A stretch of 64,000 nucleotides of DNA, from assembly GCF_030519655.1 (NCBI RefSeq), contig NZ_JAUMIT010000004.1, positions 186,001-250,000 on the forward strand, written 5' to 3'. The stretch is from Wenyingzhuangia gilva. GTDB lineage: Bacteria; Bacteroidota; Bacteroidia; Flavobacteriales; Flavobacteriaceae. The position numbers and the translations under genes are program-made. Below, in pieces: positions 1 through 64,000 of this stretch (position 1 is its first letter; each line of letters starts with the position of its first letter). Below the pieces are notes generated by a model that was given only the letters and a program-made list of their open reading frames with translations, searched no databases and had not been told where the DNA came from.

Positions 1-353
1 TCAACTCCTTTGTAATGTCCGCATAAAATAATCATGTTTTCTTTCATAGAAAGATTGTTGGCCGTACGTTGGTTTAGTGTTGGGGCATCGGGAGTCATGT
101 AAATAATTTCATCATAATCTCTTTCTGCTTTTAGTTTGCTAATACAAGCATCAATAGGTTCAATCATTAGAACCATTCCTGCACCACCACCAAATTGCAT
201 GTCATCAATTTTTCCATAATCATTAATGGCATAATCTCTTAAATTATGAAAGTGAACTTCGGCCAACCCTTTTTCTTGCGCTCTTTTCATAATAGAGTGT
301 TCAAAAGGACTTTTGATTAATTCTGGAGATACCGTAATGATGTCTATACGCAT
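1..353 (-). CDS. trmD: tRNA (guanine-N1)-methyltransferase TrmD, N-terminal part
   Basis: This gene starts at 353 on the minus strand and runs off the left edge, so only about 117 N-terminal residues are present. It opens [20 protein letters not shown] and includes [13 protein letters not shown] and, at the window edge, ILCGHYKGV, all characteristic of TrmD. TrmD methylates G37 of tRNAs at N1 using SAM, preventing +1 frameshifting, and has a trefoil-knot SPOUT fold; the knot itself lies mostly outside the window. A TAnnTTTG box 16 bases upstream of the start supports this start codon. It lies downstream of prmC on the same strand, but the gap of about 215 bases and its own promoter suggest separate transcription. 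The identification rests on sequence recognition and is secure. Confidence 0.95.
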
Positions 354-368
354 GATGATATTTTTTTG

Positions 369-376
369 CAAAAGTA
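369..376 (-). promoter_or_regulatory. Candidate -7 box (TAnnTTTG) of trmD
   Basis: On the minus strand this reads TACTTTTG, an exact match to the Bacteroidota -7 consensus TAnnTTTG, 15 bases before the trmD start. No convincing -33 TTG was seen at the usual spacing, so this is a half-matched promoter. Confidence 0.5.
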
Positions 377-538
377 AACTAAAAGAGTTGTAAAGTTAAA
401 AGGTAGAAAGTAAAAAAGTTTATGGGAAGTTAAGTAATTCAGAATTTAAGAAGGTTTTATGATGTTTTAGTTTTCTTGTTTTTTTGAGCGGTTAAACAAA
501 TCAACTTTTTAAAATGTAATTGTAGAATTTCTAAATTT

Positions 539-571
539 CATTAACCATTAACCATTAACCATTAACCATTA
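539..571. repeat. Tandem heptamer repeat (unit CATTAAC), about 4.7 copies
   Basis: Five near-complete copies of a 7-bp unit run without mismatch. On the minus (coding) strand it reads as repeats of TTAATGG, and the prmC stop codon TAA (569-571) is part of the first copy. The period of 7 puts a TAA in each reading frame within 21 bases. The rest of the gap up to trmD (377-538) holds only AT-rich sequence with a weak 7-base rhythm on the minus strand (around 374-420). Confidence 0.9.
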
Positions 572-1414
572 TAAAGTAGCTTTAACCATTCTATCGTTTC
601 CAAACATGTCTTTTTTTAGTTCGATGTTTTTAAATCCGATTTGTTTTAACAAGTCAACTGTTTCTTTGCCTAAATATTGATTGATTTCGTAGTACAAAGC
701 TCCTTTTGGTTTTAAAGAGTTGATGGCCAATTCTGCAATTTGTTTATAAAAAATCAAAGGATCATTATCTTCTACAAATAAAGCTAAGTGAGGTTCAAAA
801 TCCAATACGTTTTTTTGCATTTCTAATTTTTCAAGATTTCTAACGTAAGGTGGGTTGCTCACAATTACATCATATTGTTGAGAAAATTGAGTGGTTGTTA
901 AAATATCTTGATGAATAAAATGGATGTTGGTCTGATTGATTTTTGCATTTTCTTTGGCGGTTTCAATCGCTTGAATAGATACATCAATCGTGTTTACATT
1001 TGCATCATTTAAACCTTTATACAAGGCAATAGGAATACAACCAGAACCTGTTCCAATATCTAAAACCTCTAATTTTTGAGTGTTAGAATAATCATCTAGT
1101 ATCCATCTAATCAATTCTTCGGTTTCTGGTCTTGGAATTAAAACATACCCGTTAACTTTTAGTTTTAAATCCATAAATTCTGTAAAACCAATTAAATGTT
1201 GAATGGGTTGATGTTGCACTAATCCATTGATAATTGAATCAATTTCAAGGCTTTCATTCTCAGAAATTAGTTTATTGGGTTCTAAGGCAAAATCAATTTT
1301 AGAAAGGTTCAGTACATCTTGTAAAATGAGTTTAAAAAAAGAATCGATTTCTGAAGTAGGGTAATGACTTTCTAAAGCTGCGTATAATTTTTGTTTAAAT
1401 GAGAGTAAAGTCAT
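569..1414 (-). CDS. prmC: Peptide chain release factor N5-glutamine methyltransferase PrmC
   Basis: PrmC (HemK family) methylates the glutamine of the GGQ motif in release factors RF1 and RF2 using SAM, which raises peptide-release efficiency. The 281-residue length is usual. The N-terminal helical domain is followed by the Rossmann methyltransferase domain with motif I LDIGTGSGCIPIAL near residue 120 and the catalytic NPPY motif (VIVSNPPYVRN) near residue 187, which binds the glutamine amide. The protein ends at VKATL. It is divergent from the lipoprotein-ribD operon, sharing a 46-base intergenic region with two opposed TAnnTTTG boxes. Its stop codon is embedded in a 7-bp tandem repeat. Confidence 0.95.
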   Translation of the reverse strand: MTLLSFKQKLYAALESHYPTSEIDSFFKLILQDVLNLSKIDFALEPNKLISENESLEIDSIINGLVQHQPIQHLIGFTEFMDLKLKVNGYVLIPRPETEELIRWILDDYSNTQKLEVLDIGTGSGCIPIALYKGLNDANVNTIDVSIQAIETAKENAKINQTNIHFIHQDILTTTQFSQQYDVIVSNPPYVRNLEKLEMQKNVLDFEPHLALFVEDNDPLIFYKQIAELAINSLKPKGALYYEINQYLGKETVDLLKQIGFKNIELKKDMFGNDRMVKATL

Positions 1415-1433
1415 TAATTGGCTTATTTATTGA

Positions 1434-1441
1434 TATTTTTG
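1434..1441 (+). promoter_or_regulatory. Candidate -7 box (TAnnTTTG) of the lipoprotein-ribD operon
   Basis: TATTTTTG matches the TAnnTTTG consensus exactly and lies 19 bases before the ATG at 1461, implying a very short 5' leader. The box sits in the same 46-base divergent region as the prmC promoter box, so the two RNA polymerase sites would compete. Confidence 0.5.
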
Positions 1442-1447
1442 CGAATA

Positions 1448-1455
1448 CAAATATA
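1448..1455 (-). promoter_or_regulatory. Candidate -7 box (TAnnTTTG) of prmC
   Basis: On the minus strand this reads TATATTTG, an exact consensus match, 33 bases upstream of the prmC start at 1414. It is interleaved with the rightward promoter box at 1434-1441. Confidence 0.5.
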
Positions 1456-1460
1456 CAAAT

Positions 1461-1928
1461 ATGAAGTTCGTAAAGTTATTATTCGTTTTTATTAGTGTTG
1501 CCTTAGTGGTTTCTTGTTCCAATTTAAAAGCTCCAGAATATGTTGGAGTTGGAAAAGTAAATGTTTCAAAAATTATCAATGACTCTATTACCATTAAAGC
1601 AGGCTTAAAATTTAACAATCCTAACAGAATGGGAGGGAAAATTGCTTTGAGCGATTTGCATGCTGTGGTAAATGATATTGATTTAGGGAATTTGAAAAAT
1701 CAAGAAGTAAAAGTGCCATCAAGAAAAGATTTTGAAGTTCCGCTAGAAATTAAATTGTCCTATGGACAAATTTTTGATTCCAAAAAAGGCTTGTTAAACT
1801 CTATTTTGAGTAGTATTTTAACCAACGAAGTAGCAGTTAAGTTTACCGGAAAGGCTACTTTTAAAAAGTTTCTGTCGAAAAAAGAATATCCAATTGAATT
1901 CAACGATAAAATTAAAATATTAAAATAA
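1461..1928 (+). CDS. Small LEA14-like lipoprotein
   Basis: A 155-residue protein with a lipoprotein signal peptide: basic start (MKFVK), hydrophobic core and lipobox ending at a cysteine around residue 20 (VVSC followed by SNLK). The mature part resembles the late-embryogenesis-abundant type 2 (LEA14/WHy) beta-sandwich fold seen in many flavobacterial lipoproteins, with a pattern of alternating strands such as KAGLKFNNPNRMGGKIALSD. It should be anchored in the envelope; no substrate or partner is known. Its stop overlaps the ribD start (TAATG), so the two are translationally linked although no functional connection is apparent. The LEA assignment is a fold-level impression, less certain than the lipoprotein call. 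Confidence 0.75.
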   Translation: MKFVKLLFVFISVALVVSCSNLKAPEYVGVGKVNVSKIINDSITIKAGLKFNNPNRMGGKIALSDLHAVVNDIDLGNLKNQEVKVPSRKDFEVPLEIKLSYGQIFDSKKGLLNSILSSILTNEVAVKFTGKATFKKFLSKKEYPIEFNDKIKILK

Positions 1929-2980
1929 TGCTTTCTATTCACGAAACATTTATGCAACGTGCTGTTTCATTAGCAAAAAAAGGAACTCGTTTGGCTTATC
2001 CAAATCCATGTGTGGGAGCAGTGATTGTTTGTGATGGAAAAATTATTGGAGAAGGTTATACTAGCGCTTATGGTGGTCCTCATGCGGAGGTAAATGCTAT
2101 TAATAGTGTACAAGATGAAAGTTTATTAGGTAAATCTACTTTGTATGTTACTCTAGAGCCTTGTGCGCATTACGGTAAAACTCCCCCTTGTGCTAATTTA
2201 ATTGAAGCCAAAAATATTCCAAAAATTTATATTGGTTGCATAGATACTTTTGCAGCAGTATCGGGCAAGGGAATTGAAATTTTATTAAAAGCGGGTAGAG
2301 AAGTGCATGTTGGAGTTTTAGAGGATGAGTGTATAGATTTGCACAAACGTTTTTTTACCTATCACAATAAAAAAAGACCTTACATTGTTTTAAAATGGGC
2401 AGAAACTCAAGATGGTTTTATAGATAAAGAAAGGGAGGTGAGTAGTGTTGATGAAGCCAAGCCTACATGGATTTCTAATGAATTGTCTAAACAAAAAGTA
2501 CATCAAATTAGAGCTACAGAACATGCTATTATGGTAGGAACCAATACGGCTTTAAAAGACAATCCTACTTTAACCACAAGGTTGTTTGGAGGGGTTTCTC
2601 CTATAAGAATATTGATTGATAAAAATTTAAGAGTTCCCAATGAATATCACTTATACAATGGAGAAATAAAAACTATTGTATTTACAGAGCAAGAAACCAA
2701 TAGTAATTTAGTACAATTTAAAAAGATTGATTTTTCTAAAAACATTCTATCTCAAATAATGGAAGTGTTGTATCAAGAAAAAATACAATCTGTTTTGGTA
2801 GAGGGCGGAAAACAATTGTTAAATAGTTTTATAGAACAAAATTTATGGGATGAAGCTTTTGTTTTTGTGGGGAATGATAAATTTGAGAAAGGTGTAGAAG
2901 CTCCTGTTTTAGAAGTAAGTCCAAGCAAAACTTTTGTTTTAGGAACAAATAGCGTAAGACATTATATCAAAGAAATATGA
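1928..2980 (+). CDS. ribD: Bifunctional riboflavin biosynthesis deaminase/reductase RibD
   Basis: RibD carries out the second and third steps of riboflavin synthesis from GTP: deamination of the pyrimidine ring and NADPH-dependent reduction of the ribosyl side chain. The N-terminal cytidine-deaminase-like domain shows the zinc ligands and catalytic glutamate (PHAEV, His52 and Glu54; EPCAHYGKTPPC, Cys79 and Cys88). The C-terminal reductase domain begins about residue 150 (RPYIVLKWAETQDGFI) and contains MVGTNTALKDNPTLTTR and VLVEGGKQLLNSF. The 350-residue length is normal for the fused enzyme. The start overlaps the upstream stop by two bases and the stop overlaps the next start (ATGA), placing it mid-operon. 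Confidence 0.96.
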   Translation: MLSIHETFMQRAVSLAKKGTRLAYPNPCVGAVIVCDGKIIGEGYTSAYGGPHAEVNAINSVQDESLLGKSTLYVTLEPCAHYGKTPPCANLIEAKNIPKIYIGCIDTFAAVSGKGIEILLKAGREVHVGVLEDECIDLHKRFFTYHNKKRPYIVLKWAETQDGFIDKEREVSSVDEAKPTWISNELSKQKVHQIRATEHAIMVGTNTALKDNPTLTTRLFGGVSPIRILIDKNLRVPNEYHLYNGEIKTIVFTEQETNSNLVQFKKIDFSKNILSQIMEVLYQEKIQSVLVEGGKQLLNSFIEQNLWDEAFVFVGNDKFEKGVEAPVLEVSPSKTFVLGTNSVRHYIKEI

Positions 2981-3843
2981 TTTATTTATTGTTGAGCATT
3001 CTGTTTACCACAACTGTTTTTTTAACTCTAAAAGAATTTCAACGTTATCAGCTTGATAATTTTCAAGCCATTGTGGTGAGTTATTTTATGGCTTTAGTAA
3101 TAGGATGCTTACATAGTATATCATCTTTTTCGGTTTCTTTTGTGCTTTCTCAATCATGGGTTTGGGGGGCTTTAGCTATTTCAACTTTATTTATCATTAC
3201 TTTTAATTTAATGGCTATTACGGCTCAAAAAGGAGGATTGTCTGTAATGACAGTCGCTAATAAAATGAGTGTGGTAATTCCTATTTCTATTGGAGTCATT
3301 CTGTATCAAGAGGAAGTGGATTTTTTAAAAATATCAGGAATTGTTTTGGCTTTGTTAGGGGTTTGGTTTACTTCAAAAAAGAAAAGCGTTTATCAATTTG
3401 ATAAACGCTTGTGGTATTTACCCTTTTTTATTTTTATAGGTAGCGGATTAGCAGATGCTATTATTAATCATATGCAAGCATACTATGTGCCTCATGATGC
3501 TTTGGATTTATTTTCCACTTCTTTGTTCTTTTTTTGTGGTTGCATAGGTGTTATGGTTTTACTGATAAAAATAATATCAGGAAATTTAAAATTGTCTTTT
3601 AAGAATTTAGCAGGAGGATTGCTTTTAGGAATACCCAATTATTTTTCTATTTATTATTTGTTAAAAGCATTGTCTCATCCAGATTATGAAACTTCTTTAA
3701 TTTTTTCGGCAAACAATTTATTAGTTGTTTTGATCTCTGTACTTTTGGGCTTATTTCTTTATCAAGAGAAATTAAGTAAACAGAATTATATCGGATTAGG
3801 AATGTCCGTTTTAGCCATTTTAGTACTTTATTTTGCCATATGA
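2977..3843 (+). CDS. DMT-superfamily (EamA-type) membrane transporter
   Basis: A 288-residue, almost wholly hydrophobic protein with about ten predicted membrane helices in two halves, as expected for the drug/metabolite transporter superfamily. Short charged loops separate the helices, with a lysine-rich one around residue 130 (SKKKSVYQFDK) between the halves. Sequences such as VANKMSVVIPISIGVILYQE and FSANNLLVVLISVLLGLFLY resemble the paired EamA repeats. It overlaps ribD by four bases and the next gene by four bases. That suggests a role in metabolite export or uptake in this operon, possibly riboflavin-related, but the substrate cannot be inferred from sequence alone. Confidence 0.85.
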   Translation: MIYLLLSILFTTTVFLTLKEFQRYQLDNFQAIVVSYFMALVIGCLHSISSFSVSFVLSQSWVWGALAISTLFIITFNLMAITAQKGGLSVMTVANKMSVVIPISIGVILYQEEVDFLKISGIVLALLGVWFTSKKKSVYQFDKRLWYLPFFIFIGSGLADAIINHMQAYYVPHDALDLFSTSLFFFCGCIGVMVLLIKIISGNLKLSFKNLAGGLLLGIPNYFSIYYLLKALSHPDYETSLIFSANNLLVVLISVLLGLFLYQEKLSKQNYIGLGMSVLAILVLYFAI

Positions 3844-4463
3844 GTAAATCACAAATTGAAACATATAAAACCATAGACAAGCCTGTAGAAGCAACGCTTT
3901 ACAAAGAAAAAGGGAGTAAGTTTATAGGTTTTTTGTTTCCTGTGGCCAATGAAGAAGAAGTAAAAGAAAAATTAGAAGAAATTAAAAAACAATATCATGA
4001 TGCCAGACATTGGTGCTATGCGTATCGTTTGGGTTATGATGGTTTGACTTATAGAGTAAATGATGATGGAGAGCCAAGTAATACAGCAGGTCAGCCTATT
4101 TACGGACAATTATTGTCTTATGAAGTAACCAATGTTTTGTTGATTGTTGTCCGTTACTTTGGAGGTGTAAAATTGGGAGTAGGAGGATTGATTAAAGCAT
4201 ATAGAACTTCTGCTGAAGAAACGCTATTAGAGGCTAACATAAAGGAGAAAATAATCAAAGAAGCATTTATCATTAAAAGTTCTTATGAACATGTTGATAA
4301 AATCATGAGATTGATTAAAACACATGATTTAGAAATTCAACATCAAGAAATGTATTTAGATTGCCAATTTAAACTACTTTCTCCTGTAGCTATTTTTAAT
4401 TCCGTAATTAAATCTTTTGAAGATTTAAGATGTGTTGAGATTTTAATAGAAAAAGAAGATTAA
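3840..4463 (+). CDS. IMPACT/YigZ family protein
   Basis: A 207-residue member of the YigZ/IMPACT family. The N-terminal IMPACT domain (about residues 15-130) contains the diagnostic DARHWCYAYRLG, GEPSNTAGQPIYGQL and VRYFGGVKLGVGGLIKAYR segments. The C-terminal part is a ferredoxin-like DUF1949 domain. Bacterial members are often listed as putative translation regulators or, by older annotation, proline dipeptidase-associated proteins; the biochemical role is unsettled. It overlaps the transporter by ATGA and is the last gene of the lipoprotein-ribD operon. Its stop codon shares the four bases TTAA with the stop of the convergent thioesterase gene. Confidence 0.9.
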   Translation: MSKSQIETYKTIDKPVEATLYKEKGSKFIGFLFPVANEEEVKEKLEEIKKQYHDARHWCYAYRLGYDGLTYRVNDDGEPSNTAGQPIYGQLLSYEVTNVLLIVVRYFGGVKLGVGGLIKAYRTSAEETLLEANIKEKIIKEAFIIKSSYEHVDKIMRLIKTHDLEIQHQEMYLDCQFKLLSPVAIFNSVIKSFEDLRCVEILIEKED

Positions 4464-4867
4464 TCTTTATGTTTTAAAATAATAGCTAAAATATTTTCAG
4501 GACATTTCATGGGCCTGTTTTTTTTCATATCAACAAACACTAAAGTTGACTCTCCAGTTGTTAACAATTCATCTTTCTGATTGTAGATTTCGTAAGTAAA
4601 AATAATCTTGGCAGTAGGAATCTGTTTTATCTCAGTTTTTATGGTAAGAACATCGTCATATTTTGCAGGTTTTTTAAACTCAGTAAGTAGACTTACTACG
4701 GGGAGCATGATTCCTTGTTCTTCCATCTCTTTGTAGGATATTCCTGCCTCCCTAAGCCATTCAATACGAGCGATTTCAAAGTATTTGGCATAATTGCTGT
4801 GGTGTACATATTGCATCTGATCTGTCTCAGAATATCGTACTCTTAATTCAGTTGTTTTTGGTTTCAT
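4460..4867 (-). CDS. Acyl-CoA thioesterase (4HBT hotdog fold)
   Basis: A hotdog-fold thioesterase of the 4-hydroxybenzoyl-CoA/YbgC group that hydrolyses acyl-CoA thioesters. The conserved start region ELRVRYSETDQMQYVHHSNY includes the catalytic aspartate, and FEIARIEWLREAGISYKEME follows. An in-frame start at 4918 exists, but the extra 17 residues (MYFMFFLPN and so on) do not resemble the family. The ATG at 4867 (MKPKTTELRVRYSETD) gives a normal 135-residue length and is chosen here. The gene is convergent with the YigZ gene, overlapping it by four bases. Substrate specificity is not determinable; roles range from tol-pal-linked YbgC-type enzymes to phenylacetate metabolism. Confidence 0.88.
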   Translation of the reverse strand: MKPKTTELRVRYSETDQMQYVHHSNYAKYFEIARIEWLREAGISYKEMEEQGIMLPVVSLLTEFKKPAKYDDVLTIKTEIKQIPTAKIIFTYEIYNQKDELLTTGESTLVFVDMKKNRPMKCPENILAIILKHKD

Positions 4868-4946
4868 TGGCTGTTTTAAAATATGTTTTATGTTAGGTAA
4901 AAAAAACATGAAATACAATACCCATTCCGTTTTTTTTTAATGAATT

Positions 4947-4955
4947 TTATTCACA
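4947..4955 (+). promoter_or_regulatory. DnaA box (TTATTCACA)
   Basis: An exact match to TTATNCACA, 119 bases upstream of the dnaA ATG, between the divergent thioesterase and dnaA genes. A single box fits autoregulation of dnaA better than an origin, since no cluster of boxes or AT-rich 13-mer array was seen nearby. Confidence 0.5.
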
Positions 4956-5073
4956 CTTTTGTAGTCCCCTAGAAGTACCAATTTATTATTGATGTAGGTC
5001 AATTTTAAATGAACTTTTTTGCGAAACTAAACTAAACTGAAAACTAACCAAAATTAAAGTGCATAAGATTACA

Positions 5074-6504
5074 ATGATTAAAACCGCTGAGACTGTTTGG
5101 GCTGCTTGCTTAGAATTTATTAAGGATAATATTACTCCAGTTGGATTTAAAACTTGGTTTGAACCTATTGTACCTGTTAAATTAGAAGGTGGAGCATTAA
5201 CCATTCAGGTTCCTAGTAAGTTTTTCTTCGAGTTCTTAGAAGAAAATTATGTAAAAATTTTAAGAAGTGCCTTGGTTAGAGAATTAGGTAAGGAAGCTCG
5301 TTTGTTGTATGATGTAAGATTAGAAAATTCATATAGCAGTAAAGTGCCCCAAACGGTTAAGATTCCAAGTTCTAACCGTGCCCCAATGCAACCGCAAAAT
5401 GTAAATTTCCCAAGTAAAAATATTAGCAGAGAGGTTAAAAACCCTTTTGTAATTCCAGGATTACAAAAAGTAAAAGTAGAGTCTAACCTAAATCCTAACT
5501 ACTGTTTTGAAAATTTTATGGAAGGAGAGTCTAATCGTTTAGGAAGATCTGCCGGTATGGCAGTGGCGAATAAACCAGGTGGAACTTCTTTTAATCCATT
5601 AATGATTTATGGTGGAGTTGGGTTAGGAAAAACACATTTAGCACACGCAATAGGAGTACAAGTAAAAGATAAATATCCTGACAAAACAGTTTTATATGTT
5701 TCTACGGAAAAATTTATACAACAATATGGTGATGCCGTTTTAAAGAACAACAACAGAAATGATTTTTTACATTTTTATCAAATGATAGATGTATTAATCG
5801 TAGATGATATTCAATTCTTATCAGGTAAAACCAAAACTCAGGATGCATTTTTCCAAATTTTTAATGAATTGCATCAAAATGGAAAGCAGGTTATTTTAAC
5901 TTCTGACAAAGCTCCTGTAGATATGCAAGACATTGAACAGCGTTTGTTGTCTCGTTTTAAATGGGGATTGTCGGCAGAATTGCAGGCACCAGATTATGAA
6001 ACTCGTATCAATATTTTAAAGAATAGATTGTACAGAGATGGTGTTGAGGTTCCTGAAGAAGTAATTGAGTTTATTGCGAAACACATTAAAACAAATGTTA
6101 GAGAATTAGAGGGGGTTGTAACTTCTTTAATTGCTCAATCTGCATTTAACAAAAAAGAGTTTAGCCTTACTTTGGCTAAGACCATTGTAGATAAGTTTGT
6201 AAAAAACACCAAAAAAGAAGTATCGGTAGATTATATTCAGAAAGTAGTTTCTAAATATTTTGAAATTGATTTGGCTACTTTACAATCTAAAACAAGAAAA
6301 CGTCACATAGTACAAGCAAGACAACTAGCGATGTATTTTTCTAAAAAGCTAACCAAGTCATCATTGGCAAGTATTGGTTCTCAAATAGGAAAAAGAGATC
6401 ATGCTACGGTATTACATGCTTGTAAAACTGTAGATAATTTAACAGCTACTGATAAACAGTTTAAGAAATATGTTGATGATATTTCTAAAAAACTATCATT
6501 TTAG
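5074..6504 (+). CDS. dnaA: Chromosomal replication initiator DnaA
   Basis: DnaA binds DnaA boxes and opens the origin in its ATP form. The four usual domains are visible: N-terminal domain I (ETVWAACLEFIKDNI), a variable linker about residues 85-130, the AAA+ domain with Walker A GGVGLGKTHLAHA near residue 182 and Walker B VLIVDDIQFLSGK, and the C-terminal DNA-binding domain with the signature GKRDHATVLHACKT. Length is about 476 residues. An in-frame GTG at 5059 would add five residues; the ATG at 5074 gives the usual flavobacterial start and is preferred. The upstream region carries a DnaA box and an AACTAAACTAAACT leader motif. The phosphatase gene follows after three bases, so the two are probably cotranscribed. 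Confidence 0.97.
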   Translation: MIKTAETVWAACLEFIKDNITPVGFKTWFEPIVPVKLEGGALTIQVPSKFFFEFLEENYVKILRSALVRELGKEARLLYDVRLENSYSSKVPQTVKIPSSNRAPMQPQNVNFPSKNISREVKNPFVIPGLQKVKVESNLNPNYCFENFMEGESNRLGRSAGMAVANKPGGTSFNPLMIYGGVGLGKTHLAHAIGVQVKDKYPDKTVLYVSTEKFIQQYGDAVLKNNNRNDFLHFYQMIDVLIVDDIQFLSGKTKTQDAFFQIFNELHQNGKQVILTSDKAPVDMQDIEQRLLSRFKWGLSAELQAPDYETRINILKNRLYRDGVEVPEEVIEFIAKHIKTNVRELEGVVTSLIAQSAFNKKEFSLTLAKTIVDKFVKNTKKEVSVDYIQKVVSKYFEIDLATLQSKTRKRHIVQARQLAMYFSKKLTKSSLASIGSQIGKRDHATVLHACKTVDNLTATDKQFKKYVDDISKKLSF

Positions 6505-6507
6505 TCT

Positions 6508-6969
6508 ATGAAACCAACCAAGGTTTTAATGGTTTGCTTAGGTAATATATGTAGGTCTCCTTTGGCCGAAGGTATCTTAAAATCTAAGCTTAAAAATAAA
6601 AATGTTGTTGTAGATTCTGCCGGAACAGGAGCTTATCATATAGGTAAATTACCTGATGTGAGATCTATTGAGGTTGCCAAAAAGCACGGGATTGATATTA
6701 CAGACCAAAGAGCCAGAAAAATCACAAAATCAGATTTAGATACGTTTGATTTTATTTTTGTGATGGATGAGTCTAATTACAGAAATGTTTTGATGATGGC
6801 TAGTAATGAAACTCAATCTGCAAAAATTTCGATGATTATGAAAACCATATATCCACGTGAGGATATATCTGTCCCTGATCCATATTATGGAGGAGACAAT
6901 GGTTTTGAACAAGTGTATCAAATGTTAGATGAAGCTTGTGATGTAATCGTCAACAAAATAAACGCATAA
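6508..6969 (+). CDS. Low-molecular-weight protein-tyrosine phosphatase
   Basis: A cytoplasmic phosphatase of 153 residues. The N-terminal P-loop VCLGNICRS has the CX5R signature (Cys10, Arg16), with Cys10 as nucleophile, and the general acid aspartate lies in VPDPYYGG (Asp124). Length and motif placement are normal for an active enzyme. Members dephosphorylate tyrosine on proteins, often bacterial tyrosine kinases that control polysaccharide synthesis, but no such kinase is seen in this window. It lies three bases after dnaA and one base before the methylase gene, so it is an operon neighbour of replication and tRNA/rRNA modification genes rather than of the polysaccharide cluster. Confidence 0.93.
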   Translation: MKPTKVLMVCLGNICRSPLAEGILKSKLKNKNVVVDSAGTGAYHIGKLPDVRSIEVAKKHGIDITDQRARKITKSDLDTFDFIFVMDESNYRNVLMMASNETQSAKISMIMKTIYPREDISVPDPYYGGDNGFEQVYQMLDEACDVIVNKINA

Positions 6970-6970
6970 A

Positions 6971-7675
6971 ATGAAAGGAAATTTATATTTAATACCCACA
7001 ACTTTAGGAGATAATGAACCTTTAGAGGTGATGCCTATTTCTGTAAAGTCTGTAGTAGAAAGTTTAACTCATTTTATTGTAGAGAATGAAAAATCTGCAA
7101 GACGTTTTATAAAAAAAATAACCCCATCAAAATCACAACCTACTTTACAATTAAAACTGATAGATAAATATGTTGATCCTGTAGAGGTAAATACGTATTT
7201 AGATGTTTGTATGCAGGGAGAATCTATTGGTTTGTTGTCCGAAGCAGGGGTTCCTGCAGTGGCTGATCCAGGTTCTGATGTGGTTGCTTTGGCTCATAAG
7301 AAAGGAATTCGTGTAGTTCCTTTGGTAGGTCCATCCTCTATTTTAATGGCTATTATGGCTTCTGGAATGAATGGACAGAGTTTTGCTTTTAATGGTTATT
7401 TACCTATTGAAAAAGGAGATAGAAAAAGAGAAATCAAACGTTTAGAGCGTTTGTCTAAAGATCATAAACAATCTCAGATTTTTATTGAAACACCTTATAG
7501 AAATCACAAAATGTTAGAGGATTTACAAGCAACTTTGTCTCCATCTACAAGACTTTGTGTTGCTGCGGATATTACTATGCCTTCTGAATATATCAGAACT
7601 TTTACCGTAGCTGAATGGAAAAATCAAAAGCCAGAAATTCATAAAATTCCTGCTATTTTTATTATTCATGCTTAA
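6971..7675 (+). CDS. SAM-dependent methyltransferase, RsmI/tetrapyrrole-methylase family
   Basis: A 234-residue protein of the tetrapyrrole methylase superfamily related to RsmI, which 2'-O-methylates C1402 of 16S rRNA. Characteristic stretches are GNLYLIPTTLGD at the N-terminus, VENEKSARRFIKK, the SAM-site region LLSEAGVPAVADPGSDVV, VPLVGPSSILMAIMASGMNG and FIETPYRNHKMLEDL. It lacks the usual RsmI opening and belongs to a second RsmI-like paralogue group common in Bacteroidota, so the rRNA target is not assured and no gene symbol is given. It follows the phosphatase gene by one base and is the last gene of the dnaA operon. A 7-base-period tract and an inverted repeat follow its stop. Confidence 0.88.
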   Translation: MKGNLYLIPTTLGDNEPLEVMPISVKSVVESLTHFIVENEKSARRFIKKITPSKSQPTLQLKLIDKYVDPVEVNTYLDVCMQGESIGLLSEAGVPAVADPGSDVVALAHKKGIRVVPLVGPSSILMAIMASGMNGQSFAFNGYLPIEKGDRKREIKRLERLSKDHKQSQIFIETPYRNHKMLEDLQATLSPSTRLCVAADITMPSEYIRTFTVAEWKNQKPEIHKIPAIFIIHA

Positions 7676-7678
7676 TTT

Positions 7679-7706
7679 AGTATTCAGTAGAAAGTAGTCA
7701 GTTTAT
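7679..7706 (+). repeat. Degenerate heptad tract after the methylase stop codon
   Basis: Four successive 7-base units all start AGT: AGTATTC, AGTAGAA, AGTAGTC, AGTTTAT. TAG triplets at 7678, 7688 and 7695 fall in the three different reading frames. It resembles a decayed form of the exact heptamer arrays found at other stop codons in this window. Confidence 0.55.
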
Positions 7707-7751
7707 TGTTTATAGAATAAATATCTTGATTAGATAATTATTCTATAAACA
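7707..7751. terminator. 14-bp perfect inverted repeat between convergent genes, possible bidirectional terminator
   Basis: Arms 7707-7720 and 7738-7751 (TGTTTATAGAATAA and its complement) are perfectly paired around a 17-base AT-rich loop. The site lies between the convergent methylase and aguB genes. It has no GC-rich stem or following T-run, so termination is plausible by position but not by the standard rule; a protein-binding palindrome is an alternative. Confidence 0.45.
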
Positions 7752-7766
7752 TATTATTTAATGATA

Positions 7767-7786
7767 TCATTCTGAGCTTGTTGAAA
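7767..7786. repeat. Possible degenerate copy of a Bacteroidota intergenic repeat
   Basis: The bases TCATTCTGAGCTTGTTGAAA resemble the widespread intergenic element commonly met in Bacteroidota as TCATTCTGAGCTTGTCGAAG. Only one copy is seen here and the match is from memory, so this is tentative. Confidence 0.3.
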
Positions 7787-7806
7787 AGATTAACTTCTAA
7801 GAGAAA

Positions 7807-8691
7807 TTAATCAATATATCTTTTGGTAATATCACCGTAGGCATCAATTCTTCTATCTCTAAAAAATGGCCAGATACGTCTTACTTCTTCGGTTCTTTTT
7901 TTATCAATTTCTATCACTTTTGTCAACTCTTCTTTTTGATTGGCTTCCCAAACAATTTCCCCTTGTGGTCCGGCTACAAAGCTAGTTCCCCAAAACTCAA
8001 TTCCGTTTGTTACGTTGGTCCAATCTTTTTCAAAACCAACTCTGTTTACGGCAATGACAGGTAAGCCATTGGCAACTGCATGACCTCTTTGAGAAATCAT
8101 CCAAGCACCACGTTGACGAGCTTTTTCTTCTTCTGAATCCGTACTTTCATAACCAATAGCCGTTGGGTAAATTAACATTTCTGCTCCAGCCATAGCCATT
8201 AATCTAGCCGCTTCAGGATACCATTGATCCCAACAAATTAAAACCCCTAATTTACCTACAGAGGTTTCAATAGGGTTGAATCCTAAATCTCCTGGAGTGA
8301 AATAAAATTTTTCATAATAAGCAGGGTCATCAGGAATGTGCATTTTTCTATATTTCCCAGCTTCTGTTCCATCTTTTTCAAAAACCACAGCGGTATTGTG
8401 ATAAATACCTGGTGCTCTTTTTTCGAATAAAGAAGTGACCAAAACAATGTTTAGTTCTTTGGCAATAGCAGCAAATTGATGATATGATGGTCCAGGAATA
8501 GGTTCTGCCCACTCAAACATTTCTACTTCTTCGGCCTGACAAAAATAAATACCTGTGTGTAATTCTTGTAAAATAACCAATTCGGCACCATCCTTTACAC
8601 ATTGTTTGATGCCTGCAATAGATTTATTAATATTATCTTGTTTGTCCGTTGTACATGTTTGTTGTACAATTCCAACTTTTAATTTACTCAT
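7807..8691 (-). CDS. aguB: N-carbamoylputrescine amidase AguB
   Basis: A nitrilase-superfamily enzyme (294 residues) that hydrolyses N-carbamoylputrescine to putrescine, CO2 and ammonia, the last step of the agmatine route. The catalytic triad is visible: Glu43 (VILQELHTG), Lys116 (KYRKMHIPDD) and Cys153 (VLICWDQWYPEAAR). The motif KMHIPDDPAYYEKFYFTPGD is typical of AguB rather than of other nitrilases. It sits just downstream of aguA on the same strand, a 47-base gap apart, which confirms the pathway. The start at 8691 (MSKLKVGIVQQTC) matches the family. Cytoplasmic. Confidence 0.95.
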   Translation of the reverse strand: MSKLKVGIVQQTCTTDKQDNINKSIAGIKQCVKDGAELVILQELHTGIYFCQAEEVEMFEWAEPIPGPSYHQFAAIAKELNIVLVTSLFEKRAPGIYHNTAVVFEKDGTEAGKYRKMHIPDDPAYYEKFYFTPGDLGFNPIETSVGKLGVLICWDQWYPEAARLMAMAGAEMLIYPTAIGYESTDSEEEKARQRGAWMISQRGHAVANGLPVIAVNRVGFEKDWTNVTNGIEFWGTSFVAGPQGEIVWEANQKEELTKVIEIDKKRTEEVRRIWPFFRDRRIDAYGDITKRYID

Positions 8692-8738
8692 GATAGGAAT
8701 GTTATACTTTTATAAAAATAGTAAGAAACAATAGACTA

Positions 8739-9785
8739 TTATAATTCTTTAAGGTTTAATAAAACTTGTTCAGGATATTGCATACTAATACAGTGCAAAG
8801 AACCATGTTGATCAATTAACGGTAAACAATCTAAACCAATTACTTTCCTGTCTGGAAAAATAGATTGAATAATCTCTAAAGCTTCTTGATCTTGAGGAAC
8901 ATTATAGGTCGGAACCAATACTCCATTGTTAACAATTAAAAAATTTGCATAGGTGGCAGGAATACGTTCTCCATCACTGTCAAAACAAGCATTTGGCCAA
9001 GGCAAAGGAATTAAATCATAAGGTTCGTTATTACTATTGGTAAAGGTTTTTAATTGTGTTTCCATTTTTTGTAAAGCAGAAAAATGTTCGTCTTTTTCAT
9101 CCTCACATTTTACATAAGCAATGGTGTTTTTGTTACACAATCTTGCCAAAGTGTCAATATGAGAATCGGTATCATCACCAGCTAAATAACCGTGGTCTAA
9201 CCACAATATTTTTTTAAGTCCAAAAGTGTTTTTTAAATAAACATCAATTTGTTCTTTGGTCATGTTTGGATTACGGAATTTAGACAATAAACATTCAGAT
9301 GTTGTTAACAAAGTTCCTGCTCCATCTGATTCTATAGCTCCTCCTTCTAAAACAAAATCTTCTACCTGAATCTTTAGGTTTTTAAAAACAGAAGTCTTTA
9401 AGTTTTGGGTAATTTGATTGTCTAAAGTAGCTTCAAATTTTTGTCCCCAACCATTAAAAATAAAATCTAATAAAATAGGTTTTTCATCAGCTAAAATGGT
9501 AATCGCTGCATGGTCTCTAGCCCAAGTATCGTTTGAGGGAGTTTCAATAAAATAAATAGGCCATTCGGTCTTGTTAACAAAATATGCTTGAACCATATTT
9601 TTATCAAAACAACCAACTAAAACGGGCTGAAAGCCAGCTGTGTTTTCAACAATGTTTACAAAACAATTTACGACCTCTTTGTACATATAAGCCCAATCAC
9701 TCTCGGGGTGTGGAAAGGTAAATTGTATAAAACTTTGTGCTTCCCATTCTGCTGGGAAACGAACTTTTGAATGTTGATTTAACAT
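8739..9785 (-). CDS. aguA: Agmatine deiminase AguA
   Basis: A porphyromonas-type peptidyl-arginine-deiminase family enzyme of 348 residues that converts agmatine to N-carbamoylputrescine and ammonia. Conserved elements are the substrate-binding WARDHAAI (near residue 90), LEGGAIESDGAGTLL, GDDTDSHIDTLAR with the catalytic aspartate and histidine, and the nucleophilic cysteine in HGSLHCISMQYP (Cys332). No signal peptide is present, which separates it from secreted peptidyl-arginine deiminases. Together with aguB it makes putrescine without urea or ornithine; arginine decarboxylase, needed for agmatine, is not in the window. Confidence 0.95.
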   Translation of the reverse strand: MLNQHSKVRFPAEWEAQSFIQFTFPHPESDWAYMYKEVVNCFVNIVENTAGFQPVLVGCFDKNMVQAYFVNKTEWPIYFIETPSNDTWARDHAAITILADEKPILLDFIFNGWGQKFEATLDNQITQNLKTSVFKNLKIQVEDFVLEGGAIESDGAGTLLTTSECLLSKFRNPNMTKEQIDVYLKNTFGLKKILWLDHGYLAGDDTDSHIDTLARLCNKNTIAYVKCEDEKDEHFSALQKMETQLKTFTNSNNEPYDLIPLPWPNACFDSDGERIPATYANFLIVNNGVLVPTYNVPQDQEALEIIQSIFPDRKVIGLDCLPLIDQHGSLHCISMQYPEQVLLNLKEL

Positions 9786-10085
9786 AAAAAATAAACGTCT
9801 AAATTGTTGGCTAATTTAACCTAAGAATTTTAAATCAAAATATTTTATACATAAATTTTGAACGATTTTTAATGTGTTGATATATAGTTATATATGTTTT
9901 AGTATTATTGTTCTGTTTTAAAACTATTTTGTAGTTTTTTATTATAATTCACTGTCTTATAAAAGTTTATGTTGTTTTTTTTTAAAGAGTGTGATAATTA
10001 TCATGGTAAATATATGTTAATTAATGTAGTTTTGGTTTTTACAGGTGACTGATATACAGTTGATTATGTTTAATTATTAAAATAT
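9786..10085. other. 300-base AT-rich intergenic region between aguA and a secreted protein gene
   Basis: Divergent promoter region. It holds a 12-bp perfect palindrome and a TAnnTTTG box for the rightward gene (annotated separately). No short reading frame with family resemblance and no structured RNA was recognised in it. Confidence 0.5.
9992..10034 (+). promoter_or_regulatory. Palindrome TGATAATTATCA and candidate -7 box
   Basis: A perfect 12-bp palindrome (9992-10003) lies 23 bases upstream of TAGTTTTG (10027-10034), an exact TAnnTTTG match. The palindrome occupies the place where the -33 element would be, so a dimeric regulator there could block RNA polymerase. It has some likeness to a half Fur box (GATAAT/ATTATC), which is only a resemblance. 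Confidence 0.4.
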
Positions 10086-10622
10086 ATGATCATGAGAACT
10101 AAATATATTATACTCGTAATGGTTTACGTATTATTTCATATTACAGGATTAATAGTAGCACAAGAAAAAGGAATTATACAACTTTATTTAGACCCTAAAA
10201 TGATGGTTGAAGGACCTTATGCTGATAGTAAAAGTGGTGAGTTGGATTTAATGATTAAAGCTGGATTGAGCAATAAGACCTATGAAATGGGATTTTTTGT
10301 AGAGCAATTTAAAGCTTTGAGTTATACAAGTATTGGGGCATATTATAATAAAAAAGTAAATGTGGAGAAAATACTACCGATGTTAAATAGGTTTGAATTC
10401 TCTGCAGGTTTAGATACTGGGTTTATTCATAGAATTATTAGTAATCAAAAAAATTATTCTTTTACAGCAGCTTTAAATGCAGAGACAAAATATTATATTA
10501 AGAAAAACTTTGGAGTCAGTTTATTATCAAACTATAGATATAGAGGAGACTTGGTGCACTTTTATGATACTAAAAACCCCATGTTGTTTAGTGGGTATGT
10601 AGGTTTGTTTTATAAGTTTTAA
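10086..10622 (+). CDS. Hypothetical secreted protein, possible small outer-membrane beta-barrel
   Basis: A 178-residue protein of unknown function. Residues 1-27 form a signal peptide (MIMRTKYIILVMVYVLFHI, cleavage likely after LIVA). The rest shows alternating hydrophobic and polar strands with aromatic residues at strand ends (FSAGLDTGFIHRI, YSFTAALNAETKYYIKK, GVSLLSNYRYRGD) and a C-terminal phenylalanine, a pattern typical of small outer-membrane barrels. A second ATG at 10092 gives a start two residues shorter and equally good. It is monocistronic, with its own promoter and a strong terminator after it. No homologous family was recognised. Confidence 0.65.
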   Translation: MIMRTKYIILVMVYVLFHITGLIVAQEKGIIQLYLDPKMMVEGPYADSKSGELDLMIKAGLSNKTYEMGFFVEQFKALSYTSIGAYYNKKVNVEKILPMLNRFEFSAGLDTGFIHRIISNQKNYSFTAALNAETKYYIKKNFGVSLLSNYRYRGDLVHFYDTKNPMLFSGYVGLFYKF

Positions 10623-10632
10623 ATAAAAAGTG

Positions 10633-10662
10633 AAAAGGGATGACTTTTTGGTCATCCCTTTT
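10633..10662. terminator. Rho-independent terminator (bidirectional)
   Basis: Stem AAAAGGGATGAC (10633-10644) pairs perfectly with GTCATCCCTTTT (10651-10662) around a 6-base loop and runs into a T tract. The A-rich left arm gives a T tract on the other strand, so it can serve both the secreted-protein gene and the convergent NYN gene. Confidence 0.9.
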
Positions 10663-10665
10663 TTA

Positions 10666-11391
10666 TTAGTTTTTATTTTTTACATAAATAAGTTTGTGTC
10701 TGCTCTTAGGTGTTTCTCTTTGTTCAATTTCAAATTCATCAATGGAATCCATCATAGGAGTTAGTTTTTCAAAACCATAGTTTCGGGCATCAAAACTAGG
10801 ACGTTTTTTCTGTAACAAACTACCAACATCTCCTAAGAAAGCCCAACCATCATCATCGGAAACATCAGAAATAGTAGCTCTAATCATTTTAATTAGTTTA
10901 GGAGTAATGCTATCAATATTTTCTTTTTCGGCAGTTTTGTTATTTTCTTTTTTATCTTGTCCTTTTCTTAAAACTTCTATATAAATAAATTTATCACAAG
11001 CCACAATAAAAGGTGTTGGTGTTTTCTTTTCCCCAATTCCAATGACTTGCATCCCCGCTTCTCTTAATCGGGTAGCCAACCTTGTAAAATCACTATCACT
11101 AGAAACCAAACAAAAGCCATCTACTTTTTCTGAATATAAAATATCCATAGCATCAATAATCATGGCAGAATCCGTAGCATTTTTACCTGTAGTGTAAGCG
11201 TATTGTTGAATAGGAGTGATAGCATTTTCTAATAATAAATCTTTCCATTTTCCTAAATGGGGTTTGGTCCAATCTCCGTAAATTCTTTTAATGGTTGGAG
11301 TTCCGTATTTGGCAATTTCTTCCATCATTTCTTTAACGGGGGATGAGGGAATATTATCTCCGTCTATTAAAACGGCTAGTTTAATGTTCAT
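10666..11391 (-). CDS. NYN-domain protein with OST-HTH/LOTUS domain
   Basis: A 241-residue protein with an N-terminal NYN (PIN-like) domain: LAVLIDGDNIPSSPVKEMME carries the first acidic metal ligand (Asp10/Asp12 region), followed by DSAMIIDAMDILY and FCLVSSDSDFTRLATRLREA, the second and third acidic clusters. This is the LabA/DUF88 arrangement expected for a metal-dependent RNase. The C-terminal 80 residues (WAFLGDVGSLLQKKRPSFD and onward) resemble an OST-HTH/LOTUS domain, which binds RNA in other proteins. The predicted role is RNA processing or decay, but no target is known. Its start overlaps the upstream AsmA-like gene by four bases (ATGA-type), suggesting cotranscription. Confidence 0.85.
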   Translation of the reverse strand: MNIKLAVLIDGDNIPSSPVKEMMEEIAKYGTPTIKRIYGDWTKPHLGKWKDLLLENAITPIQQYAYTTGKNATDSAMIIDAMDILYSEKVDGFCLVSSDSDFTRLATRLREAGMQVIGIGEKKTPTPFIVACDKFIYIEVLRKGQDKKENNKTAEKENIDSITPKLIKMIRATISDVSDDDGWAFLGDVGSLLQKKRPSFDARNYGFEKLTPMMDSIDEFEIEQRETPKSRHKLIYVKNKN

Positions 11392-12932
11392 GTGTTTTTA
11401 TTTTTATGATCTAGTTCTTTTGGATTAATCATGTTGGGTAAAATTACGGATTGAAATCCACTTTTTAATGTATACCACCAACTATGATACATAGATCTGT
11501 TTTTTGGTCGTTTATAATACATGTTACCTGTTCGGTAATTTTTAGTATTGGGAATGTTATTTTGTTTGATTAAAAAATTATTGATCAGAAAGGTAGGGAG
11601 TTTTTCAATAATATGCTCGTCATCATCAAACAATCCTATTTTTACATTTTTATAGTCTAAAATAATGTCTCCATAAGCTTTGGTGTTGTTACCATATATA
11701 GAAAAATCTAATCGAGTACATGCTCCAGAATGAATTCTGATTCTTTTGTTTAGTAGTAAAAAAGAATTGAATTGTTCAAAGTCAAAAGGACTTACATTTC
11801 CTTTAATGGTGTATGGAAATAATTTAGGGGTTAACCAAAAATCGATATCTAAATTGATAGTGTTTTTATTTAAAACCAATGCTTTTAGTTCTAGGTTGAT
11901 TTTATGTTCTTTAATATTTTGAATATCATGTATGCTAGCATTTATTTTGTTGAAAAATATTAAAGCTTTTTGTTTTGTTTTTTTGCTGATGACTTCAATA
12001 TCAATTCTATTGTTTTCTAAAATGATTTCTTGAATTTTAATTGGAACTTTAGAAGAATATAGCAGCTCATTAAGTAAGGGTTTATAAGCATTTGGGTCAG
12101 GATCTTTATTCTCATCAACCAAAACAGTTAACAAAGCATCTTTAAGAAGAATTTTGTCTAGAATGATTGATTTTTTTTGAATGATAGCATTGTAATCAAT
12201 ATTGCTAACAGACAGTTTAGGAATCTTTAGTTCTGTAATAGGTTTTTTATAAGGGTATTTCTTTCTCCATTCAGCATCACTGATAAGAGGATTTAAATGG
12301 GCGTTATATAGAGTTGTTGTTTTTTGATTGGTGTCTATTTTATCCCAAGTAAATTTATAATCACTATTAATATTTGTGTAAATTCCTTTGGATGTAGCGT
12401 ATTTAATATTTTTAAAACTAAGGTTGTTTTTGTTGATTTCTAAGTTTTCTAAATCAGCATTTAGTGCTTTAATATTTAGTTTTTGATCTGCTTTTACAGC
12501 ATTTATATTAGTGTTTTCTATTTGTACATGATTTACTTTAAAAGCGAATTCAAAATTTTTAAAAGTCTTGGAATTTGTTTTATTCTTAATGTTAGATAAA
12601 TTGATGTCTACGTCTTTAATTACAATTTCTTTTAAATGAATGGTTTTGTTTTTAAGTAAAGAAAACCATTGAATATTGATGAATTCTAGTTTTTTGGCAG
12701 TAACATGATGTCCGTTTTTTTTATAAATAACATCTTTTAAATAAAGATGATTACAGTGCCATGCAACACGAATATTTGTAACAGATAGTTCTTTAATATC
12801 ATTTATTTTGTTTTTGATATAACCTTCTGCTGCATAAGAAATAATAGTGAAGAGTAAAACAACAAATAAAACACTACTCGTAATAAGTTTTATGATGAAT
12901 TGTATTTTATTATTGAGTCTCGGTTTATTCAT
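11388..12932 (-). CDS. AsmA-like envelope protein (hypothetical)
   Basis: A 514-residue protein with one N-terminal membrane helix (IIKLITSSVLFVVLLFTIIS, about residues 13-32) followed by a large lysine- and asparagine-rich beta-strand region with repeated motifs of the type NIxxxNLxIxK. This resembles AsmA/DUF748-type proteins that span the periplasm and are thought to move phospholipids to the outer membrane, though the match is general rather than motif-based. The C-terminal section around residues 390-440 (SGACTRLDFSIYGNNTKAYG) is the most AsmA-like. It is upstream of and overlaps the NYN gene. No substrate can be inferred. Confidence 0.6.
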   Translation of the reverse strand: MNKPRLNNKIQFIIKLITSSVLFVVLLFTIISYAAEGYIKNKINDIKELSVTNIRVAWHCNHLYLKDVIYKKNGHHVTAKKLEFINIQWFSLLKNKTIHLKEIVIKDVDINLSNIKNKTNSKTFKNFEFAFKVNHVQIENTNINAVKADQKLNIKALNADLENLEINKNNLSFKNIKYATSKGIYTNINSDYKFTWDKIDTNQKTTTLYNAHLNPLISDAEWRKKYPYKKPITELKIPKLSVSNIDYNAIIQKKSIILDKILLKDALLTVLVDENKDPDPNAYKPLLNELLYSSKVPIKIQEIILENNRIDIEVISKKTKQKALIFFNKINASIHDIQNIKEHKINLELKALVLNKNTINLDIDFWLTPKLFPYTIKGNVSPFDFEQFNSFLLLNKRIRIHSGACTRLDFSIYGNNTKAYGDIILDYKNVKIGLFDDDEHIIEKLPTFLINNFLIKQNNIPNTKNYRTGNMYYKRPKNRSMYHSWWYTLKSGFQSVILPNMINPKELDHKNKNT

Positions 12933-13058
12933 TAACAGCTTTTTATCTTTAAAGATATAAAATAAAAGAGGTTAAATATTTAGAGACAAAGTTTATCTGT
13001 CAAACAAAAGATTAATGTAGATCAACTTTTTGATAAAAAAAGATTTTAAGCAGCGTGT

Positions 13059-15527
13059 CTAAAACTGCATTCCTACTTTAAAGTTTAGAATACGGCCTGT
13101 TAAAATATTTGGAACACTGTTATAACGTTGACTATCTACATCGTAAATCCAAGTATTGGTGGTGGTATTTTGAATATCAAACATGTTAAAAAGTTCTATT
13201 CCTAATTCTAATTCTTTAAATCGACTTAAAAAACCAGAAGTATATTGTTTGTTTTGGTCTACAATAATATATGATGCTCCCAAATCAGCTCTACGGTACG
13301 GTCTTAATCTTGTTTGAAAATTATACCTATCCACCGTTGTACTATTATCTGCTCTTGCATTTATAGGAGCTCCACCGGGCAAACTACTGTTTAGAACCAA
13401 ATTTAAAAACACTTTAAAATTAGGATTGCTAGGTACATAATCTTGAAACAATATGGCCAATTTAAAACGCTGGTCTGTAGGTCTAGCAATATAACCTCTG
13501 TTGTTGGTGTTTTCTTGGGTTTTTAACAAACCAAAACTTACCCAACTTTCTTTACCAGGCACAAATTCTCCACTTAACCTTAAATCTAATCCTGTGGCAT
13601 AAGCTTTTGTATTGTTGTTGGCATCATATCTAACCCTAACATTATCTAAAGAATAAGCATTTACATCATTTAATTTTTTGTAATACACTTCGGAAGTCAT
13701 TTTAAAAGGACGTTCCCACAGGGTAAAACTATACTCGTTAGCAAATACATAATGAATAGATTCTTGTGCTTTTAAATCACTTTGAATATCTCCATTTACA
13801 TCTCTTAGTTCTTTATAAGATGGCGGTTGATGATAATAACCAGCAGACAATCTAAAAACCATATCAGTATGTTGCCAATCAGGTTTTAAAGAAAGTCTAA
13901 AACGTGGACTAATGGTGTTTTGAAATGATGAGGTTGTTTGTGTTTTGTTGTTTTTAATGTTCCAAAACTGAGATCTGATTCCTGCATGATGCCATAAAAT
14001 ATGATCGCCCAAATACCATTTTTTATTCCATTGAAAGTAGCCAGAAAACCTATTGATGTTTACATCGTTCTGAGCTTTTACTTTATAATACAAATCTATG
14101 GGAGCGGTAAAAGGATCAAAAGGTTGGTTGTTAACGGTGTTTAAATTCGGGTTTCTTAAAGTCAATCCATTATCATCTATAGCTTTCCATTCGTTTACTC
14201 TGTCTCTAATGTTTTCACTTTGGAATTTTGTTCCTATTTCAAAATGATGTTCGTTGATTTTATGTTGAAGAGACACTTTTACATTCTGAATTAAAATATC
14301 TAAATCATTTCTAGCATGATCTAATTGTGTTCCTACTCCAGAAGTATATAATGGATTTCCGCTGGTAGGATTTACTTCGGCAATAGAATACGCTCCATAA
14401 ATATCATAATACTCTTGTTCTTGAGTGTTAAAAGCAGAACCTGTAATATCTAACTTGGTATTTTTTGTAAAGTCATATTTATAACTTAAGGCTCCAAAAT
14501 AAGTATTAAAATCATCTTGTTCATTCCCTTCATAAAAAACTACTAACTCTCTAGGCTGAAATAAACCTCCAAATTTTGTAACTCTAGAAATAGGCGTAAA
14601 GTTGTAATTGTTCATGGCAATGTTTCCTAAAAAATCAACACTACTTTTGTTGTTAATTTTGTAAGATAAATAGGTTTGTATATCTGCAAAAACTGGTTTA
14701 AAATTGGTTTTGGTGTCTTTGCTACTGACCAATAATTGATTGTTACGATATCTGGCTCCTATTAAGGTAGATAACTTTTTATTTAAAAATAAGTTCTCGT
14801 AAGTATAACTAGCTCCCAACAAATTTAAGTTTACTGTAGAAAGTTCTTTGGTGGGTTTTTTATAATGGATGTTTAATACAGAAGACAATCTATCACCATA
14901 TTTGGCTTCAAATCCACCGGCAGAAAAATTGATGTTTTCTGTCATATCAGAATTTAAAAAACTCAATCCTTCTTGCTGTCCAGATCTTATTAAAAAAGGA
15001 CGATAGATTTCAATTCCATTAACGTATACTAAATTTTCATCAAAACTACCGCCACGAACACTGTATTGTGTACTTAATTCATTACTGTTGTTCACTCCAG
15101 GTTGAGTCATTAACAAATTCTCTATTCCTGCATTGGCACCTGGAATTCTTTTGAATTTTTTAGCCTTTAGTTTTACAATTCCTTCTTGAGCAGCTTGATA
15201 ACTTTTTAGGTTGACTTCCTCCATTTCTTGAGATTCAATTTTAAGAACAGGGGAATATTTAATGGTTTTGTTTTTATATCCTTTAAAGGTTTTAAAAACA
15301 GAACCGTAACCTAAATATGAAAATTTAACTAGGGTCTGTTCGTTGGCAGGAATTTCAATTTTGTATGCACCATTTTCATCACTAACTACTCCTTTTTGAT
15401 GATAGGTAATGTTTACGCCAGATAAAGGTTCTTTGTTTTCATTTGTTATTGTACCCGCTACAAATCCTGTTTGAGAAAATAGGAGAGTAGTATATAAAAA
15501 AACGAAAAGGGATAAAATTGTTTTCAA
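13059..15527 (-). CDS. TonB-dependent outer-membrane receptor
   Basis: An 822-residue receptor. Signal peptide residues 1-18 (LFVFLYTTLLFSQ), a carboxypeptidase-regulatory-like beta-sandwich about residues 22-110 (GTITNENKEPLSGVNITYHQ), then the plug domain (about 120-230, including QPGVNNSNELSTQYSVRGGS and ENLVYVNGIEIYRPF) and a C-terminal 22-strand barrel ending in aromatic Phe (GRILNFKVGMQF). It imports an unidentified ligand with energy from TonB-ExbBD. No SusD-like partner is adjacent, so it is not a classic polysaccharide-utilisation pair. It follows the M23 peptidase gene by eight bases, and the two are likely cotranscribed. Confidence 0.93.
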   Translation of the reverse strand: MKTILSLFVFLYTTLLFSQTGFVAGTITNENKEPLSGVNITYHQKGVVSDENGAYKIEIPANEQTLVKFSYLGYGSVFKTFKGYKNKTIKYSPVLKIESQEMEEVNLKSYQAAQEGIVKLKAKKFKRIPGANAGIENLLMTQPGVNNSNELSTQYSVRGGSFDENLVYVNGIEIYRPFLIRSGQQEGLSFLNSDMTENINFSAGGFEAKYGDRLSSVLNIHYKKPTKELSTVNLNLLGASYTYENLFLNKKLSTLIGARYRNNQLLVSSKDTKTNFKPVFADIQTYLSYKINNKSSVDFLGNIAMNNYNFTPISRVTKFGGLFQPRELVVFYEGNEQDDFNTYFGALSYKYDFTKNTKLDITGSAFNTQEQEYYDIYGAYSIAEVNPTSGNPLYTSGVGTQLDHARNDLDILIQNVKVSLQHKINEHHFEIGTKFQSENIRDRVNEWKAIDDNGLTLRNPNLNTVNNQPFDPFTAPIDLYYKVKAQNDVNINRFSGYFQWNKKWYLGDHILWHHAGIRSQFWNIKNNKTQTTSSFQNTISPRFRLSLKPDWQHTDMVFRLSAGYYHQPPSYKELRDVNGDIQSDLKAQESIHYVFANEYSFTLWERPFKMTSEVYYKKLNDVNAYSLDNVRVRYDANNNTKAYATGLDLRLSGEFVPGKESWVSFGLLKTQENTNNRGYIARPTDQRFKLAILFQDYVPSNPNFKVFLNLVLNSSLPGGAPINARADNSTTVDRYNFQTRLRPYRRADLGASYIIVDQNKQYTSGFLSRFKELELGIELFNMFDIQNTTTNTWIYDVDSQRYNSVPNILTGRILNFKVGMQF

Positions 15528-15535
15528 TAGGTTTT

Positions 15536-17221
15536 TTATTTGTAAAAGCTAGCTTCGTAAGTTTTGGTATTTCCTAATACATCTTGAATTTTAAGCTTAA
15601 AAGCATGCTGTTGTTGGGTAGCTTTTAAATCTTCTAAGTCAAAAAATAATCTGTTTTTTTTAGGTTGATACTCCATTAAAATCCATTTTCCATCAATGGT
15701 AGCGTAATAGTTTTTGATGTCAGTTTCTTTGTCTTTTATATGAATACTCAACGTTTTATGATTGCTTATATTTTGTTTGTTATAAAAGCTAGGTTTGTAA
15801 ATAATTGGGGGAATACTATCAAATTTTAAATAGAAATCACCTAAATATTTTGTGTTGGTATATATTTTATTGTCTTTTCTGTAAGTACTTACATAATTAT
15901 AGTGACGTCCACTTTTATAGGCAAAATACACATACTTTTTTTCATTGGCAGATAAACTATCTGTAAAATACGTTAACGTATAATTTTTGTTTAAGGGTAA
16001 ATTGGGTTTGTGAACATGAACGGCATTTTTACTCACACGATAGTCTAAATAAACATCCTCGTAAAAAGTGTTTTTAGGGAATCTAATTTCTGAATTCCCT
16101 TGTTTAAACACTGTATATTTATTTTGATTTACAAAATAAGGCGTTTCTAAATTTTCCTTAATAATAGGAGTGATGATTTTATTCCCTTTGATAGGAACTC
16201 TAATAATGGTAGTATTATTAGCAAAATCTTTTACAATAATTTCTACACGATAATGTTCTTGGTCTTTAATTTGTAAAAAACCTTTGTTTTGATCTGTTTT
16301 GTAAATAGACAATCTATTAGACGGATCTATATAAGTTTTTTGATATTTTTTACGATGCTTTGCATAATATCCATAATCAATTAACAAATTGATGTATTTA
16401 CTTTCATCAAAAGCAAAAGTTTCTAAATCGTGATGATAGACCAAAGTATCGTTTACAGTCATATCAATACTATAAACCCCATTTTTATTGGGAGCATTGT
16501 TCAGTAAATCATGTGTGTTGATTTGTAGCCCAATTGTTCCGATAGCTTCTACTTCATCAGAAACAAATAAGTGACTGTTTATTTTTTCTACATGAATATT
16601 TTGAGCTACAGGAATTTGATTTACCGCAGCATTTTCTCCTATAGGAGTAACTCTTAGTCCACCAAAATGAGGGGTGATGTTGTCAGGAACCTCTAATCCA
16701 AATAACAATGGATTGATGATTTTTTCTGTTTTGGTATCCCTAATTTCAAAATGTAAATGAGGAGCTGTAGATCCTCCAGAATTTCCAGAATAGGCAATAA
16801 TCTCATTTTTTTCTAAAGCCAATTCGTCCCTATTTGGAAAAACTTGAATTTCAAAAGACTCTTTTTCGTATTGTTTCTGTTTGATGTATTTTTCAATTTT
16901 ATCACTAAACTTTTGTAAGTGTCCATAAACGGTTGTATATCCGTTAGGATGGGTAACATAAATGGCTTTTCCATATCCCCAAAGTGAAATTTTAATTCTA
17001 GAAACATATCCTTCTTTGGCTACATGAACTTCTTTTCCACTAATTCCTTTTGTTTTGATGTCTATTCCAGAATGAAAATGATTGGTTCTTAATTCACCAA
17101 AAGTTCCAGCAAGAATGATAGGGAAGTCCAATGGATTTCTAAAATCATTTTTAGGGTATTTTTGTTGACTAAATGTGATACAAAAAGTAAGTAAGTTGAC
17201 TAAAAAGAGATGTTTTTTCAA
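15536..17221 (-). CDS. M23-family metallopeptidase (LytM-like), exported
   Basis: A 561-residue protein with a signal peptide (HLFLVNLLTFCITFSQ) and an M23 zinc-peptidase domain about residues 25-175. Zinc ligands are visible in NHFHSGIDIKT (HxxxD) and TAPHLHFEIRD (HxH), with the associated AYSGNSGGS loop. Intact ligands mean it is probably active on peptidoglycan cross-links. About 380 further residues form an uncharacterised C-terminal extension rich in beta strands. The start codon is TTG at 17221; a TAnnTTTG box 24 bases upstream leaves no room for a longer version. It is the first gene of an operon with the TonB-dependent receptor. Confidence 0.9.
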   Translation of the reverse strand: MKKHLFLVNLLTFCITFSQQKYPKNDFRNPLDFPIILAGTFGELRTNHFHSGIDIKTKGISGKEVHVAKEGYVSRIKISLWGYGKAIYVTHPNGYTTVYGHLQKFSDKIEKYIKQKQYEKESFEIQVFPNRDELALEKNEIIAYSGNSGGSTAPHLHFEIRDTKTEKIINPLLFGLEVPDNITPHFGGLRVTPIGENAAVNQIPVAQNIHVEKINSHLFVSDEVEAIGTIGLQINTHDLLNNAPNKNGVYSIDMTVNDTLVYHHDLETFAFDESKYINLLIDYGYYAKHRKKYQKTYIDPSNRLSIYKTDQNKGFLQIKDQEHYRVEIIVKDFANNTTIIRVPIKGNKIITPIIKENLETPYFVNQNKYTVFKQGNSEIRFPKNTFYEDVYLDYRVSKNAVHVHKPNLPLNKNYTLTYFTDSLSANEKKYVYFAYKSGRHYNYVSTYRKDNKIYTNTKYLGDFYLKFDSIPPIIYKPSFYNKQNISNHKTLSIHIKDKETDIKNYYATIDGKWILMEYQPKKNRLFFDLEDLKATQQQHAFKLKIQDVLGNTKTYEASFYK

Positions 17222-17244
17222 AAAAATGCATTTAAGGGTTACAC

Positions 17245-17252
17245 AAAAATAT
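17245..17252 (-). promoter_or_regulatory. Candidate -7 box (TAnnTTTG) of the M23-receptor operon
   Basis: On the minus strand TATTTTTG matches the consensus exactly and predicts a short leader before the TTG start at 17221. Confidence 0.5.
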
Positions 17253-17330
17253 TATAATATCTTAAAATACACTTATAAAAGTCTGAGAAACAAACTTTAT
17301 AATGAATTTTACAATTTAGTGTATAAAAAA

Positions 17331-17360
17331 TTGGATTTAAGAATAACAATGCTATTTTTG
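17331..17360 (+). promoter_or_regulatory. Promoter of the zapB-like/zapA operon
   Basis: TTG at 17331-17333 and TATTTTTG at 17353-17360 are separated by 19 bases, matching the flavobacterial -33/-7 promoter (TTG, then TAnnTTTG). This is the best-formed promoter in the window. It serves the coiled-coil gene at 17387, zapA and possibly the RNA and rny downstream. Confidence 0.7.
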
Positions 17361-17386
17361 TATATAAGGTTTTAGCGATATTAACT

Positions 17387-17677
17387 ATGGGAAGTCAACA
17401 AAATATCATTGCCTCGTTAGAGGCTAATATTGAACAACTTCTAGAGCGCTACGAGTTTTTACAAAAAGAAAATCAGATTTTATCTAATAGTAATTTTGTG
17501 TTACAGCAGACTAATAAAGGATTGGAAGACGAAATTTCTTTTTACAAAGAACAGTTGCAAGTGTTAAAAATTGCTAAAACTATAGGAGGTAGTGAAGGAT
17601 ATAAGAAGGATACGAAAGCTAAAATTGATTTTTTAGTTGCAGAAATAGATCAATGTATTAAAGAATTAAATACATAA
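17387..17677 (+). CDS. Coiled-coil protein upstream of zapA (ZapB-like)
   Basis: A 96-residue protein that is almost entirely helical coiled coil, with heptad-spaced leucines and isoleucines (IIASLEANIEQLLERYEFLQ, LEDEISFYKEQLQVL). It lies 11 bases upstream of zapA with a strong promoter before it. The position and size match a small coiled-coil gene commonly found before zapA in flavobacteria, so a role with the FtsZ ring, analogous to ZapB, is a reasonable inference. There is no direct sequence motif that proves it. Cytoplasmic; no membrane segment. Confidence 0.7.
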   Translation: MGSQQNIIASLEANIEQLLERYEFLQKENQILSNSNFVLQQTNKGLEDEISFYKEQLQVLKIAKTIGGSEGYKKDTKAKIDFLVAEIDQCIKELNT

Positions 17678-17688
17678 GCTCTTTTAAA

Positions 17689-17985
17689 ATGGCGGATACA
17701 TACAAAATTAATGTAGCAATAGGAGGTAGAAATTATCCCATTTCTGTAAAATCTACAGAAGAAGAACAAGGGGTAAGAGCCGCTGCTGTAAACATTAATA
17801 AGTTAATAGCAGATTATGAAAGTAATTATGCTGTAAATGATAAACAAGATGTTTTAGCCATGTGTGCCTTGCAGTTTGCTTCTATTTTAGAAGTAAATAA
17901 GGTCATCAAAGAAGAAGAAAATAATGCAATAACAACTAAATTGTCAAAATTAAATAGTAAATTAGAATCGTATCTAGATAAATAG
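17689..17985 (+). CDS. zapA: Cell division protein ZapA
   Basis: ZapA bundles FtsZ filaments and stabilises the Z-ring. The 98-residue protein has the N-terminal beta-alpha domain (YKINVAIGGRNYPISVKSTE) with the conserved EEQGVRAAAVNINKLI helix and a C-terminal coiled coil (EVNKVIKEEENNAITTKLSK) used for dimerisation. Length and order are normal. It is second in an operon with the coiled-coil gene. The following gap contains a probable 6S RNA, the same gene order as zapA-ssrS in many bacteria. Confidence 0.92.
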   Translation: MADTYKINVAIGGRNYPISVKSTEEEQGVRAAAVNINKLIADYESNYAVNDKQDVLAMCALQFASILEVNKVIKEEENNAITTKLSKLNSKLESYLDK

Positions 17986-18010
17986 AAAGTTCTTTACATA
18001 GAAATAAAAA

Positions 18011-18175
18011 CACTGCCTACTTTGGTTTTCGTTTGATAAACTCAACACTATATCTTTAAAAAGGATGAGTCTATTGTGTTAAAGCGAGCTGTATTTTGTA
18101 CAGATACTTGATCACAATGTTAGTCCTAAAACATGTTTTTTGGAGTTTATAAAACTAACCTCAGTAGGTTTTTTT
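18011..18175 (+). ncRNA. ssrS: 6S RNA candidate (6S-Flavo type)
   Basis: The 214-base gap between zapA and rny folds as one long rod. CCTACT (18016-18021) pairs with AGTAGG (18163-18168), GGTT (18024-18027) with AACC (18157-18160), and ATAAACTC (18036-18043) with GAGTTTAT (18143-18150). Inside lie a hairpin AACAC/GTGTT (18044-18048 and 18076-18080) and a second one, CTGTA/TACAG. The final stem is followed by seven T (18169-18175), which would end the transcript. A long closed rod with an internal bubble is how 6S RNA binds the housekeeping RNA polymerase and inhibits it in stationary phase. The location next to zapA matches known 6S genes. No separate promoter is obvious, so it may be processed from the zapA transcript. 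Confidence 0.72.
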
Positions 18176-18199
18176 ATATATATAATTTAACTCAAACTA

Positions 18200-19759
18200 A
18201 TGAATACAATCATAATACTCGTTGCTATTGCGGCCTTAATCGTAGGGTTTATAGTAGCAAAAATGCTAGAGAAGTTTAAGGCTTCTCAAATAACGGTTCA
18301 GGCAGAAAAAGAAGCTGCTTCTATTGTTAAAGAAGCAAAATTGACTGCAGAAACTGTTAAGAAAGATAAAATTTTACAAGCCAAAGAAAAGTTTATTGAG
18401 CTTAAAGCTGAACATGAAAAAGTAATTTTATCTAGAGAGAAAAAAGTTGCCGAATCTGAAAAAAGGGCAAAGGATAGAGAAACCTCTCTAAATAAAGAAA
18501 TAGAACGTGAGAAGAAATTAAACAAATCTCTTGAAGAAAAAGAATCTGATTATGCGTACCGTTTAGAGTTTTTAGAAAAGAAACAAGCAGAGTTAGATAA
18601 AATGCACAAAAAGCAAGTAGATATGCTTGAGTCTATTTCTGGTTTGTCTGCTGATGAAGCCAAAATACAATTGGTAGATTCTTTAAAAGCTGAAGCCAAA
18701 ACAGATGCCATGGCTTATATAAGAGATACTCTGGAAGAGGCAAAATTAACAGCAGAGCAAGATGCTCGTCAATTAATTTTAAACACCATTCAGAGAGTGG
18801 GAGTAGAGCAATCTATAGAAAACTGTGTGTCTGTGTTTAATATAGAATCAGACGATGTAAAAGGTCGTATTATCGGTCGTGAAGGTCGTAATATTAGAGC
18901 GATTGAAGCTGCTACGGGAGTTGAAATTATTGTAGATGATACACCAGAAGCAATTATTCTTTCTTGTTTTGACCCTGTTCGTAGAGAAATTGCTCGTTTG
19001 TCTATGCATAAATTGGTGACAGATGGCCGTATTCACCCTGCTAGAATTGAAGAAGTAGTAGAGAAAACAGAAAAACAAATTAACCAAGAAATTATAGAAG
19101 TTGGTAAACGTACAGTGATTGATTTAGGAATTCACGGTTTACATCCAGAATTGATTAAAACCATTGGACGTATGAAATTCCGTTCATCATATGGACAAAA
19201 CTTATTACAACACTCTAGAGAAGTTGCTAATCTTTGTGGATTGATGGCAGCTGAATTAGGGCTGAATGTGAAGGCTGCAAAAAGAGCAGGATTGTTACAT
19301 GATATAGGTAAAGTGCCAGATACTGAAAGTGAATTACCACACGCATTATTGGGGATGGAATGGGCAGAGAAATATGGTGAAAAACCAGATGTTTGTAATG
19401 CCATTGGAGCACACCACGATGAAATTGAAATGAAGACCATGTTAGCACCAATTGTTCAAGTTTGTGATGCAATATCAGGAGCAAGACCAGGAGCAAGACG
19501 TCAGGTATTAGATTCATACATTCAAAGATTAAAAGACTTAGAAGATTTAGCATTTGGATTCACTGGAGTTCAAAAAGCTTATGCGATTCAAGCAGGACGT
19601 GAATTACGTGTATTGGTTGAAAGTAATAAAGTAACAGATGAGCAAGCTTCAGATTTATCATTTAATATTTCTCAAAAAATACAAACTGAAATGACTTATC
19701 CAGGTCAGGTAAAAGTTACGGTAATTAGAGAAACAAGAGCGGTGAATGTAGCGAAGTAA
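18200..19759 (+). CDS. rny: Ribonuclease Y
   Basis: RNase Y is a membrane-anchored endoribonuclease that starts mRNA decay. The 519-residue protein has an N-terminal membrane helix ([20 protein letters not shown]), a long coiled coil (about residues 30-200, rich in Lys and Glu), a KH RNA-binding domain ([19 protein letters not shown], about 215-280) and an HD phosphohydrolase domain ([13 protein letters not shown] and [13 protein letters not shown], about 330-430) carrying the metal ligands. All catalytic elements are intact. It is preceded by the 6S RNA candidate and followed by a perfect terminator hairpin. Confidence 0.97.
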
Positions 19760-19777
19760 TCTTTTATTTATCATATA

Positions 19778-19815
19778 AAAAAAGCGTTTTTAGAAATTTC
19801 TAAAAACGCTTTTTT
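19778..19815. terminator. Rho-independent terminator after rny (38-bp perfect palindrome)
   Basis: The sequence is perfectly self-complementary about its centre at 19796/19797, with a GC-containing stem AAAAAAGCGTTTTTAGAAA and a T tract at the right end. It is also functional in the reverse direction, and serves rny and the convergent xerD. Confidence 0.88.
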
Positions 19816-19857
19816 GTTTGTTGATTTGTGTATTCGTTGAATTGAGAATTTGTTTTT

Positions 19858-19926
19858 TCACTACTCACTACTCACTACTCACTACTCACTACTCACTACT
19901 CACTACTCACTACTCACTACTCACTA
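19858..19926. repeat. Tandem heptamer repeat (unit CTCACTA), nine full copies plus a partial one
   Basis: Nine exact copies of a 7-bp unit (19864-19926) follow a 6-base partial copy. On the minus (coding) strand the unit reads TAGTGAG, and the xerD stop codon TAG (19924-19926) is the first triplet of the array. Stop codons TAG and TGA therefore recur in every frame. The same unit recurs at 52177-52216. Confidence 0.95.
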
Positions 19927-20820
19927 ATTCCTCGCTCTAGGATGATATTTATTCACAACCTCACTCAGTTTGGTTTTGTCAACATGTAAATAAATTTCGG
20001 TAGTGGTTATGCTTTCGTGTCCTAATAAAGCTTGAATCACAGTTAGGTCAGCACCACCATTAAGTAAATGACTTGCAAAAGAATGCCTAAAGGTGTGTGG
20101 ACTAATTGTTTTTTTGATGTTTGCTTTTTCTGCCAATTGTTTAATAATGGTAAAAATCATCACTCTTGTTAGTTGATTTCCCCTTCTGTTTAAAAACAAT
20201 ATATCTTCTTTTCCTTTGTTTGGTGGTGTTAAAGGTCTTTGTTGATTGATATAATTACTAATGATATTTTCGGTGTACAAGTTTGTAGGAACCAAACGTT
20301 GTTTGTTTCCTTTTCCAGTAATTTTTATAAAACCTTCATCAAAATATAAATCAGAAATTTTTAGGTTGATGAGTTCACTGACACGTAATCCACATCCGTA
20401 TAAAGTTTCTAAAATAGCTCTATTTCTTTCTCCTTGTGGATGAGATAAATCAATGGCATCAATAATTTTATTGATTTCTTCTTCGGATAAAGTATCAGGA
20501 AGTTTTAGTCCTATTTTTGGAGATTCAATAATATCCATGGGGTTATCTTCTCTGTAATTTTCAATCAACAAATAATCAAAAAAGGAAGAAAGACCAGAGA
20601 TCAATCTAGCTTGAGATCTGGCTTTATGTGTTTTAGAGTAATGATAAATAAAGTTTTGTAAATCAGCCGTTGTAATATTTAAAGGGGTGATTTCTGATTC
20701 AGAAAAATAAACTTTGAGTTTTTCACAATCCCCCTGATAGTTGATAATGGTATTTTGAGATAATCCTTTCTCTATGAGTAGGTATTGGGTAAATTCTTTG
20801 ATGTAGGAGTTCCAGTTCAT
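19924..20820 (-). CDS. xerD: Site-specific tyrosine recombinase XerD/XerC
   Basis: XerC/XerD resolve chromosome dimers at dif near the terminus, with FtsK. The 298-residue protein has the N-terminal SAM-like core-binding domain (residues 1-100) and the catalytic domain with all tyrosine-recombinase residues: Arg146 (GCGLRVSEL), Lys170 (TGKGNKQRLVP), His242 and Arg245 (PHTFRHSFASH), His268 (LLGHESITTT) and nucleophile Tyr277 (TEIYLHV). The opening (SYIKEFTQYLLIEKGLSQNT) is more XerD-like than XerC-like, but the paralogue assignment is not certain. No att sites, excisionase or phage genes accompany it, so it is a housekeeping gene. Its stop codon is part of a heptamer array. Confidence 0.93.
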   Translation of the reverse strand: MNWNSYIKEFTQYLLIEKGLSQNTIINYQGDCEKLKVYFSESEITPLNITTADLQNFIYHYSKTHKARSQARLISGLSSFFDYLLIENYREDNPMDIIESPKIGLKLPDTLSEEEINKIIDAIDLSHPQGERNRAILETLYGCGLRVSELINLKISDLYFDEGFIKITGKGNKQRLVPTNLYTENIISNYINQQRPLTPPNKGKEDILFLNRRGNQLTRVMIFTIIKQLAEKANIKKTISPHTFRHSFASHLLNGGADLTVIQALLGHESITTTEIYLHVDKTKLSEVVNKYHPRARN

Positions 20821-20915
20821 TATAAAGTAAAAATAAGGATTATATACTTAGAAATAACAAGTGTTTTTTAATGTGATATTATAATTATGTTTACTGTATT
20901 ACCCTTGTTTTTTCT

Positions 20916-20923
20916 TATTTTTG
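20916..20923 (+). promoter_or_regulatory. Candidate -7 box (TAnnTTTG) of aroQ and the polysaccharide array
   Basis: TATTTTTG matches the consensus exactly and lies 24 bases before the ATG at 20948. It overlaps the alternative TTG start at 20921, which could not be in the transcript. This is probably the main promoter for the 28-kb array that follows. Confidence 0.55.
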
Positions 20924-20947
20924 ACATTAATCAATATTTTGACAATG

Positions 20948-21364
20948 ATGAGAATTTTAATATTAAATGGTCCCAATTTAAATTTGTTAGGAAAAAGAGA
21001 ACCAGAGATTTATGGCTCAGAAACTTTTGAACAATTTTTCGAAACACTAAAAGATAAATATTCAGATATCACATTAGAATATTTTCAATCGAATAGTGAA
21101 GGAATATTGGTAGATAAAATTCATGAAGTAGGTTTTACCTACGACGGAATTGTTATGAATGCAGGAGCCTACACGCATACTTCTGTAGCTATTGCAGATG
21201 CAATTAGTGGGGTGACTACTCCGGTAGTAGAAGTGCATATTTCTAATACACACAAAAGAGAAACTTTTAGACATAAATCTTTTTTATCTCCCGTTTGTAA
21301 AGGAGTGATTTTAGGTTTTGGATTAAAGAGTTATGAATTAGGTGTGGAGAGTTTTATAAAGTAA
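20948..21364 (+). CDS. aroQ: 3-dehydroquinate dehydratase, type II
   Basis: AroQ dehydrates 3-dehydroquinate to 3-dehydroshikimate in the shikimate pathway. The type II signature is clear: LILNGPNLNLLGKREPEIYG, the catalytic tyrosine in this segment, NAGAYTHTSVAIADAI with the histidine, and VEVHISNTHKRETFR. Two starts, 20945 and 20948, differ by one residue; the latter gives the usual MRILILNG opening. A longer TTG start at 20921 overlaps the promoter box. It lies only three bases before the ABC permease gene, so it appears to be the first gene of the polysaccharide transcription unit even though its pathway is unrelated. Confidence 0.93.
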   Translation: MRILILNGPNLNLLGKREPEIYGSETFEQFFETLKDKYSDITLEYFQSNSEGILVDKIHEVGFTYDGIVMNAGAYTHTSVAIADAISGVTTPVVEVHISNTHKRETFRHKSFLSPVCKGVILGFGLKSYELGVESFIK

Positions 21365-21367
21365 ACA

Positions 21368-22219
21368 ATGAACAAAGAACAAAGTTGGTTATACGAAATA
21401 ACCCCAAAAAACAATCTTTTTGATTTAAACTTAAAGGAAGTTTGGCGTTATAGAGATTTGTTATTTCTTTTTGTGAAAAGAGATGTGGTAACAATGTATA
21501 AGCAAACCATATTAGGACCTTTGTGGTATTTAATTCAACCTTTGTTTACCTCAATAATCTTTACGTTGGTATTTAACAAAATTGCCAATATCAGTACTGG
21601 GGGGATACCCCCTTTTTTATTCAATTTGGCAGGGATTACCAGTTGGAATTATTTTAAAGATTGTTTGACAGAAACCTCAGATACCTTTAAGAAGAATCAA
21701 GCCATTTTTGGGAAGGTTTATTTTCCTAGGGTTATCATGCCAATGTCAGTAGTCATCTCAAATCTATTAAAGTTCGGAATTCAATTCGGAATTTTTGTTT
21801 GTTTTTACGTGTATTTTGTTTTTAAAGGTAGCTCAATTAGTCCCAATATGTACATGCTAACATATCCTGTTGTATTGTTATGTATGGCGATGTTAGGATT
21901 AGGATTAGGAATGATTACATCATCAATGGTTACTAAATACAGAGACTTAACTTTTTTAATTTCTTTCGGAGTCCAACTTCTAATGTACGTTTCATTAGTG
22001 AGTTTGCCCTACAGTTTATTTAAGGAAAACAATTTAACCTGGGCAGTTGATTATAATCCTGTAGCGCATATTATTGAGTATAGTAGATATGTGATGTTAG
22101 GTGAGGGGTCAGTGAGTCAGTTTGGAATATTATATACGATAGGGATTTCGATATTTGTTTTCTTTTTTGGGATTTTAGTTTTTAATAAAACTGAAAAAAG
22201 TTTTATAGATACGATATAA
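21368..22219 (+). CDS. wzm: ABC polysaccharide exporter, permease (Wzm-like)
   Basis: A 283-residue ABC-2 type membrane permease with about six helices. The N-terminal cytosolic segment (LKEVWRYRDLLFLFVKRDVV) and TILGPLWYLIQPLFTSIIFT are typical of Wzm/TagG/KpsM proteins that form the channel for undecaprenyl-linked polysaccharide. It follows aroQ by three bases and precedes its ATPase partner by one base, as these pairs normally do. It would export finished or growing chains across the inner membrane. Homologues in teichoic acid and O-antigen systems are equally similar by eye; the neighbours favour an O-antigen/capsule role. Confidence 0.92.
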   Translation: MNKEQSWLYEITPKNNLFDLNLKEVWRYRDLLFLFVKRDVVTMYKQTILGPLWYLIQPLFTSIIFTLVFNKIANISTGGIPPFLFNLAGITSWNYFKDCLTETSDTFKKNQAIFGKVYFPRVIMPMSVVISNLLKFGIQFGIFVCFYVYFVFKGSSISPNMYMLTYPVVLLCMAMLGLGLGMITSSMVTKYRDLTFLISFGVQLLMYVSLVSLPYSLFKENNLTWAVDYNPVAHIIEYSRYVMLGEGSVSQFGILYTIGISIFVFFFGILVFNKTEKSFIDTI

Positions 22220-22220
22220 T

Positions 22221-23468
22221 ATGGAAGAGAGCAATGTGATATTAAAAGTAGAAAACATCTCTAAACAATATCGATTAGGAACTTTAGGAACAGGAACCAT
22301 TAGTCATGATTTAAATAGATGGTGGCACCAAATAAGAGGAAAAGAAGATCCTTATCTTAAAATTGGAGAAACTAATGATAGGTCTACAAAAGGAACCTCT
22401 GAATATGTATGGGCTTTAAAGGATATTTCTTTTGAAGTAAAAAAAGGAGAGATTATAGGAATCATTGGAAAGAATGGAGCAGGGAAGTCTACTTTATTAA
22501 AAATTTTATCTAGAGTAACAGGACCAACTACAGGAAGTATTAAAACCAAAGGTAGAATAGCTTCTTTACTAGAAGTAGGGACTGGTTTTCATCCTGAAAT
22601 GACAGGACGTGAAAATGTATATTTAAACGGAGCAATTTTAGGAATGACCCAAAAAGAGATCAACGCTAAAATTGATGAAATTATTGCTTTTTCAGGTTGT
22701 GAACGTTATATAGATACACCTACTAAACGTTATTCTAGTGGAATGACCGTGCGTTTGGCATTTGCGGTGGCAGCTTTTTTAGAACCTGATATTTTAGTGG
22801 TAGATGAAGTTTTAGCAGTGGGGGATGCAGAGTTCCAGAAAAAAGCCATTGGTAAAATGCAAGACATTTCTAATAGTGAGGGAAGAACTGTATTGTTTGT
22901 GAGTCATGATATGACAGCAATTAGAAGTTTGTGTCCAACTACGATAATGCTTAAAAATGGTAGTGTGTATAAAATTGGAAGTACAGATGAAGTTATTGAT
23001 GAATATTTAAAGATTTCCGTTTCCGAGCATGATGAAAATTTAAAAAAATCTAAATTCATAAAAGAAATTTCTCTTGAGACTAATACAATCAATATTTTAG
23101 ATAAACTCAGTGTTGAGTTAAAGTTTAGGGATAGATTTGAAGAAAAAATCAACTACTGTTTTATAGGTGTTGAAAATATGGATCAAAAAAGAATATTTTC
23201 TATAGGAACTCATTTAGATAAAGAATTTTCAGGAGATTTTAAGCCAAATGATAAATTAATTTGTACCATAGATAATGTTAATTTGATACAAGGAAGTTAT
23301 AAAGCTATGGTGGCTATTGGAACCAATATTCCTAGAGCAAATTTAGAAGTAATTCATGACGCTTTTTCATTCAAAGTTATCAATAATGATGTGTTTGAAA
23401 ATGGAATGTCTCTTAATAGGCAACAAGGTGAGATAATTTATAAATCAAAATGGCTGATAAATGAATAA
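22221..23468 (+). CDS. wzt: ABC polysaccharide exporter, ATPase with C-terminal chain-binding domain (Wzt-like)
   Basis: A 415-residue ATPase. The nucleotide-binding domain (about 1-265) has Walker A GKNGAGKSTLLKILS, signature YSSGMTVRLAFAVAAF, Walker B DILVVDEVLAVGD and the switch histidine in FVSHDM. The last 150 residues form a separate beta-rich domain resembling the Wzt C-terminal carbohydrate-binding module, which recognises the end group of the chain and thereby couples termination to export. The presence of this domain suggests that chain ends are modified, as in O8/O9a-type systems. It overlaps the next gene by eight bases. Confidence 0.93.
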   Translation: MEESNVILKVENISKQYRLGTLGTGTISHDLNRWWHQIRGKEDPYLKIGETNDRSTKGTSEYVWALKDISFEVKKGEIIGIIGKNGAGKSTLLKILSRVTGPTTGSIKTKGRIASLLEVGTGFHPEMTGRENVYLNGAILGMTQKEINAKIDEIIAFSGCERYIDTPTKRYSSGMTVRLAFAVAAFLEPDILVVDEVLAVGDAEFQKKAIGKMQDISNSEGRTVLFVSHDMTAIRSLCPTTIMLKNGSVYKIGSTDEVIDEYLKISVSEHDENLKKSKFIKEISLETNTINILDKLSVELKFRDRFEEKINYCFIGVENMDQKRIFSIGTHLDKEFSGDFKPNDKLICTIDNVNLIQGSYKAMVAIGTNIPRANLEVIHDAFSFKVINNDVFENGMSLNRQQGEIIYKSKWLINE

Positions 23469-24639
23469 ATATCTTGTTGTGATACCTTCAGACCCTATAG
23501 CTGCTTATGAGGCAAAAGGCACATCATCGTGGTTAAAGGATTATTATAATCCTAATGGTTATTTTGATCAAGTGTATGTACTTTCTCCAAGAGAAAATAA
23601 AGAAAGAGAAGCTTATGGTTTAAAAATAATTCCTGTAAAATCTAATAGAGATTATAAAAAAAAGTTAAAAAAAATAAATCCCGTTTGTGTTAGAGCATAT
23701 GGTGGATATTGGGCAACTGATTACGCAAATTATAATAGAGTCTTTGGAATTCCTGTTGTTTCTAGTATCCATGATACAAATCCAAATTTAATTCATGACA
23801 GTTTAAAGTTTTCAGACAAGTACATTACAATGAGTAATGTTATAAAAAAGATATTATTAGAAAATAAATATGCTGAAGAAGATGAGGTTTATGTTTTAGG
23901 GAATAGGGTTGATTTAAATACTTTTAAAAAAATAGATGCTGATGTAAATATTAATGTTCAAAGTATTCGAAGTAAATTTCCATCAGGCAAAATGATTTTA
24001 CATATAGGAAGAGTTAGTGAACAAAAAAATTTTGAGACAGTAATAAAAAGCTTAAAGTTTTTAAATCCAGAGTTTTTTATAGTACATATTGGTATTGGGG
24101 ACTTTACAACAATAAACCCTATAGTAGAGAAGGAAAATTTAACAAGCAGAATATTTCATGTATCTAAAGTAGAAAATAATGAATTAGCATACTGGTATAA
24201 TGCAGCAAATGTAGTTTGTAATCCAAGCAAATGGGAAGGGTTTGGAGTAGTCTTTATAGAAGCAGCAGCTTGTAAATCTAAAATTGTCACTTCTAACATA
24301 GCACCTATGAATGAGTTTTTAGTAAATGACCATCAAATGAATTATTTGGTTGATGATTACGAAAACCCAAAGAGAATATCTGAGGCTATTTATAAATTGT
24401 TGGATGCAGAAGAAAGTAATAATGATACGTTAAAAATTATAAGAGAGAAATTTTCTAAAGAAGTAATTTCTAATTATGAAATACTACAGTATAAAGGCAT
24501 TCAGGATAAAAAGAAGTATAAGAGTGTAACTTATTTTTTTTGGAAGTTTAATTTTATATTAAATAGATATTTTAATTACGGTTTAAAAATTATTAAAATT
24601 CCAAAAAGAGTATGGAAGAAAATCAACTCGTATCTATAA
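23461..24639 (+). CDS. Glycosyltransferase, GT4-like
   Basis: A 392-residue GT-B-fold glycosyltransferase of the family 4 type. The C-terminal donor-binding half contains ILHIGRVSEQKNFETVIKSL and NPSKWEGFGVVFIEAAACKS, including the conserved glutamate of the EX7E-like motif. The last 40 residues are basic and aromatic (FNFILNRYFNYGLKIIKIP), likely attaching it to the inner face of the cytoplasmic membrane. It overlaps wzt by eight bases and the next gene by 28 bases, so translation is coupled. Donor and acceptor sugars are not deducible. This and the next several genes look especially AT-rich compared with the neuBCA genes. Confidence 0.88.
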   Translation: MNKYLVVIPSDPIAAYEAKGTSSWLKDYYNPNGYFDQVYVLSPRENKEREAYGLKIIPVKSNRDYKKKLKKINPVCVRAYGGYWATDYANYNRVFGIPVVSSIHDTNPNLIHDSLKFSDKYITMSNVIKKILLENKYAEEDEVYVLGNRVDLNTFKKIDADVNINVQSIRSKFPSGKMILHIGRVSEQKNFETVIKSLKFLNPEFFIVHIGIGDFTTINPIVEKENLTSRIFHVSKVENNELAYWYNAANVVCNPSKWEGFGVVFIEAAACKSKIVTSNIAPMNEFLVNDHQMNYLVDDYENPKRISEAIYKLLDAEESNNDTLKIIREKFSKEVISNYEILQYKGIQDKKKYKSVTYFFWKFNFILNRYFNYGLKIIKIPKRVWKKINSYL

Positions 24640-25622
24640 TACTTCCTGTTTATAATGGAGAAACATATTTAGCTCAATCTATAAAAAGCTGCTTAAGTCA
24701 AACCTATAGAAACATAGAGCTTATTATTGTAAATGATTGCTCTACAGACAATACATTAGCTATTGCAAAAGATTTTGCTAAGAATGATACTAGAGTAAGA
24801 ATTGTTAATAATTCCACAAACAAGCGTTTGCCTGCAAGTTTAAATATTGGTCATAGTATGGCTAAAGGAGATTTGTTAACCTGGACAAGTGATGATAATA
24901 TGTATTTACCAACAGCAATAGAAATAATGGTCAATACGATTTGTAATCAAGATGCTGATTTTGTTTATGCTGACTTTATTCAAATTGATGAAAATTCAAA
25001 TGAATTAAAAACTTTCCATCTAGAAGAACCGCAAGAGGTTATATGGAGAAATGTTATTGGTGCTTGTTTTTTATATAAAAAAGAAGTTTATGTAAAAAAT
25101 AATGGATACGATGAAAAGTTATTTATGGTAGAGGATTATGATTTTTGGTTAAGAGGTTTTATGAAACATAAATTTTTCCATATAAATAAAGTACTTTATA
25201 AGTATAGAATTCATAAGCAAAGTTTAACTCATGAGATTAATAATGTAAATTCTGAAAAGCAATTAATTTTTGAGAATAATAAATATAAAATGTACGCAAG
25301 TGTTTTTGATGAATATAAATTTCCAATAGAACTTCAAAAACTAATTATCCAATTTCAAAAAACACATACTATTGATAGTCATATACTAATTAAAAATATA
25401 GAGAAAATAAAACAATTTTATTCGAGTGTATTTCATTTATCAGATTATAAACAACATATTTTTTGTTTAAAAGATAAGTATATCAAAGGAGTAAGAGTAA
25501 CTGGTAATACACAAGGTATTATTCCCTTTTTTAAACTAATTTATTTTTTTCATTCTGTAATGACGGTTAATGATTATAAAACAGCTTTGAAAATAGCAAC
25601 ATATAAAATTTTAAAAAAATAA
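24612..25622 (+). CDS. Glycosyltransferase, GT2 family
   Basis: A 336-residue GT-A-fold inverting glycosyltransferase. The N-terminal nucleotide-sugar-binding region SIILPVYNGETYLAQSIKS and IVNDCSTDNT is followed by WTSDDNMYLP, the DxD-like metal site, and by FMVEDYDFWLRGFMKHKF, which carries the conserved ED acceptor/base motif. The C-terminal 110 residues are outside the catalytic domain and of unknown role. The ATG lies within the end of the preceding gene. Linkage specificity is unknown. Confidence 0.88.
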   Translation: MEENQLVSIILPVYNGETYLAQSIKSCLSQTYRNIELIIVNDCSTDNTLAIAKDFAKNDTRVRIVNNSTNKRLPASLNIGHSMAKGDLLTWTSDDNMYLPTAIEIMVNTICNQDADFVYADFIQIDENSNELKTFHLEEPQEVIWRNVIGACFLYKKEVYVKNNGYDEKLFMVEDYDFWLRGFMKHKFFHINKVLYKYRIHKQSLTHEINNVNSEKQLIFENNKYKMYASVFDEYKFPIELQKLIIQFQKTHTIDSHILIKNIEKIKQFYSSVFHLSDYKQHIFCLKDKYIKGVRVTGNTQGIIPFFKLIYFFHSVMTVNDYKTALKIATYKILKK

Positions 25623-25624
25623 TT

Positions 25625-26527
25625 ATGGAGCCTTTAATTACAATTTTATTAACTACCTACAACAGGGCACATTTAATAGGAGAAACCTTAGACTCTATTA
25701 TTGCACAAACTTATACTAATTGGGAATGTATTATTGTGGATGATAATTCTATGGATAATACAAAAATAGTTGTTAATGAGTTTGTAAACTCTGACGATAG
25801 AATAAAATATCTAGTTAAAGACAAACTAATAAAACAAGGGCTACCAGCGGGTAGAAATATAGGAATAAAAAAAGCTAAAGGACAGTATCTAGTTTTTTTT
25901 GATGATGATGATATTGTTCATTATCAACTTATAGAAATATGTGTTAAAGAGTTTTCTAAAAATAAAAATATTGATTTTGTACATTATGAAAAACAATCTT
26001 TTGAAGGGGCTTTTAATAAAGATTCCTTAGAGTTAATCTTAAATTTTGAAACAGAGCAATTAGAAGGAAATATATATGAAAAAATAGTTTTAGGAACATT
26101 GCCTTTAGCATCTTGCACCGTAATGTGGAAAACGGAGTTGTTTGAGGAAGATTTATTTAAAGAAGAATTAATGTACGCAGAAGAATGGGAGTGTTATTCT
26201 AGGATTCTCATTAAAAATAAATTAAGAGGAGTTTATATAAAGGAACCCTTGTATTTTAATAGAAAACATAGTAAATCAAATACAGGTGAATTTTGGAGTA
26301 ATGATCCTATAAGAATGTCTTCATATGTTAAAGCACAACAATTAGTTTGTGAGAATTTAATAGATTCTAATTTAATGACAAATAAGCTAAAGAAATATTT
26401 TTACCATAAAAGTTATACTTTAAAATCAAAATTGATTATTTCTAAATTATTAGAACAAAGTTTTATGAACAAAGTTTATTTTTGGATATATCCATTAAAA
26501 TTTAATTTATATAAATTTCTAAAATAA
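25625..26527 (+). CDS. Glycosyltransferase, GT2 family
   Basis: A 300-residue GT-A enzyme, opening with ITILLTTYNRAHLIGETLDS and CIIVDDNSMDNT. The metal-binding aspartates are in VFFDDDDIVHY, and MYAEEWECYSRILIKNKL supplies the conserved acidic pair further on. It follows the previous gene by two bases, and the two share the general plan of family 2 glycosyltransferases without being close copies. Substrate unknown. The C-terminal stretch (MNKVYFWIYPLKFNLYKFLK) is hydrophobic-basic and may contact the membrane. Confidence 0.87.
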   Translation: MEPLITILLTTYNRAHLIGETLDSIIAQTYTNWECIIVDDNSMDNTKIVVNEFVNSDDRIKYLVKDKLIKQGLPAGRNIGIKKAKGQYLVFFDDDDIVHYQLIEICVKEFSKNKNIDFVHYEKQSFEGAFNKDSLELILNFETEQLEGNIYEKIVLGTLPLASCTVMWKTELFEEDLFKEELMYAEEWECYSRILIKNKLRGVYIKEPLYFNRKHSKSNTGEFWSNDPIRMSSYVKAQQLVCENLIDSNLMTNKLKKYFYHKSYTLKSKLIISKLLEQSFMNKVYFWIYPLKFNLYKFLK

Positions 26528-26528
26528 T

Positions 26529-27767
26529 TTGAAAAACATCTTAATCATATCAGAATCTATAGACATAGAAGACAGTAGTGGTTCTAAGGTAAATGTAGCT
26601 TTGATACAAAATCTTAAGAAGATAGGATATCAAATAAAGGTATTGCATTATACTAGAAAAAATATTCAATTAGGTAACGAAATTGAGTGTATTGCTATTC
26701 CTGAAATTAAATTTTCTTTAAATTATATTTTAAGTAGAACACAACGTGTTTTTCAAAGAATTACAAAATTAAATGTGTCTAAATTTTTAGAAAATATATT
26801 CGGACATTCTTTTACATTTTTTAATGATTCTAGAAGTATTACTAAAGCTGTTAATAAAAATTATTGCGAGGAAGATTTAATTATTACCCTAAGTAAAGGA
26901 GCTAGTTTTAGGCCACATCATGCTATGTTAAGATTGCCTAATTTACATAGTAAATGGATGGCTTATGTTCATGATCCTTATCCTTTTCATTTTTATCCAA
27001 GACCTTATAATTGGGTGGAGGCTGGATATCAATACAAAGAAGATTTTTTTAGAAAAGTATCCGAACAAGCTAAGTACAGTGCTTTTCCAAGTCTGTTGCT
27101 TAAAGAATGGATGGGGAGTTATTTTCCTAATTTTTTAAAAACAGGAGTCATTATTCCTCATCAAAATCTAGAAGTAGAAATTAAAAATAGCGAAATTAAT
27201 TTACCTAATTATTTAGATACAAATAAATTTAATTTACTACATGCTGGTAATTTAATGAAACAACGTTCCCCTATAAGTTTAATAGAAGGGTTTAAATTAT
27301 TTTTGAAAAAAAATAAAGAGGCTAAAGAAAACTCTAAATTATTGCTGTTGGGTCATGCTGCTTATTACAAAAATAAATTAATCAAAGAAATTAATCACAA
27401 TATATATTGGAGTCAAGGAAATGTGCCCTTTGAGGAAGTAGATGTTGTTCAAAAAAATGTATCGGTTAATATTATTTTGGAATCTAAATCAGAAATTAGT
27501 CCGTTTTTACCTGGTAAATTTCCACATTGCATAAGTGCTAATAAACCTATTTTATTATTAGGACCTTATTATAGTGAAAGTAAACGTTTATTAGGAAATG
27601 ATTATCCATATATAACAGAAGCTGACGAAGTGGAGAAAATCTCCATAAAAATAGAAGAACTATATTATAGTTGGAAACAAAATTCAGACCTAAAATTAAA
27701 TAGACCTGATTTAGAAAATTACATTGGGATATTTTATTTAAAAGAAATTATAGAAACGTTGGCTTAA
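26529..27767 (+). CDS. Glycosyltransferase, GT-B fold (GT4-like)
   Basis: A 412-residue protein starting at TTG (26529); no in-frame ATG near the N-terminus would keep the conserved opening NILIISESIDIEDSSGSKV, in which the SSGSKV loop is a typical donor-half glycine-rich turn. The C-terminal half has LLHAGNLMKQRSPISLIEGF, a phosphate-binding-like segment, and SPFLPGKFPHCISANKPILL, which resembles the end-domain loop of GT4 enzymes. It is one base after the preceding gene and abuts the next. The assignment to a glycosyltransferase is by fold-type likeness and context; the exact family is uncertain. Confidence 0.75.
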   Translation: MKNILIISESIDIEDSSGSKVNVALIQNLKKIGYQIKVLHYTRKNIQLGNEIECIAIPEIKFSLNYILSRTQRVFQRITKLNVSKFLENIFGHSFTFFNDSRSITKAVNKNYCEEDLIITLSKGASFRPHHAMLRLPNLHSKWMAYVHDPYPFHFYPRPYNWVEAGYQYKEDFFRKVSEQAKYSAFPSLLLKEWMGSYFPNFLKTGVIIPHQNLEVEIKNSEINLPNYLDTNKFNLLHAGNLMKQRSPISLIEGFKLFLKKNKEAKENSKLLLLGHAAYYKNKLIKEINHNIYWSQGNVPFEEVDVVQKNVSVNIILESKSEISPFLPGKFPHCISANKPILLLGPYYSESKRLLGNDYPYITEADEVEKISIKIEELYYSWKQNSDLKLNRPDLENYIGIFYLKEIIETLA

Positions 27768-28669
27768 TGAAATTTTCTATTGTAATAACAACTCGAAATA
27801 GATTAAAAGATTTAAAAATTACTTTAAAATCTTTAGGAAAAATTCTTGTTAGAAATGATATTGAATTATTGATTTGTGATGATGCCTCAATTGATGGAAC
27901 TCAAGAGTTTTTAAAAGAAAAATATTCAGAACATCATTTGATTTTAAATAAAAAAAGTAAAGGATTAATTGCTAATAGAAATACACTAAATAACTTAGCA
28001 AAAGGAGAGTATATTATTTCTTTAGATGATGATGCTCATTTTTTAACAGAAAATGTTGTAGAAGAAATAGAAAAATGTTTTGTCGAAAATCCTACATGTG
28101 CAGTTCAAAGTTTAAGAATTTTTTGGGGAATAGAAACACCAAATGTTTTAGTTGAAAAAGATACAAGTCAAATTTGTAAAGGATTTGTTGGGTGTGGTCA
28201 TGTTTGGAGAAAAAAAGCTTGGGATGAAATACCAAATTATCCTCAATGGTTTGTGTTTTATGGAGAAGAAGATTTTGCTTCTTTTCAATTATTAAAAGAA
28301 GGATGGGAGGTTATATACAATCCAAAAGTATTAGTGCATCATCGAGTAGATATTAAATCTAGAAAAAAACAGAAAGATTACAGATTAAGGTTAAGAAGAT
28401 CTTTACGATCAGGTTGGTATTTGTATTTGCTTTTCTATCCGATAAAAGAAATTCCAAGAAGGTTTTTATATACCTTATGGATACAAGTAAAAAAGAAAAC
28501 TTTTAAAGGAGATGTAAAAGCTACACTAGCTATTATACAAGCTTTGTTAGATATTTTTTATAATATTCCAAAACTGAGTAAAAACAGTAATCGATTGACA
28601 AAAAAAGAATTTAAATTGTATCAAGAATTACCCGACACAAAATTATATTGGGATCCAAATAAAGAATAA
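27767..28669 (+). CDS. Glycosyltransferase, GT2 family
   Basis: A 300-residue GT-A glycosyltransferase. The start SIVITTRNRLKDLKITLKS and LICDDASIDGTQEFL form the nucleotide-binding part; SLDDDAHFL holds the metal-binding aspartates; FYGEEDFASFQLLKEGW provides the catalytic-base region. The sequence RVDIKSRKKQKDYRLRLRR is strongly basic, as seen in membrane-associated members such as rhamnosyltransferase-like enzymes. It is in the array between the GT-B gene and the nonulosonic acid genes, one base before neuB. Confidence 0.88.
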   Translation: MKFSIVITTRNRLKDLKITLKSLGKILVRNDIELLICDDASIDGTQEFLKEKYSEHHLILNKKSKGLIANRNTLNNLAKGEYIISLDDDAHFLTENVVEEIEKCFVENPTCAVQSLRIFWGIETPNVLVEKDTSQICKGFVGCGHVWRKKAWDEIPNYPQWFVFYGEEDFASFQLLKEGWEVIYNPKVLVHHRVDIKSRKKQKDYRLRLRRSLRSGWYLYLLFYPIKEIPRRFLYTLWIQVKKKTFKGDVKATLAIIQALLDIFYNIPKLSKNSNRLTKKEFKLYQELPDTKLYWDPNKE

Positions 28670-28670
28670 A

Positions 28671-29669
28671 ATGTTTATCATAGCAGAAATAGCGCAAGCA
28701 CACGATGGAAGTTTAGGAATGACACATGCCTATATAGATGCGGTGGCTAAAACAGGTTGTGATGCCATTAAGTTTCAAACTCATATTGCGGAAGCAGAAA
28801 GTAGTATTCATGAACCTTTTAGAGTAAAGTTCTCTAAACAAGATGCTACTAGAATGGAGTATTGGAAACGTATGGAATTCACACTAGAACAATGGAAAGA
28901 TATCAAACAACATTGTGACGAAGTAGGCTTAGAGTTTATGAGTTCTCCTTTTAGCAATGCTGCGGTAGATTTGTTAGAAGAAGTAGGTGTAAAACGCTAT
29001 AAAGTAGGTTCTGGCGAAGTTAATAATTTTGTGCTGTTAGAAAAAATAGCGCAAACTGGTAAGCCTGTTGTTATTTCATCGGGGATGAGTTCTTATGAAG
29101 AGTTAGATAAAACCATAGCGTTTTTAAAATCAAGACAAGTAGATTATTCCATTTTGCAATGTACAACAGCCTATCCAACAAAACCTGAGCAGTTTGGTTT
29201 GAATGTAATTCAAGAATTAAAAAATAGATACCAAGTTCCTATTGGTTTTTCAGATCATTCTTCAGCTATTGAAGCATGTATTGCTGCCACTGCTTTGGGA
29301 GCTGAAATACTAGAATTTCATGTGGTATTTGATAAAGAAATGTTTGGTCCCGATGCCAAAGCATCTTTAACCATGGCTGAAACTACTAAATTGGTAAAAG
29401 CAGTAAAAAACATAGAGAAAGCACTTAAAAATCCTGTTGAGAAATCTGATATTTCTCAATTTGATACCTTAAAATCTATTTTCGAAAAATCTTTAGCCAT
29501 TAACAAAGATTTAAAAAAAGGACATATGTTAAGATTTTCGGATTTAGAAACCAAGAAACCTAAAGGATTTGGTATCTTGACGAGTGAATACGAAAAGATC
29601 ATCGGGAAAAAAATCAACAAAGATTTAAATCAATGGGATTTTTTAAAAGAAGAAGATATAACTGAATAA
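28671..29669 (+). CDS. neuB: Nonulosonic acid synthase, NeuB family
   Basis: NeuB condenses phosphoenolpyruvate with ManNAc (or a related hexose such as 2,4-diacetamido-sugar) to make Neu5Ac or legionaminic acid. The 332-residue protein has a TIM barrel with FIIAEIAQAHDGSLGM, DAIKFQTHIAE, FMSSPFSNAAVDLL, VGSGEVNNF, QCTTAYPT and GFSDHSSAIEA, all characteristic of the family. The C-terminal 60 residues form a SAF (antifreeze-like) domain that caps the active site. It is directly followed by a hydrolysing epimerase and a cytidylyltransferase, which together make a CMP-activated nonulosonate. The exact sugar cannot be told from this gene alone. Confidence 0.92.
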   Translation: MFIIAEIAQAHDGSLGMTHAYIDAVAKTGCDAIKFQTHIAEAESSIHEPFRVKFSKQDATRMEYWKRMEFTLEQWKDIKQHCDEVGLEFMSSPFSNAAVDLLEEVGVKRYKVGSGEVNNFVLLEKIAQTGKPVVISSGMSSYEELDKTIAFLKSRQVDYSILQCTTAYPTKPEQFGLNVIQELKNRYQVPIGFSDHSSAIEACIAATALGAEILEFHVVFDKEMFGPDAKASLTMAETTKLVKAVKNIEKALKNPVEKSDISQFDTLKSIFEKSLAINKDLKKGHMLRFSDLETKKPKGFGILTSEYEKIIGKKINKDLNQWDFLKEEDITE

Positions 29670-29670
29670 T

Positions 29671-30831
29671 ATGGCCATTAAAAAAATATGTGTAGTTGTG
29701 ACTGCACGTCCATCTTATAGTAGAATTAAAACGGCGTTAATAGCCATTAAAAATCATCCTGATTTAGAGTTACAATTGGTGATTGCTGGTTCCGCTTTAT
29801 TGGGTAGGTATGGGAATGCAGTAGACTATATAGAAAAAGATGGTTTTAAAGTAGCAGAAAAGGTTTTTATGGTTTTAGAAGGCGAAAATCCTACTTCTAT
29901 GGCCAAAACTACAGGATTAGGAGTCATGGAATTGGCCAATGTTTTTTATCGCTTACAACCAGATGCTGTGGTAACCATTGCAGACAGATTTGAAACAATC
30001 GCAACAAGTATTGCTGCTGCTTATCAAAACATTCCATTAGTACATATTCAGGGAGGAGAAGTTACGGGAAATATAGATGAAAAAGTTCGTCATGCCAATA
30101 CCAAATTAGCAGATGTACATTTGGTGGCTTCCGAAGATGCTAAGCAAAGAGTTTTAAAAATGGGAGAAAATCCAGAGATGGTTTTTAATACAGGATGTCC
30201 GTCAATAGATTTGGCAGATGAAATTAAAAAGAATCCAACTTTAGATTTTGACCCTATTCAAAAATACGGAGGTGTTGGAGTAGAAATTAATTGGAAAGAA
30301 CAAGGATACCTTGTAGTGATGCAACATCCTGTAACCACAGAATATGCATCGGCAAGAAAAGATGTAGAAGAAACTTTAAAAGCGGTTCACGAATTAAACA
30401 TGCCTACTTTTTGGTTTTGGCCCAATGTAGATGCAGGTTCTGATGGAACTTCTGGAGGAATAAGGTCTTTTAGAGAAATACACAAACCACAAAATATTCA
30501 TTTTTTTAAAAACATGGAACCTAATGATTTTTTAAAATTATTGACAAATAGTAAATGTTTGATAGGGAATTCTAGTGTGGGTATTCGTGAGTGTTCTTAT
30601 TTAGGCGTACCTGTGGTAAACATAGGAACACGTCAAAATAAAAGAAAAAGAGGAAATAATGTGTTGGATACCGTTTATGATAAAAATGAAATCATAAAAA
30701 GCATTCAGAACAGAATTTCAGTTACAGATATTGTATCAGAAAATATTTATGGTGATGGAAAATCAGGACAAAGAATAGCCAATATACTTGCAGAGACTAC
30801 ATTAACTTTTCATAAAACAATTGTGTATTAA
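29671..30831 (+). CDS. neuC: Hydrolysing UDP-GlcNAc 2-epimerase, NeuC family
   Basis: NeuC-type enzymes turn UDP-GlcNAc (or a UDP-diacetamido sugar for LegG) into the free epimerised sugar plus UDP, providing the substrate of NeuB. The 386-residue GT-B-fold protein has CVVTARPSYSRIKTAL at the start, VVTIADRFETIATSIAAAYQ, IQGGEVTGNIDEKVRHA and LIGNSSVGIRECSYLGVP, which match the hydrolysing subgroup rather than WecB. It lies one base after neuB and shares its stop with the next start. A separate non-hydrolysing epimerase lies further on at 35232. Confidence 0.9.
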   Translation: MAIKKICVVVTARPSYSRIKTALIAIKNHPDLELQLVIAGSALLGRYGNAVDYIEKDGFKVAEKVFMVLEGENPTSMAKTTGLGVMELANVFYRLQPDAVVTIADRFETIATSIAAAYQNIPLVHIQGGEVTGNIDEKVRHANTKLADVHLVASEDAKQRVLKMGENPEMVFNTGCPSIDLADEIKKNPTLDFDPIQKYGGVGVEINWKEQGYLVVMQHPVTTEYASARKDVEETLKAVHELNMPTFWFWPNVDAGSDGTSGGIRSFREIHKPQNIHFFKNMEPNDFLKLLTNSKCLIGNSSVGIRECSYLGVPVVNIGTRQNKRKRGNNVLDTVYDKNEIIKSIQNRISVTDIVSENIYGDGKSGQRIANILAETTLTFHKTIVY

Positions 30832-31529
30832 TGAAAGTATTAGGAATTATACCCGCCAGAGGAGGTTCTAAAGGAGTTCCTAGGAAGAATATTAAATTAT
30901 TGGGAGGAAAACCTTTGATTCAATACACTTCTGAGGTTGCTTTGGCTAGTAAATGGATTGATACAGTTGTTTTAAGTAGTGATGATGATGAGATTATAGA
31001 GGTTTCAAAAAAAATAGGAATTGTGGTTCCTTTTAAAAGGCCTTCTGATCTAGCTATAGATACAACCCCAACTTTACCTGTAATTCAACATGCTTTAACG
31101 TATTATAAAAGTATCGGTGTTGACTTTGATGCTGTTTGTTTGTTACAAGTAACCAGTCCCTTTAGAACGGTTGATTTTTTAAATAAAGCCATTGAAAAGT
31201 TTATAAAGGCAGATACGGATAGTTTAGTTTCTGTACAAGAAGTACCACATGAATACAATCCTCATTGGGTGTTTGAAGAATCTTCTAATGGAAATTTAAA
31301 AATAGCGACTGGTGATGAGCAAATTATTTCTAGGAGACAAGATTTACCTAAAGCTTACCATAGAGATGGTAGTATTTATATAACCAAAACTTCGGTTCTT
31401 TTAGAACAAGATTCTTTATATGGAAATAGTGTTGCTTATATAGAGTCTCCTAAAGAATGGTATGTAAATATAGATACGATGGAAGATTGGGCGAAAGCAG
31501 AAGAATTGTTTAAAAAAATAAAAAACTAA
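30831..31529 (+). CDS. neuA: CMP-nonulosonate cytidylyltransferase, NeuA family
   Basis: NeuA activates the nonulosonic acid with CTP to form CMP-Neu5Ac or the equivalent. The 232-residue enzyme has the CTP-binding loop IIPARGGSKGVPRKNIK at the start, followed by LLQVTSPFRTVDFLNKAI and the conserved RDGSIYITKT segment. It lacks the C-terminal SGNH/esterase domain found in some NeuA proteins. It overlaps neuC by one base and completes the NeuB-NeuC-NeuA set. An acylneuraminate transferase that would use the product is not recognisable by motif, but an unassigned GT-B gene two genes downstream is a candidate. Confidence 0.9.
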   Translation: MKVLGIIPARGGSKGVPRKNIKLLGGKPLIQYTSEVALASKWIDTVVLSSDDDEIIEVSKKIGIVVPFKRPSDLAIDTTPTLPVIQHALTYYKSIGVDFDAVCLLQVTSPFRTVDFLNKAIEKFIKADTDSLVSVQEVPHEYNPHWVFEESSNGNLKIATGDEQIISRRQDLPKAYHRDGSIYITKTSVLLEQDSLYGNSVAYIESPKEWYVNIDTMEDWAKAEELFKKIKN

Positions 31530-31531
31530 AC

Positions 31532-33232
31532 ATGTGTGGTATTGCTGGAATTATTGGGACTGATGCAAGTCAAAAATGTTTAGATAGTATGTTGCAAAAA
31601 CAGCAGCATAGAGGTCCCGATTATATGGGGAGTTGGAAAGATTCCAATACTTTTTTAGGACACAATAGACTTTCAATTATAGATTTATCAGCAAATTCAA
31701 ATCAACCTTTTGAGAGTAATTGTGGTAATTATGTATTGGTGTTTAATGGGGAGATTTATAATTATATAGAGCTTAAAAAAGAGCTTTCTTTTTATAATTT
31801 TAAAACAAGCTCAGATTCTGAAGTACTTTTAGCAAGTTATATAAAATGGGGAAAAGATTGTTTACATAAATTTAACGGGATGTTTTCTTTTGCTATCTGG
31901 CACAAAAATGATCAAACTTTATTTGCTGCAAGAGACCGTTTTGGTGTAAAACCTTTTTATTATCACCATTCACAAAATACATTGTATTTTGCTTCAGAAA
32001 TTAAAGCCATACATGCAGCTGGTATCCCAAGAAATCCTAATGAAACAGTATGGGCAAGTTATTTTACTTATGGTTCTTATGGAATGCCTAATGAAACATT
32101 TTGGAATCAAATAGAGCAATTACCAGGGGGGCATTATTTAGAACATAAGAATAATCAATTAGTAATTAGTAAATGGTATTTTTTTAAAGAAGAAGTAAAA
32201 AAACATCAACAAAAGATAATATCATTTGAGGAAGCCAAATCAATATATAAAACTCTTTTATTGGATAGTATTTCTATAAGATTTAGAGCGGATGTATCTG
32301 TAGGTTTTAATATCAGTGGAGGACTAGATAGTTCTACATTATTGGCTTTTGTAAATCAATTAGAAAAAGGAAAAAACATAAAGGCTTATACTTTTTACAC
32401 AGATGATGAAAGGTATGATGAATTGCCATGGGTGGAAGAAATGATAGGTTTAACAAAAAATCCTTTAAACAAAGTGTTGTTAAGTCCTAAAGATAAATTA
32501 AGAGAAAAAGTAGAATTTATTGCACAACATCAAGATGAACCCTGTGGAGGAATACCAACTGTTGCTTATAGCCAAATTTTTAAACAAGCTAGAAAACAAA
32601 ATTCCTTAGTGTTGTTAGATGGGCAGGGAATGGATGAGCAATGGGCCGGGTATGATTATTATACTCAAAATAATAATAATACCATCCAAGGAATTTCTAA
32701 ATCTCCTTTTAGACCAAATGTTTTAGAGTCTACTTTTTTAAAGAAAGCAGTAAAACCTAATTATCCTAATTTTTTTAAAGATGATGTGCTAAACAAACAA
32801 TATAGAGATTTATTTTATACCAAAATACCAAGAGCTTTAAGGTTTAATGATCGTGTATCAATGGCTTATAGTACTGAATTGAGAGAACCTTTTTTAGATT
32901 ATCGATTAGTAGAGTTTGCTTTTGCACAACCTATTGAGTATAAAATTAAAAATGGAGTTCAAAAGTATTTGTTGAGAGAGCTGGTTTCAGAATTTTTAAG
33001 TGATAAAATTACCTATGCACCTAAAAGACCATTACAAACTCCTCAAAGAGAATGGTTAGGAGAAGAACTTTTGGATGATGTGGAAAATGCAGTATATAAA
33101 TTAAAAAACAGCAATATAGCTACGTGGTTTAATTTTTCTGAATTAGATAAAGAGGTTGATAAATATAGAGAGGGAGATAAAGATTCTAGTTTTCATATAT
33201 GGCAATGGTTAAATACTAGTATTTTAAATTAA
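31532..33232 (+). CDS. asnB: Asparagine synthase-like glutamine amidotransferase (AsnB family)
   Basis: A 566-residue protein with an N-terminal Ntn-type glutaminase domain (MCGIAGIIG, nucleophile Cys2, and LVFNGEIYNYIELKKEL) and a C-terminal ATP-pyrophosphatase domain (NISGGLDSSTLL, the PP-loop). It uses glutamine nitrogen to amidate a carboxylate after adenylation. In polysaccharide clusters such proteins often amidate uronic acids of the repeat unit rather than making free asparagine, and location between neuA and glycosyltransferase genes favours that. Domain order and length are normal for both roles. It is two bases after neuA and six before the next gene. Confidence 0.88.
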   Translation: MCGIAGIIGTDASQKCLDSMLQKQQHRGPDYMGSWKDSNTFLGHNRLSIIDLSANSNQPFESNCGNYVLVFNGEIYNYIELKKELSFYNFKTSSDSEVLLASYIKWGKDCLHKFNGMFSFAIWHKNDQTLFAARDRFGVKPFYYHHSQNTLYFASEIKAIHAAGIPRNPNETVWASYFTYGSYGMPNETFWNQIEQLPGGHYLEHKNNQLVISKWYFFKEEVKKHQQKIISFEEAKSIYKTLLLDSISIRFRADVSVGFNISGGLDSSTLLAFVNQLEKGKNIKAYTFYTDDERYDELPWVEEMIGLTKNPLNKVLLSPKDKLREKVEFIAQHQDEPCGGIPTVAYSQIFKQARKQNSLVLLDGQGMDEQWAGYDYYTQNNNNTIQGISKSPFRPNVLESTFLKKAVKPNYPNFFKDDVLNKQYRDLFYTKIPRALRFNDRVSMAYSTELREPFLDYRLVEFAFAQPIEYKIKNGVQKYLLRELVSEFLSDKITYAPKRPLQTPQREWLGEELLDDVENAVYKLKNSNIATWFNFSELDKEVDKYREGDKDSSFHIWQWLNTSILN

Positions 33233-33238
33233 TGAATA

Positions 33239-34639
33239 ATGAAAGGGAAAACAATTGGAGTTGTCATTACAGACGGTGTTGGAAGTAGAAATTTTATTCT
33301 AAGTAAATTTATTTCAGAAGTAAGTTTAGCATTTGAAAATGTGGTTGTTTTTTCTGGAATTCCAATTTCTGGAATGAATAATATTGAATTTCCTAGTAAT
33401 GTTAAAGTAGTTGAGTTACCGCTATATATAGAAAATAAAAGTGTATGGTTTTTTAGAAAGCTAAAAGAACTAGCACATATGTACCTGCATAGAGATTATT
33501 ATGGAATCAATGATAATTTAACAAGAGGATATCCTAATACAAACTCATTACGATCTTTGTTAACTAAGCTAGCTTATGCAATTACTAAGTTATTTCACTC
33601 CGAGAATAATATTAAATTTTATGAAAAACTTCAGTTTTATTGTTTTAAAAAAGACAAAGTAACACAGGAGTTTAAAGTTTTATTAAACAATGAGTCGCCA
33701 GATATTTTGTTTTTTACGCACCAGAGACCTCCTTTTTTAGCACCCTTGCTGTATTTGGCCAAAACACTAAAAATAAAAACCAATTCTTTTATTTTTAGTT
33801 GGGACAACCTAGCTTCAAAAGGACGTATGCTAGGAGAGTTTGACGGATATATGGTATGGAGTGATTTAATGAAGAAGGAATTATTGCATTTTTACCCAAG
33901 TACTATAAGCAAAAATGTAAAAGTTGTGGGTACGCCTCAGTTTGAGCCATATGTGCAGGATGAATATTTTATAACTCGTGAAGAGTTTTACAATAAATTT
34001 AAATTAGATTCTTCTAAAAAAACTATTTGTTACAGTTGTGCAGATGCAGACATAGGTAGAAATGATGAGGTTCATATTCGTTCCGTATGGTCATATATTA
34101 AAAAGAACTCTTTAGAGAATTTACAGTTGTTGATAAGAACATCACCAGCAGAAGATGGAAAACGTTTTGAACAATTAAAAGCTGAAATACCAGAAATTAA
34201 ATGGAATGTTCCTAAATGGATTTTAGCTAGAGAGGGGCATGCAGAAGCGTGGTCACAACGATTACCATCTATTGAAGACGTAAAAGATTTAAGAGCAATA
34301 TTGGCTTATTGTGAAGTAAATGTGAATATGCTTTCTACCATGAGTTTAGATTTTATGTTGTTTGATAAACCCGTAATCAATACTGTTTTTGGAAATAAAG
34401 AAAATGGATTGTACGATGATCAAAAGTTTTTAAACTATGCCCATTACAAATATGTGGTAGATAGTGAAGCTGTTACTATTGCCAAAAATGAAAAAGAATT
34501 ACATGAGCAATTAGAAGAGGCGATAAAGAATCCTAGTTTAAGGAAAACTAAACGAAAAGCTTTGTTAGATTTAGAAATAGGTGCTCCATTAGAGGGAACA
34601 AGTCAAAGGATTGTAAAAGAATTAAAACAGTTGGCATGA
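33239..34639 (+). CDS. Probable GT-B-fold glycosyltransferase, family unassigned
   Basis: A 466-residue protein not matching a family I can name with confidence. Two-domain layout: an N-terminal half with IGVVITDGVGSRNFILSKF and LFFTHQRPPFLAPLLY, and a C-terminal half with SFIFSWDNLASKGRMLGEF, KVVGTPQFEPYV, QLLIRTSPAEDGKRFEQLK and NMLSTMSLDFMLFDKPVIN. These resemble the UDP-sugar or CDP-glycerol-type GT-B glycosyltransferases. There is no signal peptide or membrane segment. It is directly downstream of neuA and asnB and upstream of an acyltransferase, so transfer of the CMP-nonulosonate is possible, but this is inference. Confidence 0.6.
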   Translation: MKGKTIGVVITDGVGSRNFILSKFISEVSLAFENVVVFSGIPISGMNNIEFPSNVKVVELPLYIENKSVWFFRKLKELAHMYLHRDYYGINDNLTRGYPNTNSLRSLLTKLAYAITKLFHSENNIKFYEKLQFYCFKKDKVTQEFKVLLNNESPDILFFTHQRPPFLAPLLYLAKTLKIKTNSFIFSWDNLASKGRMLGEFDGYMVWSDLMKKELLHFYPSTISKNVKVVGTPQFEPYVQDEYFITREEFYNKFKLDSSKKTICYSCADADIGRNDEVHIRSVWSYIKKNSLENLQLLIRTSPAEDGKRFEQLKAEIPEIKWNVPKWILAREGHAEAWSQRLPSIEDVKDLRAILAYCEVNVNMLSTMSLDFMLFDKPVINTVFGNKENGLYDDQKFLNYAHYKYVVDSEAVTIAKNEKELHEQLEEAIKNPSLRKTKRKALLDLEIGAPLEGTSQRIVKELKQLA

Positions 34640-35229
34640 AAAAAATATTATTTTTTATTGTCAAAAGACTGCCTTCGAATTATTTGAGGATTCTATTTTA
34701 TAAAATATTTTTTAAGTATAAAATTGGTAGAAGTGTTAAAATAGGAAAAAGTATTATTAATGCTAAAAAAGTAATCATAGGGGATAATGTGTTAATAAGA
34801 GATAATAATCATATCTCTTGTAACGTGTTAAAAATAGAGAAAAATGTAAGTATTCATAGCGGGAATAGAATAATGGGAACTGCTGATTTTAGCATAGGTG
34901 AAAATAGTAGGATTATAAATAATCATTTTATTGATTTATATAATAATGTTGTTATAGGTAAAAATTCATGGTTAGCAGGAAAAAATAGTCAAATATGGAC
35001 TCATGGATCCGTAAGTACAAAATTAGGTAAGAATTTAGATGTTGTTGTTGGTGATAATGTTTATATAGGTTCAAATGTTTCTATTGCTCCAGGTGTGAAA
35101 ATAGTAGATGTTAATTTAGTAGGCTTGGGCACTGTTGTTACCCAAAGCTTTATGAAACCAAAAACGATAATAATAGGAAATCCGTCAAAAGTTGTAAAAG
35201 AAGACATCGATTGGAGAAAAGATTGGTAA
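34636..35229 (+). CDS. Hexapeptide-repeat (left-handed beta-helix) acyltransferase
   Basis: A 197-residue protein with hexapeptide repeats such as IGDNVLIRDNNHISCNVL, NVYIGSNVSIAPGVKI and VGLGTVVTQSF, forming the left-handed beta-helix of acetyl- and succinyltransferases. It would O- or N-acylate a sugar of the repeat unit, using acetyl-CoA or succinyl-CoA. The first 30 residues are basic and aromatic (VKRLPSNYLRILFYKIFFKY). The catalytic histidine is probably in the WTHGSVS segment. It overlaps the preceding gene by four bases. Visibly richer in A and T than wecB after it, suggesting different histories. Confidence 0.85.
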   Translation: MKKILFFIVKRLPSNYLRILFYKIFFKYKIGRSVKIGKSIINAKKVIIGDNVLIRDNNHISCNVLKIEKNVSIHSGNRIMGTADFSIGENSRIINNHFIDLYNNVVIGKNSWLAGKNSQIWTHGSVSTKLGKNLDVVVGDNVYIGSNVSIAPGVKIVDVNLVGLGTVVTQSFMKPKTIIIGNPSKVVKEDIDWRKDW

Positions 35230-35231
35230 AG

Positions 35232-36341
35232 ATGAAAAAAATACTCGTAGTATTTGGTACTAGACCAGAAGCTATAAAAATGGCACCTTTGGTGAAGGAA
35301 TTATATCAGCATAGTGAATTTGATACAAAAGTTTGTGTCACTGCTCAACACAGAGAAATGTTAGATCAGGTATTAGCTTTTTTTAAAATCATTCCAGACT
35401 ATGATTTAGGTTTGATGAAAGCCAATCAAACCTTAAATCAATTAAGTGCAAGAATACTAACTGCTATTGATGAGGTTTTGGTAGATTTTGAGCCAGATTT
35501 GGTATTAGTTCATGGAGATACTTCTACTAGTAGTATGGTGGCTTTGGCTTCGTTTCATAGAGGAATTAAAGTAGGACATGTAGAAGCAGGTTTAAGAACT
35601 TACAATAAACGGGCTCCTTTTCCAGAAGAAATCAATAGACAAATTACAGGTCGTTTGGCAGATGTGCATTTTGCTCCTACAAAACAATCTGCTCAAAATT
35701 TAATCAATGAAGGAGTAAACTCAAAATCTGTGTACATTACTGGAAATACAGTCATTGATGCTTTGTTATGGGGGATTCATCATGTAAATGAGCATAGAGA
35801 AGATATTCAAGAAATAAAGGAATTTATTAAAAAGAATCAAAAGCTCATTGTAGTTACCGGACACAGACGTGAAAATTTTGGAGATAAGTTTTATGAATTT
35901 TGTAGTGCTTTAAAAGAATTGGCAGATAGAAAGGATGTTCAGTTAATATATCCGGTACATTTAAATCCGAATGTACAAAAAGTGGTGTATGATACTTTGG
36001 GAAATCATTCTAATATTTTACTAATTGCTCCTTTGGATTATGAGGCTTTTATTTGGTTGTTAAATCAATCTTATTTAATTATTACAGACAGTGGTGGCGT
36101 GCAAGAAGAAGCTCCATCTTTAAAAAAGCCCGTTTTGGTTACAAGAGATGTAACAGAAAGACAAGAAGCCGTAGCGCAAGGAACAGTTAAGTTAGTAGGA
36201 ACAGATAAAAACAAAATTTTAAAAGAAGCCTTTATACTTTTAGATAATCAAGAAACTTATCAAAATATGATAGGAAATAAAAATCCATATGGTGATGGAA
36301 CTGCTTCTAAACAAATAGCAAAAGCTTTAAAATCATTATAA
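35232..36341 (+). CDS. wecB: UDP-GlcNAc 2-epimerase, non-hydrolysing (WecB)
   Basis: WecB interconverts UDP-GlcNAc and UDP-ManNAc, the precursor of ManNAc and ManNAcA residues. The protein of 369 residues shows VVFGTRPEAIKMAPLVKEL, VHGDTSTSSMVALASF, HVEAGLRTYN, FPEEINRQITGRL, VTGHRRENFG and ITDSGGVQEEAPSLKKP, the full set of the non-hydrolysing family. An in-frame TTG at 35211 would add seven residues and overlap the upstream gene; the ATG at 35232 yields the canonical MKKILVVFGTRPEA opening. No WecC dehydrogenase is in the window, so conversion to ManNAcA would have to be encoded elsewhere. Confidence 0.93.
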   Translation: MKKILVVFGTRPEAIKMAPLVKELYQHSEFDTKVCVTAQHREMLDQVLAFFKIIPDYDLGLMKANQTLNQLSARILTAIDEVLVDFEPDLVLVHGDTSTSSMVALASFHRGIKVGHVEAGLRTYNKRAPFPEEINRQITGRLADVHFAPTKQSAQNLINEGVNSKSVYITGNTVIDALLWGIHHVNEHREDIQEIKEFIKKNQKLIVVTGHRRENFGDKFYEFCSALKELADRKDVQLIYPVHLNPNVQKVVYDTLGNHSNILLIAPLDYEAFIWLLNQSYLIITDSGGVQEEAPSLKKPVLVTRDVTERQEAVAQGTVKLVGTDKNKILKEAFILLDNQETYQNMIGNKNPYGDGTASKQIAKALKSL

Positions 36342-36342
36342 A

Positions 36343-37413
36343 ATGAAAATAGCGGTTATCTGTAATTACGTACTTCGCCCTGATAGAATTGGAGGAATGG
36401 ATCGTTTTTATCAATCATATAATCAAAAATTGATAGAGATGGATATACAGGTAGATTGGTATTTTACAAATTACACATCGTTTGAGTTTTATAAAGGAAT
36501 GAATATTTATAGTGCAGAAGGAGCTTCTGTAGAACAGTTGTTTTTGAATCAAAACATTTCAAAAAACAACAACTATGAGGCGATAGTGACACATTTTACT
36601 GAATTATGTACTTCTTTCTACAAAGAATGTCATCAGTTATATCCTAACGCAAACATCATAGCGGTAGATCACAACCCAAGACCGTTAGAAGGTTTTCCTT
36701 TAAAAAAGAGAATAAAAAAAAGAATTGCTGGACTTTTATACGCTAAATATATTCATCAATTTGTAGGGGTGTCTCAATATACTGTGAATCATATTTTAAA
36801 TGATTATGGAGCTTTTCTAAAGGATAAAACCAAAGTTGTTTATAACGGAATTGATACCAAAGTTTTTATAAAAAGAACACAAGAAAATAAAAATAAATTT
36901 ATAGTTGCCTCTCATTTAAGGGCTTCTAAAGGAATTCAAGATTTAATCAAAGCATTCAGTTTAATTGATAATTCGGCATTAAATAATGTGGTTGTTGATA
37001 TATATGGAGAAGGGCCTTATGAACAAGTACTTAGAGATTTGACAGTTAAATATAGTTTAGAGGATGTTATTTTTTTTAAAGGAAGTTCAGCTAAATTAAA
37101 TGAATTATTTTGTGATTATGCTTATATGATTCAACCAACATATATGGAATGTTTTAGTTTGTCTATTCTAGAAAGTTTATCAGCAAACGTTCCTGTAATT
37201 ACAACTACAGTTGGTGGTAATTTAGAAGTTTTAGAAAATGGTAAAAATGGTTTTATTTATGAACCTGGTGATTCTAAGGCCTTGGCTTCTATTTTAGAAA
37301 AGGTTATTACAGATAAAAAAAATATTACGGATGACACAGCTACATTAATCCAACAAGAATTTTATTTGGATAAAATGGTTTCAGAACACATAAAACTACT
37401 CCCATGCACATAG
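36343..37413 (+). CDS. Glycosyltransferase, GT4 family
   Basis: A 356-residue retaining glycosyltransferase with the GT-B fold. The N-terminal half opens IAVICNYVLRPDRIGGMDRF. The donor-site half includes VASHLRASKGIQDLIKAF, DIYGEGPYEQVL and the EX7E region IQPTYMECFSLSILESLSAN. It overlaps the next gene by ten bases and starts one base after wecB. Its substrate is unknown, but the location suggests it may use the ManNAc-type donor produced by wecB. Confidence 0.9.
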   Translation: MKIAVICNYVLRPDRIGGMDRFYQSYNQKLIEMDIQVDWYFTNYTSFEFYKGMNIYSAEGASVEQLFLNQNISKNNNYEAIVTHFTELCTSFYKECHQLYPNANIIAVDHNPRPLEGFPLKKRIKKRIAGLLYAKYIHQFVGVSQYTVNHILNDYGAFLKDKTKVVYNGIDTKVFIKRTQENKNKFIVASHLRASKGIQDLIKAFSLIDNSALNNVVVDIYGEGPYEQVLRDLTVKYSLEDVIFFKGSSAKLNELFCDYAYMIQPTYMECFSLSILESLSANVPVITTTVGGNLEVLENGKNGFIYEPGDSKALASILEKVITDKKNITDDTATLIQQEFYLDKMVSEHIKLLPCT

Positions 37414-38543
37414 CTTTCATCACACCAGAATATCCGTTAGAAGCCTTTAAAGGAAATATAGGTGGAATTGGAACTTTTACTAAGGGTTTAGCCGAACAAT
37501 TAGTCCATTATTCTTGTGAAGTAACGGTGTTTGTTCATAGTCAACCTAAAGAACAAGTCTTAGTAGAAAATGGAGTAGAAATTCATTTAGTAAAAAAGAA
37601 AGCTGTTAAAGGAATTACCTGGTATACCAACAGAAGATATTTTAATAAATATGTAAATAATATCATTTCTAAAAAAAACATAGAAGTGATAGAAGCTCCA
37701 GAATGGACAGGTTTCACGGCATTTATGAAGTTTACTTGTCCGTTGGTGATTCGTTTACATGGATCTGATACTTATTTTTGTGATTTAGAAAACAGAAAAG
37801 TAAAAACCAAAAATAAGTTTTTTGAAAAAAAGGCTTTAAATGGAGCAGACAAGATAGTTGGGGTGAGTGAGTTTGTGTCCCAAAAAACAAAGCAATTATT
37901 TAATATAAATAAAGAAATAAAAGTTGTTTATAATGCAATAGATGTTGATAGGTTTTCTCCAAATCATCAAAATATAAAACCAAAATCATTATTGTATTTC
38001 GGAACGCTAGTTCGCAAAAAAGGAGTGTTAGAAATAGCTAAAATGTTTAATGAATTGGTTGAAAAAGATGATGAGGTAACATTGACTTTATTAGGAAAAG
38101 ACAATAAAGATGTTTTTTCTAAAGTTTCAACTTTAGAAATGATACAAGAGATTTTATCAGAAAAAGCCTTAAAAAGAACCACCTATAAAAGTGCAGTGCC
38201 TTATAAAGAAGTAATCACTTATATTCAACAAGCAGAAATTGTTTTATTACCAAGTTTTGCCGAAGCTTTTCCCATGACTTGGTTAGAAGCCATGGCACTA
38301 GAAAAAATGTTAGTGACTTCCAATATTGGTTGGGCAAAGGAATTGATGATTGATGGAGAAACAGGTTATATGATACAACCAGAAAACACAAAAGAATTTA
38401 CCACTAAAGTTTTAGCTTTGTTAAACGATGAGGTAAAGGCAACTCAAATGGCAAAAAATGCTAGGCAAAGAATTATAAATGAGTTTGACATAAAGCAATC
38501 AATAGCAACAAATATTGCAATGTACAAATCAATAATAAAATAA
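37404..38543 (+). CDS. Glycosyltransferase, GT4 family
   Basis: A 379-residue GT4 enzyme with all family elements: IGGIGTFTKGLAEQL (N-terminal glycine-rich loop), LVIRLHGSDTYF, LYFGTLVRKKGVLEIAKMF and LPSFAEAFPMTWLEAMAL, where the two glutamates of the EX7E motif lie. No membrane helix is seen. It overlaps the preceding gene by ten bases and is one base before the next, so it is in a tight translational relay. Donor and linkage not determinable. Confidence 0.9.
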   Translation: MHIAFITPEYPLEAFKGNIGGIGTFTKGLAEQLVHYSCEVTVFVHSQPKEQVLVENGVEIHLVKKKAVKGITWYTNRRYFNKYVNNIISKKNIEVIEAPEWTGFTAFMKFTCPLVIRLHGSDTYFCDLENRKVKTKNKFFEKKALNGADKIVGVSEFVSQKTKQLFNINKEIKVVYNAIDVDRFSPNHQNIKPKSLLYFGTLVRKKGVLEIAKMFNELVEKDDEVTLTLLGKDNKDVFSKVSTLEMIQEILSEKALKRTTYKSAVPYKEVITYIQQAEIVLLPSFAEAFPMTWLEAMALEKMLVTSNIGWAKELMIDGETGYMIQPENTKEFTTKVLALLNDEVKATQMAKNARQRIINEFDIKQSIATNIAMYKSIIK

Positions 38544-38544
38544 C

Positions 38545-40080
38545 ATGCAGTTAAAAAAATATATCACCTCAAATCATGAGGTTTTGTTATATAATGGAAA
38601 TCCTAATCTATATATCTTAGAAGAATTGGCTAAAGGAACTGGTGATGTTTGGCATAGTTCTTTGGAGCAAGGTTTTGCCAATTGTTTTCAAGATTTGATT
38701 TATCAAACGGCTGTCTATTGGTGGTTTTTAAATGATATAAAAAATCAAGATAATTGTGTTTGTTGGCGAGTCAATGTAAACGCTTTTGTGGTTAGGGAAA
38801 CTGTATGGAATCAAATAAATGGTTTGGATTCACAATATGAATCTAGTATCATGTCTGGATTGGATTTTGGATATAATTTGTTGAGAAATCAAGCAGGGAT
38901 CCCTTTAAACATCAAAGGTTTATTTCCATCAGAAGAAAATGATATTCAAATTTCTAAGCAAGATAGATATACTTTCTTTTTTAAAAATTTTAAAAGACAA
39001 CATCCATTTTATATGATGTTGAGAAAAGGAATTTTTAAATTTCCTTCGGAATATAAGGCATATAATCAAGCAAAGAAAAAGGCTGTTAAGTATGTTGAAA
39101 AAACAATTAAACCTAGAGATTTAAATCCTATTGAAGGAAAACCAACAGTAAGTTTGGTCATTCCTACGATGAGAAGACAAGCCTATAGTCAGATTTTGTT
39201 AGAAGATCATAAAAATCAATCTTACCTAATCAAAGAAGCTGTAATTGTTGATGCTACTCCAGAAGAGGAAAGAAATGATAAATATTACAAAAATGAAGAT
39301 TTTCCTTTTGATGTTATTGTAAAATGGCAAACTAGCAAAGGAAGTTGTAGAGCAAGAAATGAAGCCATTGAATTGTGCTCAGGAGATTATATTATTTTTG
39401 CTGATGATGATGTGAGAGTGTTGCCAGATTTTGTGGAAAATCATATAAGATTACTTCAAACCTACAAAGCAGCTGCTTGTAATGGGTTGGATGTCATGGC
39501 AGAAAATGTAAATCAAGATTTGTCGGATTTAAAAAAGAGGTTAGCAAAAATAGAAGATAAAAGATGGAAGGTTGGAGTGTCTTCTATTTTTAGCAACGCC
39601 AATTCTTGTGTTCGCAGAGAGGTGGTACAAGAATTAATTGGAAATGATGTGAATTTTGATGGTGGTTATGGTGAGGATGCAGATTTTGGTTTGTCTATTT
39701 TAAAAGCTGGACATGTATTATTGCATAATCCTTTTTCTCCAAATTTACATTTAAAACCACCATTGGGGGGGTATAGATGGTGGGGAAGTGAAGCTAAAAA
39801 GAAAGGAAAAAAACGTAAAATACAACCTTGGGAGCTAAATAAACCAGTAAAAAATATTGTACCAAAACCTAGTCCAACCATTACTTATGGTATTTTAAAA
39901 CACTTTACACCAAGTCAAATAAAAGAATGGAGAGTAAAACATTTCTTTTTGTTTTTATTTAAAGGTGGAGTGAAAAAAATTCCTGTTAGATTGATTCAAT
40001 TGCCATATAAACAATTACAGTTTTCAAAATCATTACAGTATGCCAAAGCATTGATTAACTTAGGAGTAAGATATAAATAA
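38545..40080 (+). CDS. Two-part GT2-like glycosyltransferase with degenerate N-terminal half
   Basis: A 511-residue protein. The second half (about 203-420) is a full family 2 glycosyltransferase: SLVIPTMRRQAYSQILLED, FADDDVRVLPDF (metal aspartates) and YGEDADFGLSILKAG. The first 200 residues resemble only the back half of a GT2 domain (VNAFVVRETVWNQINGLDSQ, MSGLDFGYNLLRNQ), without the nucleotide-binding start or DxD. This looks like a fusion to the remnant of another glycosyltransferase, or a non-catalytic domain. The ATG at 38545 is one base after the previous stop, and no earlier start is available. Confidence 0.78.
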   Translation: MQLKKYITSNHEVLLYNGNPNLYILEELAKGTGDVWHSSLEQGFANCFQDLIYQTAVYWWFLNDIKNQDNCVCWRVNVNAFVVRETVWNQINGLDSQYESSIMSGLDFGYNLLRNQAGIPLNIKGLFPSEENDIQISKQDRYTFFFKNFKRQHPFYMMLRKGIFKFPSEYKAYNQAKKKAVKYVEKTIKPRDLNPIEGKPTVSLVIPTMRRQAYSQILLEDHKNQSYLIKEAVIVDATPEEERNDKYYKNEDFPFDVIVKWQTSKGSCRARNEAIELCSGDYIIFADDDVRVLPDFVENHIRLLQTYKAAACNGLDVMAENVNQDLSDLKKRLAKIEDKRWKVGVSSIFSNANSCVRREVVQELIGNDVNFDGGYGEDADFGLSILKAGHVLLHNPFSPNLHLKPPLGGYRWWGSEAKKKGKKRKIQPWELNKPVKNIVPKPSPTITYGILKHFTPSQIKEWRVKHFFLFLFKGGVKKIPVRLIQLPYKQLQFSKSLQYAKALINLGVRYK

Positions 40081-40084
40081 GCAT

Positions 40085-41077
40085 ATGAATTTTAGCCTTA
40101 TTATTTGCACGTACATGCGACCAAAAGCTTTGTTAAGTTTGTTGGAAACAATAGCTGTGCAAACCTTGTATCCTAATGAAATTATAATTGTTGATGGTTC
40201 TACCAATGATGAAACTAAGGAGTTATTGATTCAAAACATATTTGAAAACTTAACTTATTATAAGGTAACACCAGAAGAAAGGGGATTGACAAAACAAAGA
40301 AATTTTGGAATTGAACGTGTTAGGACAGATGTTGATTTTGTGTGTTTTTTAGATGATGATACCTTATTAGAACCGGACTATTTTAAATACTTAATTGGAA
40401 CTTATGAAACTTATCCTGAAGCTTTGGCTGTTGGAGGTTATATAATCAATGAAGTAACTTGGAAACTCTCAGAAGAAGTGCAATCTGATGAGTTTTACTA
40501 TGATGGTTGGGTAAGAAAAGAAGGATCAAGATTTAAGCTGAGAAAAAAGTTAGGTTTGTTAGATAATACACCTCCAGGTTGGATGCCGAGATTTTCTAAC
40601 GGAAGACCTGTTAGTTTTTTACCACCCAGTAATAAAGTATATCCTGTTGAACAAATCATGGGGGGAGTCGCTTCTTATAGAAAAGAAATTTTTAATGAGT
40701 TGTCATTCTCAAAATATTTCGAAGGATATGGTTTGTACGAAGATGCAGATTTTTCTTTACGATTAGCTAAAAAAGGGAAAATATATATCAATACCGCAGC
40801 AAGACTAGAACATCATCACGATGTAGCTGGAAGACCCAATCAGTTTAACTATGGAAAAATGGTGACCAGAAATGGTTGGTATGTTTGGAGAGTAAAATAT
40901 AAAAATCCATCTATCATAGCTCGTTTAAAGTGGAACGCAATTGCTATTGTGTTGATGAAGTTACGATTTATAAATGTATTTACCTCAAGTAAAAAAATAG
41001 AAGCTTTTACCGAAGCTATAGGAAGATGTTATGGTCTATTAACCTTAATTTTTAACAAGCCAATAATAAAAAGATGA
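40085..41077 (+). CDS. Glycosyltransferase, GT2 family
   Basis: A 330-residue GT-A glycosyltransferase: SLIICTYMRPKALLSLLET and IIIVDGSTNDETKELL at the start, CFLDDDTLLEPDYFKYL with the metal-binding aspartates, and FEGYGLYEDADFSLRLAKKG near the catalytic base. It is similar in plan to the second half of the preceding protein. It overlaps the next gene by four bases. A C-terminal segment of about 60 residues is helical and basic (KYKNPSIIARLKWNAIAIVL), suggesting membrane contact. Confidence 0.89.
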   Translation: MNFSLIICTYMRPKALLSLLETIAVQTLYPNEIIIVDGSTNDETKELLIQNIFENLTYYKVTPEERGLTKQRNFGIERVRTDVDFVCFLDDDTLLEPDYFKYLIGTYETYPEALAVGGYIINEVTWKLSEEVQSDEFYYDGWVRKEGSRFKLRKKLGLLDNTPPGWMPRFSNGRPVSFLPPSNKVYPVEQIMGGVASYRKEIFNELSFSKYFEGYGLYEDADFSLRLAKKGKIYINTAARLEHHHDVAGRPNQFNYGKMVTRNGWYVWRVKYKNPSIIARLKWNAIAIVLMKLRFINVFTSSKKIEAFTEAIGRCYGLLTLIFNKPIIKR

Positions 41078-42192
41078 AATTCGGAATTATAACCCATGCT
41101 GTTCATAAAATTAAAGATGGACAATTTTATGCTTATGAACCTTATGTTCGTGAAATGAATTTGTGGGCAAAATATGTGGATGAAATCATTATTGTGGCTC
41201 CAGTTTCTATTGATGAGGTTGAGAATATTGAAATTGCTTATCAGCATGCCAATATTAAAATGATAGAAATCCCAAATTTTGATATTACTTCTATCAATAA
41301 CTTTTTTAGGTCTTTATGGATAATGCCTAAAGTTTGTTGGCAGATTTATAGAGTGATGAAACAAAGTAGTCACATTCATTTGCGTTGTCCAGGTAATGTG
41401 GGCTTGTTAGGTTGTTTGATGCAAATATTTTTTCCATTAAAACCTAAAACAGCTAAATATGCGGGGAATTGGGATCCAGAAAGTAAACAACCCGTTACTT
41501 ATAAATTTCAGAAATGGCTACTTGGAAATACTCTTTTAACTAAAAAGATGAAAGTTTTGGTTTATGGAGATTGGCCAAACCAATCAAAAAACATCATTCC
41601 ATTTTTTACAGCGAGTTATCATCAACATGAAATTACAATGATTGAGGAAAAAGATTTAAACAATCAAATAAAATTAATTTTTGTAGGTGGTTTAACGGTT
41701 GGGAAACAGCCTTTGTTGAGTGTAAAAGCAACTCATCAACTTATTAAAAAAGGTTATGATGTTTGTTTAAACATTTATGGTGATGGTGTGATGAGAACTG
41801 AAATAGAAAATTATATTTCATCACATCAACTAGAAAATCAGATTGTTCTACATGGAAATGTAAATAAAGAAGTGGTAAAAGCAGCTTTTCAAACTTCACA
41901 TTTTCTTATTTTTATCTCAAAGTCAGAAGGTTGGCCTAAAGTGGTGGCAGAAGCTATGTTTTGGGAATGTTTGCCTATCAGTTCAAAAGTGTCTTGCATC
42001 CCCTATATGTTGGGGCATAATACTAGGGGAAAAGTAGTGGATTCTTCTGTAGAAAAAGTGGTTTCTGCCATAGAAGAATACCTTTTAAATCATGACTTGT
42101 ATAAATTACAAATAACCAATGCCAAAACCTGGTCAAGAATGTATACGCTAGAAAAGTTTGATAGAGAAATAGAAAAAATACTGAATGATTAA
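41074..42192 (+). CDS. Glycosyltransferase, GT4 family
   Basis: A 372-residue GT-B-fold enzyme. The C-terminal half includes LIFVGGLTVGKQPLLSVKA, NIYGDGVMRTEIENYI and SKSEGWPKVVAEAMFWECLP with the conserved EX7E glutamates. The N-terminal half (FGIITHAVHKIKDGQFYAYE) is less conserved, as expected for the acceptor side; HIHLRCPGNVGLLGCLMQI is characteristic of a subgroup found in flavobacterial polysaccharide loci. It overlaps both neighbours by four to eight bases. Confidence 0.88.
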   Translation: MKFGIITHAVHKIKDGQFYAYEPYVREMNLWAKYVDEIIIVAPVSIDEVENIEIAYQHANIKMIEIPNFDITSINNFFRSLWIMPKVCWQIYRVMKQSSHIHLRCPGNVGLLGCLMQIFFPLKPKTAKYAGNWDPESKQPVTYKFQKWLLGNTLLTKKMKVLVYGDWPNQSKNIIPFFTASYHQHEITMIEEKDLNNQIKLIFVGGLTVGKQPLLSVKATHQLIKKGYDVCLNIYGDGVMRTEIENYISSHQLENQIVLHGNVNKEVVKAAFQTSHFLIFISKSEGWPKVVAEAMFWECLPISSKVSCIPYMLGHNTRGKVVDSSVEKVVSAIEEYLLNHDLYKLQITNAKTWSRMYTLEKFDREIEKILND

Positions 42193-43261
42193 ACCTTTAA
42201 ATGTAATTCAGATCATAGACTCACTTGCGGTTGGTGGGGCAGAAATGATGGCAGTGAACATAGCTAATGGATTGCCTAAATATGGCATTACCTCTCATTT
42301 ATGTGTAACGAGAGCAGAAGGTTTGTTGAAAGAAAAAATAAGCAAAGAAGTTGGAACTGTTTTTTTAAACAAACAAGGAGTTATTGATGTTAAGGCTTTG
42401 TTGATGTTAAAGAATTACATTAAAAAGCATAAAATCAAGATCATTCATGCACATTCTTCTTCGTTTTTTATCGCAGTCTTAGTAAAGTTCATGATGCCTA
42501 AAATAAAAATTGTTTGGCATGATCATTATGGAAAAGCAGAAGAGATTAAGCAAAGAAAATCTCTAGCCTTAAAATTTGGCTCGTTGTTTTTTACAAATAT
42601 TATTTCGGTAAATGAAATTTTGGTTCATTGGGCAAAAAAAGAATTATATTGTAAAAAGGTACTTTTTTTAGCCAATTTTGCTAACTTAAATACCACTTCA
42701 AATAAAACTCACTTAAATGGTATTGAAGGAAAAAGAATTGTTTGTGTAGCTGCTTTTAGACCGCAAAAAGATCACTTTAATTTATTACAAGCTTTTACTG
42801 TTGTTAAAAATAAATATCCTGATTGGACTTTGCACCTCATTGGTCAAAAACACGATAATATTTATGCCAAACAAATAGAGAATATTGTTAAAAATGAAAA
42901 ACTTGAAAATGAGGTTTATCTCTATGGTTCTTGTTTAGATGTAAAATATATCTTGAGTCAATCTACGATAGGTGTTCTATCTTCTAATTCAGAAGGATTG
43001 CCAGTATCTTTATTAGAATATGGTTTGTCTGGTTTACCCGTTGTGGTAACCAACGTGGGAGATTGTAAAAAAGTTGTGAATAATTATGGACTAGTTGTAC
43101 CCAAAGAAAACTCTATGGAACTAGCAACATCTCTTGAAACATATATTCAAGACGAAAATTTAAGAAAATTAAAGGGGACTCAATTTCAAAAGCATATTTT
43201 TGAAAGTTATTCGGAAAGTGCCTATTTTTCTAAATTGCTAAAAACATATAAAGCATGTTAA
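42185..43261 (+). CDS. Glycosyltransferase, GT4 family
   Basis: A 358-residue GT4 enzyme. IIDSLAVGGAEMMAVNIANG is the classical N-terminal loop of this family; VAAFRPQKDHFNLLQAF, LYGSCLDVKYILSQ and SNSEGLPVSLLEYGLSGLPV form the donor-binding half with the EX7E motif. The gene overlaps the previous one by eight bases and the next by seven. Specificity unknown; the likeness is to capsule and O-antigen transferases. Confidence 0.9.
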   Translation: MIKPLNVIQIIDSLAVGGAEMMAVNIANGLPKYGITSHLCVTRAEGLLKEKISKEVGTVFLNKQGVIDVKALLMLKNYIKKHKIKIIHAHSSSFFIAVLVKFMMPKIKIVWHDHYGKAEEIKQRKSLALKFGSLFFTNIISVNEILVHWAKKELYCKKVLFLANFANLNTTSNKTHLNGIEGKRIVCVAAFRPQKDHFNLLQAFTVVKNKYPDWTLHLIGQKHDNIYAKQIENIVKNEKLENEVYLYGSCLDVKYILSQSTIGVLSSNSEGLPVSLLEYGLSGLPVVVTNVGDCKKVVNNYGLVVPKENSMELATSLETYIQDENLRKLKGTQFQKHIFESYSESAYFSKLLKTYKAC

Positions 43262-44601
43262 AAAACAGACTTTTGTTGGTTATTTTACACTTGTTAGCAG
43301 GGTTTCTGCTAACGGTATCCATCATTCCAAAATTAGTAGCTGTTTTGATCATGATCTATGCTATTATTGATATTGTAGCTAGCAAAAATGACAACAATCA
43401 AGCTTTTTTATGGACTTCTTATTTTGTAAGTGCAGAGGTTTTATTGAGAATGACAGGAGGAACCATTTCTTGGGAAATGATTAAATACATAACCATTCTT
43501 TTTTTATTAGTTGGGATAGCAGTTGAAAAACAATCAAGAGGGGTTCCTGCAATTTTTTGGTTGTATGTTTTATTGTTATTGGTAGGTGTTGCATTTTCGG
43601 ACATTCCTGCAGATGCTTCTTTACGAAAAGCAGTGGTGTTTAATTTAAGTGGCCCCATTTCTTTAGGAGTTTCTGCCATGTATTTTTACAATAGAAGGAT
43701 TGAGTATAATAGATTTAAAGAAATATTGTATTTCACTTTATTGCCTATTATGTCTATGCTAACTTTGTTGTATTTTAGAACACCAAGTTTAAAGGAAATT
43801 ACTTTTGGTTCTACCGCTAATTTTGAAGCTTCAGGAGGGTTTGGACCTAACCAAGTTGCGACTGCTTTAGGATTTGGTATTTTTTTACTGACCACCTTAT
43901 TATTGCTTAGAGGAAAAATAACGGGTTCTATTTATGTAGATGTTTTTTTACTGTTTTATTTAATTTATAGAGGTTTATTAACTTTTTCTAGAGGGGGAAT
44001 TTTAACAGGATTTTTAGCTTTTTTAGTATTGTCTTTTTTCTATTTAGTAGCAAGAGGTAAGATATTAGAACTTTTAAAATACATAGGGATTATGTTTCTT
44101 TTTTTGCTTACGATATGGGTGTACAGTACCAATGTAACAGGAGGAATGTTAGAAAATAGATATCTTGGGAAAAACTCTTTAGGCGTAGAAAAAGAAGATA
44201 TTTCATCAGGTAGATTAGATATTTTTGAACAACAGCTAGAAACTTTTATGGAGAATCCGGTTTTTGGAATTGGAGTAGGGTCAGGTAAATATTTAAGAAA
44301 AGAAGAATTTGATGGAGAAGTGACAGCAGCCTCACATAATGAAATGAGTAGACTTTTAGAAGAACATGGGTTGATAGGATTATTTTCTTTAGTATTGCTT
44401 TTTTATGCTTCAACACTTAATTTTTTTAGACAAAAACTTTTATACAAAGGTTTTGTTGTAGGGTTTGCTACGCTTTGGTTTTTAACCATTAATCACTCTG
44501 CCATGCGAATTGCTTTTCCAGGGTTTATTTATGGTATGAGTTTGATTAACTTTTATGAAGATGAAGACTATGATGAAGAATTAGCAACCTCAGGAATATG
44601 A
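43255..44601 (+). CDS. O-antigen ligase/polymerase-like membrane protein (Wzy_C family)
   Basis: A 448-residue protein with 10-12 predicted membrane helices and a large periplasmic loop (about residues 285-355) bearing SSGRLDIFEQQLETFMENP and ASHNEMSRLLEEHGLIGLF. FGPNQVATALGFGIFLL and LTFSRGGILTGFL are characteristic of the Wzy/WaaL superfamily. WaaL attaches completed chains to lipid A-core; Wzy polymerises repeat units. Because the cluster carries a Wzm/Wzt exporter, which moves already polymerised chains, a ligase role is more likely, but the families are hard to separate by sequence. Its start overlaps the previous gene. Confidence 0.85.
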   Translation: MLKNRLLLVILHLLAGFLLTVSIIPKLVAVLIMIYAIIDIVASKNDNNQAFLWTSYFVSAEVLLRMTGGTISWEMIKYITILFLLVGIAVEKQSRGVPAIFWLYVLLLLVGVAFSDIPADASLRKAVVFNLSGPISLGVSAMYFYNRRIEYNRFKEILYFTLLPIMSMLTLLYFRTPSLKEITFGSTANFEASGGFGPNQVATALGFGIFLLTTLLLLRGKITGSIYVDVFLLFYLIYRGLLTFSRGGILTGFLAFLVLSFFYLVARGKILELLKYIGIMFLFLLTIWVYSTNVTGGMLENRYLGKNSLGVEKEDISSGRLDIFEQQLETFMENPVFGIGVGSGKYLRKEEFDGEVTAASHNEMSRLLEEHGLIGLFSLVLLFYASTLNFFRQKLLYKGFVVGFATLWFLTINHSAMRIAFPGFIYGMSLINFYEDEDYDEELATSGI

Positions 44602-45608
44602 GAATATTATACATAGGAAATGACTTGTCGGATCAATCAAAATATCATAGTGCTTATGCTACGTTGAAACAAAATTTAATTGATGAAGGTTTTGATGTGA
44701 TATGTTCCTCGTCTAAAAAAAATCAAATTTTTAGATTGTTGGATATGATTATAACTGTGATGATTCAGGCTAAAAAAGTAGATTATATATTGATAGATGT
44801 TTTTAGTACTTCTGCTTTTTATTATGCTTTTGTTACTTCACAACTCGCTAGAATTTTCAAAACAAAGTATGTTCCAATTTTACATGGGGGGAATTTACCA
44901 AGCAGATTAGATAAGAGTCCGAAAATGAGTGCTAAAATTTTTAAAAATGCATTTATAAATGTTTCTCCTTCAGCCTATTTACAAACAGCTTTTAAGAACA
45001 AGGATTATGATAGTGTGTTAATTTCAAACACCATCAATATAAAAGATTATATTTTTAAAGAGAGAAGTCAATTAGCTCCAAATTTATTATATGTTAGGGC
45101 TTTTGCAGAAATATACAATCCTGTAATGGCTGTGAATGTTTTGCACGAATTAAAAAACACCTATCCAAAAGCAACTTTATGTATGGTTGGTCCTGATAGA
45201 GATGGAACTTTGATCAAAGTACAAGAAAGAATTAAAGAGTTACATTTAGAGGAAAGTATCATCATTACAGGAGTTTTGCCTAAACAAGAATGGCATCAAT
45301 TGTCTAAAAATTATGATGTGTTTATCAATACCACAAATATCGATAATACTCCAGTAAGTTTGATAGAAACCATGGCTTTGGGTTTGCCTATTGTATCAAC
45401 TAATGTTGGGGGAATTCCTTATTTGATAAAAGACAAGGAAGAAGCTTTTTTGGTCAATCCAAATGATGTTGAACAAATGACAAATGCAATCATAAATTTG
45501 TTGAATGATAAAAATTTGGCCAATAAATTTTCTTTAAAAGGAAGAAAAAAGGCCGAAAATATGGATTGGGAAGTAGTGAAATATCAATGGTTAAAAGTTT
45601 TAAAATAA
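44598..45608 (+). CDS. Glycosyltransferase, GT4 family
   Basis: A 336-residue GT-B glycosyltransferase. RILYIGNDLSDQSKYHSAY begins the acceptor half; YVPILHGGNLPSRLDKSPK, YVRAFAEIYNPVMAVNVLHE and INTTNIDNTPVSLIETMALG (EX7E glutamates in the last) form the donor half. It overlaps the polymerase/ligase gene by four bases and is directly followed by the CapK-like gene. No membrane helices. Confidence 0.88.
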   Translation: MRILYIGNDLSDQSKYHSAYATLKQNLIDEGFDVICSSSKKNQIFRLLDMIITVMIQAKKVDYILIDVFSTSAFYYAFVTSQLARIFKTKYVPILHGGNLPSRLDKSPKMSAKIFKNAFINVSPSAYLQTAFKNKDYDSVLISNTINIKDYIFKERSQLAPNLLYVRAFAEIYNPVMAVNVLHELKNTYPKATLCMVGPDRDGTLIKVQERIKELHLEESIIITGVLPKQEWHQLSKNYDVFINTTNIDNTPVSLIETMALGLPIVSTNVGGIPYLIKDKEEAFLVNPNDVEQMTNAIINLLNDKNLANKFSLKGRKKAENMDWEVVKYQWLKVLK

Positions 45609-46895
45609 ATGTTTTACAAGTGGATATTTAAGTTAGGTCAGCAATGGAGAAATCCCTCAATTAATTCTTGGTTTTCTTTTTTAAAGAGAAGTGAATCTTG
45701 GTCTTTAGAAGATTTGGAAGCTTATCAATTAGAGAAGTTAAAAGAATTGATAAAGTTTGCTTATGACCATTCTCCATTTTATAAAAAACATTTTGATGAC
45801 CATCATTTTTCTGTTTCTGAGATATCCTCTTTAGAAGATATTCATAAAATTCCAACCATCAGTAAAAGAGATTTGTTAGATCATACTCAAGAAATTCATA
45901 CACAGTATTCTTTTAAAAAATTAATTAAAGCCACAACATCAGGGAGTTCCGGAGAATCTTTGGTTTTTAATAGAGAGGAGGAATCAGATTCTTTTAATAG
46001 AGCAGCTATTTTTAGAGGGTATTCTTGGTATAACGTAAATCCATGGGAAAAGAATGGTTATTTTTGGGGATTCAACTTTTCTTTTAAAGAGAAAGTAAAA
46101 ACGAAAATCTTAGATATTTTACAACACAGATTTAGAATTTTTAGCTACGAAAAAAAGTCATTTCAGCAGTTTGTTAATAAGTTAAAAAATGCAAGATACA
46201 TCCACGGATATTCATCGATGTTGTTTCAAACAGCTAAGTTAATTAATGAAAGAGGGTTGGAAAAGCCTAAAAACATTAAAATGATCAAAGGAACTTCTGA
46301 AAAGATATTTGACACCTATCAAGAAGAAGTACAAAAAGCTTTTGGACTAAAAATCATCAGTGAATATGGAGCTACAGAATCAGGAATTATAGCTTTTGAA
46401 TGTCCACAAGGAAATATGCATTTAAATATGGAGGGAGTATTGGTTGAAGAAGTAAATGAGGAGATTTTAGTCACCAATTTACAAATGAAATCGTTTCCCA
46501 TTATCAGGTATCAATTAGGAGATTATATTCAATTGGCATCAAAAGAAGAAAAATGTGCTTGTGGAAAAAAACATCATATTTTAAAGGAAGTTACAGGTAG
46601 AGTAGGTGCTAACGTTTATGGTTTTAAAGAAATATATCCGAGCTTATATTTTTATTATATTTTTAAAAATTTAGTAAAAAACAAAGGGTTAAAATTAAAT
46701 TATCAGGTGATTCAGAATAAAAAAGGATTCCTAAATTTTAATATAGAACAAGCTATAAATGATGATAAAATAAGTTTGTTAAAACAAGAAATAGAAAAGT
46801 ACTTTAGTGATGATATGAAAGTAGAAATAAGCGTAAATGTATTATTACAATCTACAAAAGGAAAGTTTAAAAGTTTTATTTCAAATATTGAATAA
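45609..46895 (+). CDS. CapK/PaaK-like adenylate-forming enzyme
   Basis: A 428-residue protein of the phenylacetate-CoA ligase-like branch of adenylate-forming enzymes. The AMP-binding P-loop is KATTSGSSGESLVFNRE (near residue 120) and ISEYGATESGIIAFECP (about 250) is the conserved nucleotide-binding motif; QLGDYIQLAS (about 310) follows. CapK proteins recur in capsule and O-antigen clusters. A plausible role is adenylation of an acid (fatty, amino or hydroxy acid) for attachment to a sugar, but the substrate is unproven. No CoA-ligase partner or carrier protein is adjacent. Confidence 0.85.
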   Translation: MFYKWIFKLGQQWRNPSINSWFSFLKRSESWSLEDLEAYQLEKLKELIKFAYDHSPFYKKHFDDHHFSVSEISSLEDIHKIPTISKRDLLDHTQEIHTQYSFKKLIKATTSGSSGESLVFNREEESDSFNRAAIFRGYSWYNVNPWEKNGYFWGFNFSFKEKVKTKILDILQHRFRIFSYEKKSFQQFVNKLKNARYIHGYSSMLFQTAKLINERGLEKPKNIKMIKGTSEKIFDTYQEEVQKAFGLKIISEYGATESGIIAFECPQGNMHLNMEGVLVEEVNEEILVTNLQMKSFPIIRYQLGDYIQLASKEEKCACGKKHHILKEVTGRVGANVYGFKEIYPSLYFYYIFKNLVKNKGLKLNYQVIQNKKGFLNFNIEQAINDDKISLLKQEIEKYFSDDMKVEISVNVLLQSTKGKFKSFISNIE

Positions 46896-46897
46896 GT

Positions 46898-47644
46898 ATG
46901 GCACAACCTTTAGTTTCTATCATTACACCTTGTTATAATTCTGAAAATTTTATTGCTGATACGATTAAAAGCGTTCAGAATCAGAGTTATGAAAACTGGG
47001 AAATGCTGATTACAGATGATGGATCTACAGATTCTTCAATCAAAATAATTGAAAAATTTGCTGCTAAAGATCCAAGAATTAAATTGTTTAAAATAAGTAA
47101 TGCAGGAGCTGCTGTGGCTAGAAACCATTCTATTGAACAAGCCAAGGGAACTTTTATTGCTTTTTTAGACAGTGATGATATGTGGTTGCCTCAAAAATTA
47201 GAAAAGCAAATCAATTTTATGCAAACCAATGATTATGTTTTGACTTTTACCTCTTATCAAAGAATGAGTGAAGAGGGCGTTTTGTTAAATGATATTATCA
47301 ATGCTCATGAAAAATTGAGTTATAAACATATGTTATCCTCTAATAAAATAGGATGTTTAACCGCTATGTACAATCAAGAAAAATTAGGGAAAATATACAT
47401 GCCACTCATCAGAAAAAGACAAGATTATGGCTTGTGGTTAAATATTTTAAAACAAATTGATTTTGCTTATGGATTACAAGAGGTTTTGGCAACTTATAGA
47501 CTTCGTAATTTTTCAGTTTCAGCCAAAAAAACAGAAATGATTAAGTGGAATTGGAAACTTTATAGAGAAATTGAACAAAAAAGTATCATTAAGGCAATTT
47601 ATTATGTATTATGTAACATTTGCATAAAACTTAAGAATGGTTAA
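46898..47644 (+). CDS. Glycosyltransferase, GT2 family
   Basis: A 248-residue GT-A enzyme close to the WcaA/EpsH type: SIITPCYNSENFIADTIKS, ITDDGSTDSSIKIIEKF, AGAAVARNHSIEQAKG and FLDSDDMWLPQKLEKQ with the DxD-type metal site, followed by RKRQDYGLWLNILKQ carrying the catalytic-base region. It is short but complete for the family. It is two bases after the CapK-like gene and 35 bases before the sugar-phosphate transferase. Confidence 0.92.
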   Translation: MAQPLVSIITPCYNSENFIADTIKSVQNQSYENWEMLITDDGSTDSSIKIIEKFAAKDPRIKLFKISNAGAAVARNHSIEQAKGTFIAFLDSDDMWLPQKLEKQINFMQTNDYVLTFTSYQRMSEEGVLLNDIINAHEKLSYKHMLSSNKIGCLTAMYNQEKLGKIYMPLIRKRQDYGLWLNILKQIDFAYGLQEVLATYRLRNFSVSAKKTEMIKWNWKLYREIEQKSIIKAIYYVLCNICIKLKNG

Positions 47645-47649
47645 TTCTT

Positions 47650-47657
47650 TATATTTG
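47650..47657 (+). promoter_or_regulatory. Candidate -7 box (TAnnTTTG) before the initiating transferase
   Basis: TATATTTG matches the consensus exactly, 22 bases before the ATG at 47680. The leader after it contains AACTAAACTAAACT, identical over 14 bases to the dnaA leader. It gives the last gene of the array a possible separate promoter. Confidence 0.45.
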
Positions 47658-47679
47658 AATTAACTAAACTAAACTATTA

Positions 47680-49065
47680 ATGATTCCAAAAACTAAACTA
47701 TATTTTTCGGAAAGGATTGTTCTATTAAGAATTATGGATTTACTCTTTATCTTTATAGGATTAGCACTCTGTAACTTATACCTAAACTTTAAATACATCA
47801 ATATATTAGAAACTACAATTTCAAAAAATAGATTCGTTCTAATGATTTATTTTTTAGTGATTGCTCAAGTTTTTGAAATGTATAATTTAGTCGCTTCTGC
47901 CAGCCGATTTAAAACCACTAGAAATTTATTTGTCACAACAGTTGTTTGTGTTTTGGCTTATTTATATACGCCTATTTTAACCCCTGTTTTGCCTTCTAAT
48001 AGAATTGACATCTTAATTTTCTTTTTGAGTATTTTTATTTCTGTATTTGTATGGAGGAATATTTACATTTTTACAGTTGCCAACAAAAAGTTTTACAAAT
48101 ATATTTTGTTGATATGTGGACAAGAAGATACTTTAAAAGATTTAATTTACCATGTAGATCATCACTCTAGGGATCATGCTATGTATGGTTATTTGAGTGA
48201 GAAAGAGGTAGATAAATCGGGGAAATTTATGGATGTGTCTAAGGCTAATTTAGATGAGGTAATTTTAAATAATAATATTAAAGAATTAGTGGTTTCTTTA
48301 AACGGGTTTACAAAAGAAAATACAGACTTATTAAATCAAAAGCTTGCGTATTATTTTGAACAAGGGATCAATATTTTAAGTTATGAGGACTATATTGAAA
48401 GAATTACTTTTTGTGTACCAGAAAAAAACTTAACCAAATATTTTTACAAGTATTTTAATTTTAGTGAAAACCACGAGAATAGATTATATCTGTTTTTTAT
48501 GAGGTGTATGGATATTCTTGCGGGAGTTATTGGAATTTTATTTATGCTTTTTTTAATTCCTTTTGTATTTATAGGAAACTTAATATGGAGTAGGGGGAGC
48601 TTGTTTTATAAACAAGAAAGAGTTGGAGCAAAGGGAAAATCTTTTAAGATCATTAAATTTAGATCTATGGTGGCCTCTGCAGAAAAAAATGGAGCCCAAT
48701 GGGCCATTAAGAATGATACAAGAATTACCCCTTTTGGTAAGTTTTTAAGAAAAATGAGAATTGATGAAATTCCTCAATTTTGGAATATTTTAAAAGGAGA
48801 AATGAGTATGATTGGACCAAGACCGGAACGACCTGAGTTTGTTGATGAGTTGGGTAAACAAATACCTTTATACGGTATTAGACATGTAATAAAACCAGGA
48901 TTAACAGGCTGGGCTCAAGTAATGTATCCTTACGCTTCTACACTAGAAGAACAAGAGAAAAAATTAAGGTATGATTTGTATTATATAAAAAAAAGAAGCT
49001 TGTTTCTGGATTTTAAAATTATGATAAAAACAATACACACTGTTTTATACTTTAAAGGTCAGTAA
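47680..49065 (+). CDS. Polyprenyl-phosphate sugar-1-phosphate transferase (WcaJ/WbaP type)
   Basis: This 461-residue polyisoprenyl-phosphate hexose-1-phosphate transferase would start chain assembly by moving a sugar-1-phosphate from a UDP-sugar to undecaprenyl phosphate. The first half has about four or five membrane helices and a nucleotide-binding-like CoA fold region; the C-terminal catalytic domain (about 265-461) has YKQERVGAKGKSFKIIKFRS, LRKMRIDEIPQFWNILKGEM, SMIGPRPERPEFVDEL and KPGLTGWAQV. All catalytic features of the family are present. Its last 21 bases overlap the convergent DUF4105 gene. First sugar (glucose, galactose or QuiNAc-type) is not predictable. Confidence 0.93.
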   Translation: MIPKTKLYFSERIVLLRIMDLLFIFIGLALCNLYLNFKYINILETTISKNRFVLMIYFLVIAQVFEMYNLVASASRFKTTRNLFVTTVVCVLAYLYTPILTPVLPSNRIDILIFFLSIFISVFVWRNIYIFTVANKKFYKYILLICGQEDTLKDLIYHVDHHSRDHAMYGYLSEKEVDKSGKFMDVSKANLDEVILNNNIKELVVSLNGFTKENTDLLNQKLAYYFEQGINILSYEDYIERITFCVPEKNLTKYFYKYFNFSENHENRLYLFFMRCMDILAGVIGILFMLFLIPFVFIGNLIWSRGSLFYKQERVGAKGKSFKIIKFRSMVASAEKNGAQWAIKNDTRITPFGKFLRKMRIDEIPQFWNILKGEMSMIGPRPERPEFVDELGKQIPLYGIRHVIKPGLTGWAQVMYPYASTLEEQEKKLRYDLYYIKKRSLFLDFKIMIKTIHTVLYFKGQ

Positions 49066-50181
49066 AGGCTTTAGGTACAAAGGAATTAAGCAGCTGGCTA
49101 GTATATAAAAACTAAAATCAAATTGTTGAAATCCTGTAATAGCTACAAATAAAAAGATTCCTAAAACTAGTAATCCTATATAACAGATTATTTTACGTAA
49201 TGGTTCTTTAACAAAAGGATAGGCTAGTAAAATAGGATTTGCCCATAAAATATTCATATTCATTTTAGTAGTACTGTGTGCTGTTAAAAACCATAAACTA
49301 AAAATAACAATTCCTAATATTCCGTAAGTGATGGCTATGGTACTAAACCAAACACGAGTGTTTTTGTTTGATAGTCTTAAATAATAAGTGATAGATATCA
49401 GAATCAAAGACAAAAACAAAGGGCTTAGTAAAAAGTTTGTTTTTGACATTATTAACGCATAATCTGGTAAAATATAGTTTTCTTTAGCTACTATTTTTTT
49501 TCCATGAATACTACTGTTCGCCAATCCTAAATGGATATAATCAGGTAAGAACATATATTGTTTTAAAGTAGCTTTTTTATCAATTACGGCTCCCAAAGCC
49601 AAATCAATTCCAAATTTTGACCAAGAATTTTTGGCTAAATATTGATGGATTAAATTTCTATGCGTTAAATCTTTTGGGAATTCATTATAGTCAAAATCAA
49701 TTTTTCCAACGCTTTTTTCTATTACTTCATGCATTTTAGTAGCGCAATTATCATAGAAAAAATCATATTGATAATCTTTGTTTTCGGGTAAAACATTCCA
49801 CTCTAAATAGTCAAATATTCTTTGATTTTCTTTTTGGGTAAAATTTAAAGTCTGTGCTTTAATCCATCTATTTTCTTGATAATACTCATACGGAAAATAC
49901 TTAAAATCATAGCTACTTACTTGATATAGTAACAATCCTCTACAAAAATTTAGATAAAAATTGGGTTTGTTAAAATCAAAAGTACCGTAATTGTAAACCC
50001 TATCTATATTGTTTATAACGTCTTTTACTCTAATGGCACTATGCCCAAAAGAAGAGTATAATTCGTTATGACCAGGAGCACAAGTTAAAATACTAACTTC
50101 TGCTTGTTTTGATAATTCAAGTTTTTCTTGACCAAAAAAAGAGATTGAAAATAATAGGAGTATAGGGTAAAAAAACTTCAT
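49045..50181 (-). CDS. DUF4105 membrane protein
   Basis: A 378-residue protein: signal peptide (PILLLFSISFFG), a globular domain about residues 25-240, and four or five membrane helices at the C-terminus (LLSPLFLSLILISITYYL and so on). The domain shows Cys34 (LTCAPGHNELYSSFGHS), His47 in the same segment and Cys146 in FFYDNCATKMHEVI, a Cys/His arrangement that could be catalytic like NlpC/P60 or LRAT enzymes. From unverified memory, Bacteroides DUF4105 proteins have been proposed to act on lipoprotein N-termini; I treat that as a lead only. The gene abuts the PorV/PorQ-like gene upstream and its end overlaps the sugar transferase gene by 21 bases on the other strand. Confidence 0.78.
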   Translation of the reverse strand: MKFFYPILLLFSISFFGQEKLELSKQAEVSILTCAPGHNELYSSFGHSAIRVKDVINNIDRVYNYGTFDFNKPNFYLNFCRGLLLYQVSSYDFKYFPYEYYQENRWIKAQTLNFTQKENQRIFDYLEWNVLPENKDYQYDFFYDNCATKMHEVIEKSVGKIDFDYNEFPKDLTHRNLIHQYLAKNSWSKFGIDLALGAVIDKKATLKQYMFLPDYIHLGLANSSIHGKKIVAKENYILPDYALIMSKTNFLLSPLFLSLILISITYYLRLSNKNTRVWFSTIAITYGILGIVIFSLWFLTAHSTTKMNMNILWANPILLAYPFVKEPLRKIICYIGLLVLGIFLFVAITGFQQFDFSFYILASCLIPLYLKPLLTFKV

Positions 50182-51263
50182 TATCTTAATTCGTTTAATT
50201 CTATTTTAAGAGAAAAAACATTAGAATAGTTTACACCAGAACTTGCTCCTACATTAGTTAAAGCATAGTCTACATAAATTCTTTTGTACTTAAATCCTAT
50301 TCCAATATTAGGTTCAAAAGTAGTAGAAGTTGTGTTGTCAAAATTGATTTCTTTCTGGATATTTCCAACACCCGCTCTAAAAAAAGAAAATCCTTTATAG
50401 CCTAATTCAAACCCTAAGCTAGGAGTGAAACTAACGTATTTGGTAGAAACAATATCATTGGTTTGTGTAAATCTTCCAATCATGTCTACTGCGGTTAATA
50501 GAGAGTATTTTTGATTTAACTTTTTAAATATTGAAAATCCTAATTGGAACTTAGGAAGCGTTACTTCATACTTTTCAGGCTTTTCTTGATTTTGACCATT
50601 TTGATTGGTTTGTGCATTGGCAATATCATCAAAAATAGCATCTTTCACCGTCCAAGCAGTAAAAGTAGTGGTAACGTCACGAAGAACCAACCCAACCTTT
50701 ACATTTTTGTATTGATATTGAGCACCAATATCAAATCCAAATCCGTTTCCTAAGGCAAAATCGCCAATATTTCTTCTAATAATTTTTCCGTTTACACCAA
50801 CGTTTAAATGTAGTTTTGGAAAGTATTTGGCTAGACTGAAAATAGCAGCCATATCAGCACTAGAAAAGGTGCTAATATTGTTGTAGTTAATATTTCCGTT
50901 ATTGTCTATTAAGTTTGTGGTATTTAAAATGTTATCTACTCCTAAACGAATCACAGAAACACCAAAGGCTAGTTCATCTCTTTCTATAGGAATTGCAGCC
51001 GCAAAATAATCATAAGATCCGATCCCTGAGAATAATGAATTATGCATTCCTGAAAATTCAATGTCTTGAGCAGTAATAATTCCCGCAGGGTTCCAATAAC
51101 CAGCTTCTACTCCAGTCATAAAAGAAGATACGGATTTTCCCATAGCCATAGCCCTTGCTCCAACACCAATATTTAAAAACTCATTTGAGTAACTACGAAC
51201 CAATTGTCCTTGGGAAGCAATGGAGCTAGCGAGTATTATAATTAATAATATGTATTTCTTCAA
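50181..51263 (-). CDS. PorV/PorQ-family outer-membrane protein (type IX secretion-associated)
   Basis: A 360-residue outer-membrane beta-barrel of the PorV/PorQ group (FadL-like, 14 strands). Signal peptide 1-19 (LLIIILASSIASQGQ), then FLNIGVGARAMAMGKSVSSF and AGYWNPAGIITAQDIEF, the hallmark of this group, in which the N-terminal barrel strands are followed by many aromatic-ended strands. In type IX secretion, PorV shuttles cargo to the attachment complex and PorQ binds the sortase-like unit; the paralogue here cannot be fixed, and some flavobacteria carry several. Adjacent to the DUF4105 gene (one base shared) and divergent from pssA. Confidence 0.85.
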   Translation of the reverse strand: MKKYILLIIILASSIASQGQLVRSYSNEFLNIGVGARAMAMGKSVSSFMTGVEAGYWNPAGIITAQDIEFSGMHNSLFSGIGSYDYFAAAIPIERDELAFGVSVIRLGVDNILNTTNLIDNNGNINYNNISTFSSADMAAIFSLAKYFPKLHLNVGVNGKIIRRNIGDFALGNGFGFDIGAQYQYKNVKVGLVLRDVTTTFTAWTVKDAIFDDIANAQTNQNGQNQEKPEKYEVTLPKFQLGFSIFKKLNQKYSLLTAVDMIGRFTQTNDIVSTKYVSFTPSLGFELGYKGFSFFRAGVGNIQKEINFDNTTSTTFEPNIGIGFKYKRIYVDYALTNVGASSGVNYSNVFSLKIELNELR

Positions 51264-51299
51264 AAGAAAATTCGTTTGTTTAGTTAGCTTAATTTATTA

Positions 51300-51307
51300 C
51301 AAATATA
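51300..51307 (-). promoter_or_regulatory. Candidate -7 box (TAnnTTTG) of the PorV/PorQ-like gene
   Basis: On the minus strand TATATTTG matches the consensus exactly, 36 bases upstream of the start at 51263. Confidence 0.45.
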
Positions 51308-51377
51308 TTGTTTCAATTTTAGTTTAGATATGAAATTTAAATTAACTTAATTATATTCATATAAACAAAACTATGAT

Positions 51378-51385
51378 TAGATTTG
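51378..51385 (+). promoter_or_regulatory. Candidate -7 box (TAnnTTTG) of pssA
   Basis: TAGATTTG matches the consensus exactly, 25 bases before the pssA ATG at 51411. No -33 TTG is seen at the usual distance. Confidence 0.45.
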
Positions 51386-51410
51386 TATATACTATTGAAA
51401 ACCTGTTTTT

Positions 51411-52142
51411 ATGAAATTGATAAAGTTTTTGCCTAACCTGTTAACCTTACTTAATTTATTTTCTGGTTGTATAGCAGTTGTATATGCTGTGAACAATCAA
51501 ATTCAGTTTGCCGTACTTTTTGTAATGCTAGGAATTTTTTTTGATTTTTTTGATGGTTTTGTTGCTAGATTGTTACAGGTTCAGAGCGAATTGGGAACTC
51601 AGTTAGATTCTTTAGCGGATATGGTTACTAGTGGAGTAGTTCCTGGGATAGTAATGACACAAATGTTGTTAAAAGCAAGTAGTCAAGAACCTTTAGGTTT
51701 TACAGATGGTTTTGAAAATTTTCCATATTTAGCTATTCTAGGTTTTACCATTACGATGGCCTCTTGTTACCGATTGGCAAACTTTAATATTGACGTCAAT
51801 CAAAAAGAGAACTTTGTAGGATTACCAACACCAGCAAATACTTTGTTTATTTTATCATTGCCTTTGATGCAAATATATGAAGAGTATGAATATGTAAGTT
51901 ATATACTAGAAAATGAGTATTTATTAATCCTGATCACTATTTTAAGCTGTTATATGTTAAATGCTAAAATAGAGTTGTTTGCGTTAAAATTTAAGTCTTT
52001 TGGATTTGCAGAGAACAAATTAAAATACATTTTTTTAATTCTATCAGTAGTATTGATAGCTATTTTAAAGTTAGCTGCTTTACCAATGATTATACTAACC
52101 TATTTAGTCTTATCTATGATAAGTAATAGTAGAAATAAATAA
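51411..52142 (+). CDS. pssA: CDP-diacylglycerol-serine O-phosphatidyltransferase
   Basis: PssA joins CDP-diacylglycerol and serine to make phosphatidylserine, the precursor of phosphatidylethanolamine. The 243-residue membrane protein has about eight helices and the CDP-alcohol phosphatidyltransferase signature: DG at residues 44-45 (FDFFDGFVARLLQ), then AR, G and two D residues in ELGTQLDSLADM, with the usual spacing DGx2ARx8Gx3Dx3D. It is monocistronic with its own promoter and faces the lptB operon. The serine-type assignment (versus glycerophosphate-type) follows from the type II PssA-like pattern FANLLTL-like opening (LPNLLTLLNLFSGC). Confidence 0.92.
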   Translation: MKLIKFLPNLLTLLNLFSGCIAVVYAVNNQIQFAVLFVMLGIFFDFFDGFVARLLQVQSELGTQLDSLADMVTSGVVPGIVMTQMLLKASSQEPLGFTDGFENFPYLAILGFTITMASCYRLANFNIDVNQKENFVGLPTPANTLFILSLPLMQIYEEYEYVSYILENEYLLILITILSCYMLNAKIELFALKFKSFGFAENKLKYIFLILSVVLIAILKLAALPMIILTYLVLSMISNSRNK

Positions 52143-52176
52143 AAATGTTTAATTGTTGAGTTGATTTTCTAGTTTT

Positions 52177-52216
52177 ACTCACTACTCACTACTCACTACT
52201 CACTACTCACTACTCA
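52177..52216. repeat. Tandem heptamer repeat (unit ACTCACT), about 5.7 copies
   Basis: Five exact copies and a partial one. On the coding strand of lptB it reads TGAGTAG repeats and includes the lptB stop codon TAG at 52210-52212. The repeat unit is identical, apart from phase, to the array at the end of xerD (19858-19926). It fills most of the 67-base gap between convergent pssA and lptB; no terminator hairpin is seen. Confidence 0.93.
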
Positions 52217-52959
52217 ACTTTTTTCTTAAACTTATTCTCCTTTAAAATAAAGCTTTCTCCTAAGTAAACACGCCTTACCATTTCGTCATCTGCAAGTTCT
52301 TGTGGCGTACCACTTTTTAAAATTCCTCCTTGATACATCAAATAGGTTTTATCAGTAATAGCCAAGGTAGCTTGTACATCATGATCGGTAATTAAAATAC
52401 CAATGTTTTTATCTTTTAAAGTAGCAACAATAGATTGAATATCTTCTACCGCAATAGGATCCACTCCGGCAAAAGGTTCATCTAACAAAATAAATTTAGG
52501 ATCAGAAGCCAAACAACGAGCAATTTCAGTTCTACGTCTTTCCCCTCCAGAAAGTAAATCTCCTCTGTTTTTTCGTACGTGTCCTAAACTAAACTCTTCT
52601 ATTAATTCTTCTAGTTTTTGTTTTTGTTGTTCTTTGGTTCTATCAGTAAATTGTAATACTGATAAAATATTTTCTTCAACGGTTAATTTTCTAAAAATTG
52701 AAGCTTCTTGAGCTAAGTATCCAATACCATGCTGTGCACGTTTGTACATTGCATAATTGGTGATTTCTTTATCATCTAGATATATGTGACCTTCATTAGG
52801 TTTAACCATTCCCACAATCATATAAAAAGAAGTGGTTTTTCCAGCTCCGTTAGGGCCCAGTAAACCAATAATTTCTCCTTGTTCTACTTGTAAAGAAATT
52901 CCTTTTACCACTTTTCTACTTCCGTAGATTTTCTGAATATTATCGGCTCTTAAAATCAT
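52210..52959 (-). CDS. lptB: LPS export ABC transporter ATP-binding protein LptB
   Basis: LptB drives extraction of LPS from the inner membrane with LptFG and LptC. The 249-residue protein has Walker [19 protein letters not shown], the signature [14 protein letters not shown], Walker [14 protein letters not shown] and the switch histidine in [30 protein letters not shown] is characteristic of LptB rather than of amino-acid transport ATPases (LivF-type). It overlaps tatC by four bases, so it is the last gene of a kdsD-tatC-lptB operon. Its stop codon lies within the heptamer repeat. Confidence 0.95.
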
Positions 52960-53759
52960 ACTTCTTTTTGTTTTTTAACAAGAAATCTAGATACTACAAT
53001 ACTAACTTCGTATAATACTAAAATTGGAATGGCTACTATAATTTGACTTGTAACATCTGGTGGTGTAATAATTGCTGAAACGACTAATACAAGAACCAAA
53101 GCGTGTTTTCTGTATTTTTTTAGGAATGCTGGTGTAATCAATCCAAATTTGGTTAAAAAATAAACAACCAAGGGAAGTTCAAAAACAACTGAAACTCCTA
53201 AAAGAGTATTGGTTACTAATGTGATGTAACTATCAAATTGAAAGTTGTTTACAATGGTTTCTGTAATTTGATAATTGTAAAAGAAATACACAGACATTGG
53301 TACAATGACATAATAGCTAAAAAGCAATCCTAGAATTAATAAAAGGGTTGCAACAAATATAAACCCTTTACTCTTTTTTTGTTCTTTATCTGTTAACCCT
53401 GGAGTGATGAATTTCATCATTTCCCAAATAATATATGGAAAAGAAATAATAAGCCCTAAAATAAAGCTAGACCACATGGCGTTCATCAACTGGTTGGTAG
53501 GAGATAAACTTTGTAGTTTGGCATTAAAGGTAATGTTACAAAAATCACTTTCCATGCCTAGATTTCTAAAAACATCACAAAACCATCTATAAGTAATAAA
53601 ATCAGGACTTAGGTGTGCCAATAAAAAATCATCGTAAACCGTTTTTTGGTAAATAAACAAGATAATAGCAACCACCATAATACAGATGGTTGATCTTACT
53701 AAATGCCATCTTAACTCTTCAAGATGATCTAAAAAAGACATTTCTTTTTCCGTTCCCAT
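52956..53759 (-). CDS. tatC: Sec-independent protein translocase TatC
   Basis: TatC binds twin-arginine signal peptides and forms the core of the Tat translocase. The 267-residue membrane protein has six helices and the family opening [20 protein letters not shown] with the conserved glutamate pair. A loop insertion of about 35 residues ([20 protein letters not shown]) after the first helix is typical of Bacteroidota TatC. TatA is not in the window. Located between kdsD and lptB with a 3-base and 4-base-overlap spacing, so its expression should follow that of the LPS genes. Confidence 0.95.
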
Positions 53760-53762
53760 ACT

Positions 53763-54725
53763 TTAAAAAATACCTTCTTTAATTAAATCGTGAATATGAA
53801 TAATTCCTTTGTAATCACCATTGTCATCAATAGCTACTAACTGAGAAATATTGTTGTTTTCCATAGTTTGCATTGCCTCTATAGCCATGGCATCAATATT
53901 TATAACCTTTGGATTTACTGACATGATATCTTTTGCAGTTAAGCTTAAAAAATCATCATTTTTATTTAGCATACGTCTAATATCTCCATCAGTAATAAAA
54001 CCCACTAATTTATTGTTATCTAATACAGCAGTAGCTCCTAAGCGTTTGTTGGAAATTTCTAATAAAGTTTCCTTAATGTTTGTGTTTGTATTTACTTGCG
54101 GGATTTCGTTTTTCTCAACCAAATCGTTTACTCGTAAATATAAACGTTTTCCCAAAGCTCCTCCTGGATGATATTTAGCAAAATCTTTACTAGTAAATTC
54201 ATTTAATTCTAATAAAGTAACTGCTATGGCATCACCCATCACTAATTGTGCCGTTGTACTCGTGGTTGGAGCTAAATTGTTAGGACAAGCTTCTTTTTCT
54301 ACATAGGTATTTAAAGTATATGTTGCCTGGGTTCCTAAAAAAGAATCTATATTTCCTGTAATGGCAATAATAGGATTGTTGTTTCTTTTGATTAAAGGAA
54401 TAAGCACTTTTATTTCGGGTGTATTTCCGCTTTTAGAAATACAAATCACTACATCATCTTCTTGAATAATTCCTAAATCTCCATGAATGGCATCTGCAGC
54501 ATGCATAAAAATAGAAGGTGTTCCTGTAGAGTTTAAAGTGGCTACAATTTTAGTTGCAATGGCCGCACTCTTTCCAATTCCGGTAATGATTACTCTACCT
54601 TTAGTGTTAAGAATACATTTTATTGCATTTTCAAAATTTGAATCAATTAATTTGGTTAAATTAGCAATAGCATTGCTTTCAAGGTCAATAGTTTTTTTGG
54701 CAATTGAAAGTATATTGTTATTCAA
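53763..54725 (-). CDS. kdsD: D-arabinose-5-phosphate isomerase KdsD (KpsF/GutQ family)
   Basis: KdsD converts ribulose-5-phosphate to arabinose-5-phosphate, the first step of Kdo synthesis for LPS. The 320-residue protein has an N-terminal SIS sugar-isomerase domain (VIITGIGKSAAIATKIVATL, HGDLGIIQEDDVVICISKSG, NLAPTTSTTAQLVMGDAI) and two C-terminal CBS domains (about 200-320). CAKYHPGGALGKRL-like sequence (AKYHPGGALGKRLYLRV) is the diagnostic junction. It is the first gene of the kdsD-tatC-lptB operon, with a TAnnTTTG box 38 bases upstream. Confidence 0.95.
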   Translation of the reverse strand: MNNNILSIAKKTIDLESNAIANLTKLIDSNFENAIKCILNTKGRVIITGIGKSAAIATKIVATLNSTGTPSIFMHAADAIHGDLGIIQEDDVVICISKSGNTPEIKVLIPLIKRNNNPIIAITGNIDSFLGTQATYTLNTYVEKEACPNNLAPTTSTTAQLVMGDAIAVTLLELNEFTSKDFAKYHPGGALGKRLYLRVNDLVEKNEIPQVNTNTNIKETLLEISNKRLGATAVLDNNKLVGFITDGDIRRMLNKNDDFLSLTAKDIMSVNPKVINIDAMAIEAMQTMENNNISQLVAIDDNGDYKGIIHIHDLIKEGIF

Positions 54726-54763
54726 GGCTGTAATTTTTACTTAAAAAGTTATATCTTTAATTG

Positions 54764-54771
54764 CAAATGTA
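54764..54771 (-). promoter_or_regulatory. Candidate -7 box (TAnnTTTG) of the kdsD-tatC-lptB operon
   Basis: On the minus strand TACATTTG matches the consensus exactly, 38 bases upstream of the kdsD start. It lies in the 69-base region divergent from recQ; no matching box was seen for recQ. Confidence 0.45.
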
Positions 54772-54794
54772 TTTAAAATTAGCATACAATTATT

Positions 54795-56999
54795 ATGAAT
54801 CAAGATAAAATTGATTTGTACGGCCCGCTAAAAAAGTATTTTGGCTTCAACAAATTTAAGGGTTTACAAGAAGGGGTCGTAAGGAGTATTGCAGAAGGAA
54901 ATGACACTTTTGTGATTATGCCAACAGGTGGAGGTAAATCACTTTGTTATCAACTTCCTGCGTTAATGAAAGAGGGGACTGCAATTGTAGTTTCTCCTTT
55001 AATAGCATTGATGAAAAATCAGGTAGATGCCATTAGAGGGATTTCTGAACATCATGGAGTAGCACATGTGCTAAATTCATCTCTAAACAAAACAGAAATT
55101 AACAGAGTTAAGTCGGACATAGAAAATGGAATCACAAAACTTTTATATGTGGCACCAGAGTCTTTAACCAAAGATGAATATGTTGATTTTTTAAAAGATC
55201 AAAACATTTCGTTCTTTGCCATTGACGAAGCACATTGTATTTCTGAATGGGGACATGACTTTAGACCTGAATACAGAAATTTAAGAAGAATTATTGAACG
55301 TATTGGAAATGTACCTATTATTGGGTTAACAGCCACTGCAACTCCCAAAGTTCAAGAAGATATTATTAAAACATTAGGAATGAACAATGCCAATACTTTT
55401 AAGGCATCATTTAATCGTCCTAATTTGTTCTATGAAGTAAAGCCCAAAACCAAAGATGTTGTAACTAACATCATTCGTTTTATCAAACAAAGACCCGGGA
55501 AATCTGGAGTTATTTATTGTTTGAGTAGAAAAAAGGTTGAAGAATTGGCTCAAACTTTACAAGTAAATGGAATTTCGGCTTTGCCATATCATGCAGGTTT
55601 AGATGCTAAGTCAAGATCAAAACATCAAGATATGTTCTTAATGGAAGATGTTGATGTAATTGTGGCAACCATTGCTTTTGGAATGGGAATTGACAAGCCA
55701 GATGTACGTTTTGTCATCCACCATGATATTCCTAAAAGTTTAGAAAGTTATTATCAAGAAACTGGTAGAGCTGGTCGTGATGATGGTGAAGGGTATTGTT
55801 TGGCTTTTTATGCTTATAAAGACATAGAAAAGCTTGAGAAATTTATGGCTAATAAACCAGTTTCAGAACAAGAACTAGGTCATGCATTGTTACAAGAAGT
55901 GGTTGGTTATGCCGAAACTTCAATAAGTAGAAGACAATATTTATTGCACTATTTTGGAGAGGAATTTGATCCGGTAAACGGATTAGGAGCCAAGATGGAT
56001 GACAATACTAAAAATCCTAAAAAGAGAACTGAAGCTGCAGACTCTGTAGTAAAATTACTTAAAGTTGTTAAAGGTTCTAAGGAAAAATATAAGTCTAAAG
56101 ATTTGGTTGCAACCTTAATGGGGAAAGCCAATGCCATGCTGATTTCTCATAAAACCAACGAACGAGATTTTTTTGGAATTGGGAAAGATAAAACCAACGA
56201 ATTTTGGACAGCATTAATTCGTCAAACCTTAGTTGCAGGTTACTTGCGTAAAGAAATAGAGCAATATGGAGTGGTAAAAATAACCAAGCAAGGGTTAGAT
56301 TTTATTAAAAATCCTACATCTTTTATGATGACAGAAGATCATGTTTATTTAGATGAAGATGATAAATCTATCATTATAGCCAATGCAAAGAACAAAGCGG
56401 CCATGACTACTGATGATCAATTAATGGGCTTGTTAAAATCTTTGAGAAAGGATGTTGGAAAGAAAAAAGGAATTCCTCCTTATGCTATTTTTCAAGATCC
56501 ATCTTTAGAAGATATGACTTTAAAGTATCCAACAACTATTGAAGAATTATCTAACATACATGGAGTAGGAGATGGAAAGGCAAGAAAATTCGGTCAAGAG
56601 TTTATTGCTTTAATTGCTAAATATGTTGAGGAGAATAACATAGAAAAACCAGATGATTTGGTTGTTAAAACCACAGGAGAAAAATCTGGATTAAAACTAT
56701 ATATCATTCAAAATACAGATCGTAAATTACCTTTAGAAGATATTGCTCGTGCCAAAGGTTTGGAAATGTCTGAATTGATTAAAGAAATAGAATCTATAGT
56801 ATATTCTGGAACCAAATTGAATATCGATTATTATATAGAAGATATTTTAGACGAAGATCAACAAGAAGAAATTCATGATTACTTTATGGAAGCAGAAAGT
56901 GATGACATAAAAAGTGCTTTAGATGAATTTGATGGAGATTATGATGATGAAGAATTAAGATTAATGCGTATCAAGTTTATTAGTGATGTAGCAAATTAA
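54795..56999 (+). CDS. recQ: ATP-dependent DNA helicase RecQ
   Basis: RecQ unwinds DNA 3'-5' in recombination and replication-fork repair. The 734-residue protein has the helicase core with Walker A FVIMPTGGGKSLCYQLPALM, the DEAH box FFAIDEAHCISEWGHDFRPE, motif V-VI VATIAFGMGIDKPDVRFVIH and YYQETGRAGRDDGEGYC. The RQC domain follows (about 350-520); its zinc-site cysteines are not evident, as expected for Bacteroidota RecQ. The HRDC domain lies about 545-625 (LRKDVGKKKGIPPYAIFQDP). A C-terminal acidic tail (DEDQQEEIHDYFMEAESDDI) is an extra. Monocistronic, ending in a terminator hairpin. Confidence 0.95.
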   Translation: MNQDKIDLYGPLKKYFGFNKFKGLQEGVVRSIAEGNDTFVIMPTGGGKSLCYQLPALMKEGTAIVVSPLIALMKNQVDAIRGISEHHGVAHVLNSSLNKTEINRVKSDIENGITKLLYVAPESLTKDEYVDFLKDQNISFFAIDEAHCISEWGHDFRPEYRNLRRIIERIGNVPIIGLTATATPKVQEDIIKTLGMNNANTFKASFNRPNLFYEVKPKTKDVVTNIIRFIKQRPGKSGVIYCLSRKKVEELAQTLQVNGISALPYHAGLDAKSRSKHQDMFLMEDVDVIVATIAFGMGIDKPDVRFVIHHDIPKSLESYYQETGRAGRDDGEGYCLAFYAYKDIEKLEKFMANKPVSEQELGHALLQEVVGYAETSISRRQYLLHYFGEEFDPVNGLGAKMDDNTKNPKKRTEAADSVVKLLKVVKGSKEKYKSKDLVATLMGKANAMLISHKTNERDFFGIGKDKTNEFWTALIRQTLVAGYLRKEIEQYGVVKITKQGLDFIKNPTSFMMTEDHVYLDEDDKSIIIANAKNKAAMTTDDQLMGLLKSLRKDVGKKKGIPPYAIFQDPSLEDMTLKYPTTIEELSNIHGVGDGKARKFGQEFIALIAKYVEENNIEKPDDLVVKTTGEKSGLKLYIIQNTDRKLPLEDIARAKGLEMSELIKEIESIVYSGTKLNIDYYIEDILDEDQQEEIHDYFMEAESDDIKSALDEFDGDYDDEELRLMRIKFISDVAN

Positions 57000-57017
57000 C
57001 TATATCTATACTATATT

Positions 57018-57053
57018 ATAAAGCCATTTAGAAGCATTTCTAAATGGCTTTAT
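57018..57053. terminator. Rho-independent terminator between recQ and modA
   Basis: Arms 57018-57033 and 57038-57053 (ATAAAGCCATTTAGAA and its complement) are perfectly paired around the loop GCAT, followed by a T run. It serves recQ and, in the other direction, the modA-type gene. Confidence 0.88.
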
Positions 57054-57055
57054 TT

Positions 57056-57835
57056 TTAAATATCATAACCATAATCTTTTAAAATGCTTTGTGCTTTCTC
57101 AGAAAACAAAAAATCATAAAATTTTAAAGCAGATGGATTTGTTAGGCCTTTGTGTTTTATTATCACAATTCCTTGTTCAATAGGAGTATAATTTTTTTTA
57201 TCAACTTCTACCCAAGTTCCTTTATCTTTCATGGTTGGAGACATCACAACAGACATAGCTGTAAAACCAACTTCGGCAGATTGTAAAGTAATGAATTGAT
57301 TGGTTTGAGAAATGCTCTCTCCAAAAACCAATTTATCTTTTACTTTATTGTAAAGTTGATGTTTTTTTAAAACTTCAATTGCAGCAAAACCATAAGGAGC
57401 AGTAGCTGGGTTAGCCAATGCTATGTGTTTTATTTTAGAATTTGCTAAGAGTTTTAAAGATGGCTTAGTTTGCTTATTCATTGTCCATAAAACCAATTTA
57501 CCATAAGCATAAACTTTTGGAGCTTTATAAGAAAGTCCAGATTTGTATATTTCTTCTGGATATTTCATATTGGCTGCTACAAAAATATCATAAGGAGCTC
57601 CTTTTTTAATTTGTGCGGTTAATTTGCCAGAAGAGCTAATTACCATGTTGCACTTAACACCGCTATCTTTTTCAAAAACACTTGCAATTTTTTTCATCGC
57701 AAATTGCATATTGGCTGCAGTAGCAATAGTTATTTTATTATAAGGATTAGCATCTTTTTCTTTTTTGGTATCACATCCTGAAACTAACAGAAAGCCAAAA
57801 ATACTCAAGAGATATATTATAAATTTATATTGCAT
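57056..57835 (-). CDS. modA: Molybdate ABC transporter substrate-binding lipoprotein (ModA-like)
   Basis: A 259-residue periplasmic binding protein of the ModA type, lipid-anchored: lipobox FLLVSGC with Cys21. The mature part contains ITIATAANMQFAMKKIASVF, NMVISSSGKLTAQIKKGAPY, DIFVAANMKYPEEIY and IALANPATAPYGFAAIEVLK, which are conserved in molybdate/tungstate binders, including the Ser-rich anion-contact loop. No modB or modC permease genes adjoin it on either side, unusual for a molybdate system. It is 12 bases downstream of the alpha/beta hydrolase gene. Other oxyanions (tungstate, or a sulfate/sulfonate) cannot be excluded. Confidence 0.85.
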   Translation of the reverse strand: MQYKFIIYLLSIFGFLLVSGCDTKKEKDANPYNKITIATAANMQFAMKKIASVFEKDSGVKCNMVISSSGKLTAQIKKGAPYDIFVAANMKYPEEIYKSGLSYKAPKVYAYGKLVLWTMNKQTKPSLKLLANSKIKHIALANPATAPYGFAAIEVLKKHQLYNKVKDKLVFGESISQTNQFITLQSAEVGFTAMSVVMSPTMKDKGTWVEVDKKNYTPIEQGIVIIKHKGLTNPSALKFYDFLFSEKAQSILKDYGYDI

Positions 57836-57847
57836 GTATAACTTTAA

Positions 57848-58843
57848 TTATTCCGCTAGAAAATTTGCTAAAGGATTGATGAACTTCTCAAAGCTTTCTA
57901 TGTGCGGTAAATGGCCAATATTTTTAATTTCTACCAATTTTGCATTCGGAATTCTTTGTTGGGTTAATTTCCCTAAGTGTTCATATAGTCCCATGGTTTT
58001 TATTACTTCTTCAGATACTAATGGTTTTCCCAAAGCAGTCCTATCTCTAGTCCCGATAATTAATAAAGTAGGACATTTGATGTTTTTAAACTCATATACC
58101 ACAGGCTGATTAAAAATCATATCATAAGTTAAGGCTGCATTCCATGCAATTTTTTTATAATCAGAATTTAAAGTCCATCCTGATAATAAATTTACCCATT
58201 CATCATATTCAGGTTTCCATTTCCCATCATAATAGCTATTTAATTGATAGTTTTTAATGCCATTATAAGTTTTTTTTAATTCTGATTGATACCACCAATC
58301 TATAGTTTGATAAGGCACTACCAATTTCCAATCTTCAAGACCGATTGGGTTTTCTAGAATTAATTTTTCAGTCATTTCTGGATACATCAATGCAAATCTT
58401 GTAGCTAACATACCACCCATAGAATGTCCTAGTATAGCCGTTTTTTTTATTCCTAAGGAATCTAATAATGTTTTTGAATCCTTAGCCAATTCTTGAAAGG
58501 AATATTGAAAATGATCTGGTTTTGATGATTTTCCAAATCCAATTTGGTCAGGTGCTATTACTTGATATCCTTTTGATGTTAATGATTTAATAGTTGTTTT
58601 CCAATATGCTCCATTAAAGTTTTTCCCATGAAATAATACAATGGTTTTTCCATTAAAATTATCAGGCTTTACATTCATGTAAGCCATTGTTAAATTTTGT
58701 TTTTGTGTGGTTAATGTGATGTAATTTACCTCATATGGATATTCATAATTGGTCAACATTAAATCTAACCACTGGAGTTTATCATTCTGCGAATAAGAAA
58801 GGTAAAAGCTAAGTAGTAGCGTAAAAAATAATTTGAATTTCAT
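57848..58843 (-). CDS. Alpha/beta-fold hydrolase, exported
   Basis: A 331-residue alpha/beta hydrolase with an N-terminal signal peptide (FKLFFTLLLSFYLSYSQ). The oxyanion region IVLFHGKNFNGAYWK, the nucleophile elbow ILGHSMGGMLATRFAL (Ser141), the acid in LLIIGTRDRTALGKPL and the catalytic histidine in IKNIGHLPHIESFEKF form a complete triad. Likely an esterase or epoxide-hydrolase-like enzyme in the periplasm; the substrate is unknown. Upstream of and probably cotranscribed with the ModA-like gene (12-base gap). No clear TAnnTTTG box was found ahead of it. Confidence 0.87.
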   Translation of the reverse strand: MKFKLFFTLLLSFYLSYSQNDKLQWLDLMLTNYEYPYEVNYITLTTQKQNLTMAYMNVKPDNFNGKTIVLFHGKNFNGAYWKTTIKSLTSKGYQVIAPDQIGFGKSSKPDHFQYSFQELAKDSKTLLDSLGIKKTAILGHSMGGMLATRFALMYPEMTEKLILENPIGLEDWKLVVPYQTIDWWYQSELKKTYNGIKNYQLNSYYDGKWKPEYDEWVNLLSGWTLNSDYKKIAWNAALTYDMIFNQPVVYEFKNIKCPTLLIIGTRDRTALGKPLVSEEVIKTMGLYEHLGKLTQQRIPNAKLVEIKNIGHLPHIESFEKFINPLANFLAE

Positions 58844-58966
58844 TTAATATATTTTTATCATGAATTTAAAATAGTACGAGGTGATAAAGTGCAAATTTCG
58901 TGCTATAATGACCTTCTTAATATTAATTTAAATGATAAAGATGAAGAAAAAAGTAGTGTTAAAAGT

Positions 58967-58998
58967 AAAAAGGCTTTTACCATGGTAAAAGCCTTTTT
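58967..58998. terminator. Perfect 32-bp palindromic terminator after gltD
   Basis: AAAAAGGCTTTTACCA (58967-58982) pairs with its exact complement at 58983-58998, and poly-T lies at the end on both strands. It lies just past the gltD stop at 59020 on the minus strand; a shorter loop would form in RNA, with CATG at the tip. Confidence 0.85.
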
Positions 58999-59019
58999 TA
59001 TTCTATAAAGTTTCAATAT

Positions 59020-60486
59020 TTATTGAACTCCAACTAAATCTCCAGCGATATCTTTAGATGGTAAATCAGATTTCCCCATTAAGAAAATATCTACTTGACG
59101 AGCTGCTTCACGACCTTCAGAAATTGCCCAAACAATTAATGATTGTCCTCTACGCATATCTCCGGCAGCAAATACATTTGGAATGTTTGTTTGGTAGTTT
59201 CCGTATTCAGCTTTGTAATTAGAACGAGCATCAGTCTCAATTCCTAATTGTTCAGCAATAGTTGCTTCAGGACCAGTAAATCCTAAGGCCAATAAAGCTA
59301 AGTCACATGGCCAAATTTTCTCAGAACCTTCAATTTCAATTAATTGAGGTCTTTGTCCTGGAACCATTTTCCATTCAACATTAACAGTTTTTAAAGCTGT
59401 TAATTTTCCGTTTTTATCTTTGATAAATTCTTTTGTGTTGATCAGCCAGTTTCTATCACATCCTTCTTTATGAGAAGTAGACGTTTTTAACTGTAAAGGC
59501 CAATAAGGCCATGGAGTAGATGGTGATCTGTGTCCAGGAGGCTTAGGCATAATTTCAAAGTTAGCCACAGATTTAGCTCCTTGACGGTTAGAAGTACCTA
59601 CACAGTCAGAACCTGTATCTCCACCACCAATAACGATAACATCTTTACCAGTTGCTAATACTTGATCTTTTACTTCTTTTCCTAAAACAACTTTTGTTTG
59701 TTGTGTTAAGAAATCCATTGCTTGTACCACACCATCTGCATCAATACCAGGAGTTGGTAAAGAACGTCTTTGAGTTGCACCACCACATAAAGTAATGGCA
59801 TCAAAAGCTTTTAATTCTTCTATAGAAACGTTTACTCCAACATTTGCATTTACTTTAAAAGTGATTCCCTCTGCTTCTAAAATTTTAACACGTCTGTCAA
59901 TAATTCCTTTCTCCATTTTAAAGTTAGGAATACCATAACGTAACAATCCTCCAACTTCATCATCTCTTTCAAAAACAGTTACGGTGTGACCGGCTCTGTT
60001 TAATTGTTGAGCAGCAGCCAAACCAGCAGGTCCAGAACCTACAACAGCTACAGTTTTACCAGTTCTTTTTTTAGGAGGTTGTGGTTTGATCCATCCTTCT
60101 TTAAAGGCACGTTCAACTATGTTTTTTTCTATATTTTCGATAGAAATAGGATCTTCAATAATACCTAATACACAAGCTTTTTCACATGGTGCAGGACATA
60201 AACGACCTGTAAACTCAGGGAAATTGTTTGTAGAATGTAAAATTAAAGAAGCTTTTTGCCATTCTCCTTGGTGTACCATGTGGTTAAAATCAGGAATTAA
60301 GTTTCCTAATGGACAACCACTATGACAGAAAGGAATTCCACAATCCATACAACGTGAACCTTGCTCAGTAATTTCAGCCTCACTTAATGGGACTGTAAAT
60401 TCATTATAATTATGTACACGCTCCTCTACAGCAATGTACGATTCGTCTTTTCTTTCGAATTCTTTAAATCCAGTTACTTTTCCCAT
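59020..60486 (-). CDS. gltD: Glutamate synthase small subunit
   Basis: GltD is the FAD- and NAD(P)H-binding subunit of glutamate synthase and passes electrons to GltB. The 488-residue protein has the N-terminal cysteine clusters CMDCGIPFCHSGCPLGNLIP and CPAPCEKACVLGI for [4Fe-4S] centres, followed by the FAD-binding GSGPAGLAAAQQL (about residue 150), an internal NAD-binding GGGDTGSDCVGTS and the C-terminal FAD-binding FAAGDMRRGQSLIVWAISEG. It follows gltB by one base on the same strand. Length and domain order are normal. Confidence 0.95.
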   Translation of the reverse strand: MGKVTGFKEFERKDESYIAVEERVHNYNEFTVPLSEAEITEQGSRCMDCGIPFCHSGCPLGNLIPDFNHMVHQGEWQKASLILHSTNNFPEFTGRLCPAPCEKACVLGIIEDPISIENIEKNIVERAFKEGWIKPQPPKKRTGKTVAVVGSGPAGLAAAQQLNRAGHTVTVFERDDEVGGLLRYGIPNFKMEKGIIDRRVKILEAEGITFKVNANVGVNVSIEELKAFDAITLCGGATQRRSLPTPGIDADGVVQAMDFLTQQTKVVLGKEVKDQVLATGKDVIVIGGGDTGSDCVGTSNRQGAKSVANFEIMPKPPGHRSPSTPWPYWPLQLKTSTSHKEGCDRNWLINTKEFIKDKNGKLTALKTVNVEWKMVPGQRPQLIEIEGSEKIWPCDLALLALGFTGPEATIAEQLGIETDARSNYKAEYGNYQTNIPNVFAAGDMRRGQSLIVWAISEGREAARQVDIFLMGKSDLPSKDIAGDLVGVQ

Positions 60487-60487
60487 A

Positions 60488-63400
60488 TTATGATACTGTT
60501 AATTCTTCAAACATTGGTTCTTCATTTGCAATACGTTCTAAAGCTACCTTATATTCTTTAGGCATTACTTTTACAAACTTAGAGATATAGTTTTCCCAAT
60601 CAGCTAAAATTTCTTTACCTCTATTACTTTCAGTGTAAGCAACGTGTTTTTCAATTAATCCTTTTAATTCAGCTGCATCTTCAGTAGTAATAGGATCAAA
60701 GTCAATTGTTTCTTCGTTGCACAATCCGTTGGTAAATTTACCTTTTTCATCTAAAACAAAAGCATAACCACCACTCATACCAGCAGCAAAGTTACGTCCA
60801 GTTTTACCTAAGACAACTATTCTACCACCAGTCATGTATTCACATCCATGGTCACCTACACCTTCTACAACAGCAGTTACACCAGAGTTACGAACAGCAA
60901 AACGTTCACCAGCAATACCGTTAATAAATGCTTGCCCTTGAACTGCTCCAAACAAACAAACGTTACCAACAATAATATTGTCTTCAGCTACAAAATCAGC
61001 CTTAGCAGGTTTTTTTACAATAATCTTACCTCCAGATAAACCTTTTCCTAAGTAGTCATTTGTGTTACCTTCAACAGTATAAGTAATACCATGTGCTCCA
61101 AAAACTCCTAAACTTTGTCCAGCAGAACCAGTAAAGTGTAAATTTAAAGTATCTTCAGGTAAACCTAAATGACCATAAATTTTAGAAATTTCATTAGACA
61201 CTATAGCACCAACCGAACGATCTGTGTTATGGATAGGATAAGTTAAGTTAGTAACTTCTTTTCTAAAGATTGCAGCATGTGCATCTTTTAAAATAGTAAA
61301 GTCAATAACATTCTCTAGATTATGATCTTGTTTTTCTGAATTTTTAACAGGTAAATTACTATAACCTGCTGGTTGATGTAAGATTGCAGATAAATCTAAT
61401 CCTTTAGCCTTATAATGCTCAATTGCATTATTGGAATTAATTTTTTGAGTTTGACCAATCATTTCATCCATGGTACGGAATCCTAACTGAGCCATGATTT
61501 CTCTTAATTCATTTGCTACATAGAAGAAGAAGTTAATTACGTGTTCAGGAGTTCCCTTAAAGTTTTTACGTAATTCTTTATCTTGGGTAGCAATACCTAC
61601 AGGACAAGTATTTAAGTGACACTTACGCATCATAATACAACCCGAAGCTACTAACGGTGCAGTTGCAAATCCAAATTCTTCTGCTCCTAATAAAGCAGCA
61701 ATTGCAACATCACGTCCAGTTTTTAATTGACCATCACATTCAACAACAATACGAGAACGTAAGTTATTTAATACCAATGTTTGTTGTGCTTCTGCCAAAC
61801 CAAGTTCCCAAGGCAAACCAGCGTGCTTTAGTGAAGTTAAAGGAGAAGCTCCTGTACCACCATCATATCCTGAAATTAATACAACATCTGCTTTTGCTTT
61901 TGCAACTCCGGCAGCAATGGTTCCAACCCCAACTTCTGATACTAATTTTACGTTAATTCTAGCCTCACGGTTAGCATTCTTTAAGTCGTAAATTAATTGA
62001 GCTAAATCCTCAATTGAATAAATATCGTGATGTGGAGGGGGAGAAATCAATCCTACGAAAGGAGTTGAGTTACGAGCAGAAGCAATCCAAGGTAATACTT
62101 TTGTACCTGGTAATTGTCCACCTTCTCCTGGCTTAGCACCCTGAGCCATCTTAATTTGTATTTCTTTTGCAGAGCTTAAATAGTGAGATGTTACCCCAAA
62201 ACGTCCTGAAGCTACCTGCTTAATAGCAGAGTTTTTATTATCTCCATTCGCATCTGGTTGGAAACGTCTTCTGTCTTCACCACCTTCACCAGAGTTAGAT
62301 TTTGCACCTAAACGGTTCATGGCGATGGCTAAGTTTTCATGCGCTTCACGAGAAATAGATCCGTAAGACATTGCACCCGTTTTAAAACGTTTTACAATTT
62401 CTGTCCAAGGTTCAACCTCTTCTAAAGGAATTGGATCGTAGTTGGTAAACTCGAACAATCCACGAATAGTTAATAAGTTTTTAGCCTGTTCGTTGATTGC
62501 ATTTTTATATACATCGTAAGAAGCTTGATCATTTAAACGTACTGCTTGTTGTAATTTAGCAACAGTAGTAGGATTAAAAATGTGTCTTTCTCCGTTACGT
62601 CTCCATCTATAATCACCACCAATGTTTAATCCTAAACGTTTGTCGATGTAAGTATCTGGATATGCATATTTATATCTTTCGTTGATTTCTTTTTCAATTT
62701 CGTATAAACCAATACCTTCAATTCTTGAAGCAGTGTAAGGGAAGTATTTGTTAACGAACTCTGAATTAAATCCAACAATTTCAAAAATTTGAGAACCTCT
62801 ATAAGAATGTAATGTAGAGATTCCAATTTTGTTCATAATCTTTAAAATACCTTTACCAATTGCTTTGTTAAAGTTATCTACAGCTTTTTGCTCATCTAAC
62901 TCAATAAATCCTTCTTGAACTTGTAAACGGATAATTTCATTTACCATATAAGGGTTAATTGCAGAGGCACCATATCCAAATAATGTAGCAAAATGGTGTG
63001 GTTCACGAGGTTCTGCTGATTCGATAACGATATCAAAATAAGAACGCTTACGTAAACGGTTCATTTGATGATGAACATATGAACATGCTAATAAAGCAGG
63101 AATAGGAGCTTTTTCTTTGCATGCACCTCTATCAGATAAAATAATGATGTTCACACCATTGTCAACTGCTTTGGTGATTTTAGTGATGATTTCTTCTAAA
63201 CCATCTTCTAAACCATTCATCCCCTTAACCTTAGTATATAACATTTCAATAGTTTCAGCTTTGAAACCATCGATGTTAATATTTCTAATTTTTTCTAAAT
63301 CATTGTTAGAGATGACAGGGTTTTGAATTCTTAATTTGTGACATTGCTCTGGAGTAATATCAAAAATGTTTTTGTCATTTCCTAAAGCCAAACTAATGTC

Positions 63401-64000
63401 TGTTACTACTTCTTCACGGATACCATCTAAAGGTGGGTTGGTAACCTGGGCAAATAACTGTTTAAAATAGTTAGGTAATAATTGAGGTCTATCTGATAAA
63501 ACAGCAATAGGAGTATCAATACCCATAGAACCTAATGCTTCTTTACCATCTTGTGCCATTGGTACAATTACTTCTTGAATATCTTCAATAGTATAATTGT
63601 ATAAACGTTGACGAGTTTTTAAGTCTAATGTTTCTAAAGGACAAGCTTTGTTATCATTAGGAACGTCTTTTAATCTTAAACTATTTTTGTTTAACCATTC
63701 TTTGTAAGGTCTTTCAGAACATATTTTGTTTTTGATTTCCTCATCATCAATGATTCTACCTTCGTTCATATCAACCAAAAACATTTTCCCAGGCTCTAAA
63801 CGACCATGGCTTACTACATCTTCGGGAGCAATATCAACCACACCAACTTCTGATGACATGATTAATTTACCACTTTTAGTTACAGTATAACGAGAAGGTC
63901 TTAAACCGTTACGGTCTAATAAAGCTCCAACATAATCTCCATCAGTAAAAGGAACTGAGGCAGGACCATCCCAAGGCTCCATAATACAAGAATTGTATTC
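60488..64000 (-). CDS. gltB: Glutamate synthase large subunit, partial (5' end beyond window)
   Basis: GltB makes two glutamates from glutamine and 2-oxoglutarate. The frame is open to the right edge (64000), reading [19 protein letters not shown] at its start, so the glutaminase active site lies outside the window. Present are the central and FMN-binding synthase domains ([64 protein letters not shown]), the [3Fe-4S] cysteine cluster [19 protein letters not shown] and the C-terminal beta-helix GXGXG domain ([20 protein letters not shown]). At least 1170 residues are in the window. It is followed by gltD after one base. Confidence 0.95.

Follow-up and report, generated by a model that had tools for sequence, protein, structure and literature searches.

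The gap between zapA and rny in the window, a stretch of DNA of 64,000 nucleotides, encodes a Bacteroidota 6S RNA of the 6S-Flavo class. Directly past the zapA stop codon it carries a boxA-like element. The only conserved sigma-A promoter of the unit, as judged from sequence comparison, lies upstream of a zapB-like gene. The RNA is probably the boxA-assisted 3' end of a zapB–zapA transcript, whose two arms would pair to give both the closing stem and a terminator; this reading is held with moderate confidence. That the RNA is a member of RF01685 is known, while its boxA-like leader is new as far as the literature was searched. Neither the boxA-like element nor the promoter upstream of zapB was part of the preliminary description of this DNA.

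The 6S-Flavo RNA and its neighbouring genes

All features described here lie on the plus strand. A ZapB-like protein of 96 aa is encoded at 17387..17677 (PF06005, 25.0 bits, E 2.6e-5, below the Pfam cut-off of 31.5) and is followed by zapA at 17689..17985 (98 aa; ZapA, PF05164, 54.9 bits). The gene for RNase Y, rny, occupies 18200..19759 (519 aa); it matches PF12072 with 123.8 bits and contains HD and KH domains. The preliminary description had named zapA and rny as neighbours, and the matches to PF05164 and PF12072 in the window bear this out. The gap between them, from the zapA stop codon at 17985 to the start of rny at 18200, is indeed non-coding, as no open reading frame of at least 60 aa overlaps it on either strand.

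The preliminary description had also assigned this gap to a 6S RNA and had proposed a search with the RF01685 covariance model as a check. That search gave a significant match at 18040..18148 on the plus strand (E 7.1e-16), which covers all 108 model positions; its score of 97.9 bits exceeds the cut-off of 85. Nothing else in the window passed an Rfam cut-off, and a permissive Rfam rescan of 17000–19000 returned the same 6S-Flavo match and nothing else. Binding of RNA polymerase would be expected of this RNA, by analogy with other 6S RNAs.

RF01685 is widespread in the family to which the window appears to belong, the Flavobacteriaceae: 290 of 299 family genomes match it at E <= 0.001, with one match each. 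A draw across the phylum gave matches in 37 of 296 genomes, namely the window's own genome and 29 others from its family, six from a second family in the order, probably the Weeksellaceae, and one from a different family of the class. The locus L065 was found with RF01685 alone at 38 bits. The 131 family loci used below combine the high-scoring matches of the family survey with the family matches from the phylum draw, and are not a random sample. A zapA-like open reading frame lies upstream of the 6S RNA in 130 of these 131 loci (by a profile made from 58 of those same frames), and rny lies downstream in 126. It is a matter of speculation that the zapA–6S–rny neighbourhood ties stationary phase to mRNA decay. 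Two zapA–rny gaps without a 6S RNA, L201 and L206, contain a T run with, by eye, a short hairpin before it; perhaps a simple terminator has replaced the 6S RNA there.

Closing helices and a predicted terminator

A full-length covariance model, R1, places the RNA at 18013..18174 with 140.3 bits, in close agreement with the extent of 18011–18175 first proposed. R1 was built from alignment A1, in which the window's own sequence is included. A1 comprises 70 RNAs, hand-picked for variety from the 121 distinct ones no longer than 185 nt among the 131 loci; L086 was excluded because it has no T run.

The RNA is closed by an outer and an inner helix, both of which are supported by alignment, fold and covariation. 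The 5' arm of the outer helix, at 18015..18027, pairs with the 3' arm at 18157..18169, in the window as 7 + 4 pairs with a small internal loop between them. The inner helix joins ATAAACTC (18036..18043) to GAGTTTAT (18143..18150). Three nested stems had been picked out by the preliminary description, and all were recovered: CCTACT/AGTAGG lies inside the 7-bp helix of 18015–18021 with 18163–18169, GGTT/AACC pairs 18024–18027 with 18157–18160, and the third is the inner closing helix itself. The T7 tract at 18169..18175 and every other part then described, internal hairpins included, are likewise present in the gap.

The same three stems appear when 18013–18183 is folded as a single sequence, at -42.8 kcal/mol (z = -4.30), a value that none of 200 shuffles equalled. 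The structure predicted from A1, with its 70 distinct relatives, has six helices and 38 pairs, 98.8% paired, and takes the 6S-Flavo shape, a helical rod with a large internal bubble, supported by covariation. Double changes are found in 25 of the 38 pairs, compared with a shuffled mean of 15.5, and none of 500 shuffles reached 25. The whole-structure covariation score is 0.401, against 0.197 for shuffled alignments and at most 0.096 when the partner is slid. For the outer helix (A1 columns 3–13 with 174–184) pairing stands at 98.6%, with double changes in 8 of the 11 pairs.

The outer helix ends at 18169, within the T7 tract, so that the stem is followed at once by a T run. Because its 3' arm meets T7 directly, the closing stem is shaped like an intrinsic terminator that has the RNA itself as its loop. 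A loop that spans a whole RNA is unusual for an intrinsic terminator. Termination at this site is predicted from this form. A chance inverted repeat in the DNA, or part of a promoter, was also considered as an explanation of the closing stem. The window's TACTTTGG loosely resembles TAnnTTTG, but these readings were dropped because the TA becomes TG or CA in relatives, with the partner changing too.

The three stems fall beyond the Rfam model or at its margin; the model contains neither closing helix, nor the T tract, nor the leader. R1 was run on 56 loci. It recovered the six loci of the second family (73 to 85 bits), L065 with 51 bits and, in other orders of the class, 13 rny loci with E values from 5.5e-11 to 0.012; apart from these, only two weak matches came up to E 1, both on the opposite strand in second-family loci. 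When 20 loci, among them L065 and L059, were scanned with Rfam at a permissive E of 0.01, a 6S RNA was called in L059 only; nine of the 13 class loci were in this set, and none of them was called. The fuller 6S model thus reaches loci of other orders beyond the Rfam 6S-Flavo model, which omits both closing helices.

A boxA-like element at the end of zapA

The boxA-like element of the window, GTTCTTTACATA, lies at 17989..18000, 3 nt past the zapA stop codon. A block reading GTTCTTTAAAATA, or a variant of it, is found family-wide upstream of the 6S 5' arm. In 121 of the 131 family loci the word GTTCWTW lies no more than 90 nt upstream of the RNA, compared with 35 of 2825 background windows, these being the other 90-nt windows of the same loci. 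Of the ten loci without it, seven show by eye a word close to it (GGTCTTT, GCTCTTT, GTTCTGT or similar); L086 has only a weak ATTCTTA, and in L094 and L137 nothing boxA-like was seen near the zapA stop codon. These last three loci retain a zapA-like open reading frame and the 6S RNA, and come from genomes of 1.1 to 1.6 Mb; since the genomes are small, the loss of boxA may reflect genome reduction.

The first base of the element falls 0 to 5 nt past the zapA stop codon in 110 of the 123 loci that match a relaxed pattern (130 have a zapA frame); in 108 of 125 loci it precedes the 5' arm by 22 to 25 nt. The window's GTTCTTTACATA lacks a single base of GTTCTTTAACATA and is not an exact fit to the consensus GYTCTTTAANA, which was made for gamma-proteobacteria; the GTTCTTTAACATA or GTTCTTTAAAATA of other relatives does fit it. 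Such a word on its own is not rare in the window's genome, where GTTCTTTRMMWTA, which matches neither the window's element nor the genome's own rRNA leader, occurs 11 times against 12 for a reversed control.

The core of the element is like that of rRNA leaders from the same lineage. Leaders of the family carry GTTCATTAACATA, GTTCATAAACATA, GTTCATTGACATA and similar words. A scan with one pattern found the boxA-like core in 12 of 14, at 114 to 160 nt upstream of 16S; the remaining two, including the GTTCATTGAGAATA of the window's own genome, fit by eye. A matrix made from the 12 leaders alone scores at least 7 in 85 of the 131 6S loci, compared with 1.51% of shuffles. Position 5 differs within the family, being mostly T before 6S and mostly A before rRNA. 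In other orders a 16S match was obtained in 5 of 14 genomes, and all five leaders have GTTCTTTGAA or GTTCTTTAAG, which are closer yet to the 6S form.

Two other stable RNAs were taken as controls. RNase P RNA is preceded by boxA in 0 of 16 genomes. For tmRNA, a stricter pattern found a boxA-like word within 90 nt upstream in 4 of 16 (at -62 in L267), and because some tmRNAs are preceded by such words, the boxA-like word is not special to 6S. In tmRNA loci L258 and L264, GTTCTTT stands 14 or 15 nt before the mature 5' end, and in L257 a boxA-like word stands 54 nt before it. Weaker words lie within 15 nt of the mature end in L262, from the window's own genome (CTTCTTT), in L267 (ATTCATT) and in L255, L265 and L266 (TTTCATT). 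Like 6S, tmRNA is an RNA with paired ends.

Association of boxA with 6S across the class

Of 60 class genomes searched for RNase Y, 55 gave a match, and 50 loci were examined. A zapA profile located zapA in 47 of these, the window's own included, and in none of L213, L217 and L230; the comparison leaves out the window's own locus and these three. Where a 6S RNA was called by core motif and long stem, boxA follows zapA in 11 of 12 loci, compared with 3 of 34 loci without 6S (Fisher P 3e-7), rows that are not fully independent because some share a family or genus. When 6S is called instead by R1, which has no boxA columns, the counts are 12 of 13 and 2 of 33. In L196 the boxA word overlaps the end of the zapA frame.

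A search of genomes with R1 gave matches in 19 of 119. Seven 6S loci were newly seen, of which six follow zapA, and by eye all six have boxA directly past the stop codon. Locus L288 of genome G602 shows the order zapA–boxA–6S. The association has exceptions. All six second-family loci lack GTTCWTW within 90 nt upstream of the model; their zapA lies 50 to 67 nt before the model start, with rny downstream. L207 has a 6S RNA without boxA, though the rRNA leader of its genome carries GTTCTTTGAAATA. L291, the seventh of the newly seen loci, has a 6S-like RNA with no zapA in the locus and, by eye, no boxA, and in L065 a 6S-like RNA is present, with no zapA found and no GTTCWTW.

Promoters and the transcription unit

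A sigma-A type promoter is recognised by its sequence at 17331..17360, with TTG at 17331–17333, a spacer of 19 nt and TATTTTTG at 17353–17360. It lies 26 nt before the zapB-like start and is presumably active. Of the family loci, 62 have at least 880 nt of upstream sequence. In all 62, TAnnTTTG occurs exactly once at 651 to 700 nt before the start of the Rfam model, upstream of zapB, and in 61 it is part of a full TTG-N17-21-TAnnTTTG. Two stray full matches fall between the zapB promoter and the RNA, in L010 and L044. A promoter matrix, trained on the zapB-upstream set itself, scores at least 10 in 95% of 97 stretches upstream of zapB, compared with 2.7% of shuffles; between mid-zapA and the 5' arm no locus of 131 reaches this score. 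From these signals the likeliest transcription unit is promoter–zapB–zapA–boxA–6S–terminator, with rny beyond.

An ordinary 6S gene could have a promoter of its own that the scan fails to see, driven by an alternative sigma factor or a weak sigma-A site, with the GTTCTTTA block as part of that promoter or as an activator site. The fairly fixed distance between the block and the 5' arm within the family (22–25 nt in 108 of 125 loci) would suit such an arrangement, as would the detection of 6S among the known RNAs of the F. psychrophilum transcriptome, reported in the available text of PMC9723704. Genes for stable RNAs can, moreover, go without a nearby TAnnTTTG: it lies within 90 nt upstream of tmRNA in only 7 of 16 genomes, and because of this the promoter test is incomplete as a test of every stable RNA. 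In 14 of 16 genomes, on the other hand, the 90 nt ahead of RNase P RNA contain TAnnTTTG, against which the lack of a sigma-A signal from mid-zapA to the 6S arm stands out. The block is also found in rRNA leaders, where it lies downstream of TATATTTG-type promoters by eye, and outside the family its distance to the arm grows to as much as about 100 nt (L208, L212) while it remains at the zapA stop codon. For these two reasons, its place behind rRNA promoters and its position at the zapA stop codon even where the RNA lies farther off, the promoter reading of the GTTCTTTAAAATA block was marked down. A 6S gene with its own promoter is considered rather unlikely.

A further alternative is that boxA serves rny, in that a polymerase modified at boxA passes the 6S terminator and so expresses RNase Y. 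There is little room for a promoter of rny itself, as the ATG that follows the T tract is a median of 20 nt away from it (n = 130). In none of 131 loci was a full sigma-A promoter found within the RNA or up to 110 nt past it; TAnnTTTG alone occurs in those 110 nt in 14 of the 131. L086, L094 and L137, in which boxA is lost or weak, are among the five family loci without rny downstream, but reduction of these 1.1 to 1.6 Mb genomes may explain that loss. Against a role in rny expression, zapA–rny loci without 6S seldom carry boxA (3 of 34), the second family has rny and no boxA, and G602 has zapA–boxA–6S yet no RNase_Y_N match at 91% completeness. This explanation is given little weight.

A plain 6S-Flavo gene with a boxA-like sequence that is conserved but plays no part in antitermination is very unlikely. 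The word is not rare in the window's genome and some 6S loci manage without it, but it is present in 121 of 131 loci compared with 35 of 2825 windows, rRNA leaders have a like core, and it is associated with 6S across the class.

A proposed model for boxA-assisted 6S formation

The favoured reading, in which the 6S RNA is the boxA-assisted 3' end of the zapB–zapA transcript, can be set out as a series of steps. Transcription would begin upstream of zapB and continue through zapB and zapA. At the zapA stop codon, where ribosomes leave, boxA would load NusB/NusE as it does in rRNA leaders, and NusB/NusE on boxA may then shield the untranslated stretch from Rho. Tethering of boxA would keep the 5' arm close to where RNA leaves the polymerase, so that it could capture the 3' arm some 150 nt later. 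Pairing of the arms would form the closing stem of 6S and the terminator stem at once. The 6S RNA would then be cut from the zapBA transcript and go on to sequester RNA polymerase, while part of transcription is expected to read through the terminator and feed rny. Co-transcription, Nus-factor binding, protection from Rho, tethering and excision are each proposed here.

The idea of tethering is borrowed from work on rRNA boxA and would apply here by analogy. According to the available text of Warner et al. 2023 (PMC10250234), rRNA boxA stays anchored to NusB as the growing RNA forms a loop, and the trailer, on emerging, pairs with the leader. The same text reports that insertion of 6 or 12 nt after boxA had an effect similar to loss of boxA, and that this loss cost only 2- to 3-fold. 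The 6S and rRNA elements share a like core in the same or related genomes, and both precede the 5' strand of a long-range helix that closes a structured RNA, a helix that tethering is proposed to aid in the rRNA case (PMC10250234, in the text available). The geometry at 6S is rRNA-like, with boxA followed by about 10 nt, the 5' arm, about 130 nt and the 3' arm. The spacing is shorter, about 10 nt from boxA to the arm compared with 18–19 nt from boxA to boxC in Enterobacteriaceae (PMC10250234, as available). Unlike rRNA, the 6S RNA here is only about 160 nt long and follows a translated gene, and its long-range helix ends in a T tract.

A bolder form of the proposal is that 6S in Bacteroidia is an rRNA-style product which has no promoter of its own and is carved from the 3' end of the zapB–zapA message; a boxA-tethered polymerase would make it, keeping hold of the 5' arm up to the emergence of the 3' arm, which closes a terminator with a loop of about 150 nt. 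This generalisation is tentative and somewhat doubtful. If true, the supply of an RNA that idles polymerase would depend both on the Nus factors behind rRNA synthesis and on the transcription of cell-division genes. Growth control has 6S RNA at one end and the rRNA antitermination machinery at the other; a functional boxA before 6S would join both systems and extend boxA to a small regulatory RNA. The boxA tethering model could then be tested on a short RNA rather than on the 1.5-kb rRNA.

Relation to known systems

No report of boxA ahead of a 6S RNA was found in the open literature searched. boxA elements outside rRNA operons are known from suhB and other genes (Baniulyte et al. 2017, PMC5725501); those in the available text of that work differ from the present element in that they precede protein genes, and the survey states there that non-coding RNAs were not considered.

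A 6S gene beside zapA is known in beta- and gamma-proteobacteria, as set out in the available text of PMC7641849. The comparison outside Bacteroidota was made with E. coli K-12 only. There, ssrS is similarly placed directly downstream of zapA (zapA–ssrS–fau), but the next gene is fau rather than rny, and no boxA-like word is present in the 400 bases scanned up to ssrS.

The one paper found in the open literature searched to use the term '6S-Flavo' is PMC2864571, from 2010, the available text of which counts RF01685 among RNAs that do the same job as a known class. The RNA of the window resembles this class in matching the entire Rfam model above cut-off, and differs from the Rfam description in the closing helices examined here, the T tract and the leader. 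A 6S RNA of the same phylum, that of Bacteroides thetaiotaomicron, has been detected experimentally together with its product RNAs, pRNAs (Ryan et al. 2020, PMC7366714, in the text available).

The 3' strand of the RNA has a feature of its own. It reads TTG-N15-19-TAnnYYTG in 100 of 131 relatives, loosely like a Bacteroidota sigma-A promoter. Mimicry tuned to Bacteroidota sigma-A was rejected as an explanation, since the exact TAnnTTTG occurs at that spacing in 0 of 131 and loci of one genus, g128, have CAAAACTTG. Promoter mimicry by this strand is a possible but weak suggestion.
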